DNA from: Aldrovandia affinis
Lineage: Eukaryota > Chordata > Actinopteri > Notacanthiformes > Halosauridae
NCBI GenBank assembly: GCA_029706075.1
Contig: JAINUG010000115.1
Location: 554,501 to 618,500 of the forward strand
Reading direction: 5' to 3'
Length of the DNA: 64,000 bases
Positions 1-64,000 of this stretch are shown here, in pieces. The notes below the pieces were generated by a model, which made no database searches, was not told the DNA's origin, and saw only the letters and a list, made by a program, of their open reading frames with translations. The number at the start of each line of letters is the position of its first letter. Positions within the stretch are counted from its first letter, which is position 1. A program made the translations under genes and the position numbers.

Positions 1-454
1 TTTTTTTTTTTTCTGTGTTCGGGGTTACTTACCGGCAGATCCAGGGCACTTATTTTCGCTGTTCTTTTTCCTAAGCTGCGTCTTAGGCGTCTGGGTTCTG
101 TTCCAGCTTTGTTTTTTGTTTGTGTTGCGACTCAAGTTATTTTCTTTATTTTTCCTCTGCGTGGTTCATTGGCTGGTTTTCTCCTCCTGTTTGATGTGAT
201 CGGTTATGGGAGCTAAACATGTAGCACTCCGAGATCATCTTTTTAGGAGGTAGACTATCAGTTCTCTGTTCCCCGTAGCGGTCCTTTTATTTTGCCGGCA
301 GCTCTACACTTATTTCGGTAAGCTGTCCAGTTCCTGATAGTCGTCCTAGTTACTGAGTCGTGTGGTGTTGGGCTACACGCTAGATTTTCTGTACCGTTCG
401 GTACCGTTCGCGGACCGCGTTTATTCGCCCTCTTTTGTGGGTAGTTATTACATT
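1..454. other. Unassigned sequence at left edge
   Basis: No gene is supported here. The stretch opens with a T-run and lies immediately next to the 3' end of the L2 LINE that follows. The short open frames have no recognisable domain or splice context. Confidence 0.4.
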
Positions 455-1857
455 TTACATTTAACATTTTAAGCATTTAGCAGACGCTCTTATCCAGAGC
501 AACTTACAAGATGTGCATTAATACAAGGTAAGAACAGTCATAGTTAGCGCACAAGATCAGTGCAGTAAAACAGCAATAGACATCATTGCAGGTGTCTGCG
601 TATCATACCTGTAACACTGGGAAAGAAAAGGTTAGTGGGTTTTTTTAGTTTTTTTTAAAATAGTGTAGAACAAGTAAACGGTGGTGACGACAGATTGACT
701 AGATGGACAGTGTTCAGTGGTAGTGGAGTCTGAAGAGATGGGTTTTGAGTCTCTTGCGGAAGATTGGAAGTGATTCCGCAGTCCTGACCGATTGCGGGAG
801 GTCGTTCCACCAGCGAGGGACCAGGACAGAGAAGAGGCAAGACCGCAAGGAGCGGCTGCCAGGCGCCCGGAGGGATGGGGCAGTCAGTTTGCCAGCGGAG
901 GCGGAGCGGAGGGGTCTGGGCGGGGTGTAGGGAGTGATGAGTGACTGGAGGTATTGGGGAGCAGTACCTCTGGCCGCTTGAAAAGCAAGCACCAGTGACT
1001 TGAATCTGATGCGTGCTGGGATGGGGAGCCAGTGCAGAGAGGAGAGTAGAGGGGTGACGTGGGTGAACTTCGGCTGGTTGAACACCAGGCAAGCGGCAGC
1101 GTTCTGGACTAGTTGCAGTGGCTTGATGGCACAGGCCGGAAGGCCTGCCAGCAAGGAGTTGCAGTAGTCCAGACGTGAGATCACCAGGGCCTGGACCAGG
1201 AGTTGAGTGGCCTCTTGGGTGAGGAACGGTCGGATCCTCCGGATGTTGTGGAGGGAGAAACGGCAGGTCCGAGTGATCGCTGCAATATGGCTCGAGAAGC
1301 ACAGCTGGTTGTCCAGAGTTACCCCAAGACTCCTGTCAGACTGGGACGGAGACACTATGGAGCCTTCCACGGTGATTGACGCATCAATCATCGGGGAGCC
1401 CTTCGCTGGGAGGAAGAGCAGCTATGTCTTCCCCAGGTTCAGCTTCAGGTGGTGGGTGGACATCCATGCGGAGATGTCAGCCAGGCATGCAGAGATCTGT
1501 GCCAGGACCTGGGTATCAGATGGAGAGAAGGAGAGAAACAGTTGAGTGTCATCAGCATAACACTGATAGGAAAAACCATGAGCAGAAATAACAGAGCCAA
1601 GTGACTTAGTGTACAGAAAGAATAGGACGGGGCCTAGCACCGAGCCCTGCGGGACTCCGGTAGAGAGGGTGTGGGGAGAGGAGAGGGATCCTCTCCAGGC
1701 CACCTGGTAGGACCGGTCAGCCAGGTAGGACTCAAACCATGTCAATGCAGATCCAGAGATTCCCATCTCGACGAGAGATGAGAGCAGGATCCGGTGGTCC
1801 ACGGTGTCGAATGCCGCCGACAGGTCGATTATTATTTCGTCATACACTGGGAGTTTT
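455..1857 (-). mobile_element. 5'-truncated L2-type LINE (reverse transcriptase C-terminal part)
   Basis: On the minus strand the region 1422-1847 encodes a reverse-transcriptase segment with AFDTVDH, GVPQGSVLGP and the catalytic YADD motif. Region 714-1391 continues in another frame with the usual L2 C-terminal tail (LDYCNSLLAGLP, SLHWLPIPARIRFKSL, RWWNDLPQSVRTAESLPIF). A frame break lies near 1391-1422, so the element is dead. The element stops abruptly near 1857, as expected for 5' truncation during target-primed reverse transcription. The 3' end at about 455-510 contains the tail motif, on the plus strand GCATTTAGCAGACGCTCTTA, which recurs in several other repeats of this window. It is assigned to L2 or a close relative (CR1/Rex1 group) from these motifs. 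Confidence 0.88.
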
Positions 1858-2168
1858 GTTTTCTTATTTATTTTCTGTAGCGATTCTCGCGGGTTAACGC
1901 CCCTTGCTCCCTATTGTGTTTTAGTGACATCCTGATTGATCAGTAGTTATCCTGATCCTTATTCCCCATTAGTCGCACTTGGGCCTCACCCCTACAAGCC
2001 CTCACACACACCATCATTCTTTCACCTGATAAGCAGTGCGAGTTGTAGAATCAAGAATGGAAACAGACATGTATTCCAGTCACATCCTTGTTGTCAAGAA
2101 CACAGAATTATAGCAAAAAGCTAGCTCGTTAGCTAACATTAGAAAACTTTTTTTGCACTTTCCATGTA

Positions 2169-3417
2169 CACTGCCTGTCCCAAAAAAAAGTCACACACTC
2201 TAATATTTCGTTGGACCGCCTTTAGCTTTGATTACGGCACGCATTCGCCGTGGCATCGTTTCGATAAGCTTCTGCAATGTCACAACATTTATTTCCATCC
2301 AGAGTTGCATTAATTTTTTGCCAAGATCTTGTATTGATGATGGGAGAGTCGGACTGCTGCGCAAAGTCTTCTCCAGCACATCCCAAAGATTCTCAATGGG
2401 GTTAAGGTCTGGACTCTGTGGTGGCCAATCCATGTGTGAAAATGATGTCTCATGCTCCCTGAACCACTTTTTCACAATTTGAGCCCGATTAATCGTAGCA
2501 TTGTCATCTTGGAATATGCCCATGCCATCAGGGAAGAAAAAATCCATTGATGGAAAAACCTGGTCATTCAGTATATTCAGGTAGTCAGCTGACCTCATTC
2601 TTTGAGCACATAACATTGCTGAACCTAGACCTGACCAACTGCAGCAACCCCAGATTATAACACTACCCCCACAGGCTTGTACGGTAGGCACTAGGCATGA
2701 TGGGTGCATCACTTCATCCGCCTCTCTTCTTACCCTGATGCGCCCATCACTCTGGAACAGGGTAAATCTGGACTCATCAGACCACATGACCTTCTTCCAT
2801 TGCTCCAGAGTCCAATCTTTATGCTCCCTAGCAAATTAAAGGCTTTTTTTCCCGATTAGCCTCACTGACAAGTGGTTTTCTTAAGGCTACACAACTGTTT
2901 AGTCCCAATCCCTTGAGTTCCCTACGCATTGTGCGTGTGGAAATGCTCTTACTTTCACTATTAAACATAGCCGTGAGTTCTACTGTTGATTTTTTACGAT
3001 GTGATTTCACCAAACGTTTAAGTGATTGCTGATCACGATCATTCAAGATTTTTTTCCGACCACATTTCTTCCTCGAAGATGATGGTTCACCCCTATCCTT
3101 CCAGGTTTTAATAATGCATTGGACAGTTCTTAACCCGATTTTAGTAGTTTCAGCAATCTCCTTAGTTGTTTTCTTTGCTTGATGCAGGCCAATAATTTGA
3201 CCCTTCTGAAACAGACTAACATCTTTTCCACGACCACAGGATATGTCTTCCGTCATGGTTGTTTAAGAAATTAGAAGCTACTCACTGCATCAGTTAGGGT
3301 TAAATAACTTGTCGCCAGCTAAAACATATTAATCACTGCAGTAATTATCCAATGGAAGGCTCTTACCTATTTGCTTAGTTAAATCCAGGTGGTGATTTTT
3401 TTTTTGGCCAGGCAGTG
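2169..3417 (-). mobile_element. Tc1-like DNA transposon, inactive DD34E transposase
   Basis: The element has terminal inverted repeats beginning CACTGCCTG at both ends, followed by a poly-A/T stretch, and is flanked by TA on each side (2167-2168 and 3418-3419), the normal Tc1/mariner target duplication. The minus strand encodes the transposase in two pieces. Positions 3256-2828 give the paired helix-turn-helix DNA-binding part (KGQIIGLHQAKKTTKEIA and STRTMRRELK). Positions 2787-2200 give the catalytic part with WSDESRF (first Asp), IFQDDN (second Asp) and [11 protein letters not shown] (Glu). A frameshift near 2850, at an A-run, separates the two halves, so no functional transposase is made. 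The near-perfect ends and single obvious lesion suggest a fairly young copy. Confidence 0.92.
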
Positions 3418-4681
3418 TATGTATTACATAGGTTGCTAACATGTCTGGCTAGTAACCTATATAACATCTGGCAAGCTAGCTGCAACTGCATCTGGCAAGC
3501 TAGTGGCATTAAATAGTTTCTTAACTGAGAAGTTTAGGTGCTGAAGTAATGTTGATCATTATGCAGTGTGTGTCTTTGGGCGAATTAATATGGAATATGG
3601 AACAGGCAACATTTATTGTCTTTAGACTGAATCTGGACCATATCCTGTATAAAAAATCATACCTTCACTGAATGAAACAGCTGTTGAACATCCACTCATT
3701 TGCGATGGTAGCCTGTACGTTTTATGTATGATAGTATTCTCGCCAGGAGAAATCCTCCGTAGCCGTCTTTAATCTGAGGAAAGTATGCGCACTGTTTCTA
3801 TTGTGCGCGGAGTCGGGATGAAAGTTGGGACTCTGAGCCCATCTTCAACAGGTTGAGGCTAGATGCCGCCCATGCAGAGGACAGAGACGCGAAGTACGCG
3901 TGACGTCAAATGCGCGAAATTGACCATCATAACTGACGGTTCGGGTTATACATTTAGGGGTTACGGTTAGGGTTAGGGTTCGGTCACGCGAACTGTAAAA
4001 TCTAGAAAAAAACAACAGACCAATCATATCTCGAATCGCATCTCGTTCTCTGCATGTGTGGCATCTAGCCTCTACCCTCTTCAATACGTATGTTCAAGCC
4101 ATTTTATTATTTGATGGATGTCAGCACGAACGCATTTCTGAAAATACGTTTTATCATTTATTGGATATAGCCTAGCCTAAACACCAACGGATCAACATTT
4201 GATCACATTAAGTTACTGGATGATTGGATGACAATTAATGCTCTTCACTTCACTGAAAACTTCAGGGTTTTTTTAACTTTAAGTAGACCATATTTGATAT
4301 AGTGACCTACACATAACACTCAATACACTTATGTAGCATACACCAGACACGTTAAAGTAGCCTAATTCATAAATAGTTAAGTAATGTTGTTGCCACTAAA
4401 TAAACAGCTTGCGATTTTAAATGAGCAGTGGAAATGGAACTGAGGCAGTGCTGAAACTGAAATATTGCTATTCTTCCGACTTTAAGACCGCGCGGTGAAT
4501 CCGACGGTGCACTGTATAGGCAGTAAGCTAGCCTTGGATTTTGATCAAGTGATGGAATGAATGTATTTAAACTGTGAGGCATTGGAATGGTTACCTCTCC
4601 GCTTACTGTGTAGTTCGATTTACAACGGTCAATTGTGTTCTTCGCTCTAGTGTTTTGACTTGTGGTTTGGGCAGATTCCAG
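3418..4681. other. Region upstream of the SDR gene, no gene seen
   Basis: No coding region is supported. The stretch holds a small interstitial telomere-like repeat at 3953-3982 and should contain the promoter and 5' UTR of the dehydrogenase gene that starts at 4682, but no core promoter element is clear enough to annotate. Confidence 0.4.
3953..3982 (+). repeat. Short interstitial telomere-like repeat
   Basis: The run reads TTAGGGGTTACGGTTAGGG then TTAGGGTTCGG, i.e. about four degenerate TTAGGG units. It is much shorter than a true telomere and may be a double-strand-break repair scar or chance. Confidence 0.6.
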
Positions 4682-7600
4682 ATGGAGTGGATGTGGACTG
4701 ATATCTTCTCGCACCCACTGTGGGCGTTGTCCACGCTGGTCTTGGGGCTCGTCGTGCGTTCACAACGGAGGGGGCCGTGGGATCCCCGCGCCTGTCGGGT
4801 GGAACTTAAAGGGAAGACAGCCATCGTCACTGGAGCGAATACAGGTGATGGAAATATAAAGTACTATATAAAATCCTTTCCATCTGAGCAACTCGGGTTG
4901 GAAAGGCTTGATACGGTAAAAACCAAACAGAAAAAACGGCAAAGATCAAAGTGCAGTATGTCACAGTTGAATAATGTTATATATAGTGTTGACTGCAGCT
5001 GAACAGCGCAAGTTGCAGAATTTAGCACGTTTTTAAAAACTTGAATACAATGTGACATTTAAATCTTTTAAAGATAGTTAAATGTTGTGTTGTGGAGAGA
5101 CATTGCATTGCAACATACACCAACATAATTTGGTGTCAACAAAAAAACATATCGTTTTTAATATGTTAGCCCTTTAACAAAACAATGCAATGCTATGACA
5201 TTTTAAGTGATTACATCTGTTTAACTAAACTAACCACCGCACATTTCTACATTGTTTAAATTCCTTCAAACCCCTAAGATTTTTTAGCATGTATAGGAAA
5301 TGATGACTGCAGCGACGAAAAGCAGAGACAGTGTGAGCCTCCTCCTCCGCAAGGCTTGTAGATAAGGTTCAGAAATTATAGCTGCCAAACATTCACATAT
5401 AGTAATGATTACATGTGTTCTCCAGATATGCTTAGTGCAGTGGTTCTCGATTCTAATCCTGGGGGCCGCTTGTTTTTGTTTTCATCTTAAAATCAGCAAC
5501 CAATTTAGACACCATAAACCAGGTTGAGTTTTGTTAATTATGTCATCAACCGCTTTAATTGATCAATTAAGTTGTGAGTGACAACGAAAATCAGCGCACC
5601 CTGCGGCCCTCCGAGACCAAGGTTGAGAACCAGTGCGTCGTCTATCAGGGGCGGCACTTTGTGGTGAACATCGGGAGGGACGATAAAAAAAAGGGGGGGG
5701 TTCTCCCCTATAAAAAAAATGACGTGACTTAAATGTACCGCATCCTAGTCAGTTCTGAGCGGTAAAAGAGAGAAAACAAAACCTCATCTTACGGGAAAAA
5801 GTTATTATTTTATATCAGTGCATGATTTCATTGATTTAAATCTTGAGAACTTTGTTATGCCTATTGCAGAGTGCCAACTGTTCAAAATGATGACCTGTTA
5901 TTATCAACAGAATTCAGATTAGGCAAATCGGGTAACAGAGACTGCCACAACATCAGATGGAATTCACTGAAGGAATCATTTAAGTTGTAAATGCATATTC
6001 TTTCTTTAGTACGCACTATTTCATTTAGCCTATTTATATGCCATCACAGCCTCATTACGGGTTTGAAACTCACGCTCTTAACTGCATCGTTATTACCCAG
6101 TGGAGCAGCTTAATATCAACCAGAAGGAGCCACTGTCTCCTGTTCTAACCCTGAGTCTGCACTGAGCTGTGCTGGTACCTCATCTTCCCACATTTGTGAA
6201 AATGGAATGCAGTTATTTATCAACATCACAGAATAGGGTGATCATTGACTCATTCTACATTAGAGTACTTCTCAAACACGTGAACATGGACACACACTGT
6301 AAAGCACAAGCAAAATCTACTTGAAGCAATAACATATCCTTGGTCAAGAGCAGATCTAGAAAGAACTTGATTCCGTCGTTGTTACACACTAAGCATGTTG
6401 GTGTGAACAAAATAGCAAGCCTATTTTCTAACCTTTGCTTTTAATGAATGAACGAACTGTAATCCCCCCCCCATAACCTTGTTTACACAATCTTTGACAA
6501 ATCTTGAAAAATGTTACATACTGTACACACCACTACATTGATTCGAGCAGGTCTCACTTGAGAAACAAACATTAGTGGTCACTGTTTTCTCTCAGGCTGT
6601 GATAGGTGTGTACTTTATTGTATATTGTATTTTTGTCTTTCTCAATTTCTCACATTTGGTGAGGTAGTGCATCTCTGTCTCGATCTGCTGTTAGTTGGAG
6701 TGGCGCTGTGTTGAGGCTGCATGGTGTTAGTGGGGGTTAATGAACTGAGTCTCAGGTCCAGCTGGTTAGGGGTGCTCTTGGCATATCAGGGCCTTGTCAT
6801 TGTAGAAGTTGGGGTCACGTTTTTTTTTGCCTAATTCTCTCCTGCATGCATTGTTTGGTGTTTTCCTTTGGTGTCCCAATTAGAAAAATCTTGCTTTTAA
6901 GCAGACCCCACACTTTGCTGACATATAGTGCATTTGGTTCAATTACAAATTTGAATATTTCTTTCTAAATCCTAATGTGATTTGCCTCTTAATGCCATAG
7001 TGCCCTGTGTGCTTTCTCTTTCGGTTCATTCACAGCCAGGTTGAAGCTCCCAGTGGAGTTACTCTTTAAGCTTAGGTATGTGTAATTTGTAGGGTATTCT
7101 ATATTTGTTGTCCCTAGTGTAAAGTTTCCTGTAAAGCTTCCTGAGCTCTGGAAAATCATAATCATCTTTTCTGGAAAATCATAATTTTTAAAGTTTACTG
7201 CAAGGGCCCAGGTCTTGCAGAATTACTGCAGCAAGTTTAGATTCTGCTGTAACCCCTGTTTGGTTCACTTTGTGTCAGCCAGATCATCTGCATAAAGTAA
7301 TTTTTTTATTCTCCTATCAAGTAGGGGAATAAAATTCCCCTTCAGCGTCTGAACTGAATTGAGGCTAATTCATTAATGTCAATTTTAAAAAGTGTTCTGC
7401 TCAAGCTGCAGCCCCGTCTCACTCCATGCCCCTGATTGAAGAATTTGGTTTGTTTTTTCCAATCGATTGCAAATGTATTTCCTGTGCACATATGTGTATA
7501 CAGTAAACCATTTTGCCAGATTGTGCAAGGAAGTTTGTTAAGGAAGTGCAGAAGCCTGTGTTTATAATACTACAGATTGTCCTCCCCACATTACTGCTCA

Positions 7601-9442
7601 TACACATCCCTCCGTAATTGTTAGGGTCAAACTTGTCTCCTTACTAAAAGTAAGGATTATGAGTCCAGATAACAGGAAAATAGCCTACAAACAACCAAAT
7701 TGAACAGTTTCACAAGGGGCATTTTAACATTTCTTAAAATCTCTCACTCTCTTTTTCTCTCACTCTCAGTGATACAGAAGTTTGTTGCTCTGGACTTGGT
7801 GCCTGGCTTGGTGAACAGAACAGTTTCTGAATGACCATCTTACATTTCTCATTACATTTTCTGTGTGTTTCCCTCTCTCTCTCAGGGATAGGTAAGTGTG
7901 TTGCTCTGGACTTTGCCCGGCGCGGCGCCCGTGTGATCCTCGCGTGCCGGAATGAGGCAAGGGGCTCGGCGGCCATGCTGGAGATCCGGCAGCGCAGCGG
8001 TAACCGGGATGTCCACCTGCGTCTGGTGGACACCTCCTCCTTGGCCTCCGTCCGGGAGTTCGCCGAGGGCATCCTCCGGGAGGAGACGCAGCTGCATATC
8101 CTGGTCAACAATGCCGGGGCCTCAGGTGGAGCTCAGTTCTAAGCCGCCTGACCTGTTAAGCAAACATTCTTGTCTATAATCCCTAGTTAGCCAGCATGGT
8201 TGGGGTCAAATATTTTTCAGTTCAGTCAATTCAGTAAATTAATTGAAATTCAATGAATGAATTGAAAAATGTTCCAGAAGGTTTTTCAATGAATGAATTT
8301 CAGTTCATTTACTGAATTGACAGAATTGTAATGGAATTGAACACTGCAAAAGTTAAGTTAAGGCAAAAAAATTCTAAATGTGATCCTAACATAGTGGTTG
8401 AAACCAACACTCCAAAGTTTGGAAAATGTGGTTAATGTTGTTCCGTGGTCATTTCTGATTTATAGTACAAGTACCTGCTCAATAGGTTTCACTAATTAAT
8501 ATATTTTTTAAATCATAATTAATCACAATTTCAGATTTTGCTAGAATGTACCCCTTTCTTTATGTAAAGAAAACATGATATACAGCTCTAGTGTTGTTGA
8601 AATGAAGAAATACATAAAAATATTTTAATGATGTTTTAATATTTAATAGTTGTAAGTGGTGGGCTTGTAGGGGGAGGGAAATTGAATCAATAGAGGGTAC
8701 AATTGGCCCCCAAATTTGGAGAAAAACTGGAAAAATCTGATAAAATTGTAAAAAATACAAATCCTCAGGGATCTGCAGAATTGTTTTCAAATTTTACCAG
8801 CATATACAGAGTTAAACTATTTTGAATACAGTATGTATCTGACCCAGATCTGGTTCCCACCCAATTGTGTGTGACTCTCTTTGTGTCCTCGTCCAGGTCT
8901 GAAAAGAGAGATTACCCCTGATCAGCTGGAGGTGTCCTTTGCCACCAATCACGTGGGACCCTTCTTGCTCACCACCCTGCTCTTGGGTCAGTCAATGCTC
9001 CCCTCTGTCATTACTATCATTTTTTTGTTGTCTTTCACAAATTGGTTTTCTTTGTATACTAGATCCTTTCAATATATCTTTGACATCCAGTGTTATTTCT
9101 TAGAATCTGACAGACATGGAGAATTACAGTAACGTTACAATGTTACTCAGCTATCGAAGTTTGGTTACCTACACTTATTTCCACTTTGGTTAGGTAGCCA
9201 ATGTTACTTGTCCTGCTGCTTATTCTGCCATGGAGGTGCAGTGTCCACTCCCTGTTTACATCTCTAATTTTGTTGTCTCTCTCTTGGCGGGATTTAATTC
9301 TTGATTAAATTATATCACCATATATCCATTTCCACACACACATTAGTTGCTTTCACACAGAGTTACTGACACTCGCTCTGAGGTGTCTGGTTATGGGTGT
9401 GGGAGCTGAACAATGCAGTCACCCATTCCTCCCGTTATTGGA

Positions 9443-9486
<44 letters not shown>

Positions 9487-12400
9487 TAGGTCACTGATTC
9501 AGGGAAGGGGTGATTGGTTTTCTACAGGTTTTTTGTTTCAGGTTGTTTGTATCATAAAGATGTATTGCCTTTTTTAATCCACTTTGTTCTATTTATAATA
9601 TCTTTGATATCATGTGATGATTATAAGGGCATTACCTGTTATAGGTGTGTGGCAGTTTTTACCACCTGATTGGTCATGTGACCTTATATATATATGACTC
9701 CATTACATGTATTATCTTTATGCTCAACGAAGGTCATTGGCTGGAAACTTTGCACCCAATAAAGCAATTGCAAGCAGAGAATCCTTTTTGGGGAATCCTT
9801 TTTGATCTACTCTTTGTATTCTACATTGCAGCCAATTTCAAACCCACTCTGAAATAACTCCCTGTAATTCTTACAGACCAGATGGGTGAGGAGACTCTCT
9901 GTATTGCTCAGCTCTTGGCATTGCAGGGCTTTGTAGTGATACGAGTGGCGTCCACTGTTTCCATCATTGGACCGATCTCTTTAGAATTTTTATTAAAAAA
10001 TAACATGCTGTCTCTCTCTGTGTCTCTCTCTTTCTCTCTTTCTCTCTCTCTCTCTTCCCCTGTGTAAGACCTGATGAAACGCTCTGCCCCGGCGCGCATC
10101 GTGAACGTGTCCTCGACCAACCACTGGAGAGGCAAGGTCGACTTCTCGCACTTCCGTGGCAACAACCTGACCTACACCATGGACAGCATCTACAACCACA
10201 CAAAGCTCCACAACGTCATCTGCACCAACGAGCTGGCGCGCCGGCTGCAAGGAACAGGTACCCCGGTCGGGGGTAGGAGACACTGAGGGGCTGGGGAAAT
10301 GGGAGAGGAGGCAGAGGGTTGCTTAGCTGGGAGACATGGAGGCATGAGGAAGGTGAGGACAATGAAAAGGGGGGTTGGGGGACTCCTGAGTGGCGTATCC
10401 AGTGGAGGAACTTGTACAGAGTGTATAATCGCAGCGTGAGGGAAAACTTCCGTCAATAGGGTAACCACTTTACTCACTAGCCACTCCTGCTGGTCAATCA
10501 AGTGACTGCAGTCTGCTTGCATCAGCTGTATCAGCTGTATCAGCTATGCAATGTTCCAGGACAGCAGCTATATGCCATTTATCAGACGCTTTTATCCAAA
10601 GCAACTTACAGTAGTAAATGCATACATTTTTCAGTATATGTGATCCCAGGGGGAATCAAACCCACAACCTAAGTGTTGGCAATGTCATGCTCTACCTACT
10701 GGCTCAGTAGATTGCAGAAAGGAAAGAGGCCGGTTGGCTGCATGTGTTTCGGAGGACACAATTGGTTTTGTCCCACCAGCGTATGGTGGGCTTATGTTGT
10801 ACTTGGGTCACCACTGCATAAGCGCCCCCCGCTAGCTACTCAAGTGCAAGTGCTTCACCTGCAGTGCTCCATGCACAGGTGTGGGTTGGAAAGAATGAAA
10901 GGGGGGGGGATATTAGGGCCGTGGTGGTCATGAAATTGTCTTTGATAGTCATTTGTCACACAAATAACTGCATTTGACGATCAAATCTTCCAAAACAAAT
11001 CCTACTCTTAAGCAGTCCTGCATATAGTTTTATCTAGTGCTGTTATCTAGCGCAATAATTCATTGAATTACTAAATAATTGGTTTAATTATTGCGCTTTA
11101 TGAACGCAGGTAACCATGTGCTATAAGTACTCAGCATCTCACTGTTCAGACTCTTTGTATTTCACTTTGTGTTTCACAAGTTCACTTATTTAGTGCCACG
11201 TTTGATTTCTATTGAGGACAATTATTGATCCTTATTGATTATCCTCTCCAATCGCATTTGGGTGAACTTCCCAGGTGTACAGACATACTCGCCTCAACAT
11301 TCAGGTGAGAATGTTTGTACGCCCTTCTTCACTGTGCCTTTGATTTGATCTCCCCTTACCCTCTCCATGTTTGTATGCGTGTTCCAGGCGTGACGGCCAA
11401 CTCCCTGCACCCAGGGGTGGTGATGACAGAGGTGATGAGGCACTACAGCTGGCTCATCAGGTTCCTCTTCAACCTGGTGGGAATCTTCTTCTTCAAGGTA
11501 ATAGCAGTGTAGTGTAATGGTTAGGGAGCTGGGCTTATAACTCAGAAGTTGCAGGTTCAGTTCCCAGGTGGGGCACTGCTGTTGTACCCTTGAGCAAGGT
11601 ACTTAACCTGAATTGCTTCAGTAAAATATCCAGCTGTATAAATGGATTGTATATAAGAAATGTAAACTGTGTAAGTCACTCTGGATAAGAGTGTCTGCTA
11701 GAATGTCTAAAATGTAAATGCAATGTAACGCCAACACTCAACAATGCCGTTTAGCTAGACTAACGTGCTACCAAAGAGGAAGAAAAGAACCACTCCCAAG
11801 TGTGATTTTTTTTTTTTTTTTTTGGTGCTGTGTAGTAGAGCAAAAAGCAGTGTGCAGGTATTTTCTTCCTTTTTGTATGAATTTTTATTACCCAGCACCT
11901 GTGAAATATTATGGTGCGTATGCCTCTCTGAGACAGTTGACTAACATGCTGTCCCCCATGAGCAAGGCGGGTTTAACCCATTCTCACTCATTTGCCCACT
12001 CATCTTTTTATTTTATTTATAGTTTCAATTTTTTTCTCAGTTTTTCTCCCAATTTGCCAATTATACCCTCTATTTATCTCAATTCACAAGTCTCCCCCAC
12101 AAGTCCACCGCCTGTCCTCCGGGTAACAAGCCAATTTTCCGGGCCAGCAGATCCGCCTCCTCCGAGACGGAACCCGACCACAGACGCCCTTCCGCTCCTC
12201 GACAAACTCATGCCGGCTCACCCTTCCCCCTCCCCCTGGGACGGACAGCCAAATGCCACCCCCGATCAGGGCTAATGGCCACGGCCAGTCTGGGAGAGAC
12301 GGGTTTCAAACCACGTCCCTGATGCAACCACTCATTTTAACATTCCGGCTACAAGGTGTGGGTTGCATGACACAATCCTGCTTGGAAATGTGCATGTTCG

Positions 12401-14321
12401 AAAGTTCCAATGGGAATGCATTGACACACATTTATAAGCCCTGAATTCTCAATGTTTATTTCAGTTTACATGGATAAACTACAAGGCTTGAGGAATTACA
12501 TGCCTTTAGGCTCTGCAAAAATTATTAAAAACCTGAGAATGTATGTTTGATTTAAAAGGCTGTTCAAAATGAGTTTGATTCAATGCCTTACAAATGGACT
12601 CTGGGAAGCATAAACCTGTGGTGAATGTAAACTGTAAATCCAAGTACATGCACATAGGAAAATGTGGATATCAAATTATTTAAATTTTAAAAGGCTGCTG
12701 AAAAGATTTATTTTTAAGAAAGAAAAAAATAAACATAATTCTCAAGCCAAGCACTGTATTCATACATAAATGTGCAGATACACATGTATTGGAACATTTA
12801 CTTAAAATAAATCATCCAAAAGAGGGCTATTTTCCTACAGTCTGTGGGAAGTTCAAGTGACACACTTTCCATTGAAGTTGCATTCAGGAAATTGCTGCAC
12901 ATTTCTTCGCATGAAAATCTGTGTTGCACAATAGCTATGCAAACCAAAAATGTTATTTCCATCCACGATGATGATAAAGATTTACTTGCCATTTACTCTT
13001 AACCAGGCTAATTTATAGAGCAGTTTCACCTCTTGCCTTTTGTTAAACTTTAGTGCAAACCCAACTTGTGGACGTGGCATTCAGCATTATGTAATGGGAT
13101 AATTACATGCGTAAAAAAAGGGCTGTTGCACAAATTATTTACAGCTTACAACTTCCTTTTTTGGTCACAATTCTTTGTGGGGAAGGCAGTACAAACCATG
13201 CTTGGTAGGTGTTGATGGTGGGAGCGTGCCCAAGTTGGATACGTTATGAAAAGCGGATCTGGAAACACAAGGAGGCTACAGGGTGGAGAGGATCCCAGCG
13301 TTTTGGGAGTTTGCCGCCTGGCTGCCACGACTGGAACCAGTACAGATGTTTTCAATTCAACCCCCACAATTTAAACCCCCGAAAGCGAAACCCATTCCAA
13401 TTCAGCTGCAAGGTAATTGCTTTTACTTGCGCTGAATCGATTAGCTTAGGGGTCTGGAGTTGCACCTTGATTTGAGCTGAAAGTGGAAAGTATTCTTGAT
13501 CACAAGCACGTGTATGCACTGTGATCCAATTGCCATGACAGAGAGACGGTAAGGGGTGGGGGAGAAAGGGGGGAAATTTCCTGGAAATGTGTTATGCAAT
13601 AGCTGTTGAAGGTCACATGGTTCTTGTGTCCTGTTTTTTCCGTGTGACGCTTTCACCGAGGCCTCTTGAATAGGGGAATTGAAACTTTGAACTCAAGGTT
13701 GTTTGCCTCTGTCTGGCTGATAACGCCATACTACTCTGTGCTCAGGAAACTATTCACCTAGGGGGAGGGGTGAACTTGATTCTGGATTGTCAATGTGAGT
13801 GAGTGAGAGAACGAGCGAGCGAGTGGCACATTATCTTCTCAGTACATAACAACAATCTGAAACAACTGGCCGACGATAACTGACGATTTTCCAAATCTTC
13901 AATTGACTTTTCCCTTTATCCTTTTAAAATCCCCCAATCTATCATTAACCCAAATACATTTCCCTCGGACACTTTTCCCGCTCGTTTTTGAAACGCCTGC
14001 ATTTGGGGGATTGTCCCTGATTGCGACACACAAGGAAGCGAGGTTAGTGATTCCATTACTTGCTTGCATTGATTGGTGGCGAGGAGCGGCAGGCATGGTC
14101 CTTCCTCCTGAAGTCACTGAACTTTACTTTGTGCCCCCTAGTCCCCCGAAGAAGGGGCGGTGAGCACCATCTACTGCGCCGTGTCCGAGGAGGCCGAGGG
14201 CATCACTGGAAAGTACTTTGACAGCGACTGCTCCCTGGTCCTCCCTGCTCCCCTTGCCCGAGACCCCGCCCTGGCCCTCAAGGACTATGAGTTCTGTGAG
14301 AGACTGACAGCCAAGCTGTGA
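4682..14321 (+). CDS. Short-chain dehydrogenase/reductase, retinol dehydrogenase/DHRS13-like (6 exons, 323 aa)
   Basis: Exons 4682-4844, 7886-8125, 8897-8986, 10069-10257, 11388-11497 and 14142-14321 join in phase to 972 nt (323 aa plus stop), all with GT-AG introns. Known of the family: classical SDRs of the RDH11-14/DHRS13 group are NADP(H)-dependent, membrane-anchored reductases acting on retinoids or lipid aldehydes. Seen here: a hydrophobic N-terminal anchor (about residues 9-26), the cofactor motif TGANTGIG (50-57), NNAG (129-132), the active-site serine in NVSS (177-180) and the catalytic pair Tyr206/Lys210 in YNHTK, where most relatives have YxxSK. The C-terminal ITGKYFDSDC segment matches the ending of retinol dehydrogenases. 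The start ATG precedes the anchor directly. Substrate and exact orthology (DHRS13 versus RDH12-like) cannot be settled from sequence alone, so no symbol is given. The introns carry a hAT-like repeat, a fold-back MITE, a CA repeat and two SINEs. Confidence 0.92.
5438..5635. mobile_element. hAT-type MITE in SDR intron 1
   Basis: The left end CAGTGGTTCTC and right end GAGAACCA are inverted copies typical of hAT (Charlie-like) termini, enclosing about 170 bp without coding capacity. The right terminus is slightly altered and no clear 8-bp target duplication was found, so it is an old copy. Confidence 0.6.
8214..8345. repeat. Fold-back MITE (AATTCAGGAAATT family), copy 1, SDR intron 2
   Basis: The left arm CAATTCAGTAAATTAATTG is repeated in inverted form on the right as CATTTACTGAATTGACAG, with a T/A-rich loop around GAATTGAAAAATG. 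The same structure recurs in introns of nop56 and ubap2. Confidence 0.65.
9444..9482 (+). repeat. (CA)n microsatellite in SDR intron 3
   Basis: About 19 uninterrupted CA units are directly visible. Confidence 0.95.
10565..10705 (-). mobile_element. tRNA-derived SINE, minus strand, SDR intron 4
   Basis: The segment begins with the shared L2/SINE tail (CCATTTATCAGACGCTTTTA, then TCCAAAGCAACTTACAG) and runs into a reverse-complemented tRNA-like head (GATCCCAGGGGGAATCAAAC, box B region, then CATGCTCTACCTACTGG, box A region). Orientation is therefore minus. The arrangement resembles widespread fish tRNA SINEs. Confidence 0.65.
11498..11728 (+). mobile_element. tRNA-derived SINE with L2-like tail, copy 1
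   Basis: The head TAGTGTAATGGTTAGGGAGC (box A-like) and GGTTCAGTTCCC (box B-like) is followed by a body containing TTGAGCAAGGTACTTAACCT and a tail CTCTGGATAAGAGTGTCTGC shared with L2 3' ends. It begins immediately after the exon 5 donor of the SDR gene. Closely similar copies lie at 18706 and 31045. Confidence 0.85.
12030..12315 (-). mobile_element. Degenerate SINE-like repeat in SDR intron 5
   Basis: The sequence TTTTTCTCCCAATTTGCC and the downstream G/C-rich part (GCCGGCTCACCC, GGACGGACAGCC, GGGCTAATGGCCACGGCCAG) are shared with the repeat at about 38935-39185, where a reverse tRNA-like head is visible. Assigned by that internal comparison only. Confidence 0.45.
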
Positions 14322-14399
14322 GCTCACAGCACGGAAGAGGAGGAGCCTGACAGAACACCCACTGGAGGATGCTGATCGACACTACAGACAGTCGTGGTT

Positions 14400-14405
14400 A
14401 TTAAA
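14400..14405 (+). terminator. Candidate poly(A) signal of the SDR gene
   Basis: ATTAAA, the common variant signal, lies 79 bp after the stop codon. It is the first plausible signal on the plus strand; no other evidence for 3'-end use. Confidence 0.4.
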
Positions 14406-15706
14406 ATAGGGTTACGGCAGACTAGTATAGTATAGCAGTAGTATACTACATTAATCGGTGGCAGAAAGGAAAGAGAAAGTAAACTAGCCATGTTGAATAA
14501 TTGAGCTACTTCTTTAACTTTGGAGAACATGATCTTTTTTAGGATGGAAGACTTACAGGGTTTAAAGAGAAAAAACTGTGTTCGGAGAGAGGCTTCACTA
14601 CAATACCCAGAATCCATAAGCACAAATTTGAGAAGCGCAGTCCATTTAAATAAGAATGCCTCATCTGAGATGGTTTCTTCTATTCAGACCAGGGGGGAGG
14701 AAATGTGCATATATTACAGCTTTACGTTTAGGAGCAGTTCACCATTAAGTCCTGTGGGTGCTAGAGTTTGTAACTTAAAGATCCAGTACGCTTCTCTATT
14801 TTTCTGAATTTCAACCAAGTTTCCACCCCTAGGAGGCATCTTAATTGTTTCTATACCACAAAATCTCAGTGTACATTAAAAATGATAATAATAAAAAGTG
14901 TTTCATGTTTAAAATCATTCAAATGTATCACTAGGGGATGGTCCCGGTCATTTCTGTGAATGGAACTTTTGTGTTCACGGATTCGGCATTTAAACATCCT
15001 GGTTGTTTTACTGACATGTGCCATACCACGGGGATCTAATGTAATCATCATCCAGTCATGTAAGCAATGTGCGTAGAGACACGTGGCTATGTCCTTCATG
15101 AAAAACATTTAGCCTGTTACGGGATGACAAAAAAAGCTACATTTGGTTGCATTATTGCACTGTGCAATTGCCACACTTATAAGAGCCATTAGGTATTGGC
15201 CTTAAGAGGAATTGAGAGGGTCCATGCCAGGGAAATGCCATAAATCAGCTGAAAGAACCCTTCATTTACTCAGATTTTTCCTTTATTTTGGTCATTACCT
15301 GTATCTCTTTCTCTAGAAATATTTATTTCAACATTGCAGGCCCTTAATGGCTGGTGCATCACTGCCTAGAAAGCTATTTTAATCAGACCTACTAGATTAA
15401 TTAACATGTCTTTCACCTCACCATGCCACCTCACCTGTTGTATTCCGCTTAGCCCGAAATTAATTCTTACCTTAATTCTAAACTTATACATTACTTAAAC
15501 CTAAGATATATATATACATATGGTAGGACCAGATACTTCCAAGACTGGGTGGGCAGTACGAGGGCCAGTTAACACTGGGATGGGTAATTATCTTTAACAT
15601 GGAGACAGAGGAATTCTGTGCATGTGGCAGTGCATAAACAGGTAAACCATTAACGTATTGTTTGGTCATACTGAAAGCCTGAAGAAGGGTTTTAGGCTTT
15701 AAGATG

Positions 15707-15750
<44 letters not shown>

Positions 15751-17040
15751 ACGTACATAAACGCATGCATGCATGCAACAAATAATTAGTTGAGCTTATG
15801 TCTGTTTTGAAAACATACACACAGAGACAGTAATGAGTGCCCATTGTTGAAAAAGTTGTCATAATTTAATAATTCCTGCCTAATCTCATAAACCTAGGAA
15901 AGATATAATAAATTGTCATACAGTCAACTCCACAATTATCCACACCGTTGATAACAATATAAAATAATAACAATCCTTTGATAGTATAAACAGTGCAAAT
16001 AAACTTCTATCCACCCCCAGGTACATTGGTCCAGTAGAACTCTGTTCTGCCCCTGGTGGGGGAGATTGACAGCAGATGTGTTAGAAGTGATGGCCCAGCT
16101 GGTAGGTTGAGAAAGGTTGCCTGTCAGAGCTGAAGCCACACCCTCTGCACATAAATCAGCAAGCACCTCGTCATGACACAAGAGATTAAAAGCATTACTT
16201 TCAGTTTTATGTCCTCAAAGTAGCGAGGGTTATAATTGTGATTAATTAGCTTTTAAGAAAATTCTTAGGTTGTTAGGAGTGCTTGTGAGTACTCCCAATT
16301 TCCTTTCCGTCTTTAGGGTACTTATAAGCCCTAAAAGGCAGCATAAATCACTGTCAGGCAGATTCTCCAACTTCAGAGAAATGTTTGGTAGTTCATACTT
16401 AATGCTACTCCCATGCCCAACCATTTATGATTATAGCCCCTGATGTTGTCCTGCCATGTTATTATTTAATAATAACATCATTTTAACATCATAATAACAT
16501 CAAGTTTTGATGGGATATTGATGTAAAGATCGGAACCCAAATTGCATACGATTGCCTTTGGTTGAGTCAAGCACACACGTACAGTCCAAAGAAAAGGTGT
16601 GAAATATACGATTTCAAAAGAGCTAAAGGGCTTCTCAGACCTTGTTTTACTCAAATGGATTATTAATATGTATCCTGTGATATCAATGTGATGGATGCTG
16701 TTTTATAAAGACAGGGTGAGATTATATATTTCAAACTATGCTTAACCTTTAGCTCAGTTGTCACCAGTGTCAGGTTTTCAAAGCATATTATTTTTATATT
16801 AGCCTGAGGTGGTCCTGCGAGGAAAGAAAAAACCTAAATTTCCCAGACATTTATAAAGGAGCCATTTAAAGGATATTGCCTTGATTTGGCACAGTTGGTA
16901 ATTCCCTGGTACTTCCTCCGGGATTCATTTTCAAATGAGTATTGACTTTCCAGAAAACGTTTTGAACAAAACAACAACAAAAACAAAATATATACATGTA
17001 TATACATATACATGTGTGTGTGTGTGTGTGTGTTTGTACA
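14406..17040. other. Intergenic stretch without a supported gene
   Basis: No coding exon or RNA gene is supported. The stretch contains a (TG)n microsatellite at 15709-15749 and a short one at 17012-17032. The remaining open frames are short and show no family motif. Confidence 0.5.
15709..15749 (+). repeat. (TG)n microsatellite
   Basis: About 20 TG units are directly visible, followed by short GCAT repeats. Confidence 0.95.
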
Positions 17041-17041
17041 C

Positions 17042-18175
17042 ACTGTACAAGTTCACACTGTACTAGAGATTGTAAGGTAAGATACAGGTAAATAAAGGAA
17101 ACACTTGAAGGTAACTGAAGGGTTCTGGCAGCTCTGTTATGGTGTGGTGCATTTTCCTGGCATGGTTTAGGTCCACTCAATTCCTTAGCCAGGCAAAGAG
17201 TTAAAGAGAGAGTTTTTGAAAAGGTAAATGCCAATTACATACAAAGCCATTGGGAACGGACAACGACAAAGAGACAAGCCTGACTTTGTGGATCACTTTC
17301 ATTCTATGGTGAACTGCCTCCTCATTTCTATCCTGATGGGAGTGGTCTCTTCCAGGATGACTCCACGATGGGAGAGATGCAGAGCCCCCATGGTGGAGGA
17401 CATGGCGTGTCACCCTCCGGGTCCAAGAGCTGAAGCAGAGTGGTCACTGAATGGCCACCTTTGATGAGCAAGAAAACAATGCAAAGCATATGGCATCCCA
17501 GGCGGCCATCTCAGTCACAAAGAACGTACAAAGAAGTTCACACTGTACTAGAGATTGTAAGGTAAGATAACCAGGTAAACGTCAGCTCCCAAAGGAAACA
17601 CTTGAAGGTAACAGTTTGGCAGCTCTGTTATGGTGCTGGTGCATTTTCCTGGCATGGTTTAGGTCCACTGAAGGTCCAAGCCGAATTCCTTGAAGAGCGG
17701 GAAAGGGCAAGGTAAATGAGACATACAAAGCCATTCTGAGGGATCACGGTTTTCATTCCTGAGTCCATCCCCTCACTAAAATTGGAAAAATGGTGAAGCA
17801 TTTCTATCCTGATGGGAGTGGTCTCTTCCAGGATTTCCATACAAAAGTGGTCACTGAATGGTTTGATGAGCATGAAAACAATGCAAAGCATATGCCATGG
17901 CCATCTCAGTCACCGGACCTCTACCCAATTGAACAGTTATTGGAGATTCTGGAGCGGCACCTGAGACAGCGTTTTCCAACATCACGTTTTCCAGCAAAAC
18001 ACCAAATGATGGAATTTCTCGTGGAAGAATGGTGTTGTATTTCTCCAATAGAGTTCCCGACACTTGTAGAATCTATGTCAAGGGTATTGAAACTGTTCTG
18101 GCAGCTCATGGTGGCCCAATGCCCTATTAAGAGGCTTCATGTTGGTGTTTCCTTTATTTAGGTAATTGCCATTTA
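17042..18175 (+). mobile_element. Degenerate, internally duplicated Tc1-like element
   Basis: Positions 17790-18161 encode the C-terminal half of a Tc1-type transposase (GLFQDFHTKVVTEWFDEH, then WPSQSPDLYPIEQLLEIL and FLVEEWC). The catalytic region is shortened and several residues are altered. The outer ends TACAGGTAAATAAAGGAAAC at 17082 and GTTTCCTTTATTTAGGTAA near 18146 look like inverted termini. The left portion is present twice: TTCACACTGTACTAGAGATT occurs near 17051 and again at about 17536, each followed by related sequence including the CCTGATGGGAGTGGTCTCTT segment. The element is non-functional. Confidence 0.8.
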
Positions 18176-18705
18176 CCTGTACAATCAACAGGTAGTTGTT
18201 TCAGCGAAAAGCCATTGATGGCTTCAGCAGGACATCAATGTGACAACAAATACATAACAGATGCTTCAATGAATGACAAAATACTTTATTCATACTTTTT
18301 CAATACAGAGACAACACACATTCATTGTCTCAGCCAATCAAAATCTGTCCTCGAATTTCGATTCTCTGTGCAACAGCGTTGGTCTTCTTATTTGGCTGCA
18401 TGCAAAGACAAAGCACACAATTTTAGGCCTGCGAGATTGGATTTACCTTTCTTTATCTACAACACCGATTGCAATAGGATCCAGTCAAGAGATTAGAATT
18501 ACAGCATTCAATGTGCAGATTGCATTCTTTGAGATATCAAACTTTAGAATGCACAAGTCTCATATTCCAATATCACAGCATTGTTTGGTATTGCATCTAT
18601 GTACATTTTAACATGTTTAACAATTATTCCAGATGACAAAAACATTAGATACATCTGTACAGTTCTAAACCCTCACAATGATACAGCTGGATATTGACTC
18701 AAGGC
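18176..18705. other. Unassigned stretch between Tc1 debris and a SINE
   Basis: No gene is supported. A TTTATT at about 18290 could serve as a minus-strand poly(A) signal for motilin, but no linking exon was recognised. Confidence 0.3.
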
Positions 18706-18935
18706 TGGCAGTGTAGTGTAATGGTTAGGGAGCTGGGCTTGTAACTCAGAGGGTGCAGGTTCAAATCCCAGGTGGGGCACTGCTGTTGCACCCTCGAGCA
18801 AGGTACTTAACCTGAATTGCTTCAGTAAAATATCCAGCTGTATAAATGGATTGTATGTAAAGAAATGTAAACTGTGTAAGTTGCTCTGGATAAGAGCGTC
18901 TGCTAAATGCCTAAAATGTAAATGTAAATGTAAAC
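18706..18935 (+). mobile_element. tRNA-derived SINE with L2-like tail, copy 2
   Basis: Same head-body-tail order as the copy at 11498: TAGTGTAATGGTTAGGGAGC, GGTTCAAATCCC, GAGCAAGGTACTTAACCTG and the tail GGATAAGAGCGTCTGCTAAA. It ends in short TGTAAA repeats, the usual variable SINE end. Confidence 0.88.
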
Positions 18936-19237
18936 AGCCCAGCTGAAGTATTTTGTGTACAACAGTGGTGCCCAACCTATGGTCTTCTAGACAACAACAA
19001 ACCTTTTTTTGGTCCTACTATTGTAATTTTGTCATTTTTAAATGTGATATATTGTGTATTGCTGCTTAACCACTGTGACCTGCGATGTGCGACAGTCACC
19101 TGTCCAGGGACTACAGATGAAATGTAGCAGTTTTGCTAACTCTGGGGCAATTAATGTATTTGTCCACTGTCCCTGTTAAATAAAAAATGTAAATAAAATA
19201 AAACTACAGTTTCTTGACCACTACTCTGCATACCTGG

Positions 19238-20906
19238 TTAGCATGTGCATAGCCATTTACCTTTCTCGGTTTCTGTCAACATCTCATGAAGGATTTCCCC
19301 CAGAGCCGGGGCCACATGGTCCAGTTGCTTAGCTGTAAGTCGCAGCCCGATTTCCACTGACTTCCCCTTGACACACACGACCAGAGATGCATGCACATAC
19401 TGTCAAAATGGCTGTGTGCATTCAAAGGGCATTAGGTTGACCGTTAGCCTTCCACTTTGTGGTCTGCCCTTAACATAGAGTGACAAATGCAGTTAACAGG
19501 AATTTATGGTACTTTTATGACACAATAACCCCAGACTCTGGGAAAGTTCTTTGTTAAACATACAGTACATTACCAAGAACGTATAAGTAAGCCTTGTAGT
19601 GGCCGTTTGTGTATGTTAAGTATGTTCAAATAAAGACTCACAGTGAACTTACATGATTTAATCATTTCTAACTGTAACTACATTAACATACTATAATTGC
19701 AAGGTATGCTATTGATTATTTTTCCCAGGTTCAATTTAAGTGTTATTGTAGTTCCCCCATGTCTTGTGCTAGTTTGAGACGCTCCATCATAACCTTAGGT
19801 CCATCCCTTTTCTTCAACATTCATCATTGAATTGGGAGGGCAGCGCACTAGCTCACAAATTCCTACAAAATACATATAGCAAGCTAACCACTTCTTTTCA
19901 CACTGCAAGCTGCTAGCTGAGCCACCACAGATACTGTGGCAGAGGACTGTGCAGCTGACAGAGCATAGGTAGATTACAATTCCCCAATCAACCAGAAGGC
20001 ACTGGCGAGCAACGAGGCAGGGAATACACAGCTGACAGAAACCCTCCCTCACCACAGCTTGGCACTGGCATGGTCCAGATTCCGATTACAATCAGAGGGC
20101 ACATCATTCCACTCCAGACAAGTGTTTCAGCTGGGTATGCTACTATGAAGCTCCCATGTAAATGGTCTGTTTTACTCACACAACATTACGCGTTCACTGG
20201 TGAACTGTACATGAAAATGAAAACTAAAGGAGGTCAAGAAAAGGGTGGAATTTGCTCATTCGAATTTGCTGTTCGATATTGGCAGTTTTCCATGTCATTG
20301 CTGGGATACAGCAATGGATCTATGGTTGGTGAACCCCTAGCTTTTTTCATACGCTATCCGCTGTCTTCACTCTCACCCTCCTTGAGCTGTCAATCAACTT
20401 TCACAAGGGCACAGTCTGCAAATTATCAGGACAAGTTTTACCTGGGACACTCCCATCTCCTCACTCCTCTCTGGCATGGTCACTTCTTCAAACTGCCCCT
20501 CCTCTGACCGTGGCTCCAGGTCCACAGACTTCTTACCAGCTCTCCCTCTCTCCTGCAAATACAGAGAGAGAGAGAGAGGGGGAGAAGGGAATAATGAAAA
20601 AGGAAATTTGAAATAATGTGGCAAAGTGAGGGCCCAAATGAGGGCAAAAAAACAGAGTCAAGCCAACTTAAGACAAATCCAACAAAAACGAATGAGGTGG
20701 TACAGCCCTTTTGACTGGTATCCCATGACCCTTTTAACACTGCTGAGTTGTATCAACACGGAGTATGAGTATTGTGTCCTTTGTCTCACCATCATTTCCC
20801 TCATCTCTTTGGGGCTGAAGAAGGTGAAGTGACCCTCCGCTTGCTCCACTAGCATGGCGACGAGGAAAGCCACAACCAGACAGCCAATCACTGTGGTACG
20901 CATCAT
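19238..20906 (-). CDS. mln: Motilin precursor (three coding exons, 3' end uncertain)
   Basis: Coding exons are 20906-20790, 20552-20442 and 19366-19261, all in phase 0 where they meet. Motilin is a secreted gut peptide hormone acting on the motilin receptor of enteric nerves and smooth muscle. Exon 1 encodes a signal peptide (MMRTTVIGCLVVAFLVAMLV, then EQAEG) followed by HFTFFSPKEMREMM, close to the fish motilin-like peptide as I recall it. Exon 2 completes the peptide as ERGRAG and then a KK cleavage site, as in human motilin. Exon 3 encodes the C-terminal peptide core VEIGLRLTAKQLDHVAPALG, matching the conserved LEIGMRM segment of mammalian precursors. Exon 3 has no ATG of its own. After 19261 either a donor (GTAAAT) leads to a further short exon I could not place, or translation reads on to a stop at 19238-19240. 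A 5' UTR boundary (acceptor AG) sits near 20931. Confidence 0.88.
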
Positions 20907-21841
20907 CCTTGTTCTAACTGTGTAGGAGTCCTGAGGTCAAGGGTCAACAGAGACACATGCTGATAAACACAAACAGCCAAAAAGGCAAACAATCAACTCC
21001 CATGGCAACGACAAAGGAGTGGGATTAGGTTTTAGATGGTGTGTTGGTGTGGTGTAGGGTTTCATCTGAGGTTAGTCAATGCAAAAGGCAAAATTAAGCA
21101 ATGTGGCATGACTGAAGGACATTAAATATTGGATTGTTCATATGTAAATGCAAAGTATTATGAAATATTTACTAATAGTTTTTTTTCCCTCACAGCAGGA
21201 TTTCTATTTATACTGCCAACTTTAAAATGAGGTTTGATTATTGCTAATGATTATTGAGAGTTCACATTGTGGCTCCAAATACTGTTAAATAATAATCTCC
21301 CACAGGTAGATTATTATCTGCCTTTTTACATGCTCCTTTACTTTATAATGAAATTCTCTTCATCAAGACAATTGTCAATCATAGGAGGAAAATATTAGTT
21401 TTTGTACATTTTTAATGGTTCAATGGGTTGCCCATGTATACCAAACCTAGGTTTAATTATATAAAACCGTGTTTTATCTACATCGAAGATCCTTGTCTGA
21501 GGTTCACCTCAGGCACGCTCTTCTGCAAAAAGACAACCCCCAAACATAAACAAAACAGATCTGGACCAAAGCACAAACTCAACCGCAACCTACAGATGAC
21601 AAATTCATTCAAGCTTCTTCTACAACAGCCGGACGAGTTACCTGACCGCTGCCAGACCAGCACCACGTTAGTCACTTCTAATGTGTTTGTCCCTGGAGAG
21701 TAAATACAGAGGAAATGGTGAGACAAGAGTGGCATGTCAGGCATGTCACTTTTTCCCCCCTGTAAGGAAAGTTCTGTCACGCTGTGCCAGAAAAGGGAAA
21801 AAAAGAGCTTTGGAAGAAAGGGTTGTACTCACTTGAGCCGT

Positions 21842-21964
21842 GAACGTCCCAGTGCAGTTTGCAGTTCCTCCGAGTTTGCTCACCCACGGCGCAGCTGTTT
21901 TCTCTCCCTCCATAAGGGGAATCTCGGGCTTTATATTGATCAGCTTCGCATCACTTATTGTCAT
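21842..21964 (-). other. Unrecognised exon-like ORF, possibly an upstream exon of mln
   Basis: On the minus strand an ATG at 21964 opens 41 codons (MTISDAKLINIKPEIP at the start) up to a good donor CAA|GTGAGT at 21842; an alternative donor lies earlier at TGG|GTGAGC. No protein family is recognised. A downstream exon-like block at about 21652-21699 has an acceptor but is not in phase with this frame. It may be a noncoding first exon of motilin instead. Confidence 0.25.
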
Positions 21965-22021
21965 TTATTGTCTTCTGACGTCCGGTTTTCAACAATTCCA
22001 TTATCTACTTTTTGCGATCCC

Positions 22022-22189
22022 ATGGAAACAGATGGAAATTCCAGGAATCTGCCTCGCTTATTTGTAAACTTTAATGGCCTAAAAGGCTTTGACAAGGTGA
22101 AGGCAATTTTGCTAAAGAAAATTAAAAAATGCATTCCCTCAACTTCCATGATGGATTTATTTGTAGAAAATCATGACATTACTAGAAAG
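22022..22189 (+). CDS. Unrecognised putative first coding exon (56 codons)
   Basis: The plus strand has ATG at 22022 followed by 56 open codons (METDGNSRNLPRLFVNFNGL at the start, lysine-rich thereafter) that end exactly at AAG|GTAAGC, a strong donor. It lies divergently, 57 bp from the start codon of the minus-strand ORF at 21964. I do not recognise the family and could not place a second exon with confidence before the repeats begin, so this may be a decayed gene, a fragment or chance. Confidence 0.28.
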
Positions 22190-24068
22190 GTAAGCTATTA
22201 ATTACTTTTTTGCAGTTGTTCAGCATGGGACCTCAATTTGTTTTGTGTGTGTGTGTCTGAATACATTCAATTATAATAATTAAATCTGAAATACTTTCCT
22301 TATTGCATCCAAAATATAATCAAGGTATTGTACAGACTTGAATCCCTACAGCATTAAATGTATAGCTAAAAGGTTAGTGAGTGCTATAGAATGGCAAGTT
22401 AAATGTTTGCATGAGAGCAGTAGGATTTTGGGGTAACCTATTGCCCCAGTTTTTTTTTCTTGTTGTTGTTTTATTTGGGGGGGGGGAGGTGGTATTTGAT
22501 TTCGTTTTTTATTGTCCTGATTAACACATTTCCTTCAAAAGGAAAACTGCAAAAGAAAATGTATGCCTGTTAAATTATTCAACAAAATAAAAGCTAAACT
22601 TTTATAATATATAAGCAGTTATTCACTACTCCCATGAATCACGTTTCCCCTGTGTTTGTTTCCCACTGTAGGATGTTTGTTTGTCCAGGTGTTGCTGCCT
22701 GGGACCTGTCAGTCAGTCTTGGTGGTGGGCCGTCATATCCCCTGCTGTGCAGACAAATGGCCATGTGACCACGCACCCCAATTTAATTCGGAGCACAACA
22801 ATTTGGTGCTAGGCAAATTTGCTGCTTTGTTCCCCCCAACAATATGCACAGTTTTATATTGCCGTTGGTAAACAGCCAACAAAAAAATCATGTTGTGAAC
22901 TGTTTCATGATGTTATATTTCGTGTACCTGTGAAAAGAGTAGTTAACCCTTTTAAAGTGGTGGATGGAGTGAGTGTGTGTGTCTCTCGATGGCTCTGTCC
23001 ACACTACACGGGCCTGTTCAGTGAGATTCGGTAATAAATTCTCTCAACTCTGGGCATAGCCTCCTCTACAAGGAGGTTTATGGCTTCAAGTGTTGACGTC
23101 TGCCTTCGCGCTTGATGCGACATAGATTTATTTCTTGGTAACAGTTAACTCTGGGAGCTCTTAAAGTGTTGATTTCCTGTTGTGGAACTTCATACGGTTC
23201 CTGTGTGTGGTAAAACATTAAGGTCATGATAGAATAAAGTCAAAAAATCGTACTATTTGTTTGCTGTGGGTTGAAAGCGAATCACGTTTAGGCAAATAAA
23301 ACATACTGACCATACTGACATGTGGCACTACGCAACATCTTTTTTTACACTTCATAATGATGTGCCAAAAACTGTGATGTGTGGTCTCATTGTGTAGTGT
23401 CTTTGTTGGTCCTTGAGAATTAAAGATGTAAGATTTGATCTACTGTATGTGTGGTTTCAGGCTTTATTTAACCCCTGGTTAAAGCATGGGAAAGGAGAAG
23501 TAAAGATGGATATATTTGGCCAAATTTGTAGAGGGCTGTGTGGGCTACCCAACTTAGTGATCTGAGGAGTGCAAAAATAGATTGTAGGTGAGGGCATCAG
23601 TCAACACGAGGGTCTTCTCTGTACATGTAATACTGTACTTGATGCTTGGAAGTCATTCCTTCTATTCTAGCAGTGAACTTCCAGAATTCAATTATCATCT
23701 GTGTCATAAAAAATACCTTGTAAGTCCATATTTGATCATTTTGCTTTTTTTCCCCAAACATATTGAAATATCTCTACTGTGACTATCTCCTGACTCAAAA
23801 ATGAATAGAATGAACCAGAATGTTGTGTTGGTAAATGGGAAAAAGAAACTGCTTTTGCTGTTCCTAAACACTCATTTTTTAGGGTATGAGGTTTGTATGT
23901 GACACCGATGTTTACAGGTAGCCTACAATGTTTACAGGTTTGGCTTTTTCACACCCTGAGTTCTCATTGATTCATGGCACTGTCATGGTAATGAAACATC
24001 CAGAAAACACAGCAAACAAGGAATGCAGCCTTTTATTTTGGCATTTTTTGCCATTCACGACTTTGTCA
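22190..24068. other. Stretch without a supported gene
   Basis: Several short open frames are present (for example around 22656-22871) but none shows a recognisable domain or a convincing pair of splice sites. No repeat family was identified by eye. Confidence 0.4.
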
Positions 24069-24228
24069 TTGAAGTCCTTAAATTTCACATTATAAATAGC
24101 GTGGGGAAGTTGACTACATCGGTAGCTCAGTGTTGCAATGTAAATACACAATGAAGACAATGGGTTGGTTAGCTCTGACAACTGCAAATTGAATGATGTG
24201 AAGGGTCTTCTGGGAAATGCAGTCCAGG
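24069..24228. repeat. Duplicated segment, copy A (contiguous)
   Basis: The 134 bp at 24069-24202 match 28185-28318 with only two visible differences. The next 26 bp (with CTTCTGGGAAATGCAGTCC) match 28689-28714, so the second copy is interrupted by about 360 bp. Confidence 0.85.
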
Positions 24229-25850
24229 TTATCCATGACGACATTTTTTAAATGTAATGCGCTATGTCTAGTTATAATGCATAATTATTTTATTTTCTAG
24301 AAGAATAGGAAAGAAAACATGTCTCTGTTCAATCAGCTTGATGTTACACAACCTGGAATTCTATATTTTGTTCATCTTCATTTATTTTGCGGATCCTTCA
24401 AGAAAACAAGCCTCACGAAATAACAATGATATAGATGGTAAAATGCACCGCCTACCTGTAACTTGGGAGATGGCTAATATACCCTCAAATAATAATATCA
24501 ATAAATCTTACAGATGCACCTTCAAAGTTTCCTCCCAGGCACAGGGAGATAGCCCGCATTCTGGGTATATATATTATGGGAAATACTCATACAACCATAG
24601 TGTATTTAAACCAGAAAGTGTATTGATATGCGGAAATAGTGGTTTAATTGGGTTCCGTTAAAGATTTGTTTCTTGGGCTTACACTCCGGAGGCAAATTTA
24701 GAATGAATGTTAACACGAAACAAGCGGGAGATGGGGAGGCGGTGGGGTGTTGAAAGGTACACGGTGATTTTATACCTGTTGGGAGATTATCAATTTCAGC
24801 TGGTCGAGGGAAGTTTCAGGTGTTGTCTGATAAATTCTCTCCCAAATCTTGGTCTAAAAACTCTTAAGTAATACAATTTGGCTTCTGGATTTGGGGTTTG
24901 GCCAGATTGGCCTAAACTATTTATGCAATTGGACTGGAGTTAAACTGGATACGGAAGGCTGCATATTGCTGGGTGGGTATTGCTCGGTATTGTTATACAT
25001 GAGCAGAGTAAAGGTGTAGCTACAACAACGAAAATGGTGTAGGCTACTCAGAATGGACCAGACTGTCAAAATGGGTAGTCAGAAAACATTCCTGCTTGTA
25101 ATGAATGAAGCAGTTTTATCCTGGTTCTTAGTTCTGCAGTCTTCACTTTACCATGTCCTTTTGAGCTGTGTGAGGCGTGGGTTCCTCTCATAGTAAAAAC
25201 CAGGATTTGAGAATTATATAAAAACTAAATCTTTCCTCAATTGCTACACTACATTCATGCAATTGTCAGTGCAAAGTGCAACCATAGATAAATGTGAAAG
25301 TATAAATGGAAAGAACTCAATTAAATCATCCAAATTAATGTGCACAATTTGTTATTACATACTGTACATTGTCTGATCTATACATTGCGCTATGCACCCA
25401 GCCCAGAGCAACACATTATGTAGGAGAGTGGTACCAAGTTTCGGTGTGGGAGAGTAGGGAGGGCAGTATTTGGTTGCCCATTGGTTGTTACATTTTCTGT
25501 CTGCGTTTTCTTGTCGCGGCAATAATAGGCTACCTGAAAATTCCTCTCCTCATCCTGAGCGCGGGACCCGCGAGATGTGACATTGCAGACAGTGTTCGTC
25601 TCTCTGGGGACCGCTCATTGCAAGAAATGGCCAGATTTTATTGAGACCCCTTCATTACACGGTGTTTCCATATCTTTTCCCCGACCCCCAAAACAGTTTA
25701 GGGCAGAGGCTGGATTGTGCGAGCAATGCTTTACACTTCAAATTAGATCCTGAAGAGGGCGTCCTTGTCAAGTAAACGAAGGAAGGTTTAGCGTCGTGGC
25801 TCATCAGACTCAACGTGGGGGATGGGGACAACTGCCCTTCAGTAAAAGGT
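24229..25850. other. Stretch without a supported gene
   Basis: No exon, RNA gene or clear repeat family was recognised. An open frame at 25369-25644 has no domain that I can identify. Confidence 0.4.
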
Positions 25851-26024
25851 CCAGGGGCTTCATTTATAAAACGTACTTACGCACAGATTTGATCTTAGAA
25901 CGTGCGTACGCTCAAATCCACGCCAAAGTTCAGATTTATAAAAACGGTCTTTGACGTGGAAAAGTACTCAGCTCCACGTCAGGTTTCAACTTGGCGTACG
26001 CACGTTTCCTTGTGGCAATGTTGG

Positions 26025-26450
26025 AGTACTGCAGGTATTCGCGGTCTCGTCTCTTCTCTGTCCTGACCCCTCGCTGGTGGAACTACCTTCCGCAATCGGT
26101 CAGGACCGCGGAATCACTTGCGATCTTCCGCAAGAGACTCAAAACCCACCTTTTCAGACTCCACTACCACTGAATTATGTACATCTAGCTAATTGTCATC
26201 ACCACTGCCTACTTGCTCAACACTATATACCCCTGCTTACTCCATTAAAAAATAATAATTGACTAACTTTTTCCTTCCCAGTGTTACAGGTATGGTACCC
26301 AGCTGCCTTCAATGGTTTATTGCTGTATTACTGCACTGATCTCTTGCGCGTATTATGATTGTTCCTACCATGTATTAATGTACACATTGTAAGTCGCTCT
26401 GGATAAGAGCGTCTGCTAAATGCTTAAAATGTAAATGTAATGTAAAATGT
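26025..26450 (+). mobile_element. L2 LINE 3' fragment inside the Harbinger element
   Basis: The plus strand encodes FSVLTPRWWNYLPQSVRTAE and ends in the L2 3' UTR tail CGCTCTGGATAAGAGCGTCT. It covers only the last part of the LINE, so it is 5'-truncated. It interrupts the left half of the surrounding Harbinger element and is younger than it. Confidence 0.85.
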
Positions 26451-26753
26451 ATTCGGAAATTAACAGCACCAACATGTCGTCTGCTGCCTAATTGTTTCCT
26501 CATTATTATTATTATTATTAGTAGTAGTAGTAGTATTACCAGATTGAACACATTGCTTAGGCTATACGTAATGATTTGCACAATAAAGTTATTAATAAAT
26601 TAAAACAACATAACTTGTTGGAAAACAAAACAAAACACACATTGGTTTTCCAAAACTACCCATATTAGCATAATTGACACATCCTTGAAGGAAATGTATT
26701 TAATATACATATTATGGTTCCACACGTGTAAAACATTTCGGTCAATCTATAGG

Positions 26754-27392
26754 CTATGAAATGTCCAAGAGGACATTGGCAGCATTGTCACTTCTCGAAG
26801 ATATTGCCAACCGTGCAATAAGAAGGGAACGAGTTATTAGAGATTTTGACCTCAGTTTTAAATCAGACCACTTTTTCTTTATGTCCTTCAGGGACCTTTG
26901 CTGCCCCCCCACCTTGTTCACAGCCTGGGCTACAGACTGCCAGGCAGGGCTGGACTGGGACAAAAAATAGGCCCTGCCATTTGGCTCAGACCGGCCCATC
27001 ACAATCGGTCGGACACCGCCCATCACTACGACATCCTTGCAGTCTGTCCATTTTGGGGCGGCCGTTCGATGGCAAAAAAGCATGTGATTGGGCCGCCCAG
27101 TGTCAGTATAGAAAATGAACCAATGGGCCGCTGTCCATTTTTTTTTTTGTTGGCCGTTAGATGACAAAAAAATATATATATACCGGCCCAAAACTAGACC
27201 GGCCCACCGGGAATCTGCCCGGTAGACTATATAGCCAGTCCAGCCTTGCTGCCAGGCCACGTACTTGGTTTTACTGGTAAAGCCACTGGAAAGGCTCCCA
27301 AACAGCGTCACTGCACGCATCTGCACCTCCGCCAACAGGACCTCGATTTCGGCCTCGCAAAAATTATTTTTCTTGCAGCTCGCCATTGTCAA
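26754..27392 (-). pseudogene. Harbinger Myb/SANT-like DNA-binding protein, split by a MITE
   Basis: The minus-strand frame begins MTMASCKKNNFCEAEIEVLL, passes through LFGSLSSGFTSKTKYVAWQ, and after the inserted MITE resumes with WQSVAQAVNKVGGQQRSL, KDIKKKWSDLKLRSKS. Together these make the trihelix/Myb-SANT-like domain of Harbinger accessory proteins (family features: an E-IEVLL helix, a W-Q-VA-AVN helix and an IKKKWSDLK helix). The MITE at 26945-27248 lies between W and Q of the second helix, yet the frame stays open across it for 212 codons. The product would carry about 100 foreign residues within the domain and is unlikely to bind DNA normally. Confidence 0.75.
26945..27248. mobile_element. 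hAT-type MITE with perfect 8-bp target duplication
   Basis: The ends CAGGGCTGGACTGG and CCAGTCCAGCCTTG are inverted copies. The 8-bp direct repeat CTGCCAGG flanks the element exactly (26937-26944 and 27249-27256), the diagnostic hAT duplication length. Internal sequence is also partly inverted (GGGCGGCC / GGCCGCCC-like blocks) and noncoding. Confidence 0.9.
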
Positions 27393-27807
27393 GTAGGGGA
27401 TTTGTGTTTTGATTCGAGCTCCTTTATATGCTAACGATATTAATTAGGTGGCGTTTACAAGGCGGAGATCTAAAACCATTCAGCTACGCACAATTTCAAG
27501 ATCATTTGTGATTTAGAGATTTCACATCTGGGGGAGTGGCGTACGCACGTTTTTTTGTGCGTACGTTCAGTTTCTCTGAATCACACTTAGCACATTTCAG
27601 AAATGATCTTAGATCAAATAATCAAAAAAATTGGATGGTTTCTACGCAACTTTTTATAAATAAGGCCCAAGGTCATTGAAAACTGTACATTTGTTAGGAT
27701 GACACAGATCGGACCCAAATGTAGACATAAACACTGAGGATTCAGTAAAGTGAAGTATTTATTATGAACAAAAGACTGGGGCAGGGAAGCGATGGTGAGG
27801 GCAGACG

Positions 27808-27851
27808 AGGGAGGCAGGCAGGACAGGTAAGTGGGCAGGCAGGCAAGCGGG

Positions 27852-27899
<48 letters not shown>

Positions 27900-27902
27900 C
27901 GA
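27808..27902 (+). repeat. (GCAG)n / (GGCA)n microsatellite
   Basis: A nearly pure tetranucleotide run, longest at about 27836-27900. Long open frames of Cys-Leu-Pro-Ala repeats on the minus strand are artefacts of this run. Confidence 0.95.
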
Positions 27903-28184
27903 GGAGTGAACCACTGAAGTGGGGACAACGATCTGACAGTGAGTTGATGAGAAACCGGGGTTGATATACACTGTAGGGCTGATGATAATTGATGACAGGT
28001 GTGTAGGTAGAGCAGGTGTCATAGATCCATGGTAATTCAGGAGGGAGCCAGAGAATGCAGAGGAGGAAAGCCGCCCACCACCACACACACACACAAACAC
28101 AAAATCTGACAGGGAGAACAGGAACACAGGGGAAAAGGGAAAAGGGAAAACATGAGGAAACACAAAAAATAAACAAAGTTGTCC

Positions 28185-28714
28185 TTGAAGTCCTTAAATT
28201 TCACATTATAAATAGCGTGGGAAAGTTGACTACATCGGTAGCTCAGTGTTGCAATGTAAATACACAATGAAGACAATGGGTTGGTTAGCTCTGACAACTG
28301 CAAATGGAATGATGTGAAACTACTGGCTTAACAAGGGACTGGAGAAGTGTAAACTTGTTACTACAACAACAGAAATTAAACTACTGTCACAACAATTATA
28401 ACCATCAAAGGTAAAAGAACAAAGCACATTTGTCTGGAACAGTAACTGTTCTGTTGTCGTGTTTTTATAAATTTTATTTTTTAATGACAAATACGTTTGA
28501 AAGGATTCCTGCAATGTGTAAAGCATGTTATATTGTTTACTCCCTTTCAGGACAAAGGTACTGTATCCTGATCCAAAAGAAGAGACCGATATGAGTATCA
28601 AAAATACATTGATTAACAGGGAAACTAAACAGGCTCATTTAACCTTTAGTCACTTGGGTTATGGTCAGGTGAATCATGTGAATGATGAAAGGCCTTCTGG
28701 GAAATGCAGTCCTG
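28185..28714. repeat. Duplicated segment, copy B (interrupted)
   Basis: Positions 28185-28318 and 28679-28714 correspond to the contiguous copy A at 24069-24228. The intervening 360 bp has no recognised inverted ends, and GAATGATG occurs at both of its borders. Confidence 0.8.
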
Positions 28715-31040
28715 GAAGCAGGGAGCTGGGGTCTTAGGACAGAGATCATAGGGCTAATGTTGTAAACTCGAGCTCTAGGGTTCTTGGTATGGATGTAGTA
28801 ATTGGTGGAATTTTGCATGGTTGTAGGAGCTGGCATCTTTGTTATGGGTTTAGGAACCACACCTGGATCAAATATGTAGTCAATAATTCAACTCTTTAAA
28901 TGCTTGTCAAATATGAAAATGGTCCTGCAGATCCCTGAGAATTTTCAATGAAACACAACTAAATTATGAAACTGTGCTAAATAAAACTTTACAGGTGTCT
29001 AAAGGGTCAAAGCGGTTCAAATGATTATTTTGCTCTGGTAGGAAGTGAGGTGTGGGGTCTTGTCAGGCTGTTGGGATCAGACAGAGGTGTATCGTAACAG
29101 CTCCTACTCTCGGCATGTCATGAGATCACAGATGCCGAGGGCGTGAGTCAGCCTCCTCACAAAGATCCACAATGTCCTGACGATGGCGTCAGCCTGAGCC
29201 TTCACGCCTGTGCCTCGGAGGCGAGAACATTGCACCCCCATCTGAAACCTTAGTCATCTCGGAGGTCTCAGCCAGGGGAAACGTTCGGCTCAAATTCAAT
29301 CGCATCCTGCTCATGGGAAGGGTGTATGTTCCTGGAGGTGGAACTCTAGGGAATTGACATTCTGTTGAGGTGGTAACCGACGCTGCAGTGACATCGCCCC
29401 CACGCACGGCAGGCAAGATCCACATGCACAGGCCTTGTGACGACGTGGGGCAATACAATCTGTATGCAGATCATTATGTCACTCGAGATCCGTAAATTGT
29501 CAGCCAGGCTTTGTGAAGAATGGTACCGCCGTCCCCGTTAGGCTTTGAGTGTTTAGAACAGAGTTTCTCAGGCGCCCATGTACAGAGGCCCTTAAATTCC
29601 TCTCGGCTGACTGAACTCGCCCACTGGGAGCCCGTGAGAAGAGCAGGAGTGATACATTATGTCACTGTCTGTCCCCTATCAACCTCGGGCTCCACCCTTG
29701 TGTTTATAAGAACAGGTTTTATTTAGCCATGGTTACTGCCGACTGACACAGACCCTTATTTATTGCTTCAGGTAGGATGGCTTGTTTTGCCCAGCAGTCG
29801 CTCACAATGCAGTCAACAATACAACCACTTTACTAATGGTTTTAATTTCAGACGCTCCTTGAGAATTCGAGGTTCCATCTGCAGATTGTAGTTTTTAGAC
29901 GTCAGGCTATAGAATTTCCACGTCCCATTCTAGCATTGTTTTGTGTAACGTCTAAGTGTTTTAACAAGTCATTTCGGGAATTTGATCTGTTGTGTGACGA
30001 AAGGATATGACAAAGTGTATTCTTATATCAATAATTAATGTTTTGCCAAAAGTGTCAGATAGAATTCTATAATTCGAAACTCTTTCCTTGACATTAGCTT
30101 GCCACCATTGCGTCACCTGTTGAGACCTTACGTCTTTATTTTTATATTTCAATTCAACTCCATTCAAGGGTGGCACAGAGGTGGTGGATAGCATTGGATG
30201 CTAGCATAGTCTCCCTTGGTGTGTGCCAATTAAAATGTTCAAAGTACGATTAGGTAGTGCAGGTAATACACCCAAACGTGGGCGAGGGAGTGGCAGATGG
30301 ACAGTCATACGCCTGTGGCCTCGACGGAGAGGCATGCCAGTGACACATGCGCTTGAAGGTTTCTTGCCGAAAGGAATGTATGATAGGAACAGATTGTTCC
30401 CATGCGCCTTGCTTGTCCAGATCTGTAGATTGTTTAGATAGTAAGGAGAGAACAATCATTTGTGCCGCATAGTTGGGTGATGAGGTAGGGTGAGGGAGGC
30501 AGGAATCCGAAGGGCATGAGAAAGTGTACCAGCAGGGATCCGTGGTGGGGAAGTAAAGTGAGGTGAAGGAATTAACTTACAATTTAAGGGCTTAGAATTG
30601 TAGGGCTTCATCAGATTGTAGTTTGACATACAGAATCATGCTTTAAGAATGTTCAAGTCCTATGTCATGCCATTATTTTGCATTACATTAGTGCAAGATG
30701 TTTTTAAATAGTAATTACAGGTGTTTTAACTGGTAGTGTAGCGGAAAGACATTCATTTTATTTATTTTTGTTTGTTTTCTTTATTTTATAGCATAATGTA
30801 TTTTTCTTATTTATCTGTTTTTTGTCAGCTTGTTGCTTTTTTTGGTTTGTTTACCTGTTTGCTTTGTTTTCATTGATGTGGGTGAGGTACCATACCCCTC
30901 TGGCCATTTCTAGCCCCATCATGCACTGTTTATGTGATTATATTTTTTCTTTTTCTGTTATGTCCTCTGTTTTTAAACCAGTGTGCAAATAAATAAACTA
31001 AATTAAAGACATAACAAAGAGCATTCTTATGTCAATGTCT
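28715..31040. other. Stretch without a supported gene
   Basis: No exon or RNA gene is supported. The G/C-richer part at 29100-29460 has open frames on the minus strand but no recognisable domain. No repeat family was identified by eye except AT-rich low complexity near 30750-30990. Confidence 0.4.
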
Positions 31041-31044
31041 TGCA

Positions 31045-31260
31045 GCAGTAATGGTTAGGGTACTGGGCTTGTAACTCAGAGTTTGCCGGTTCAATTCCCA
31101 GGTGGGGGGCACTGCTGTTGTACCCTTAAGCAAGGTACTTAACCTGAATTGCTTCAGTAAAAATATCCAGCTGTAAATGTAAAAAATATGGATTGTATGT
31201 AAAGAAATATAAATTGTGTAAGTCGCTCTGAATAAGCCTAAAAATGTAAAAATGTCAATA
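31045..31260 (+). mobile_element. tRNA-derived SINE with L2-like tail, copy 3
   Basis: Contains the same head (TAATGGTTAGGGTACTGGGC, GGTTCAATTCCC), body (AAGCAAGGTACTTAACCTGA) and a shortened tail (GTAAGTCGCTCTGAATAAG) as the copies at 11498 and 18706, with more differences. Confidence 0.82.
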
Positions 31261-31284
31261 AGAATTAGCATTGGCTCAGGAAAA

Positions 31285-31622
31285 TACACTACCGGTAGTT
31301 TAGAAGTTTTAAAACGCCCCCATTTTCCATTTCTTACTGAAATTTAAGCAGTTCAAGTCCAGTGAATAACCTGAAATGGTACAAAGGTAAGCGGCAAACT
31401 GCCAGAGGTAAAAAAACGGAACATTTATATAACATTAATAATGTAAATTTTTGTCAATGAGTCATTTCCTACACCAGCAAAAGGCACTTGGAAACTGGAG
31501 GAAACTGACAGGAAGGTCTGGCAGACCCAAAGCCACAACAAAATCAGAAGACAAGTTTCTGAGAGTCAACAGCTTTGTGTGGTAGGCGGCTCACAGGACA
31601 ACAGCTTCAAGCACAGCTTAAC
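31285..31622 (+). mobile_element. Tc1-like transposon fragment (second family)
   Basis: Starts with TACACTACCGGTAGTTTAGA, a degraded end of the fish Tc1 family with TACACTACCGGTCAAAAGTTT termini. At 31500-31620 it encodes the paired-like DNA-binding region in two frames (GRSGRPKATTKSEDKFLRVN, then GRRLTGQQLQAQLN), so a frameshift is present. The catalytic part is absent. Confidence 0.75.
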
Positions 31623-32364
31623 ATTGATTGAAGTAAGGAAGTCGTTGCAATGAGACGAGTCTACGAATAGCAGAGGCCATTCCAAATTGAGTAAGGAAAA
31701 CATTGTGGTTAAAAATAAAAAATTTCATAGCCAACAAAAGCATTGTGTAGTTGGAAGTTAAACTCACAAAATAGCTTTCATACGCTGTGCCTTGCATGGT
31801 TAGACCGGTCCATTTGTTGTTTAGCCTACAAAAGAGAATTTGCACAATTGCTATTGATCTTGAAGCAGGACTGGATGTACTTTACCTTTTATTGAATCAA
31901 AATACAAAAGAACCCTTGGTTACTATGAGGTCTGGTTTGCATCCAAGCATTTTTCTCCCCTCCGCCTCCACTTAGGGGCGCATTCGTATTGGATACTTCC
32001 AGCGGGGACATGTAGAGGTGCCCATAGAGGAGGGAATTACAAAACAACACATTCCTGTGTGCCTTGGCACACAGACACCCACACCCAAGTGAAAGGAAGC
32101 AGGGCAGTGCAAGAGTTTTAGAAACACCAACTGCTTTCAACTGGTGGAGACTTGTTGACAAAGAAAAAGGGCAGGATAATAACTTGCCTTTAAGCTTATA
32201 ATCACTCCAAACCGGTTTTATATTTATTTTAACATGCTTGCCCATTTTAATACAGGCCACCCAGTAATAGCTTGTTACCTTTTACTTAACGGTCTGTCTA
32301 ATAATGCATGCATATTGTACAGTATTATGAAAGATTCAAAATACATACGCGAGATTTCCACAAT

Positions 32365-32370
32365 TTTATT
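32365..32370 (-). terminator. Poly(A) signal of ppp1r3c
   Basis: AATAAA on the minus strand, 462 bp after the ppp1r3c stop codon; it gives a 3' UTR of plausible length. Confidence 0.6.
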
Positions 32371-32831
32371 AAAAAAGTGAAATGACAAAAAACAAAACAC
32401 TCCAATACAGACAAGTCAGTCACACATGGTGGACTGCACAGCAAGAGTGCATCCTTCCAAGTAAATTTCTGACACGGACAAACAGGGTGCCTCAACGAAA
32501 CTCAGCATAAATATATCAAATAAATATTCAAATTCCAGTTCAAGTTGGAGTTGGGTTCACTTTAGGATATTAGAATGCAGTTTCATAGCTCTCTCACCAT
32601 TTGAGAGAATCCAAGGAGCTCCAAAGTCTTAGCTTGGGGCAAGGAACTTGGAACTGAGACAATACCAAAAGGTTTAGGCCAACGATGTCCATTCTAGCCG
32701 CATCCAGGATTAAAATCTACATCTGTCAGGATCCGGAGTCAGAACTTCACCTGGACCCAACTGCTACAGGAAAATGGCACAAGTTTAGTTCAGTTCAGTT
32801 TCCTTGACTACTGGAAGGGGGTTTCTCCGAT

Positions 32832-34533
32832 CTATCCCCGTTCGGCGCGGGTCGAGAGCAAGCTGGTCGAGAGAGAGTTGGTCAAGTAGTTCAATCTGTG
32901 TCCCGGGGCCCTTGGCAAGCTTACCCACGATCCCTTGCGCTTAGCAGGAAGGGTGAGGGAGCAGTGCGATGTGAGGATGCTGGCTGTGGTGGTCTTGGGT
33001 TCAGTGCAGACATGGATGCGATAGTTCTGCCCTTTGTTGTTGTCCCATAGGGGGGCACACTGGCCACCGGGGCTGAAGGAGATGCAGAACTCCAGCCGCT
33101 CCCTGGGGTCCAGGTTTTGGGGGAGGGGAACGTTGAAGGTGAAGAGGTCAGTGTCCAGGGTGGCTGCATTCCGTAGATGCAGGTGGGTGCAGGGCACATC
33201 ATGGTGGGATTTCCAGGAGTCAAAGGTGATGCGCACATGCACAGCCTTTTCGAAGCCGATATTCCGCACACGCACCCTGCCCTTGAGTGCATGGGCCGTC
33301 ACGCTACAGCTCTCCAACAGCACCAGCGATTCCTGCAGGCGCGCACTGAAGGACACGAAGTCGGCCACAGGCTGGAGGAAGCCTAGCCACAGCTGCTGCC
33401 CCCTCCTGGCTGGAGGTCGGACCTCCACCACTTTGCCGCCCACTTGGCTCGCCCCTCCCGGCCCCAGCAGGCGGGACACCCTCAGGGCAGTCTCGTCAGG
33501 AGGTGGGGACAGGCACCGCCCCGGGGGCTCCACCTCCTCGGAGAAAAAGCGCACTGCTGTGAGCGCCAATCCCTTGGCGTCAGCGAACACCACCCGCTTC
33601 TTCTTGGCACCGGAGCCGAGGGTGGAGCTCCTCGCCGCCGCCCAATTTAGGGAGGGGAGCGCGGGCTGCTTCTGTAGCACGTGATGGAGGGTGCGGGGGG
33701 CCACAACAGACTTCGGCGAGAACGCCCCCAGCAAGTGGTTGAGAGGGGGGCTCTGGGAGAGATACAGTCGCATGGTAGCCAGGTCCATGGGCATCACAGA
33801 TGCAGGCATGGAGCGCCCACCCAACCCTGGCAACACCCTAGAGAATGACAATTCACAGATCAATTCACAGATCAATAATAATGGACTACATTTATAGAGT
33901 TATAGGGTTCTGATATTATGGTTAAAGAAATGAGTTAGTCGTGGGAATGCTCCTTGTTGTGCCTTTTCTATAAAACAGACTAAACTAACAGATGCAATAA
34001 AACAATGCTATGAAAATTCTAAAACTTGACATCAACAATATATGATATGCAGACAGAACCCTAGAATTCTAAGCTCTCAATATTGTGTCTTTCATCTCAT
34101 GATCTCATAATACTTTACAGTGAAGGGGGAAATTTCAGCAACCACTAACAGAACAACAACAACTGTAGGGCGGCAGTTAAGGCCAAGGGTGAGCAACTGA
34201 AGTGCTCTGAAGCGGAGTAGTCCATTGACAGTCATGAAATTCTGTCAAATTCAGTTCTAGTTATTTGATTATTTAGAAGACTTGTTGTATAGAAAGTAAA
34301 ATCTGCTCATGTTGTAAGATGAAACCTAGTGCAGGTTGAAATGCAACACCTGCGTGTGTGTGGGAAACTAGAAAAAGGATCCAGAATTGTCCCAAGAAAT
34401 GATCCAGCTGTGTGACTGTGTTAGACCTCCTTGTTAAGACACACGGAATAAGAAAAAGAAAATAGCGTCCCTAGTGTAGACATGCGGAAATCGTATGACA
34501 TTTTTTGGGCTGTGCTTACGTTGTACAGCTCAT
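32832..34533 (-). CDS. ppp1r3c: Protein phosphatase 1 regulatory subunit 3C (glycogen-targeting), 339 aa
   Basis: PPP1R3C (PTG) tethers PP1 to glycogen so that glycogen synthase and phosphorylase are dephosphorylated. Coding exons are 34533-34520 (MSCT) and 33837-32832, joined through a GTAAGC donor and CTCTAG acceptor; the sum is 1020 nt in frame. The joined start MSCT followed by SVMPMDLATMRLYLSQSPP resembles the PPP1R3C N-terminus (MSCT...SVMPVD), which favours 3C over 3B, 3D or 3E. The PP1-docking motif RVVF is at residues 86-89 within KKKRVVFADAKG. The CBM21 glycogen-binding domain covers about 175-285, with FDSWKS (210-215) and WDNNKGQNYRI (269-279). The C-terminus after about 285 is divergent from mammals. 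An ATG farther 5' in the main exon (33875) lies in intron sequence and is not used in this model. A noncoding exon 1 ends at 35011. Confidence 0.92.
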
Positions 34534-34613
34534 CTTCGTGCGTTTGATGGAATGCAAATGTGTCTCCTGAAAAACGATCAAAGCACACCGATTTCAAACG
34601 AGGCGACAACCTA
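34529..34613 (-). other. ppp1r3c: ppp1r3c exon 2 (5' UTR plus start codon)
   Basis: Bounded by a CTCCCTAG acceptor at 34614 and the GTAAGC donor after 34520; the exon as used extends to 34520. It contains a single ATG at 34533-34531 that encodes MSCT, the conserved beginning of PPP1R3C. Confidence 0.8.
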
Positions 34614-35010
34614 GGGAGGAAGAAATTAAATATATTAAATTTCAGAACAGGTTACAAAACAAACAAAATCTACCAAACACTTGAAGACTATTAGTTGGTC
34701 TTCCTGAAAATAATTGATGTGATTAGCTGTACTGCTGAAAAATAGTCACGTTATATAGCCTAATGATGTAGTCTGATGAAACCATGTCTGACTTGTTCGC
34801 ATGCAGCTTGATAGATAGCCTATCGAACTACTTTAGTTGACATTGAACTTTCTACGCACGGTTTAACAGCACGTTACCAAGCGAACAAACTTCACGAACA
34901 GTATTTATGTGGTCAAATGCAATGTTAACTCTATAGGGAAAAAACATCATAAAGTCACAAGTTAAAATGTCTGAAATTAGTCTAACAATATTGTTTTCTA
35001 CCTACTTACC

Positions 35011-35171
35011 GAAATTCAAGAATCCATTCCTTAAATACGTTTCCCGAAAGGAAGAGCACACCGGAATATGGATGTATTCCGAATCGTAGTAGCGGGTTCG
35101 AAACTACTAGTGAACAAAATGCTCCAGCGATTTATAAACTAATCTTTCAGCAGCTGTTCCAAATTCACGTG
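35011..35171 (-). promoter_or_regulatory. Putative ppp1r3c first (noncoding) exon and promoter with CACGTG E-box
   Basis: A strong donor (TTTCG|GTAAGT on the minus strand) ends an exon at 35011. Its 5' limit is not visible, probably near 35100. A CACGTG palindrome at 35166-35171 lies just upstream; such E-boxes bind ChREBP/MondoA, USF or HIF-type factors, and mammalian PPP1R3C is known to respond to carbohydrate and hypoxia signals. Regulatory use here is inferred only. Confidence 0.45.
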
Positions 35172-36677
35172 ACTTATTCACCACAGCCAATCCGCCTTCT
35201 TCTTTAAACGTGTTTATCGTGTTGATCAAGTAAAGCTCGTGGGAAGATCTTTCAGCCGTGTCTCAGCCTGGTCATTCTTGCAATTTGATGAAGTATGACT
35301 AGTACTATATTAAGTTATTCGTAAATGTCTTGCAGGGGCGTGGCCACATGGGTGGCAGCTGCCACGCTTGAAATGAGTTCTGCTACTCTGCTTGCCACCC
35401 GAACTCCAAGCTCAAAATTGTTGTTGATTAAAATATTACTAAAATTGTATTTAAAGTATTTTCGATTATACATCTTATCGTAATATGACACGGAATCCGA
35501 CAAAACTTATATGCGCAAAATGCTGTTCGCTCAGACACTCGGTTCCTCGGTCAGCTCTGAATGTTCCCTTCCTTCATTTCTGGTTGCACACAGGTGGGTT
35601 AGCTAATTAAGTGCTCTGAAATGGTGGGCCTTAATTTGCCACCATAACAGTTCATTTGTGAAAGAGTACAATAACTTTGTTCACAATGGAACATTTCGCA
35701 GGATACGTAACGTTAGCAAACACGACTAGACAGACAGGACAAGGTCTACTAGAAGGTTATTCTACTGATGCTAATGTGAAGCTAGCTAGCTCTATTGAGA
35801 CCATTCCAACTGCTGTTTGCACAGCCTGTTCATTGCTCTCAAAGCGCATTTAAACAAATTCAAGGCTATCGGTATGCTGAAAAATTAAATTATGAACATG
35901 CCATGAAAGTGGCTTCAAGTAAGTTAGCCGCCTAGTAGCTACCTAGTTAGCTCTGCCTCTGCGTGCGAGTAATTTAGCATTTAATCCCAGAATGGAAACG
36001 TGGATGAATTTGGAAAACGTTTTGCTGGACAGCATGACCATCACCGTATTCAGCTCTTCTGAACCGAAACACATTTTTTTATTTGCAAAAGGATTTCAGT
36101 GCATTTTTTATATGCAAATACATGATATATTTTTAATAAAGTTTGTAACTTGGATCAATTTTATATGGGTCATGCAGATTTTAAAATCTCAATTGAGAGG
36201 CCTGTTACACACCTATGCTATTTTATATAGGCTAACTGAATCATATCAAGCTCTTCATATTTATTAATCATTATTCCAGAGTCAACATACATCTTCTCAT
36301 GGAGAAATTACACACCCAGTCTGGGCAAAGAGAGTGATTGTGTCCGAGAGCAGCAGTGCTGTCTCCCCTCCCTGACTGTTCACTTCATGATGTCAGCAAA
36401 GCAACTTAAAAGGGACATAACTGTGACAATTGCCTTAAGTCCCCCATCAGGGACACCACCCCGAGCATGGGAGTGCTCTGTTCTGAGCACAAAGGAACAG
36501 ACATTTGCAAGGTGCTCCCAGCAGTGTATTACATAACTGCCATTATCGGCACCCTCTGAATACTGAACAATTTTGCATCAGCTGGACTTGAAATGGTGGA
36601 CACTCATCCATTTGTCTACTGTTTCCAGTTGGCCATTCCCAAAGTTGGGGTTAGATTGACCATGAGAGACTTTCATC
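35172..36677. other. Stretch without a supported gene
   Basis: No coding exon, RNA gene or identified repeat. Short open frames only. Confidence 0.4.
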
Positions 36678-37243
36678 ATACATTTTACATTTTAAGCCTT
36701 TAGCAGATGCTCTTATCCAGAGCGACTTACAAGATATGCATTAATACATGGTAGGAACAATCATAGTTTGCGCATGAGGTCAGTGCAGTAATACAGCGAT
36801 AGACATTGTTGTAGGCAGCTGCATACCATACCTATAACACTGGGAAGGAAAAGGTTAGTAATTTAAAAACAAAAAAATCTAAATGAGAAGGCAGGGATAC
36901 ATATACAATAAGTGTTGAGCAAGTCGGCAGTGGTGATGACAATAGGCTAGATGTACAGAATTCAGTGGTAGTGGAGTCTGAAAAGGTGGGTTTTGAGTCT
37001 CTTGTGGAAGATCGCAAGTGATTCCGCGGTCCTGACTGATTGCGGAAGGTCATTCCACCACCGAGGAGTCAGGACAGAGAAGAGGTGAGACCGCGAGGAA
37101 CGGCTGCCGGGCGCCCGGAGGGATGGGACAGTCAGTTTGCCAGAGGAGGCTGAGCGGAGGGGTCTGGCTGAGGTGTAGGGTGTGATGAGCATCTGGAGGT
37201 AAGGGGGAGCAGTTCCTCTAGCCGCCTGAAAAGCAAGCACCTG
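36678..37243 (-). mobile_element. 5'-truncated L2 LINE fragment
   Basis: The minus strand encodes LAFQAARGTAPPYLQMLITP, then RWWNDLPQSVRTAESLAIF and HLFRLHYH, followed by the 3' UTR ending in the tail motif (plus strand TTTAGCAGATGCTCTTATCC at about 36700). It is the same family as the 455-1857 copy and is cut off at about 37243. Confidence 0.88.
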
Positions 37244-38934
37244 GTTCTGGTTCATAACTGGTTCTAGCCACGGTGTGTCAGCTGCAGCCTTACTTGTCAA
37301 AATGAACAATCTTCATCAAACTCGTAACTGCAGTGAAAGAGCTGGCGATGCTTTATTTCAAGTGTGACTAACAAAGTTGAGGTGTGGTGTTACCATGACA
37401 ACTAGACCACTACGCTTTTAAACAGCACCCATATCTCACTGAATGCCGCCCCTGGCTTCCAAAATCATGTGTCACTGTGACAGTTGTGTCATCTCCTACT
37501 AAAATATTGACTCGTGTTTGTCATAGCAATGGGGGAATACATTTTGTTTGTTTGCCCACACCTTTTACTTTTTTATCTCCAATTTGGAATGCCCAATCAA
37601 TTCATAGGCCCCTCTCACCAATTAGGGAGAGTGCAGACGATCTCCCCCAAAGCGCATGCAGCCAAGGGCCGCTTATCTCTGTAGTCAATTAGCTGATACA
37701 CCTGATTAACCAGGGGCCTGTCTCACAAAGGAAGTTCAACATAGTCAGGATATCTTTATGTTAGCTGGTTACACAAAGCCTAATAAAGGCAATTACGGCT
37801 AACCTATCTCACGACGGTAGTTATCAACTTGCTCTGTCAACCCTGATGTGTGAGATCCAGCTATGAGCGTGTGCACACAAAAGGGGTGGCGTTTTTAACA
37901 CAGCCAATCGCATACAACATGGAGAGATCTAGAGCACTGTTTCACGAAGCTGGATTGGTGGGTTAGCGAGCTAACTTTGGGCTTAACCCCAGGGTTTTCG
38001 GTCTCATTACTGTGGCTCACCCAGGGCTGCCGGTGATGGGAATGTGAGTGCAATCTATTGCACATATCAGAAAATTACACTGCACATAATATGCAACAGA
38101 AAATGTTATTCATTATTGATAACTATATACATATGACTACATAAACTGTATGTTTGCTGAGGTTCTCTGTATCACCAACGGAATACGTATATATAGAAAA
38201 CGTAGGGCAATAAATAGTTTGCTGCACAGTGATTGCATGACTTTGATGAGTGGCTTTTGTGACATGCGGCTCCAGAAGCTTGCAAAGATACAATATTACC
38301 TCCATGGAGAATCTGTACTCTGATATAAAAAAAACAGTTACATAATTCTCTAGGATTGGTGAGGCCATTTTCCAGAGAGCTGATTGGTGAGGAGGTGGGA
38401 TTTTTATTGGATTTGATCCATTAGCCTGAACTTAACCTACTCCGGAGCAGGTTAGGTAAGTAGCATAAGTTGACTAAAACCTTCCCTCACCAGGTGACAG
38501 CTAATTTTGCACTGCCCTAGAAGGCTGCTGGTCACATTTAGCTTCAGCATGGTCAGGATTTTGGTACCAGACCATGGGGCAACCCACTAAACGGACACCC
38601 AGTGTATTAGCAGGACGAGTCACGTGGCAGCCTGTACCTGTTATTTTTTTACACACGGCTCCACAATGTCCAAAGCTACATCTAATCTTTAAAGGAGATG
38701 GGAACCTAGATCATGTGCCCAGAGCAGATGGTGAACATGTTCACTGTGACCATCCTTAGAGACAGTTTTCGGTATGTATACGGTCTATACATTAATGACC
38801 TGGTGTGGAGACACAGGTGATTAGACATCAATGCTATGTCTGCTTACTGCTCAATTGCGCAGATTTTATGGGTGACATTTTCCCTGATGATTTTCAATGT
38901 CTGCTTTGTAATCAAATAGAAGATGTCTTTTTTT
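37244..38934. other. Repeat-rich stretch without a supported gene
   Basis: At about 37565-37720 a block reading CTCCAATTTGGAATGCCCAAT and AGGGAGAGTGCAGACGATCT looks like a degraded interspersed repeat related to other fish repeats. No gene is supported. Confidence 0.35.
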
Positions 38935-39185
38935 TTCTTTTGCCCGTTTTTTCCCAATTTGTAGCCTGTACCCTCTATTTTCATTTTGTAATCAAAGAGA
39001 ACATGACCTATTGTCTTGAGATCTTCCACGGACTCCATTAAGGTCAGACTCGTGCCGGCTCCCCCCTCCCCGGAGGCGGACAGCCAAGTCCGATCGGGCT
39101 GACGACCAGGCCGGTCTGTAAAGGGGTCCTAGCACACCATCAAAGCGTGGTGCACTGACCGCTGCGCCATCCGCCAGGCCAGAAC
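38935..39185 (-). mobile_element. tRNA-derived SINE-like repeat, minus strand
   Basis: Read on the minus strand it begins CCTGGCGGATGGCGCAGCGG and GTGCTAGGACCCC, which resembles a tRNA box A/box B head, continues with a G/C-rich body (GGCTGTCCGCCTCCGGGGAG) and ends with CAAATTGGGAAAAAACGGGC. The body and end match the degenerate copy at 12030-12315. Confidence 0.55.
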
Positions 39186-40840
39186 AAGTCTTGCACAAGG
39201 TCAGACTGGCCCATTATCTAAAGGGGGTCCAGAAATGGGGCCCAGTGCACACAGGCCCATTATCTTCAGAAAGGGAGTGGCAAAATATACAGAATAGGTG
39301 CCCAAGGCTTTCTCACCTTTCTGAGTGTACTGGACTAGTGTGGCTAGACCCTGGCCCAGAATAATGTTAATTAATGTATAGAACCCCCACCCCCTTTTTC
39401 TTTCTTAAGGAATTTAGTCCTACTATGTTTTTCCATTGTGCTCCCCATGTGAAAAATGCCATTCTAGTAATAGCTAGTGACTCCGTCTGGGGTAAAAACC
39501 CAACCCACATCGAGTAAGGTCGGGAGGACTATTGCCTTCAGGGCCAGGATCTTACCCATCATGGTGAATGGCCGTGAGCTCCAGCCCCGTCCCCAGGACG
39601 CAGTGGAGGGTCTCTTCCCAGCTCTGGTTCCTCTCTCTATCGGACTGGGATTTCTGCCTCAGGAGTTTGGTGGGACTCGTTGTACCATAGCTGAACAAGG
39701 TGGGAGTAGTGCTAGCTAGGTAGCACTTGCTGCAAATGTATTACATAACTTTCTAACATGTCTGGCTAGTAAGATACAAAACATCTGACTAGCTACCCAA
39801 CTAACTTAATTAGTCATTGCTACCCAAAAACATTTTCATGGTATGTTTTTGTTCATACGTTATAGAAATTGGCTGGCTAACTATCAAGATATATTTCTGG
39901 GTAAGTTAGAAAACAATTCCACTTTATAAGTTATTGCAATCTTTTGATCAAAGTAAATGAGTCCTGTTGCTTTAACAATCTGCTACACAGGCTTTCTGAT
40001 CGACGGTCTGGATATTATTTTCCGTAAATTGACAAATCACGCTGATGAGCTGCAGTGTCCGTTTGAAGCTCTGGCAGTGAAGTAACATTGATCCTTGTTT
40101 ATGCAGCGCGTTCCTTTGGGCAAATGAATATGGAAGTTGTTTTAGAAGTGAGAAGGATTTGCTGTGCGTATACATGACATAGGCTATGCATGGCTGTCAG
40201 ACAATCAGAATCGAGTTTTCTTCCAAGTCGTGGTGTATATTCTTGAATATGCCACGTCGTGGTTTATATTTTATGTATACATATATTTGTATGCATTTTT
40301 TTCAGCAATATTCCAATGTAGTATACATTATAAATCAAAATTGACAATAATATTCTTGTTAAACTGGTATTGTTAGCTGCAGCATGGAAAAGGCTGTAGT
40401 TCAATTCACTCATTCAATGTCAATTCACTCATATTCCTTCATGTACTGGATCCGTTTTTATCCGTGTTGTTTGTAAATAATTATGGGAGATATGAAGTCT
40501 ACCTGAGCAGACTCAATTGGAGGGCATGAAATTAAGGGTGAGAAAACAAAAATGTAGATTTCACTTCTCATAGTGAAACGGAGAATTTACACGTCCGGGA
40601 CTTACAAGGGATTCCTCCAAGTGAGGACAGCGAGTTAAGTGAGCGAATGAACAACATTTTGGACTGGGGAGTTTGTTCTCTTCCTTGAACTCGTCTATAC
40701 CTTAAAGCTATACTAATTAATTTGACATCAGCGCTCGGTGACAGAGCGACTTCCTAAACAAATGCACTAGAATGCAAACAAACTGAAATCCAAACAGATT
40801 GGCCTCCGGCGCTAGTTGTTCCTGTCTACCATCTAGTTCA
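39186..40840. other. Stretch without a supported gene
   Basis: An open, G/C-richer segment at 39477-39719 has no recognised domain and no matching splice sites. Nothing else is supported. Confidence 0.35.
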
Positions 40841-41041
40841 CAGGTGTCAAACTCATTCCATCGAGGACAGAGTGTATGCAGGTTTGTATTGCAACCAATG
40901 CACTACACCAGGTGATTTCACTAATTAGCCCACGTCTTCGACCAAGGGAGGGACCTAATTAAAATCACCTGGAGTAGTGCATTGGTTGCAACAAAAACCT
41001 GCATACACTCGGCCCTCGATGGAATAAGTTTGACACCCCTG
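40841..41041. mobile_element. hAT-type MITE, large fold-back (CAGGTGTCAAACTC family)
   Basis: Left end CAGGTGTCAAACTCATTCCA and right end GGAATAAGTTTGACACCCCTG are inverted, and the inversion continues inside (TGCATACACTC / GAGTGTATGCA; GCAACCAATGCACTAC / GTAGTGCATTGGTTGC), so the whole element can fold into one hairpin. A related copy with a perfect 8-bp target duplication lies in nop56 intron 8. Here TCTAGTT occurs near both ends, but the duplication is blurred. Confidence 0.82.
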
Positions 41042-44000
41042 AATTCTAGTTTATGTTAGAAGAATAAAAAGAAACACTAAATACTAGCTAGCTAAACTAA
41101 ACACTAGAGGACCTAAAAGCATAAACAAACATTAAACATTAAACATTCAACACAAATGGTACTTAGACAGAAGTAGAAAATGTGTAAACGGTGTTTTTGA
41201 GATGAAAGTGTCTCAGCGTATTAGCACTGATGACGAGATAGCATCTTTCCTCCTTGACAGGGGAGCAAGGCTGGTTAGTGTTTGCTAGGATAGCTTTTAC
41301 TTGTAACAAGGCTAACTCAACACGTTTCTGCACTTACAATGGCTGATCAGGTCTAGTTATAATATATTGTAGGTCCGGAACTTACTGAATGCCTACAAAA
41401 CAGTATAGGAAAACTAGAGTCAAATATATTTATGCATAAATGTCCTTTCTATAAAACAAAATGCTTGATATTTCTCACTATTAGTTAGGGCCACCAGTTT
41501 CTGGCCCGCGGGATGATATTTGTTCCTTGCCCGCAGCACCATAATACTCAACTTGTTTTGGCGCGTACTGAGTGCCCGCGAGTGAATGCAATCCCTCTTC
41601 ACTTCAGTCATCCACCAGACTAAACATCGCCGCCGATTTTCATCTCCCTCTCCCCCAAAATGGCAAAAAGAAAGGTCTGAAAACAGGGGTTTCAAGACAG
41701 GTGGGAGGCAGAATTGTTCGAAGTAAAAGGAAAGCCTGTGTGTCTTGTGTGTGGAGACAGCGTGTCTGTGATGAACAGGGTTGGGTTGTAACGGAATACA
41801 TGTAACGGCGTTGCGTAATCCACAAGTAACTGTATTCCAATTTCATCTACATCTTTAATAAAAATTAATTTTGCCTTGGAATGCTTGGTGGAAAGTTTTT
41901 TACAAACATTAATGAATTAAAGCTACAGCATGAAATTATCACGCCACAGCTCACGAAAAGCTGCACAGAACCAAAAACTGCGTTAAAAAAATGCGTTTAA
42001 AAAAGCGCGCGCCCACACTCAGACAAACATTGATAGGGACAAGATGGAAGAAAAGTCAGCTTTTAGTTTGTGGCGTTATGACACAATTTCCAGTTTAAAG
42101 AAGAACATGGGAAAAATCTGTCGGTCCAGTGTACCTTGTGTCTGCACTTGGAGTAAGTCAGTTTAATGAACACAGTTCTGCAGTAATTTGCTGTTACCTG
42201 ACCTTAGCCTACGGTTTGAGGCATCGCATTAACTGCTCTGCTAATTTTAACTGCTTTCTGTATTGTTGAAACGATGACATTTTATTTTATTCTTTTTATT
42301 TTTCCCAGTTTTCTCCCAATTTGGTAGACAATTGTACTATACGTTTACACAGCCCGCCAACACTGGCACTTTTCAACTGTTATTCCAGTCATCAAAAGTA
42401 CATTGTTTAAGATGCTGTGTTTGAGTTATTCACGATTCAAAACAGTAAAATAACTTGCCTTCAATATCCCTTTGCTTTTTATTATGATTAATTTTGAATC
42501 TGTCCATTCTAATTCCATAACATGTTAATGACGACGACTACAACAAAAATGATACAATGTTGCATATATTTAGCTAAATTGACATCTCAAATGTATTAGT
42601 ATTTATTATTAAATGAACAGAATCTCAACACAGTGGAAAGTTGAACATGATAAATAATAACTATTTAAATGTATTACTGATCAAAAAAAAGTGAACTGCA
42701 AAAGTTTAAACTTTAGTACAGATGGTGTCCCAACTGACAGTAATGTTTACGTTTGAGACACACTCGGATTACTTTCAGAGCCGTGTAATCAGTAATCAGG
42801 CACTAATTACATTTACAAAGTAACCCTCCCAACCCTGGTAGCACATACCTGTGTGAACAACTGTTTTCATTGATGAAACTAAACAAAACATCACATACAC
42901 TGTGACAGTAGGATTTTTGATCCCAAACAACATTGATAAGGTATGTTCAGGAGTACCTAATCAAGCCAAGAACCACATATATGACCAGCTCAGTTTTATA
43001 AACAGATGACTTCTTATTTTTGATCAGTATTTGAGGAACAGATAAATTAAGCCCCTAAAAAACTGTCCTCACTGTCATGTGGTGCATGCACATTTGATTG
43101 AGCTAATCAAGCCAAGCTTCCCAGTTTTATAAACGAACAGCCGGAGTAAGGCTGCCACCTGCTGGACAATGAAGATTGCACAAGATTAATTTACAAATTA
43201 GCACATGGGTGCTCTCACACGCTGTGGCAACAATATAACTGACATTGACTTTGGTCACTTGTAACAGTAATATCAAGACAGAAAAAACACACAATTTGAA
43301 ATAAAAGGCTTGGTCATTACAAGTCACACCCCCAGCCGGCCAGAGGAGGATGGGCTTGAGTCTCTTGAGTCTAAGATTTCTTCCTATTTGTTCCATCTGG
43401 GAGTGTTTCCTTGCCACTGTTGCCCTAGGCTTGCCTTTGTGGGGGGTTGGGGCTGGGGTCTGCTGCAAATCGTATTGTGACAAATGTTTTGTAAAATGCA
43501 CTATACAAATACATTTTGATTGATTGGCTGGTTTACAGAGACTAATCTCCATTCAGACCATGCTGGTTGCATTTGCAGTTGTTGACTGAAACAGTGCCAT
43601 TAATCACACAATTCCAGCCTATTCTGTGTTGTTTTACCTTCAGTAGTTCTTACAGAGGTATTTTGGCTTATCCCCAATGACAGTGCCCAACTACTCCTCC
43701 CCGTAATGCTGTGATTGGAGGATAAAGCCAGTGATAGACAGAGACTTATCTTAGGTACGCACTGTCGGGTAGGTGCCTTTTAGTCATGCTGCGCAGGCAG
43801 ACAGAGTAGGGCCAACATGGGCGGGTTTACTGCTCCATGAGTGAGGCCAGGGCACATGGTATGATTGACCTTGTCACTTGGTAGCCATGTTTTTGAGCAT
43901 ATTATTCCTCTCCAAATATCAGCTCAAGCAGCATCTCTATATAAATGAAACTGGCTTCCCCAGGCCCTAGTGATGTTTGATATCGCCGTGATTCTCAACC

Positions 44001-45320
44001 TGAGAGGAGCATATGCTGGACCTTCCTCCAAATTGTATATTATGGATTATGGGCTAAGAAGGGAGTGAGCCACCCCTCCCCCCCTCCAAACACCAAATAC
44101 TTAAAGTGTGACCTGTTGTTGGCTTGATGCAGATTTTGGTGGAATTCTACAAGTTTATTTTTCCTGTTCTCTTGGAAGATCTGGTTCCAGCTCACACCTT
44201 GGCTGCGTGTGTTTGCATTTTTGGAGAGAGACAAGCTTGGTTTGATATATTTTCTTCCATTTAATCTATTTTGTGATTGTTACATGTCAATTTTATGTCT
44301 AGGATTTAGTATTTGTTAAAGTAGTATTTTGTCTAATTGTTGTAACTGAATAAACCAGATTTCTTTTTTAAACAAAAATTTGGTTATTTAATTGACAATT
44401 GGTATCCTGTGTAGTAATTATTATATTAAATCAAATAAATATATTTTACATGTAGGATAAGTGAGGGGTTTTAACACATAATACCACTTGTGTTCAGTAT
44501 TCAGAGTGCTGGACTTTAACTAAGGGCATTTGACTGTTAAGGCTACTGGATTCAGGGAATAGACATTTTTATTCTAACTTCACTGTTCCGACAGCACGGT
44601 ACCCATGGCAGGGCAATCCACATTTTATTCTGAATGGCTGACAGTGACATGGGTAGTGCCAGTTTGGGAAATGCAGCAACAAAGGATGGTGGACCTGTTA
44701 GAGACACTATGAGAAAATAATAAATTATTTTAGATCCAAAAATGTATTCCATATTGCACCCTGTATGAACTGGCACTGACCGAGTCAGTGACCCCACAGC
44801 AGTGTCAGAAAGGAATTATTTTTGTCAACCAGCAAGATTGGCAAGTGGATAAAAAAATCTCAGATTTGTTATGAGCAATGAATACACAATGAATAATGAC
44901 ATCATGAAGTCACATCAGCAAGCTTTTTAATTGAACTAATCTATTAATTCATTTTAACTATTCAATTTCTTCCCCCTCTGCATCAATTAACCACCTCTTC
45001 TTTCTTTGTGCTGTTCCAATGACAAAAGCATGTCGATCAGACTCCTGTGTACCATTAGCAAGCAAGCATGCCTCCCTTTACCCCTTTATAAACTCATTTG
45101 AGTTAACTTCCGTTCTAAAATATACGTTTTCATATAAAACATAATCAATTATATACATTACTGATGGTAAATGAATAATCTAGCAAATCAATAAATCACT
45201 ATAAAACAAAATCCACTGTAGTCACAAAGCTAAGTTAAGTGGTCATGTATTCAAGAATGGCGAGCGGATTGTCGTCTGTAGTTCTCGGACCGACGGTAGG
45301 TGGCGTGTGTATGTATTCCC
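41042..45320. other. Stretch without a supported gene
   Basis: No gene is supported. Around 43405-43523 a block ending CACTATACAAATACATTTTG, ATTGATTG resembles the 3' end of a fish retroelement family (a polyadenylation-like tail that often reads ATACAAATAAAATTG). Otherwise AT-rich with no identified repeat. Confidence 0.4.
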
Positions 45321-45327
45321 CGGTTTA

Positions 45328-45351
45328 TCTCGCGATATTAGGAACTGTAGT
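45328..45351 (+). promoter_or_regulatory. nop56 promoter motifs (TCTCGCGA-like and ZNF143-like)
   Basis: TCTCGCGATA at 45328-45337 is one base from the TCTCGCGAGA palindrome found in many housekeeping and ribosome-biogenesis promoters. GGAACTGTAGT at 45341-45351 is one base from the GGAATTGTAGT core of the ZNF143/SBS site. They lie 97-120 bp upstream of the nop56 start codon. Function is inferred. Confidence 0.4.
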
Positions 45352-45447
45352 TGTGGAGCCACATGGGAAGAAGTGCGAATCTGCTAGTTAGTAGTCGCGT
45401 GCTGTAGTAGAAGACACACCGTGTGCAGCATCTGGACGTTAGCAGTC

Positions 45448-48400
45448 ATGGTGAGATTAAATTATATGCACGTATTCGATTTGTAAAAATGATCAACATC
45501 ATGTGTGTTTAAAGATGGTATCAGGCAGGGTTAGAGTGTGGATGATTTTAAATTGCAGGAGGTAACGTAAATCGGCTAGCCCTTCTAGACGGACATTTTT
45601 TTGTCTTGTTGGCTAAGGTTAACGTTATTGCATGTTTGCAACATTCCAAAACCCATTTGTTTTACGAATGGTCATGTTGCTTCCAAAAAAATGCTTCCTA
45701 GTGAGAATGGCTGTATGTGCGCTAGTAGTGCGTTAAATCGCTAACGTTACGTCTTTATATTTTATGGCAGTGGAGGAGCTCGCCATTTAGGCCTCGATTT
45801 TGAAAAATGTAATTGTGGGTAACTTTGTTGCATCACAGAGTGCTGAATTGGATAAACGAATTATCTTGATAACGCCACAGTGATCCATTTAATGTTAAAC
45901 CTTCGCTTATATTGTTTAAACGATATTTCTTGAACAGTGTTTGTAGTACGACTGCTAGTTGGACCTAAAGCCGGTGCCCACGTGTTGGCTAGAGGTTGCC
46001 ATGAGTCCGTAATTTGGTATGTTAGCGGTCTTAACAATAGAAGTTGGATGACGGGGGATTTACAAGCTGCATACAATGAGCAGAGGTAGTTGTAGTAAAT
46101 TGTGCGAGATGAGTGGTTTGCTAGCGATTCCTCATTTAATTTCCGCTCCATGTCGCCACGTGGTTGCGTTGTAGCATAGCTAAAGTTCCGCAGCTAGCTA
46201 GCGAACGTCACGTTCCGCCATGCGGCCGAGTTTATAAGCTGACCAGTACATACGATTCTAATTAATATTAACCTTGCACAATGGAATAATGTGACAATCG
46301 ACATTTTATACATGTTTTGGCGTATGTTGAGTACTATTTTAAATAGTGTAGTTAAAATTAGGTTAAACTCCAGATGTGTGTTATTTGGGAAATGATTTAT
46401 CCTGGTAAAAATAACGAGTTCGGGCAGCGAGAATGGGCGAAATGGACGTAAACGTTACCAATCTCTTAAAAGTAGCTAGTCATCTTCTCACACGTGGTTC
46501 TTCCCTACCTAGGTGCTGTTGCACGTCCTGTTTGAACATGCAGCTGGCTATGCTCTATTCGCCATCAAAGAGGTGGAGGAGATTGGCATGCTACTGCCAC
46601 AGGTTCGTGCATTGCCCCCTCTCCTGTACGTTTTGATGGTTTTATGGAAAATATACAGCCTTAATCTCAATCTTAAATTAAAACGTGCTTGTACCTGATT
46701 TTCCTATTCCTCAGGTGGAAGAAAGTGTTCTCAACATTGGGAAATTCAACAATGTGGTGAGCCTGGCAGCTTTTTTCCCCTTCAAGTCAGCCCAGACTGC
46801 CCTGGAGAACATCAATGCAATCTCAGAAGGTGAGAAATTGTGGTAGATGGGTGGATTTTTTAATACCTTGTTGGGTAAGGTTAAGGTTAATTGTATGCCT
46901 TGTTGGGCTGGTGAATTATTTGGTGCATCTCTGAAATTCGACATGGATCTACTTCCTGTGGGAATGCGCTCAGGTGTAGTGATGTTTCAATAATCTGTCA
47001 ATCCACTGATCAATGGTGATGTCAGCACAATTTCAGACTGAACATCTGAGCCTAGTCAATATATCAGCCTGTAATCCAAGGATTTAGCGTGTCGCTTAAT
47101 GATCCAGCCTTGATGTCGCTAGACCACTGGTCAACCCCTCCGCTAATGATGGAGGTGGAGGAAAAAATTGCTCGTCTGTTGATGGACATGCATTTCTATC
47201 TCTGTACAGGAGTTGTGCATGCAGACCTCAAGTTGTTCCTGGAGACCAATCTGCCCTCTGGTGGTAAGAAGAAGCAATTGCTGGGCGTGTCCGATGCGAA
47301 GATCGGGGCAGCTCTGCAGGAGGAGCTGGGACTCTCCATCCAGACCAGCGGTGTTGTGGTCGAAATACTCCGAGGTAGACTGACGATGAATGCAGACCCT
47401 GCATGTCTTTAATTCTGCACATAATGGGAGTTTTTATATCTTGTCTGGACTGCAGAAACCTTAAATACTTTGGCTGACTGCACAAATGACTGTTGGAATT
47501 GTTTGTTTGCTTTGTTGGTTGAATTGTTCGTTTGCGTTGCATTTGAAGATGACAAATCAAGGTGGCATTTATTAGTGTATATGCTTGTGGGTAAATGCCC
47601 CATAATCTTTAATCTGAACTTTGTGACGTACAGTGAATTCACTTGATGATTCTTAATCGCACAGCGTCTATCAATCTCAGTGAATTGAATGGCATCCGAC
47701 AATGGATGTAACATTCCTGCATAAAGAAACGCATGTTGTGGCCCCCTGTTTGAGGGGTGAAAAGCCTGAGCTGTTGTGATGTTATTAACTACACTGATCT
47801 GCTGATGTCTCATACTGAAAAGCTGAACAGTCAGGCTGGGTGTCTGGGGGCTGCAGTTCACTGTTAATAATCACAGAGGAATTAATGGGTGTTCTGATCT
47901 CTTCCCCCATATATACATATATACACGCACAATCCATTAGGTATTCGTCTGCACTTCCACTCCCTGGTGAAGGGGCTCACGGCCCTGGCAGCCTCCAAGG
48001 CGCAGCTAGGTTTGGGCCACAGCTACTCCAGGGCCAAGGTGAAGTTTAACGTCAATCGGGCCGACAACATGATCATCCAGTCCATCGCCCTGCTGGACCA
48101 ACTGGACAAGGACATCAACACCTTCTCCATGCGCGTGCGGTATGTCTCCCCCCCCCACACCACAGCCACGGGACACCACATGATGTTATACCAAATCTGT
48201 CAATCCACTGATCTCTCTGATGACAGCCTCTAGGTGCTGATCTGTCCCGTGCTTGTGGCAATTTAACACAAAATAATCATTTTAAATACTGTAACCCGCA
48301 CGCGCACACACACACAGTGCTGTAATGACCTCCCCTTTCTCTGCATGCATGACTGCCAGGGTTGGGATCCGTTTCAATTCAGGAAATTAATTTAAAATTC

Positions 48401-51400
48401 AATGTTTGGTGGATGAGTTTTAAATTCTATTTGCTGAATTGACTGAATATAAATGGAATGTTTTCCATTTCTATTTGCCCTGGTTGCTTTGCATGCTGTG
48501 ATTTGTCGATGCGTATCCTCACCCGCTCCATCCGTCTGTCTGTCACGTAGCGAGTGGTACGGGTACCATTTCCCGGAGCTGGTCAAGATCGTGCCGGACA
48601 ACTCCACGTACTGCCGCATGACCCGTCTGATTGGGAATAGGAAGGAGCTGAGCGAGGAGAGCCTGGAGGGAATGGAGGAGGTGGTGATGGACAGCGCCAA
48701 GGCGCAGGCCATCCTGGAGGCCTCCCGGAGCTCCATGGGTCAGTACCAACCTGGGGTCTGACCTTCCAGACGTTTGTTTTAATTTGCTGAATCCCTCTTC
48801 TGCCTCGACTGATGTGCTCTTTTGCTGGTTGCTGTATTTGTAAAACCTCACACTTCGTCTCTCCCTAAACGTGGTCCTTTACACCCGCGCAGGCATGGAC
48901 ATCTCCCCCATCGACCTGATCAACATCGAGAGCTTCTCCAACAGGGTGATCTCGCTGGCCGAGTACAAACAGGAGCTGCAGGAGTACCTGCGCTCCAAGA
49001 TGGGGCAGGTGGCCCCCAACCTGGCGGCCCTCATCGGCGAAGTGGTGCGTGCTCACAGCCCGTCGACTCCGCATGCATGACCCCCCCTCCCCAACAGCCA
49101 CGGGACACATGATGTTATACCAAATCTGTCAATCCACTGATCTCTCTGATGACAGCCTCTAGGTGCTGATCTGTCCCGTGCTTGTGGCGATTTAACACAA
49201 AATGATCATTTCAGACCTACCAACCTGTACGCATTTTGCGTACAAAGCACGCAATTATTGGTCAAAATACGCATGTATGCAAATGTCAGCTGAAACTACG
49301 CAAAAAAAGAAAAAATTCAGAGGGGCGGAAAATGTAAGAAAACGTAAAAAAAAACTTTTTGCACCACGGACCAGGTCCGAGGGGCGCAATTATTTCGCGC
49401 ACCCCGTGCAGCTATTTTTCGCGTAGAACCCCCCCCCCGAAATAAATGATCTGGTCTCCTCCGTCTCCGTCGACAGAACATGGGGCGCCGTTACGTGCCT
49501 CGCACCGGGTGCTGGCAACCCAAGCTACGCCACTGGTCGCCCCCAACGCCACTGGTTGTACTCAAAAAAAAATTCCCAGGGTTGGCAGGTCTGTAATTTT
49601 ATAATAAACCCTGTAGATGCCAGCAACATTCTTGCAGATTACTGACAGTTTTAAGGAACGTGTTGGCATTCACCAATATTCAGAACTAAAATGATGTCAA
49701 GTTTTGGTTGGTAACCCATCTTTGAAAAAGGGGATCTGCAGGACCGTTGAAATATCACTAGCGTCTAAATGGTTAAGTATTTAGAATGCGTCGATGACCT
49801 AGGTCTGCACTCAACTTAGTAGATGTCTACTGGAAGGTCGCAGTGCCTACAGGCTTTGACTTGTCCAGACCACTATACGACTACAGCCTTCAACGCGCTG
49901 TAAAAGTGCAAACCAGTCTAATACAGAATACCCCCTCCCTCTAAGCCTACATGCAGATAACGGTGCTGGAGTGAGAGTGGATCTGATCGTTGTCCTCCCC
50001 TCTCTCCTCCAGGTCGGAGCGCGGCTTATCTCCCATGCCGGGAGCCTGACCAACCTGGCCAAGTACCCGGCCTCCACCGTGCAGATCCTGGGCGCGGAGA
50101 AAGCCCTGTTCAGGTATTTGCCCACCCCCCGTGTGGGGGCGACAGGTGGCTGCAGTGATGGCAGGGCCGGGGCCAAGCTGAGACGGGTGAGGGGGTGGCG
50201 TCCTGCCTCCCCTGCGTGATCCCTAACTCCTCCCCATGTACCCCACAGACTGAGTAGCCACCCAGGGCACTTGAGAGAGGTAGTTAAACTTGGACGTGTG
50301 GATGAGGTTACACAGGAATATGGTTCGAGGCTTTGAGTAGTAGCTAGTCTTAAGAGCATGTATGCAAGTCTATTTGAATAAAGTCTTTTTAGTTTGGGTG
50401 CTTTAGGTGGTGATAACCTTGATTGCATTCAAAAGGCAGAGCGTCGCAATGTGTTTCAGAGAGCATTGTGGGAGATTGAGTCCAGAGCTTGAGGTTTTAA
50501 AGCACGGGTGTCACTCATTCCATCGAGGGCTGAGCGTATGCAGGTTTTTGTTGCAACAGTGCACTATGCCAGGTGATTTCACTAATTTGCTCACTACTTC
50601 AACCAAGGAGGCGAACTAATTGGTCACCTGGTGTAGTGCATTGGTTGCACCAAAAAACCTGCATACGCTCGCCCTCGATGGAATGAGTGACGCTCATGTT
50701 TTAAAGGGTTTGACATGCTCTGGATTCCACCTCCATCAGGCCCTTTGTGAAACACTGGCGGTTTGCCTTTTGCGTGCACTCCAGCTTTCACATCCAGACC
50801 GCTGCAATGCCGATCCCTATGGCTGTTCAAACACACAGTTGGGGAAAGGGTATTTGTTTGGCTGGCAGCTTTAAACTGATTCTACCCTACCAACACAGAG
50901 CCCTGAAGACTAAAGGAAACACGCCCAAATACGGCCTGATTTTCCACTCCACCTTCATCGGCCGCGCCGCTGCCAAGAACAAGGGCCGCATCTCCCGTTA
51001 CCTGGCCAACAAGTGCTCGATCGCATCGCGCATCGACTGCTTCTCCGGTGAGCCTGGGTCCACAGCGGGAATATTACTGTATTGCCGTTTCCTGAAGCGA
51101 AATGCGGCTCCCCTCCCATTGTCTCGGAAGGTGGAATTTTCCACGGACTCTGCAATGATGCTCACATTTTTCGTCAACAGTATTCCATCCGTTCTGGGTG
51201 GATGGTGAGAGCTTAAATACTGAGCAAAGTCTTCTGCATGCCCGAGAGGTGGCCGGTCGGCCAGCTGTCTCGTTCTCCTGGCTTCACTGACCCCTCTCTC
51301 TCCCCCTCCGCTTCAGAGGTGCCCACCAGCGTGTTTGGGGACAAGCTGCGGGACCAGGTGGAGGAGCGTCTGTCCTTCTATGAGACTGGCGAAGCGCCGC

Positions 51401-53009
51401 GCAAGAACCTGGACGTCATGAAGGAGGCGGTGAAAGAGGTGAGGGTTGGGGCCTTGGACTCCAGCGGGGGCTGTTTAAAACACACATGGGTCAAATACTT
51501 TCGTTTTATTTATTTTTTTCTTTTCTCCAAAGGCCTGGTGTCCCAAGGTTCTGTTCAAATAAAACGCATAAATGGATTTACATTTACATTTTAAGCATTT
51601 AGCAGACGCTCTTATCCAGAGCGACTTACAAGATGTGCATTAATACCTCAATTCTAAATTGGCCTCAAGGGCAATTTTCTAATACGGTATTTCCAAATAA
51701 ACACTTTACCCAGTTTAATTTAAGATACCGGTTGGTCTTGTCCACATAACGTGCCATAAAATAAGCTACAGAGAACCACCTTGTGTGGGATTTGTGTGAG
51801 GGTTGAGTCGACCCCGGTGGCTTGCTGTGAGTGATGACCATCCTTTCCCCGACAATCACGTGGGGGTTCAAACTGATTTAATGAGCCTGACACAGCACAC
51901 GCTGACCTGTGGGGAGATGCCATGCTGGCACAGTAAAGATCTCGCTGTAACCGGACTGGACACGTTTATAGACCACTTTGGGCCGCGGTTCCTCCAGCTC
52001 ATGAATCCACGTGTTGCCCTAAGACACCCGGGCCAGTCACATCCACCTTGGATGCCCTGTGTACTTTGGCATATCCATTTGTACTGCACATATTAGCCTA
52101 GACTAAATTTGTTGCCCCTGTTGGTCAAAACCTCACCAGGCTGGAGAAGTTGCTACTGAGATCAAGCGAAAGCTGGAGAAGAAAGAGAAGAAACGCCAGA
52201 AGCGTGAGAAGAAGAAGCTGGAGGCACTGTCGACTGCAGAAGGAGAGGAAGAGGCGGCGGCGGCGAAGAGCAACGAAGAGGTAAGCCCCGTCGGCCGCCG
52301 GAAAGCCAAAGCGCGCCCGTGCATGGCTTGATTTATGACCGGACCTCACCACATGGTCCCGTCATAGTGTACGACATGCTACATGAACCCACCCCGAACC
52401 ATTGACCGGTCTCTTGCAGTAGACCTGTTCACTGAAGTGGGTGGAACAACACACTTTATCCATGGGCGAGAACTGCTTTGCCATTGAGGGGAAGAGAGAT
52501 TGTCAGTGTTAGGGGGTGTAACTAGCCCCCCTTGCTGATATTACATTTAGGTTTGAGATGTCTTATGTGGGGGTGTTGGGTGAATCAAAAAGATCCAGTG
52601 GGAAGGTTTGAGAACTGTACGTTTCCCCCCCTCCTCCCCATAGGATAATGTGGAAAACGGAGACACGGAAATCAAGAAGAAAAAGAAAAAGAAGCGTGCG
52701 GAGGAAGAAAAGGAGGCTGAAGTGGTGGTGGAAGAGGAGGCGCCGTCGAATGGCATGGAGGACACGCCCGTGACCAAGAAGAAGAAAAAGAAGCGTGTGG
52801 AGGAACCGGAGGAGGCTGCAGAGGTGATGGAAGTGGCGGAAGACGAGGCGCCATCAAACGGCGTGGAGGATACGCCTGTGACCAAGAAGAAAAAGAAGCG
52901 AAAGAGCGAGGCGATGGAACCGGAGCCGGAGCCTGCCGAGGTCACGCCCGAGACGCCACAGACCGAGAAAAAGAAGAAAAAGAAGAAAGCGAAGGCAGAG
53001 GACGAGTAG
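45448..53009 (+). CDS. nop56: Nucleolar protein 56, box C/D snoRNP core component (12 exons, 596 aa)
   Basis: Exons 45448-45450 (ATG only), 46513-46602, 46715-46829, 47210-47374, 47941-48139, 48551-48738, 48893-49044, 50013-50113, 50899-51047, 51317-51438, 52140-52280 and 52644-53009 sum to 1791 nt in frame, 596 aa (human about 594). NOP56 pairs with NOP58, fibrillarin and 15.5K to methylate rRNA 2'-O positions in the nucleolus. The start [20 protein letters not shown] is the NOP5NT domain. The Nop domain includes [10 protein letters not shown]-like [34 protein letters not shown] and [20 protein letters not shown]. The tail after about residue 425 is Lys/Glu-rich with repeated KKKKK blocks, typical of the family, including a tandem duplication [17 protein letters not shown]. 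Exon 1 with only the initiator ATG also occurs in mammals. Introns host several box C/D snoRNAs. The gene is tail to tail with ubap2. Confidence 0.97.
46968..47051 (+). ncRNA. snord110: Box C/D snoRNA, SNORD110-like (nop56 intron 3)
   Basis: C box GTGATGT (46979-46985), D' CTGA (47006-47009), C' GTGATGT (47016-47022) and D CTGA (47038-47041). A 10-bp terminal stem pairs GCTCAGGTGT (46968-46977) with ACATCTGAGC (47042-47051), with one G-U. The guide before D', AATCTGTCAATCC, is complementary over 13 nt to 18S rRNA GGATTGACAGATT. The fifth nucleotide upstream of D' faces the U that I count as human 18S U1288, the site assigned to SNORD110, which is also in NOP56. Confidence 0.92.
47765..47835 (+). 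ncRNA. Box C/D snoRNA candidate without recognised target (nop56 intron 4)
   Basis: C box GTGATGT (47776-47782), D' CTGA (47794-47797), C' CTGATGT (47802-47808) and D CTGA (47823-47826). Closing stem: CCTGA (47765-47769) pairs with TCAGG (47831-47835) and CTGT (47771-47774) with ACAG (47827-47830), with one bulged G. The two possible guides (TTATTAACTACA and TACTGAAAAG) were not matched by me to rRNA or U6. It could be a SNORD86-like or orphan snoRNA. Confidence 0.7.
48167..48251 (+). ncRNA. Box C/D snoRNA, SNORD110-type guide, second copy (nop56 intron 5)
   Basis: C box ATGATGT (48180-48186), D' CTGA (48208-48211), C' CTGATGA (48217-48223) and D CTGA (48237-48240). Terminal stem CACGGGACA (48167-48175) with TGTCCCGTG (48243-48251), 9 bp. 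It carries the same 18S guide AAATCTGTCAATCCA before D' as the intron 3 snoRNA, but the rest differs. Compared with the intron 7 copy it has a 3-nt insertion (CAC) between stem and C box, which loosens the kink-turn geometry. Confidence 0.85.
48357..48466. repeat. Fold-back MITE (AATTCAGGAAATT family), copy 2, nop56 intron 5
   Basis: CAATTCAGGAAATTAATTTA on the left is matched by TTTGCTGAATTGACTGAAT on the right in inverted sense. Lies between the snoRNA and exon 6. Confidence 0.65.
49099..49180 (+). ncRNA. Box C/D snoRNA, SNORD110-type guide, third copy (nop56 intron 7)
   Basis: C box ATGATGT (49109-49115), D' CTGA (49137-49140), C' CTGATGA (49146-49152), D CTGA (49166-49169), and the stem CACGGGACA/TGTCCCGTG (49099-49107 with 49172-49180). 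The guide AAATCTGTCAATCCA is identical to the intron 5 copy. The near-identity with intron 5 extends beyond the RNA (from about 49093 to 49213), showing duplication of a genomic segment of about 120 bp. This copy has the better spacing between stem and C box. Confidence 0.88.
49212..49593. mobile_element. MITE with CAGACCTGCCAACC ends, nop56 intron 7
   Basis: Left end CAGACCTACCAACCTG and right end CAGGGTTGGCAGGTCTG are inverted with two mismatches. The interior contains TACGC-rich sequence and A-runs and no coding capacity. It begins directly after the duplicated snoRNA segment. Flanking duplications are not clear; a hAT or related family is likely. Confidence 0.7.
50503..50698. mobile_element. 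hAT-type MITE with perfect 8-bp target duplication, nop56 intron 8
   Basis: Fold-back element related to the one at 40841: GGGTGTCACTCATTCCATCG at the left and CGATGGAATGAGTGACGCTC at the right, inversion continuing through GCATACGCTC and CAGGTGATTTCACTAAT. The 8-bp direct repeat TTTTAAAG flanks it exactly (50495-50502 and 50699-50706). Confidence 0.9.
51146..51231 (+). ncRNA. Box C/D snoRNA candidate with 18S complementarity (nop56 intron 9)
   Basis: C box ATGATGC (51155-51161; last base not consensus) and D box CTGA (51220-51223) are closed by GACTCTGC (51146-51153) with GCAAAGTC (51224-51231), 7 of 8 paired. Just after box C the segment ATTTTTCGTCA is complementary over 11 nt to 18S TGACGAAAAAT, near human positions 505-515, where SNORD11 and SNORD56 sites lie. 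The D' box is weak. In human, SNORD56 is hosted by NOP56, so this may be its counterpart, but guide register was not confirmed. Confidence 0.7.
51578..51647 (+). mobile_element. L2/SINE 3' tail fragment, nop56 intron 10
   Basis: TTTACATTTTAAGCATTTAG, CAGACGCTCTTATCCAGAGC and GACTTACAAGATGTGCATTA are the 3' end seen in the L2 copies at 455 and 36678. Only about 70 bp remain. Confidence 0.75.
51823..51897 (+). ncRNA. snord57: Box C/D snoRNA, SNORD57 (nop56 intron 10)
   Basis: C box GTGATGA (51831-51837) and D box CTGA (51887-51890) are closed by TGCTGTG (51823-51829) with CACAGCA (51891-51897). The 16 nt before D (AACTGATTTAATGAGC, 51871-51886) are perfectly complementary to 18S GCTCATTAAATCAGTT. 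The fifth nucleotide upstream of D faces an A that counts to position 99 in human 18S, the Am99 site assigned to SNORD57, which is also a NOP56 intronic snoRNA. Confidence 0.95.
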
Positions 53010-53999
53010 TGAACTCTGTCCTCACGACTGGACTTTATCTGAACCTGTACAGTTTTTGTTGACTGATATAATTGTGTGGTCGTCATAAGCCTTTGGGCTT
53101 GCTTAAACATAGAGGGGCATAAAGTGGTTCTTGGCTATGTGCAACCCATTATCCCCAATTTTTTTAAACTTAATTTTTCTTTTCACTGTGAAACCACTGT
53201 TTCTACAAGTGCCAATCAGTTTTTGAAAAATTATTTAAGCAATCTCAAAGCACTTTAAATGAACCTGAATGTATATAAAGATCTTCTGCTCTGCATGTGC
53301 CTTTCATGTCCATTTAATGCTACACACTTGACACGGGATGGCAGGGGGTCATTAGAACTTTGAGTACTGAAACGGCACGGCTGTGTAGGCAAGCAGAACC
53401 GCCCCGCCATTGGGAAACGATGGCTGGCCGGGTGCAGTAATGTTTTTACTGTTATGTGAAAATGGTAAGGCTTATTGGCTAATGCAAACCTGCTGTATGC
53501 AGGGTTTCCCCAATTTGCCTGAAATCCTTTTTCCATTATAGAAAGTGGTTGGATATTCCACTGGAAAGGCAGGGAACATCTTTCCATCTTTCAACATGAT
53601 CAATATAATTTACTATGCTCCAAGTCTTGTAGTCAACATTGACTGGTGCATGCTACGTGTGTTCATTTAAGTTTAAACCTTGAGCTAGCTTCCCTGACAT
53701 TACATTGTCATCCGTTCGTCATCCATGTGCAAGGCTGAGTGTAAAACCCTTTTGATTTGTAGGTCTGGCTACAGGAGCTGAAGGGACCATTTGATATTCA
53801 GAGCAGTAAGCCTGTGATGCTTCAGACTTCAAAAGATCAGTTGAGTTTAAATGGTTTAAAATACACCCATTTCCCTCAATGATTGACTTTTACATTCAGG
53901 TTTTTTTTTAATAGCCTAAGTTTATGCTCAGTGTAGAAGAGCTACAGGCTCAACTGAAATGTATGTTTATACTGATTTTAGAATGTAACTCGTAGAGCT

Positions 54000-54005
54000 A
54001 ATAAA
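54000..54005 (+). terminator. Poly(A) signal of nop56
   Basis: AATAAA about 990 bp after the stop codon, in an A/T-rich context. An earlier suitable signal was not seen. Confidence 0.6.
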
Positions 54006-54154
54006 AATCAATTTTGATAAATATTCCCATACTTTGTTTTTCTCAGTATTTATGAATGCACAAAATCATAACCATGGTAATTCACCTGTCAAGCATGTCC
54101 TTAGTACATGATCACATACATTTAAAGACAGACACCGCAAACTGCTCAGAAGTT

Positions 54155-54160
54155 TTTATT
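54155..54160 (-). terminator. Poly(A) signal of ubap2
   Basis: AATAAA on the minus strand, about 730 bp after the ubap2 stop codon. The two convergent transcripts would end within roughly 120 bp of each other. Confidence 0.5.
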
Positions 54161-54890
54161 TGGTGGGCAACAATTAAAACTATTAAAATCATATCAAATG
54201 AATGGGCTTTAAAGGGGAGGGGGGGTAGATACGTTTTAGCCAATAGGGGATTGGGGTGGGACAGGAAAACCACTAATTTTAATGGAAAGAAAGTAATTCA
54301 ATTTCAGCCCCCATATAGAAAATGTTTACAGACTGAAAAGGGAAAGGGGGGTAAGCTACAAAAAAAAATGGCTTCACCGTCAAATGCTTAATAATGGCAA
54401 TTTAGACAATTCTTCAGTTCAAAAAGCCTTTATGTATATAGAAAAATGTATTATGGTGCCTGTATAATTCAAGTATTGTCCCCCTCCAAGTTTTTCCATA
54501 AGTTCTCTCCTTTTATTTCCTTTTTTCTTTTCTTAAATGTATTTCATATCTTCCTAGTTTTGAAGTAAACAAAAACATCCTTCAAAAACAAAAATGCAGA
54601 AACCACATTTCATGTTATACTATTACATATATATACTGTATAAATACATACATAAATATTTTACATACAACAGCCAAAATTTTGAAAAAGGAAAAGAAAG
54701 TCAAAAGAACTACAGGAGGGGGGTGGGGGTGGGCGGTGGTAGTGTTTTTCTGTTAGCGTCACACTTAAAAAAGGGTTTATCCCACCACTCGCATCTGATC
54801 AGTCATAGATTCGTGGGTGGGCCCTTCGCTGGGGCCAGCGGAGGTGGGAGAGGGTGTGGGGGGAGACGGACCCCCGGACCCCCCCGCCCC

Positions 54891-57215
54891 TCAGTTGCCC
54901 CAGTAGGGTGAGCTGCCGTAACTGGACTTGTTGGCCTGGGTTTTCTGCTGCATGCTGCTGGACTGGCTACGCTGGCTTGGCCCGACCTGTAGACGCAGTG
55001 TTTGGAGGACTTACATTTAGGCATCCTATCCAGAGTGATTTGCACATCCTACTTTTTTTCTTATCCAAAAAAACTATTTACTTCTAACAATTTATGTTAA
55101 GTATGTTGCCGAAAAGTACAATGGCCGTGCCCCAGCTGAGAATTGAACCAGCAATCTGGTTACAAACCCAGTTCCCATTTATGTCAGTCACGCATATACA
55201 CCCCATAAAAATACACCCAAACCAATACACAACTATCCAATGAACACTAATTTAAGAATTTCATCACAAAATTCACAAATCACATGAAATCATTAGCACA
55301 CTTGTCCTATTGCATAATAGCGTAATAGCATAAATGCAGATTTTCTACAGACAGGAGCGAGTGCTCCCATCCCTTGGATCACACCTTGGGTCACATGTCA
55401 AGTGGTGATGGATGGGGTGCACGGTGCAGTGTGTTGATTTACGGGATTGTCCCAGGATTGGGGACGATTCCATTTCAATTCAGTACACTGTAAAAACCCT
55501 CATATGGCCATTTTTCAATTCACAAGTTGAATTTCAATGTAATTTCCTGAAATGAAATGGCTTTGACCCTCTACCCCAGGGGTGCCCAAGTTCAGTCCTA
55601 GAGATCTACTGGGTGTGCAGGCTTTTGTTCCAGCCCTTCACTAACACACCTGATTTGAACATTCATTGCCTTGACGAGCAGTTGATTAGCAGAATCAGGT
55701 GTGTTGAAGTGAAGGGCTGGAACAAAAGCCTGCACACCCAGTAGCTCTCCAGGACCGAACTTGGGCACCCCTGCTCTACCCTGATGAGTGCCGCAGTGCG
55801 CACGGCGCCTCACAGCAGGCGCGCCGGGTTCGAGCCTCACCTGGCTGTCCTGCGCGAGGTGGTGGTGCAGCAGCTGGGAGTGCGGCTGCTGGTGAGCAGG
55901 CAGGATGTGGAGGAAGGGGGCCGGGGCGTAGCCAGGGGCCCCTCCCGGGTTCAAGGGTCCCGTGCCCCCCAGAGCGGAGGGCAGGCTGAAGGGCGGGGGA
56001 GTCCCGGCGTGAAAACCCTGCTTGTCGAAGGACTGGATCGGGGGGCGAGAACAGGCACCGTTAGCGTCCGCAGGCCAGGACTTAAGCATCGTGTTCTTAA
56101 CTTCGATTAGGTCTTAGAACCTTAACTTAACAGGGTCAGCCTGAAAACGCAAGCTGAAAGCACGGTGCCCCGTCTCACCTGGGTCTTGTTGTAAACAGAA
56201 CCGCTGATATCTGGCACTCCAGAATTGCTGGACGTAACTGAGACACCTTGGAGGAGAGAACAGTGTTGATGTTCACCCCATTGCTAGGTAAACTAGCGCA
56301 GATGAAGTCACAAAGTATAAAACACCACAAACCAGTTTTGAATGGGGGGAGCGGCGTGTTCCTAACAAAGTATCGAGCAGTGGGCAAGCCAAAAACACAT
56401 TCCACTATTTTAATACAGCATCTCTGAACAGGGGTGCTGTGTGTGGGAATGGGGTCAATTCAGGAAATTCATTGAAATTCATTCAAAAGAAAAATCCTCA
56501 TTTTGGTCATTTTTCAATTCGTGAACAGATTTTAAATGAATTCCCTGAATTGAAACGGGATAGACCCAAACCCTGACTAAGCGTATTTGGGACACAGCTC
56601 GCTCTGCACCTTTCCCTGGGCCCGAGGCTGCAGATTTGGCCTGGGCTTGGGAGGAGCTGCTGTAACCCCCTTTGCCGTAGTCCCCTCCGGCCTGGGCCTG
56701 CGTCAGGTCATCATACCCTGTGGGAGGAAGAGGGGGAGAGACTCTTTCACGCAAACTGCTGGGTTTGGACTCAAGGGTGAAAAGGGTGGGCGCACCATTC
56801 ATGAATGCACAGCACAGACATGACAGTCTGAGAAAGAGCAATAGATTGCCTTAGATTAGAAAACGTATATATGCTTACTGCTTAATGTTACAAAGCCTGA
56901 CCCATCACTGAGGAGGAGGACATTATGTGTCCTGAAATCGGCATCAGTTCGCACAGACTGGGCCGAGACTTGGGGCTTTTGGCTCACCTGAGCTATACGT
57001 GTGCTGTCCGTAGCCGCTGGGCTGCTGGAAGGGGGTGGAGGGGTTGCCGAGGCCCACCCCGTGCTGCTTGGCCGAGGCGGGGGGCATGAACATGGTGTGG
57101 CCGTACTGGAAGGGGCTGGGCACCCCCGGAACCCCAGGGTAGTAGGGCAGGCCGGTGTAGCTGTAGCCAGGAGGCAGCGCGGGGTTGAGGAAGGCCTGCT
57201 GGGCGCTGTGGTGGC

Positions 57216-57247
<32 letters not shown>

Positions 57248-60200
57248 GACTGATTCTGCGCCTGGAGGGGCTGCTGGGGCTGGGGGGCGTGGCCTGCTGA
57301 CAAACTGGTGGGAGGGGCTGGGGAGGCAGAGTCACCCCTGCCGAATTTTGTCACTTCACCTGTTGGGGTGGGGAGGGGGGGGAAGATGTGAGGAGGGGTG
57401 TCAAATATTAGCTACTGCCGAACCCTGTTAAATTCAATTGCATTTAAGTGCAGTCAATTCAGGAAATGAACTGAAATTCAAATCACAAACTGGAAACATT
57501 CTGCACATAGTTGTATGAGGATATTTCAAATAATGAATTTAACTTCCTGAACTGATGGAAATGGAACTGACCCTAAATCTGCCCTGTATTCACAGCGAGG
57601 GGTGGGTCTAAATTTCAAAAGAATGGGGGGGAGGGCAGTTTGAGAATGTGTAGAGCTGTTAGAATGTGTGTGTATTTGTTTTATATCACCAACACTTGCC
57701 CTTTCAGATGTCAGTGCTATTCCGTTGTGAAGGCTAATTTCCGTTGTGAAGGCGAAGGCAGTGGGCTAAAGTGTTCTGCATTGCAGGACTGCGTAATCAT
57801 CTCAGGTGAATTGTAATCAGCAAATGCACAGCTGCAGACGACTTCTTCAGATCATCCTCAGCCATGTTTGCGAGGGGAAACCAAGCGCTGTCAAAAGGAT
57901 TACGCACACAAATGCAAAAAGTAAAAAGAAATCTTGTTGCCCGATGCGATCCTGACCCAATTTATATTGAAATGACAAGCTGGCTTCACCCTACCGTGGT
58001 AGGAGAAACGTTAAGTTTAAAGGAATTCACACAACTTTTCAAGTGAATTAGTGTATTGAAAAATATTTCAAATCAAATAGCTATTTGGCTCAACTTTCAT
58101 TAAAGGAAAATCACATGATGAAAAACAAAAGTCAAACCAAAGGACCTTTCATTCCAGGTGTGGTTACCTGAGTAAGGGCTATTGCCGAGAGCCGTCCCAT
58201 CTCTGCCCGCAAGCGTTGCCGCGGGACCTGGGAATGTGATTCCGTAGTAATCCTGCACGGACAAAGAGAGGATGGGGTGGGGCACACTTAAGGAGACCGA
58301 GCGTAGGGGTTCTCTCACTGGAAAATTTTCACAATTGAAAAATCTAAGCTCAGTTAGGCAGTGAAGAACTTAGAAACTGCTGGGGCCCACAGTGACAGAA
58401 ACAGTCCCTTGTGTCTAAAGTTAAACTCTCAATGTTCAAGTCAAAAGAGTATTGCAAAGGGGGGATAATTGTATGCCCATCTCCAATTGGAACCAGGAGT
58501 TATGGCCAGACCATGCACACCAGCTGTGGGTTTTTTGCATCAGAAGGACGCTTGTTGAAAAGGCCCTATGCATACGGTGAAGTATGGTGGTGGATCTTGA
58601 ATGTTTCTTTTGCTTCTACTGGTCCTGGGGCTCTCAAGAAATTATATATTTGCAATGACTGTTGCACAAAATAACTGTTTTGCAATGGCCACCTCCAGGC
58701 CCCAATCAAAAATGTGTGGTTTGAATTGAGGAGGGCAGTACACAAGCACAGACCGAAGGATCTTGAAACATTCCGTATGGAGGACTGTATATGAGCTTCT
58801 TTCAGAAGAAAACACATCTGTATCCACAGTAGGGCAGGTCACAGCCAGAGATAAAGGGGACAACGACAGCGTTCAATCGGTGAGAGGTCAAACGTCAGGT
58901 GGGCAAGGTCACTCACCATGGGCAGTCGGGACTGCAGCATGTGTAGGTCCTCGTATCCATAGATCTGCTTTGGGATGCAAAGAGAGTGCAGCAGGAGTCA
59001 CTTCCCTACACGGGTGTGAGCGTTGCATGGACAGGTAAAAGTGACAACTGTCCGTGTACCAAAAACAGCTCAACGGAAGAACCTGAACAGAAGGGCAATG
59101 CGGCAGGAGAGAATGGCGGCAGGACGGAGAGGATGTGTTACCGGGTATGCTGGCAGCAGGCCGCCTGGACCCATGATGTACTGGTTTGGCAGCAGTGGTG
59201 GGACGCCCTGGGGCAGGTTAGGGGGTGCTTTTCCTGGAGGACAGGTGTGGAGGGAGGGGGGCACACTGATCAGGCAGGCGCTACACACCGACACAGCTGA
59301 GGCTCAGGCTGTGTCTCAATCAGAAGACAGCTGCCTTGTTGCTGGAGTCAGTCAGAGGCTGATGCCTTTGAAGGCAGCATGGGAACCGATGGGGCACCTC
59401 AAAAGGATCTGCATTCGGGATGCACTTTGAAGGCAGATGACTTCACAGAGTGTTTGAGCGCAGCACATGAGATCAGTGTTTACAACAGGGACAGCTGAGG
59501 CCTTACAGTCTTGACAGCTAACCAATTAAATCTGTACGTTTTTCAACAGTCCATTTATCTAGCTAGCTAGCTACTTTGTTCAGTAAAAACAGGTTACTAC
59601 AATAATTGTTTTTGACAATCATTTCATCCTGATCAACTGAACCTAAACTATCCCTAAATTCACAGTTCATCAACATTAGCTAGCCCATTGACTAGTATGG
59701 TGACTACTAGCCAGTTAGCTAGCTAGCTAGCTTATGCAAAACATCCCAACTTATTACTTAAATGCATTACTAGACTATTTAAAAAAAAGATATAACTACA
59801 TCAAATAGCTGATAAAGTATACATGTAAACCAGCTACATTGTGGTTACTCGATCACAGTGGTGATTGAGTCTGTGATTGACATTGTTTTAACGGAAGTTA
59901 ACCGTTTTGGAGCTTGTCGCCATGAGATATCCTACCCAGCGAAGGATACACTGGATGCTGCCTTCAAATTTGGCTGACATAAGGCGCCTTAAAAGGACTT
60001 GATGACTCGAGGACATCCTTTAAAAGGACAAGTGTGCAAATGCTGCCTTAAAACAAGTCCTTCACAGGCAGCTGCTTTCCGAGACACAGCCTCAGTGTCC
60101 CTTATTCAGGCACTGTTCAGAAACTGCATCACAACTTCACATTCAGTACATGTCTGTGTGGTCAATTTCTTCCTTGTGGTTTATCGCTTGCAACAATCCA

Positions 60201-63200
60201 CCACAGAAATACTGTACACATTAAGTGTGCCTCCTTATATACGTGGCTTGTGAAAGAATGTGCGCACTTGTGTTGTGCGTGTAAGAGGTCATTAGTTCCT
60301 TTGTGGAAAAATGAAGTACTTTTAAATCACCCATTTCCATTCAGCCTGCCACACCATTTTTCCTGCGCAAAATCTGTGTAAATTGTACTGGTGTGTAAAG
60401 GGTTCCCAAAGTATTTGGCCCAGGTCTGTTGTGTACGTGTCGTGTGTTTGTGTGTGAGCGCATTTGGTTAAGTGTGTGTGTGTGCTCTCTCACCCGAGGA
60501 GGACAGCAGGGGTGCGGTTCTGCAGGCGGAGGGGATGGTGGTCCCGTTCCCGCTCAGTCCCAGACCCCCTGACCCGTGCAGGCCGCTGGTCACCGTGACC
60601 GCACTGCTGCTACTGTTGCTAAGGAAGACCGATACCGAGGAGGGGGCGAGGGAGCCGCTGCTGCCATCCACACTGGAGTACTGCAGGGACAGCAAGAGGA
60701 GGCTGTCATCACTCACGCACAGGCTCGCTGGTGTCCCACTGTTCAGCTTGCATTTCTGAGTAGTCTCCATTTACATCAAGCTCCCAAAATGTGGGTCATC
60801 TTGTGTCATTTGGGTCAATTCCCTTTCAATTTAGTCAATTCAGGAAATTCATTGATTGTCATTAACAAAATCATAGATCATTATGGGCACTTTTCATTTC
60901 ATTAACTGAATTTCAACTAATTTCCTGAATTGAACTTTCACCTTGCTGCACATAGCTCTTTCCATCGACAATCACACCAGATAAATTAAACACGGCATGC
61001 ACTTGTTACATACACTACATGTGTTACAGCGTTCATGCAGTTTGATGCATGTTTTTTTATTTATTTAAGCAATTGAATCCATATTTGCACATATGTCAGG
61101 CTACATTTTAAGGTGTGGGTCACAGATGTATTCAGTCATTAGGTGGGTGGTGGGCTCAGAAAGTCACAGTAGAGGACCACCCATTTACATCGGTGGATAT
61201 TTTACTGAAGGTGTTTGGGTTAGATACCAAGCTCAAGGGTAACAGTGGCAATGAGCCGTCTGAGTATCACATCGGGGATCAGGGTACATGCCCAACTGTG
61301 CAGCTTAAATCAGGGTTCCCAATCAAATCACATTCATACATTTCAATGACATTTTAAGAATAAGTGTAAGATTTTCAAGTATTCATTTTTGGCGCAATAA
61401 TCAGAGCTACTTTGAGCTACAGAGCTGCGTTTCTGAGGTGAAGCGACATCTTGACACACAGTGCTTTCAAAATGTTTGATGTCTTCCATAGGTACACACA
61501 CTTCACGATCTAGAGTTCGATTAATTTTTTGGTGGGATTAATACTTAAATCAGTAACCTGCCAATTAGTTAGCTGATATATTGCAAGACTTGATAGTGAG
61601 TAAAATCAAACTAGTGAATTAGCAATTCCAATTGCTGTAAAGATTTGTAATTCCTTTTAATTATTTGGCCAATTTCCGGACAGTGAAAGGATATTTAAAC
61701 TGCTATTTGGACGGACACTGCTACTGTACCCCAGAGCGACATGCTTTGACAGTGCACAAGAATAAATAAGACTTGTGTACAGTGTAAGATGCTGCCCGTA
61801 GTGACCCACCCCGGACGATGAGTTGGACAGTTTTGCTGGGAGGTGCTGCTACTTACTGTGAGAGAGGAGCTTGAGGAGAGGGCAGAGGTGGAGGAGAGGC
61901 TGCTGCTTGCGTGAGTGCTGGAGGGGAGGGGAGAGGAAAGAGGGAGCCGTTCTCATCACTCACTACATTAACATGCTCTCGGCGTCACAGGCCGTGCCAC
62001 TGCTGGCTGCCTGCCTGCCTCCGCAGAAATGTATCTTAATCCACATTTGAGAGCATGCGAGGTGAAGACAAGAGTGAGGAGGAGAGACAAAAGCGTGGAG
62101 GAGGAGGAGGAGAGGAGAAAAGCGTGAGTGCCTGTTTTACGAGGCTCGTCACATCCTCACTGCAGAGAAGTCACAGAGGTGTGGGGGAGATTTAGGCAAA
62201 GGTTATTACCGTTAAGGAAAACGAGAACAAACAAAAAGAGCGAAAACTATGAAATTTCAATAATTAGATGTGAAATACTATTAACGAAAATATTTTACGT
62301 TTGAGTTTTCTTGGCCAAAGCACCCATATCTCATTGGTTATGAACTTCCAGCATTATGGGGGAAAGTATTTTTTGCACCAGGGCAGCGTTCTGCCTGGTG
62401 GTGGACCATTACCCCCACTAGGTGGCTATGTCGGAAACACTTAAGTTACCTTTTGGAAAGCAATGGCAGGCAGAGTGCAAAGCAAACTAGCTATTTCCAA
62501 CTGTTCAGCTAACAGGAAAGTGGTTAGATAAATGGGGAACTATCTACAACTGATGTTAGCTTGCCAGTTCACTAGCTAGCTATTCTGACTGCACCTGTGT
62601 CTTAGACCTATTTAGCTACCATTCTTGTTCAAAGGACTTGGAAAATATCTAGCGAGCTAGAACGCTAATCCCAACCAAATGTGGGATAAAATAACTGTTG
62701 GCAGACACCCAGTAAATATGTAGAGCTAAAGGACAAAATACTCCTTTGGTTCTGCTTCTTGTTTGTTAATACATATGTACAGTGGGTATGAAAAGTATTC
62801 ACCCCTTTTTTCACATTTTATTTTACTTCTTACATTTTCTTACTTAAAAATGATTGCATTGGTATTTCTTGCCACTGATCAACCCCAACTGGGTGCAACT
62901 GATTCCTCAAGAATGTCAAATACAAAAAAATATAAAGTTAATAATAAAGTATAATATTTTTCTTAATTATAAATAAAGATGACAATAATTGATTCCATAA
63001 GTTTCTACCCCCATTTCTGGGTAGAAATGTCCTACTTTTGTTGCTTGTTTTATGGATTCTTTTTTTATTAAATACAGTTGGAGAGTTTTAAACAAAGAAC
63101 AGAATTTGTCATTGCCTTGAATTCCTTTATGCTCCTTTGTGTTTTGAGAACTAAATTTGTTTGTCTCTGAAACTCAAATTAATTGCAACAAAAAAAAAGA

Positions 63201-63941
63201 AAGAAAGAAATTGATCTAAAACTGATGGAACTAAAAATAGGAAGGCTAAAAAGAAAACTGGAATGAAACTGAAATGGAAATTACATCTAAAAATAGTATA
63301 TAAATAAAACCAACCAATCAACAGAATTGAGATAAGATGGGAATCCAGCAGGGAGATCCACATGCTGGGTTCAGTTATGTGCTTGTGACAGTCACCATCT
63401 CCTTATACAACAGCAGTGAAAGGCAGGAGAGTGGAGCAAAGAGTGGTTTGCAAAGAGATAGAAGTGTTGAGAGGGCTCACCTGCTGAGGGGGGGCAGGGT
63501 GGCGGACGTTAGCTCGGCCGTGAGGACGGGCAGCGCCGAGCTGTGAGCGGGTACAGAGGGGGTCAGGAGGGGTGCGGGCACCGGGGCGCAACTGGTGCTG
63601 GTCAGAGAGGGGGAATCCGGCTTCGGAGTGGAAGAGGCTGATGCAGCTGAGAGAGAGAGAAAGTGAGAAAGAAAGCAAGAGAGAGAGAGCACAAGGATAT
63701 TCATATACCATCACACATGCATGTCACACTGTATTCAAACTATGACAGGTACATAGTTATAACAGAACATTACTAATAATGTTACAATCCCCCTGCAAAA
63801 TAAATAGAGTAAGTCTGAAGTACACCAGTGTCACTAATGAACATATCAAACTGTTGTTTCCTAGAGCTACACGCATTTCCATATTTTACCGTTAAACTTA
63901 CTGTCTAGGGTTGTTGGGGTCCTTACACCATTAAAGCCATT
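54891..63941 (-). CDS. ubap2: Ubiquitin-associated protein 2 family, C-terminal 504 residues (12 exons, 5' end outside window)
   Basis: Exons (5' to 3') 63941-63902, 63646-63481, 61917-61857, 60680-60494, 59233-59142, 58964-58917, 58252-58168, 57359-56988, 56717-56610, 56246-56179, 56032-55841 and 54986-54891 agree in phase and total 1515 nt. UBAP2 and UBAP2L are cytoplasmic, RNA-associated proteins of stress granules; their N-terminal UBA domain lies beyond the window. Seen here is the low-complexity tail: GKAPPNLPQGVPPLLPNQYI, IYGYEDLHMLQSRLPM, SPYSGEVTKFGRGD, a run of ten Gln at about 57216-57243, AFLNPALPPGYSYTGLPYYP, QHGVGLGNPSTPFQQPSGYG, GFHAGTPPPFSLPS, HILPAHQQPHSQLLHHHL and the ending SSYGSSPYWGN. 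The exon encoding YDDLTQAQAGGDYGKGGYSS and the SPYW ending favour UBAP2 over UBAP2L (recalled to end SYSWGAN); this paralogue choice is from memory. Confidence 0.93.
55440..55565. repeat. Fold-back MITE (AATTCAGGAAATT family), copy 3, ubap2 last intron
   Basis: CCATTTCAATTCAGTACACT on the left and GTAATTTCCTGAAATGAAATGG on the right form the inverted arms, around TTTTTCAATTCACAAGTTGA. Confidence 0.6.
55577..55773. mobile_element. hAT-type MITE with perfect 8-bp target duplication, ubap2 last intron
   Basis: Ends CAGGGGTGCCCAAGTTC and GAACTTGGGCACCCCTG are perfect inverted copies and the inversion continues through GGGTGTGCAGGCTTTTGTTC / GAACAAAAGCCTGCACACCC. CTCTACCC flanks both sides exactly (55569-55576 and 55774-55781). 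The near-perfect hairpin indicates a young insertion. Confidence 0.95.
56450..56576. repeat. Fold-back MITE (AATTCAGGAAATT family), copy 4, ubap2 intron
   Basis: TCAATTCAGGAAATTCATTG on the left and AATGAATTCCCTGAATTGAA on the right, flanked by GGGGTC and GACCC. This is one of the clearest copies. Confidence 0.75.
57424..57576. repeat. Fold-back MITE (AATTCAGGAAATT family), copy 5, ubap2 intron
   Basis: GTCAATTCAGGAAATGAACT and AATTTAACTTCCTGAACTGA are the inverted arms, with GGAAATGGAACTGACCCTA beyond. Confidence 0.68.
60813..60945. repeat. Fold-back MITE (AATTCAGGAAATT family), copy 6, ubap2 intron
   Basis: GTCAATTCAGGAAATTCATT and AACTAATTTCCTGAATTGAA are the inverted arms; GGGTCAATTCCCTTTCAATT precedes, as in other copies. 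Confidence 0.72.
61918..63480. other. ubap2 intron, mostly unassigned
   Basis: Apart from the Tc1-type remnant at 62776 no feature is supported in this 1.56-kb intron. The stretch near 61990-62130 is purine-rich (AGGAGGAG) low complexity. Confidence 0.5.
62776..62960. mobile_element. Degraded Tc1/mariner-type MITE end, ubap2 intron
   Basis: TACAGTGGGTATGAAAAGTA followed by TTCACCCCTTTTTTCACATT resembles the terminal sequence of abundant fish Tc1/mariner MITEs (TACAGTGxxTxxGxAAAGTATTCA). The other end was not recognised. Confidence 0.55.
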
Positions 63942-64000
63942 CTGTAAAAAGCAACAACAAAAAAAAGGATTCCACAATGGTTCACAATTTCACATTATTC

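Follow-up and report, generated by a model that had tools for sequence, protein, structure and literature searches.

Box C/D snoRNAs are stable mature RNAs bound by NOP56, NOP58, FBL, and SNU13, and human NOP56 holds a single known SNORD110; the chicken gene NOL5A is presumably the same gene as NOP56. SNORD110 is described as hosted by NOP56 and as targeting U1288 of 18S rRNA (PMC5025248), and its chicken counterpart is given in Table 1 of PMC2653536 as one isoform, located in NOL5A and carrying a 13-nt 5' guide. Another snoRNA of human NOP56, SNORD86, is described as governing the use of the donors on either side of it (PMC9892063, PMC11028025). Intragenic duplication is described as dominating snoRNA expansion, and chicken GGgCD19 is placed in introns 5, 7, and 9 of GNL3 (PMC2653536), while four genes are described for SNORD87 in zebrafish (PMC3349704).

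In the window, that is, the whole 64-kb stretch of Aldrovandia affinis DNA that was analyzed, the nop56 model comprises 12 exons at 45448-53009. The joined exons give 597 codons with a single stop, located at the end, and human NOP56 (PDB 7mq8) matches the first 428 residues of the model with an E value of 4e-230. Candidate box C/D elements occupy introns 3, 4, 5, 7, 9, and 10 of this gene. As the preliminary description had proposed, introns 3 (46830-47209), 5 (48140-48550), and 7 (49045-50012) each contain a SNORD110-type box C/D snoRNA, for which the guide, boxes, and stems were all located; the three genes end 158, 293, and 825 nt, respectively, before the 3' splice sites of their introns. 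Introns 3, 5, and 7 very probably encode C/D guides for the SNORD110 site, with those of introns 5 and 7 derived from a recent local duplication or homogenization. The features of the three genes are as follows.

46968..47051, + strand: box C/D snoRNA of intron 3, SNORD110-like (C/D scan, RF01280, RF00610, fold)
46968-46977 / 47042-47051, + strand: external stem of the intron 3 snoRNA, 10 bp in the fold
46979-46985, 47006-47009, 47016-47022, and 47038-47041, + strand: boxes C, D', C', and D of the intron 3 snoRNA (positions checked)
46992..47004, + strand: 13-nt D' guide within the intron 3 snoRNA, pairing with 18S GGAUUGACAGAUU
48150..48282, + strand: intron 5 segment common with intron 7 (blastn and pairwise alignment)
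48160..48257, + strand: box C/D snoRNA of intron 5 with a long external stem (C/D scan; fold z -2.44; RF01280)
CCACAG.CACGGGACA / TGTCCCGTG.CTTGTGG, + strand: external stem of the intron 5 snoRNA (fold)
48180-48186, 48208-48211, 48218-48224, and 48237-48240, + strand: boxes C, D', C', and D of the intron 5 snoRNA (positions checked)
48194..48206, + strand: identical 13-nt D' guide within the intron 5 snoRNA
49081..49211, + strand: intron 7 segment common with intron 5 (blastn and pairwise alignment)
49094..49187, + strand: box C/D snoRNA of intron 7, near-identical to that of intron 5 (C/D scan; fold z -1.61; RF01280)
49099-49107 / 49172-49180, + strand: stem of the intron 7 snoRNA
49109-49115, 49137-49140, 49147-49153, and 49166-49169, + strand: boxes C, D', C', and D of the intron 7 snoRNA (positions checked)
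49123..49135, + strand: identical 13-nt D' guide within the intron 7 snoRNA

In each of the three elements, a terminal stem flanks boxes C and D, and D' and C' boxes lie in the interior. Boxes alone are unremarkable here, the plain pattern TGATGW N35-65 CTGA giving 15 matches in the window versus a mean of 12.5. When boxes C and D together with a flanking stem were sought on both strands of the 64 kb, four matches were obtained, in introns 3, 4, 5, and 7, compared with a mean of 0.05 in 20 shuffles within 200-nt blocks. The scan is not exhaustive, since SNORD57 and the SNORD56-like element of nop56 are absent from its output. None of the copies in introns 3, 5, and 7 reaches the gathering score of any Rfam family. 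The best Rfam match for all three is snoR14 (RF01280, cut-off 40 bits), which we take to be a plant family, with 36.4, 21.6, and 24.1 bits, respectively; the match in intron 3 spans 46974-47045.

On the + strand of the window, TCTGTCAATC is present at three positions, 46994, 48196, and 49125, and it is absent from the - strand; a 20-nt block, AATCTGTCAATCCACTGATC, is invariant across the three copies. The 13-nt D' guide is identical in introns 3, 5, and 7 and complementary to 18S GGAUUGACAGAUU. A common guide of 14 nt had been claimed; its presence in three introns held, but only 13 of the 14 nt pair with 18S, and in the Rfam SSU consensus the last A of the guide is opposed by an A that precedes GGAUUGACAGAUU. 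Against this consensus, the guide base five positions upstream of D' faces the U of GGAU in 18S, which we take to be number 1288 in human numbering. The target is present in the Rfam SSU consensus as well as in one broken rDNA copy in the A. affinis genome and was taken from these two sources, since that copy is the only place in the genome where the exact 18S pattern was found.

Across the 1.22-Gb assembly, the exact 18-mer of guide and box D' was found at three places among the matches listed, all in nop56. Places with one mismatch numbered nine, and a reversed-pattern control gave 0 forward and 1 reverse. Seven of the nine were fetched and searched with model R1. The top-scoring place (23.0 bits) was rejected, having no box C at the expected alignment position, as was another with a weak SNORD110 resemblance (20.2 of 64 bits) and no stable fold (z +0.95). 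Relatives in viral and prokaryote contig collections numbered 0 and 0, which has no bearing on age.

With RF00610 (SNORD110; gathering cut-off 64 bits), the intron 3 gene scored 29.2 bits (E 0.34), the best of five genome matches listed in a search that scored 65 of 146,494 candidates; another genome place reached 28.2 bits, and introns 5 and 7 were absent from these five. Its folding energy is no better than that of shuffles (z -0.28; 66 of 200 fold equally well). Taken together, the RF00610 and RF01280 scores lend weak support to its being the SNORD110 counterpart.

Intron 3 had also been described as an older, guide-preserving duplicate within the gene, for which comparison with shuffles gave no support: with guide and boxes fixed, its similarity to intron 5 was reached by 436, 721, 418, and 1151 of 5000 shuffles in four tests. 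It is possible, though on balance doubtful, that introns 3 and 5 hold unrelated C/D snoRNAs on which the 18S constraint imposed a common guide. In line with this, snoR14 agrees with them in the guide and in the A and T that surround D', so that constraint alone could give the likeness between introns 3 and 5. On the other hand, the two lie in one gene, and the exact guide with box D' was found nowhere else in the genome among the matches listed. Moreover, an old duplication would be expected to leave little trace, since the unconstrained stretches are only 26-28 nt long.

The relation between introns 5 and 7 is much closer. By blastn, 126 of 134 columns are identical with 4 gap positions (E 9e-56), flanks included, and the differences amount to 4 substitutions, one 1-nt indel, and one 3-nt indel, in agreement with the near-identity originally noted. 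From box C to box D, the two are identical at 61 of 61 positions, all differences lying outside, and a DNA search of the genome with the intron 5 element returned only introns 5 and 7 among the matches listed. The proposal of a recent copy is thus upheld in the form of a young or recently homogenized pair. It is unlikely that the pair is old and that gene conversion between the introns, about 930 bp apart, keeps the copies alike. The match does not reach past the snoRNA with its stems and a short flank on each side, and a conversion tract of such size at that distance would be plausible, but a second nop56 locus in the genome showed no convincing copy in its intron 5 or 7.

This second locus is a poor witness on the age of the pair, since none of the snoRNAs of the window gene were found in it. 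Rfam gave no SNORD110 or snoR14 match there; the three matches that it listed, all under the cut-off, were to other snoRNA families (E 0.38 to 9.7), and C...D pairs occurred at the level of chance (3 versus 2.14). One hand-picked stretch aligned with the intron 5 snoRNA at a score equalled or exceeded by only 5 of 2000 shuffles; the same stretch was absent among the 24 matches of an unfiltered model search of the whole locus. Within this locus, the model matched best where intron 3 meets exon 4 (9.6 bits, E 0.0065), on a stretch that is partly exon.

The intron 7 copy is immediately followed on its 3' side by a transposon-like element.

49212..49593, + strand: transposon-like element of 382 bp, its inverted ends being CAGACCTACCAACC / CAGACCTGCCAACC

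Its 6-nt flanks, TCATTT and TAATTT, differ by one base. With its first 89 bases and a little flank as the query, 37 further genome places matched the first 89-103 bases at 93-97%, and two other copies read in the genome differ in their interiors. Beyond the transposon, the match between introns 5 and 7 reached an anchored score attained by 69 of 5000 shuffles with one 6-nt flank removed and by 454 of 5000 with both flanks kept. As this extension is suggestive only, we infer the order of events from it, the transposon having probably arrived after the copying between introns 5 and 7.

Intron 4 contains a further candidate, missed by both the preliminary description and Rfam.

47763..47837, + strand: candidate box C/D element of intron 4, without the SNORD110 guide (C/D scan, boxes checked)
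47776-47782, 47794-47797, 47802-47808, and 47823-47826, + strand: boxes C, D', C', and D of the intron 4 element
47763-47774 / 47827-47837, + strand: stem of the intron 4 element, 11 bp with one bulged G

The element has all four boxes and a terminal stem. No Rfam family came near its cut-off, the best of 13 listed being SNORD61 (17.8 bits, cut-off 43), and the folding energy was no better than that of shuffles. Model R1 gave 10.3 bits (E 0.0036), hardly above the rejected score of 9.6 bits in the second locus, where the match overlaps an exon; this, like the Rfam and folding results, counts against the element, and its kinship with the others is tentative at most. With boxes fixed, its score was reached by 48, 267, and 238 of 2000 shuffles against introns 3, 5, and 7, respectively. 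When the comparison was repeated with 5000 shuffles, 155 (local) and 884 (global) of them reached it against intron 3, and 700 (local) and 564 (global) against intron 5.

It is quite improbable that the elements of introns 5 and 7 work chiefly in cis, influencing nop56 splicing in the manner of human SNORD86, rather than as methylation guides. They begin 20 and 49 nt past the 5' splice site and have long stems, and read-through from exon 5 or exon 7 would reach a stop at 48231 or 49078, all of which would suit such a role. However, both copies retain the full 18S guide, and intron 5 seems to offer no credible donor downstream of the snoRNA, the best scoring 2.5 versus 6.4 for the used donor with a donor matrix. 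In intron 7, the only site above the used donor (7.3 versus 6.1, same matrix) falls within the transposon. A genome search with RF00594 (SNORD86) gave no match at E 10, a weak test in which 54 of 110,760 candidates were scored. A SNORD86 identity was rejected for the elements of introns 5 and 4, RF00594 being absent among the matches listed for either.

That nop56 fills its own introns with C/D elements, the intron 5/7 pair being a duplicated sensor of C/D protein level and a second, independent origin of SNORD86-type feedback from a methylation guide, is a long shot: plentiful protein would let particles assemble on the introns, leading to intron retention or use of an alternative donor, which in intron 7 could be transposon-supplied, and so to a premature stop.

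Under the preferred reading of three guides for the SNORD110 site, each snoRNA, if expressed, would be released after splicing, its boxes C and D brought close by the terminal stem, and the D' guides of introns 3, 5, and 7 would direct 2'-O-methylation of one 18S uridine (human U1288). One of the intron 5 and 7 genes would have arisen from the other when about 134 bp of DNA was recently duplicated locally or, alternatively, the two may have been recently homogenized by gene conversion. Counting against this reading are the Rfam scores under the cut-offs, the folding energy of the intron 3 copy, the distances of the genes from their 3' splice sites, and the finding of the exact 18S pattern at a single genome place. 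The outcome would be redundancy or dosage for one housekeeping methylation, with no new function. The locus offers a snapshot of guide RNA multiplication in one host gene, comprising a young pair with intact flanks, a less similar gene that shares the guide, and a fourth candidate that lacks it, and dating across related fishes could separate duplication from gene conversion. Since the product of nop56 is a core component of box C/D particles, which the copies themselves would form, feedback is open to test.

Compared with known systems, the fish genes share with SNORD110 (HBII-55; RF00610) the host gene, the D' guide (AUCUGUCAAUCC in the family consensus), and the target uridine. However, fish nop56 has three guide-bearing genes, whereas one isoform is listed in the source for chicken; intron 3 falls far under the RF00610 cut-off, and the copies in introns 5 and 7 differ in their 3' half and in the greater length of their external stem. 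The expansion may be lineage-specific, as the preliminary description proposed. snoR14, which belongs to the same clan as SNORD110 (CL00076), agrees with the fish copies in the guide and in the letters next to D', but these copies stay under its cut-off. Human SNORD86 is likewise a box C/D snoRNA in an intron of the same gene; it is described as a cis-acting orphan (PMC11028025) with donors on both sides, whereas in the fish a guide for 18S is retained in introns 5 and 7, and no credible donor seems to lie downstream of the snoRNA in intron 5. What PMC2653536 and PMC3349704 describe of duplicated snoRNA sets does not include a nop56 case in a fish. As intragenic snoRNA duplication is documented in vertebrates, the nop56 set adds one case to a known process, resembling GGgCD19 and SNORD87, as described, in having several copies of one guide and GGgCD19 also in their spread over the introns of one host gene.

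The window is part of contig C169 in the 1.22-Gb genome and contains nop56, whose exon edges were placed by eye, guided by splice signals. Spliced together, the exons form a reading frame of 597 codons whose only stop is the terminal one, and residues 1–428 of the product match human NOP56 (PDB 7mq8) with an E value of 4e-230, far more strongly than human NOP58 (7.3e-99). The gene and the elements in its introns are as follows:

45448–53009 (+), nop56, 12 exons
46968–47051 (+), box C/D snoRNA, intron 3
47763–47837 (+), candidate box C/D element, intron 4, four boxes and an 11-bp stem, one of four scan matches
48160–48257 (+), box C/D snoRNA, intron 5
49094–49187 (+), box C/D snoRNA, intron 7
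51150–51228 (+), SNORD56-like element, intron 9, 22.7 of 36 bits
52321–52451 (+), H/ACA snoRNA-like match, SNORA42/SNORA80 family, intron 11, 61 bits (cut-off 70), E 4.6e-11

Inside the SNORD56-like element, a donor-like site lies at 51205; it scores 8.7 on a donor matrix against 9.0 for the donor in use and is possibly an alternative 5' splice site within a nop56 C/D snoRNA.

The sequence TCTGTCAATC occurs three times on the plus strand of the window, in introns 3, 5, and 7, and not at all on the minus strand. Each site sits among the boxes C, D', C', and D, with a stem closing C against D, and a 20-nt block, AATCTGTCAATCCACTGATC, is invariant across all three snoRNAs, which bears out the preliminary description of three snoRNAs with a common guide. 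The 14-nt pairing proposed there needs shortening. The 18S target was read from the SSU consensus of Rfam in alignment with a decayed rDNA copy from the same genome; in the consensus, an A precedes GGAUUGACAGAUUGAU, so that 13 nt of the guide are paired and its final A, ahead of D', is mismatched. Counting five from D', the predicted methyl position is the U of GGAU in 18S. The rDNA copy (C2244:6483200-6492900) is broken up by other sequence and is the sole place listed in the genome for the exact conserved 18S motif. NOL5A is an alias of NOP56. SNORD110 is assigned the target 18S U1288 and the host NOP56 in a table of PMC5025248, and in PMC2653536 its chicken counterpart, GGgCD24, likewise has a 13-nt pairing, with NOL5A as host and one isoform given.

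Both strands of the window were scanned for pairs of box C and box D flanked by a stem, and 20 shuffles within 200-nt blocks served as the control. The scan returned four matches, all inside nop56 and all with C'/D', against a mean of 0.05 in the shuffled windows, none with C'/D'. The plain pattern TGATGW N35-65 CTGA gave 15 matches versus 12.5 expected; boxes alone are thus no better than chance, and the stem and guide carry the weight. The scan under-counts, because it did not pick up SNORD57 of intron 10 (RF00274, 59.3 bits) and also passed over the SNORD56-like element of intron 9. Genome-wide, the exact 18-mer of guide plus D' is listed three times, and nine further places carry it with one mismatch (the reversed pattern, as control, gives 0 and 1). 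When the intron 5 element was the query of a DNA search, the listed loci were that element and the intron 7 copy alone. A SNORD110-like stretch on contig C1247 (~394.9 kb; L025 ~1472–1536, minus strand; RF00610, 20.2 of 64 bits) has box C, box D', and a guide altered at one position, with no stable stem; it is perhaps a decayed copy.

Introns 5 and 7 agree at 126 of 134 aligned columns, the differences being four gap positions (a 1-nt indel, and a 3-nt indel between stem and box C) and four substitutions, two of them in a C-rich tract on the 5' side. The 61 positions running from box C through box D are all identical. The near-identity noted earlier, including flanks, a 3-nt insertion, and few substitutions, is upheld. 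Because the match extends past the stems on both sides, it points to DNA copying rather than retroposition of a mature RNA. Gene conversion between the two introns may also account for the likeness. The similarity stops at the start of a 382-bp transposon-like element with inverted ends (49212–49593, plus strand), which 37 other genome places match at 93–97% when only its first 89 bases are the query; two of these copies, when read, differ internally. The flanking TCATTT and TAATTT may represent a target duplication altered at one base; in that case, the transposon inserted after the snoRNA duplication. In a weak test of this order, 69 of 5000 shuffles reached the score (454 of 5000 without flank correction).

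The intron 3 gene is the best of five RF00610 (SNORD110) matches listed in the genome, although its score is 29.2 of 64 bits (E 0.34) and a different place in the genome reaches 28.2 bits; against plant snoR14, it scores 36.4 of 40 bits. Outside the guide and boxes, introns 3 and 5 are no more alike than shuffles (436, 721, 418, and 1151 of 5000 in four tests), in agreement with the statement that the intron 3 copy shares only these parts. Since the likeness is so limited, descent of the intron 3 gene as an older copy duplicated within the gene, as had been claimed, is not demonstrated.

The intron 4 candidate has the boxes GTGATGT, CTGA, CTGATGT, and CTGA in order and a stem of CTGT/ACAG plus AGCCTGA/TCAGGCT with one bulged G. 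It lacks the SNORD110 guide, is close to no Rfam family's cut-off, has no further copy listed in the genome, and folds on par with shuffles (z 0.05). A model of the other three snoRNAs, run over 9 kb, recovers it at 10.3 bits (E 0.0036), a score that means little alone, because a partly exonic stretch of L009, a second nop56 locus, reaches 9.6 bits (E 0.0065) with that model. As for a possible kinship with these snoRNAs, box-fixed shuffles reached the score of its comparison with intron 3 in 48 of 2000 cases and, in a second run of 5000, in 155 cases by local and 884 by global alignment; the comparison with intron 5 was no better (267 of 2000; 700 and 564 of 5000).

L009 (C113:2857000-2866999, minus strand) has four matched pieces at 79–89% identity. 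It may be a pseudogene, since its exon 3, with edges set by eye, has in-frame stops on translation. The same exon, so delimited, includes a piece like L009's own intron 3. None of the window gene's snoRNAs was found in L009 by Rfam, the three-snoRNA model, or a count of C...D pairs. The Rfam search gave no SNORD110, snoR14, SNORD56, or SNORD57 match; apart from UnaL2, it listed only three matches to other families of snoRNAs, all under their cut-offs (E 0.38, 5, and 9.7). The C...D pairs were at chance level (3 observed versus 2.14). A possible relic of the intron 5 snoRNA in intron 5 of L009 failed confirmation in the model search. L009 therefore provides no dating of the intron 5 or 7 copies.

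The three RNAs would most likely leave with the spliced introns and then assemble C/D particles, all guiding one common 18S methylation, and the added copies would provide dosage or redundancy. The gene in intron 5 begins 20 nt from the 5' splice site and stops 293 nt short of the 3' splice site; for the gene in intron 7, these distances are 49 and 825 nt. External stems can substitute for the normal distance between a snoRNA and the branch point, and the long external stems of these genes may offset the distance to the 3' splice site. In human SNORD86, donors on either side of the snoRNA are chosen by the C/D protein level, according to PMC9892063 and PMC11028025. A similar cis role for the intron 5 and 7 elements is possible but unsupported. 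Readthrough into either intron would hit a stop (48231 and 49078), as such a role would favor. Donor scores, computed with the same matrix as above, show no credible donor downstream of the snoRNA in intron 5 (best 2.5 versus 6.4 for the used one); in intron 7, the sole site outscoring the used donor (7.3 versus 6.1) sits within the transposon.

None of the papers listed for SNORD110 together with zebrafish is, judged by its listing, about fish snoRNA genes, and the paper passages and listings covered do not mention copies of nop56 snoRNAs in fishes. For chicken snoRNAs, PMC2653536 describes intragenic duplication as the chief route of expansion, with guides kept and the rest variable, and PMC3349704 reports four SNORD87 genes each in zebrafish and Xenopus, a higher copy number in fishes and frogs. 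Beside these systems, the snoRNA repetition in nop56 is real and of an ordinary kind, although this particular case appears to be new.
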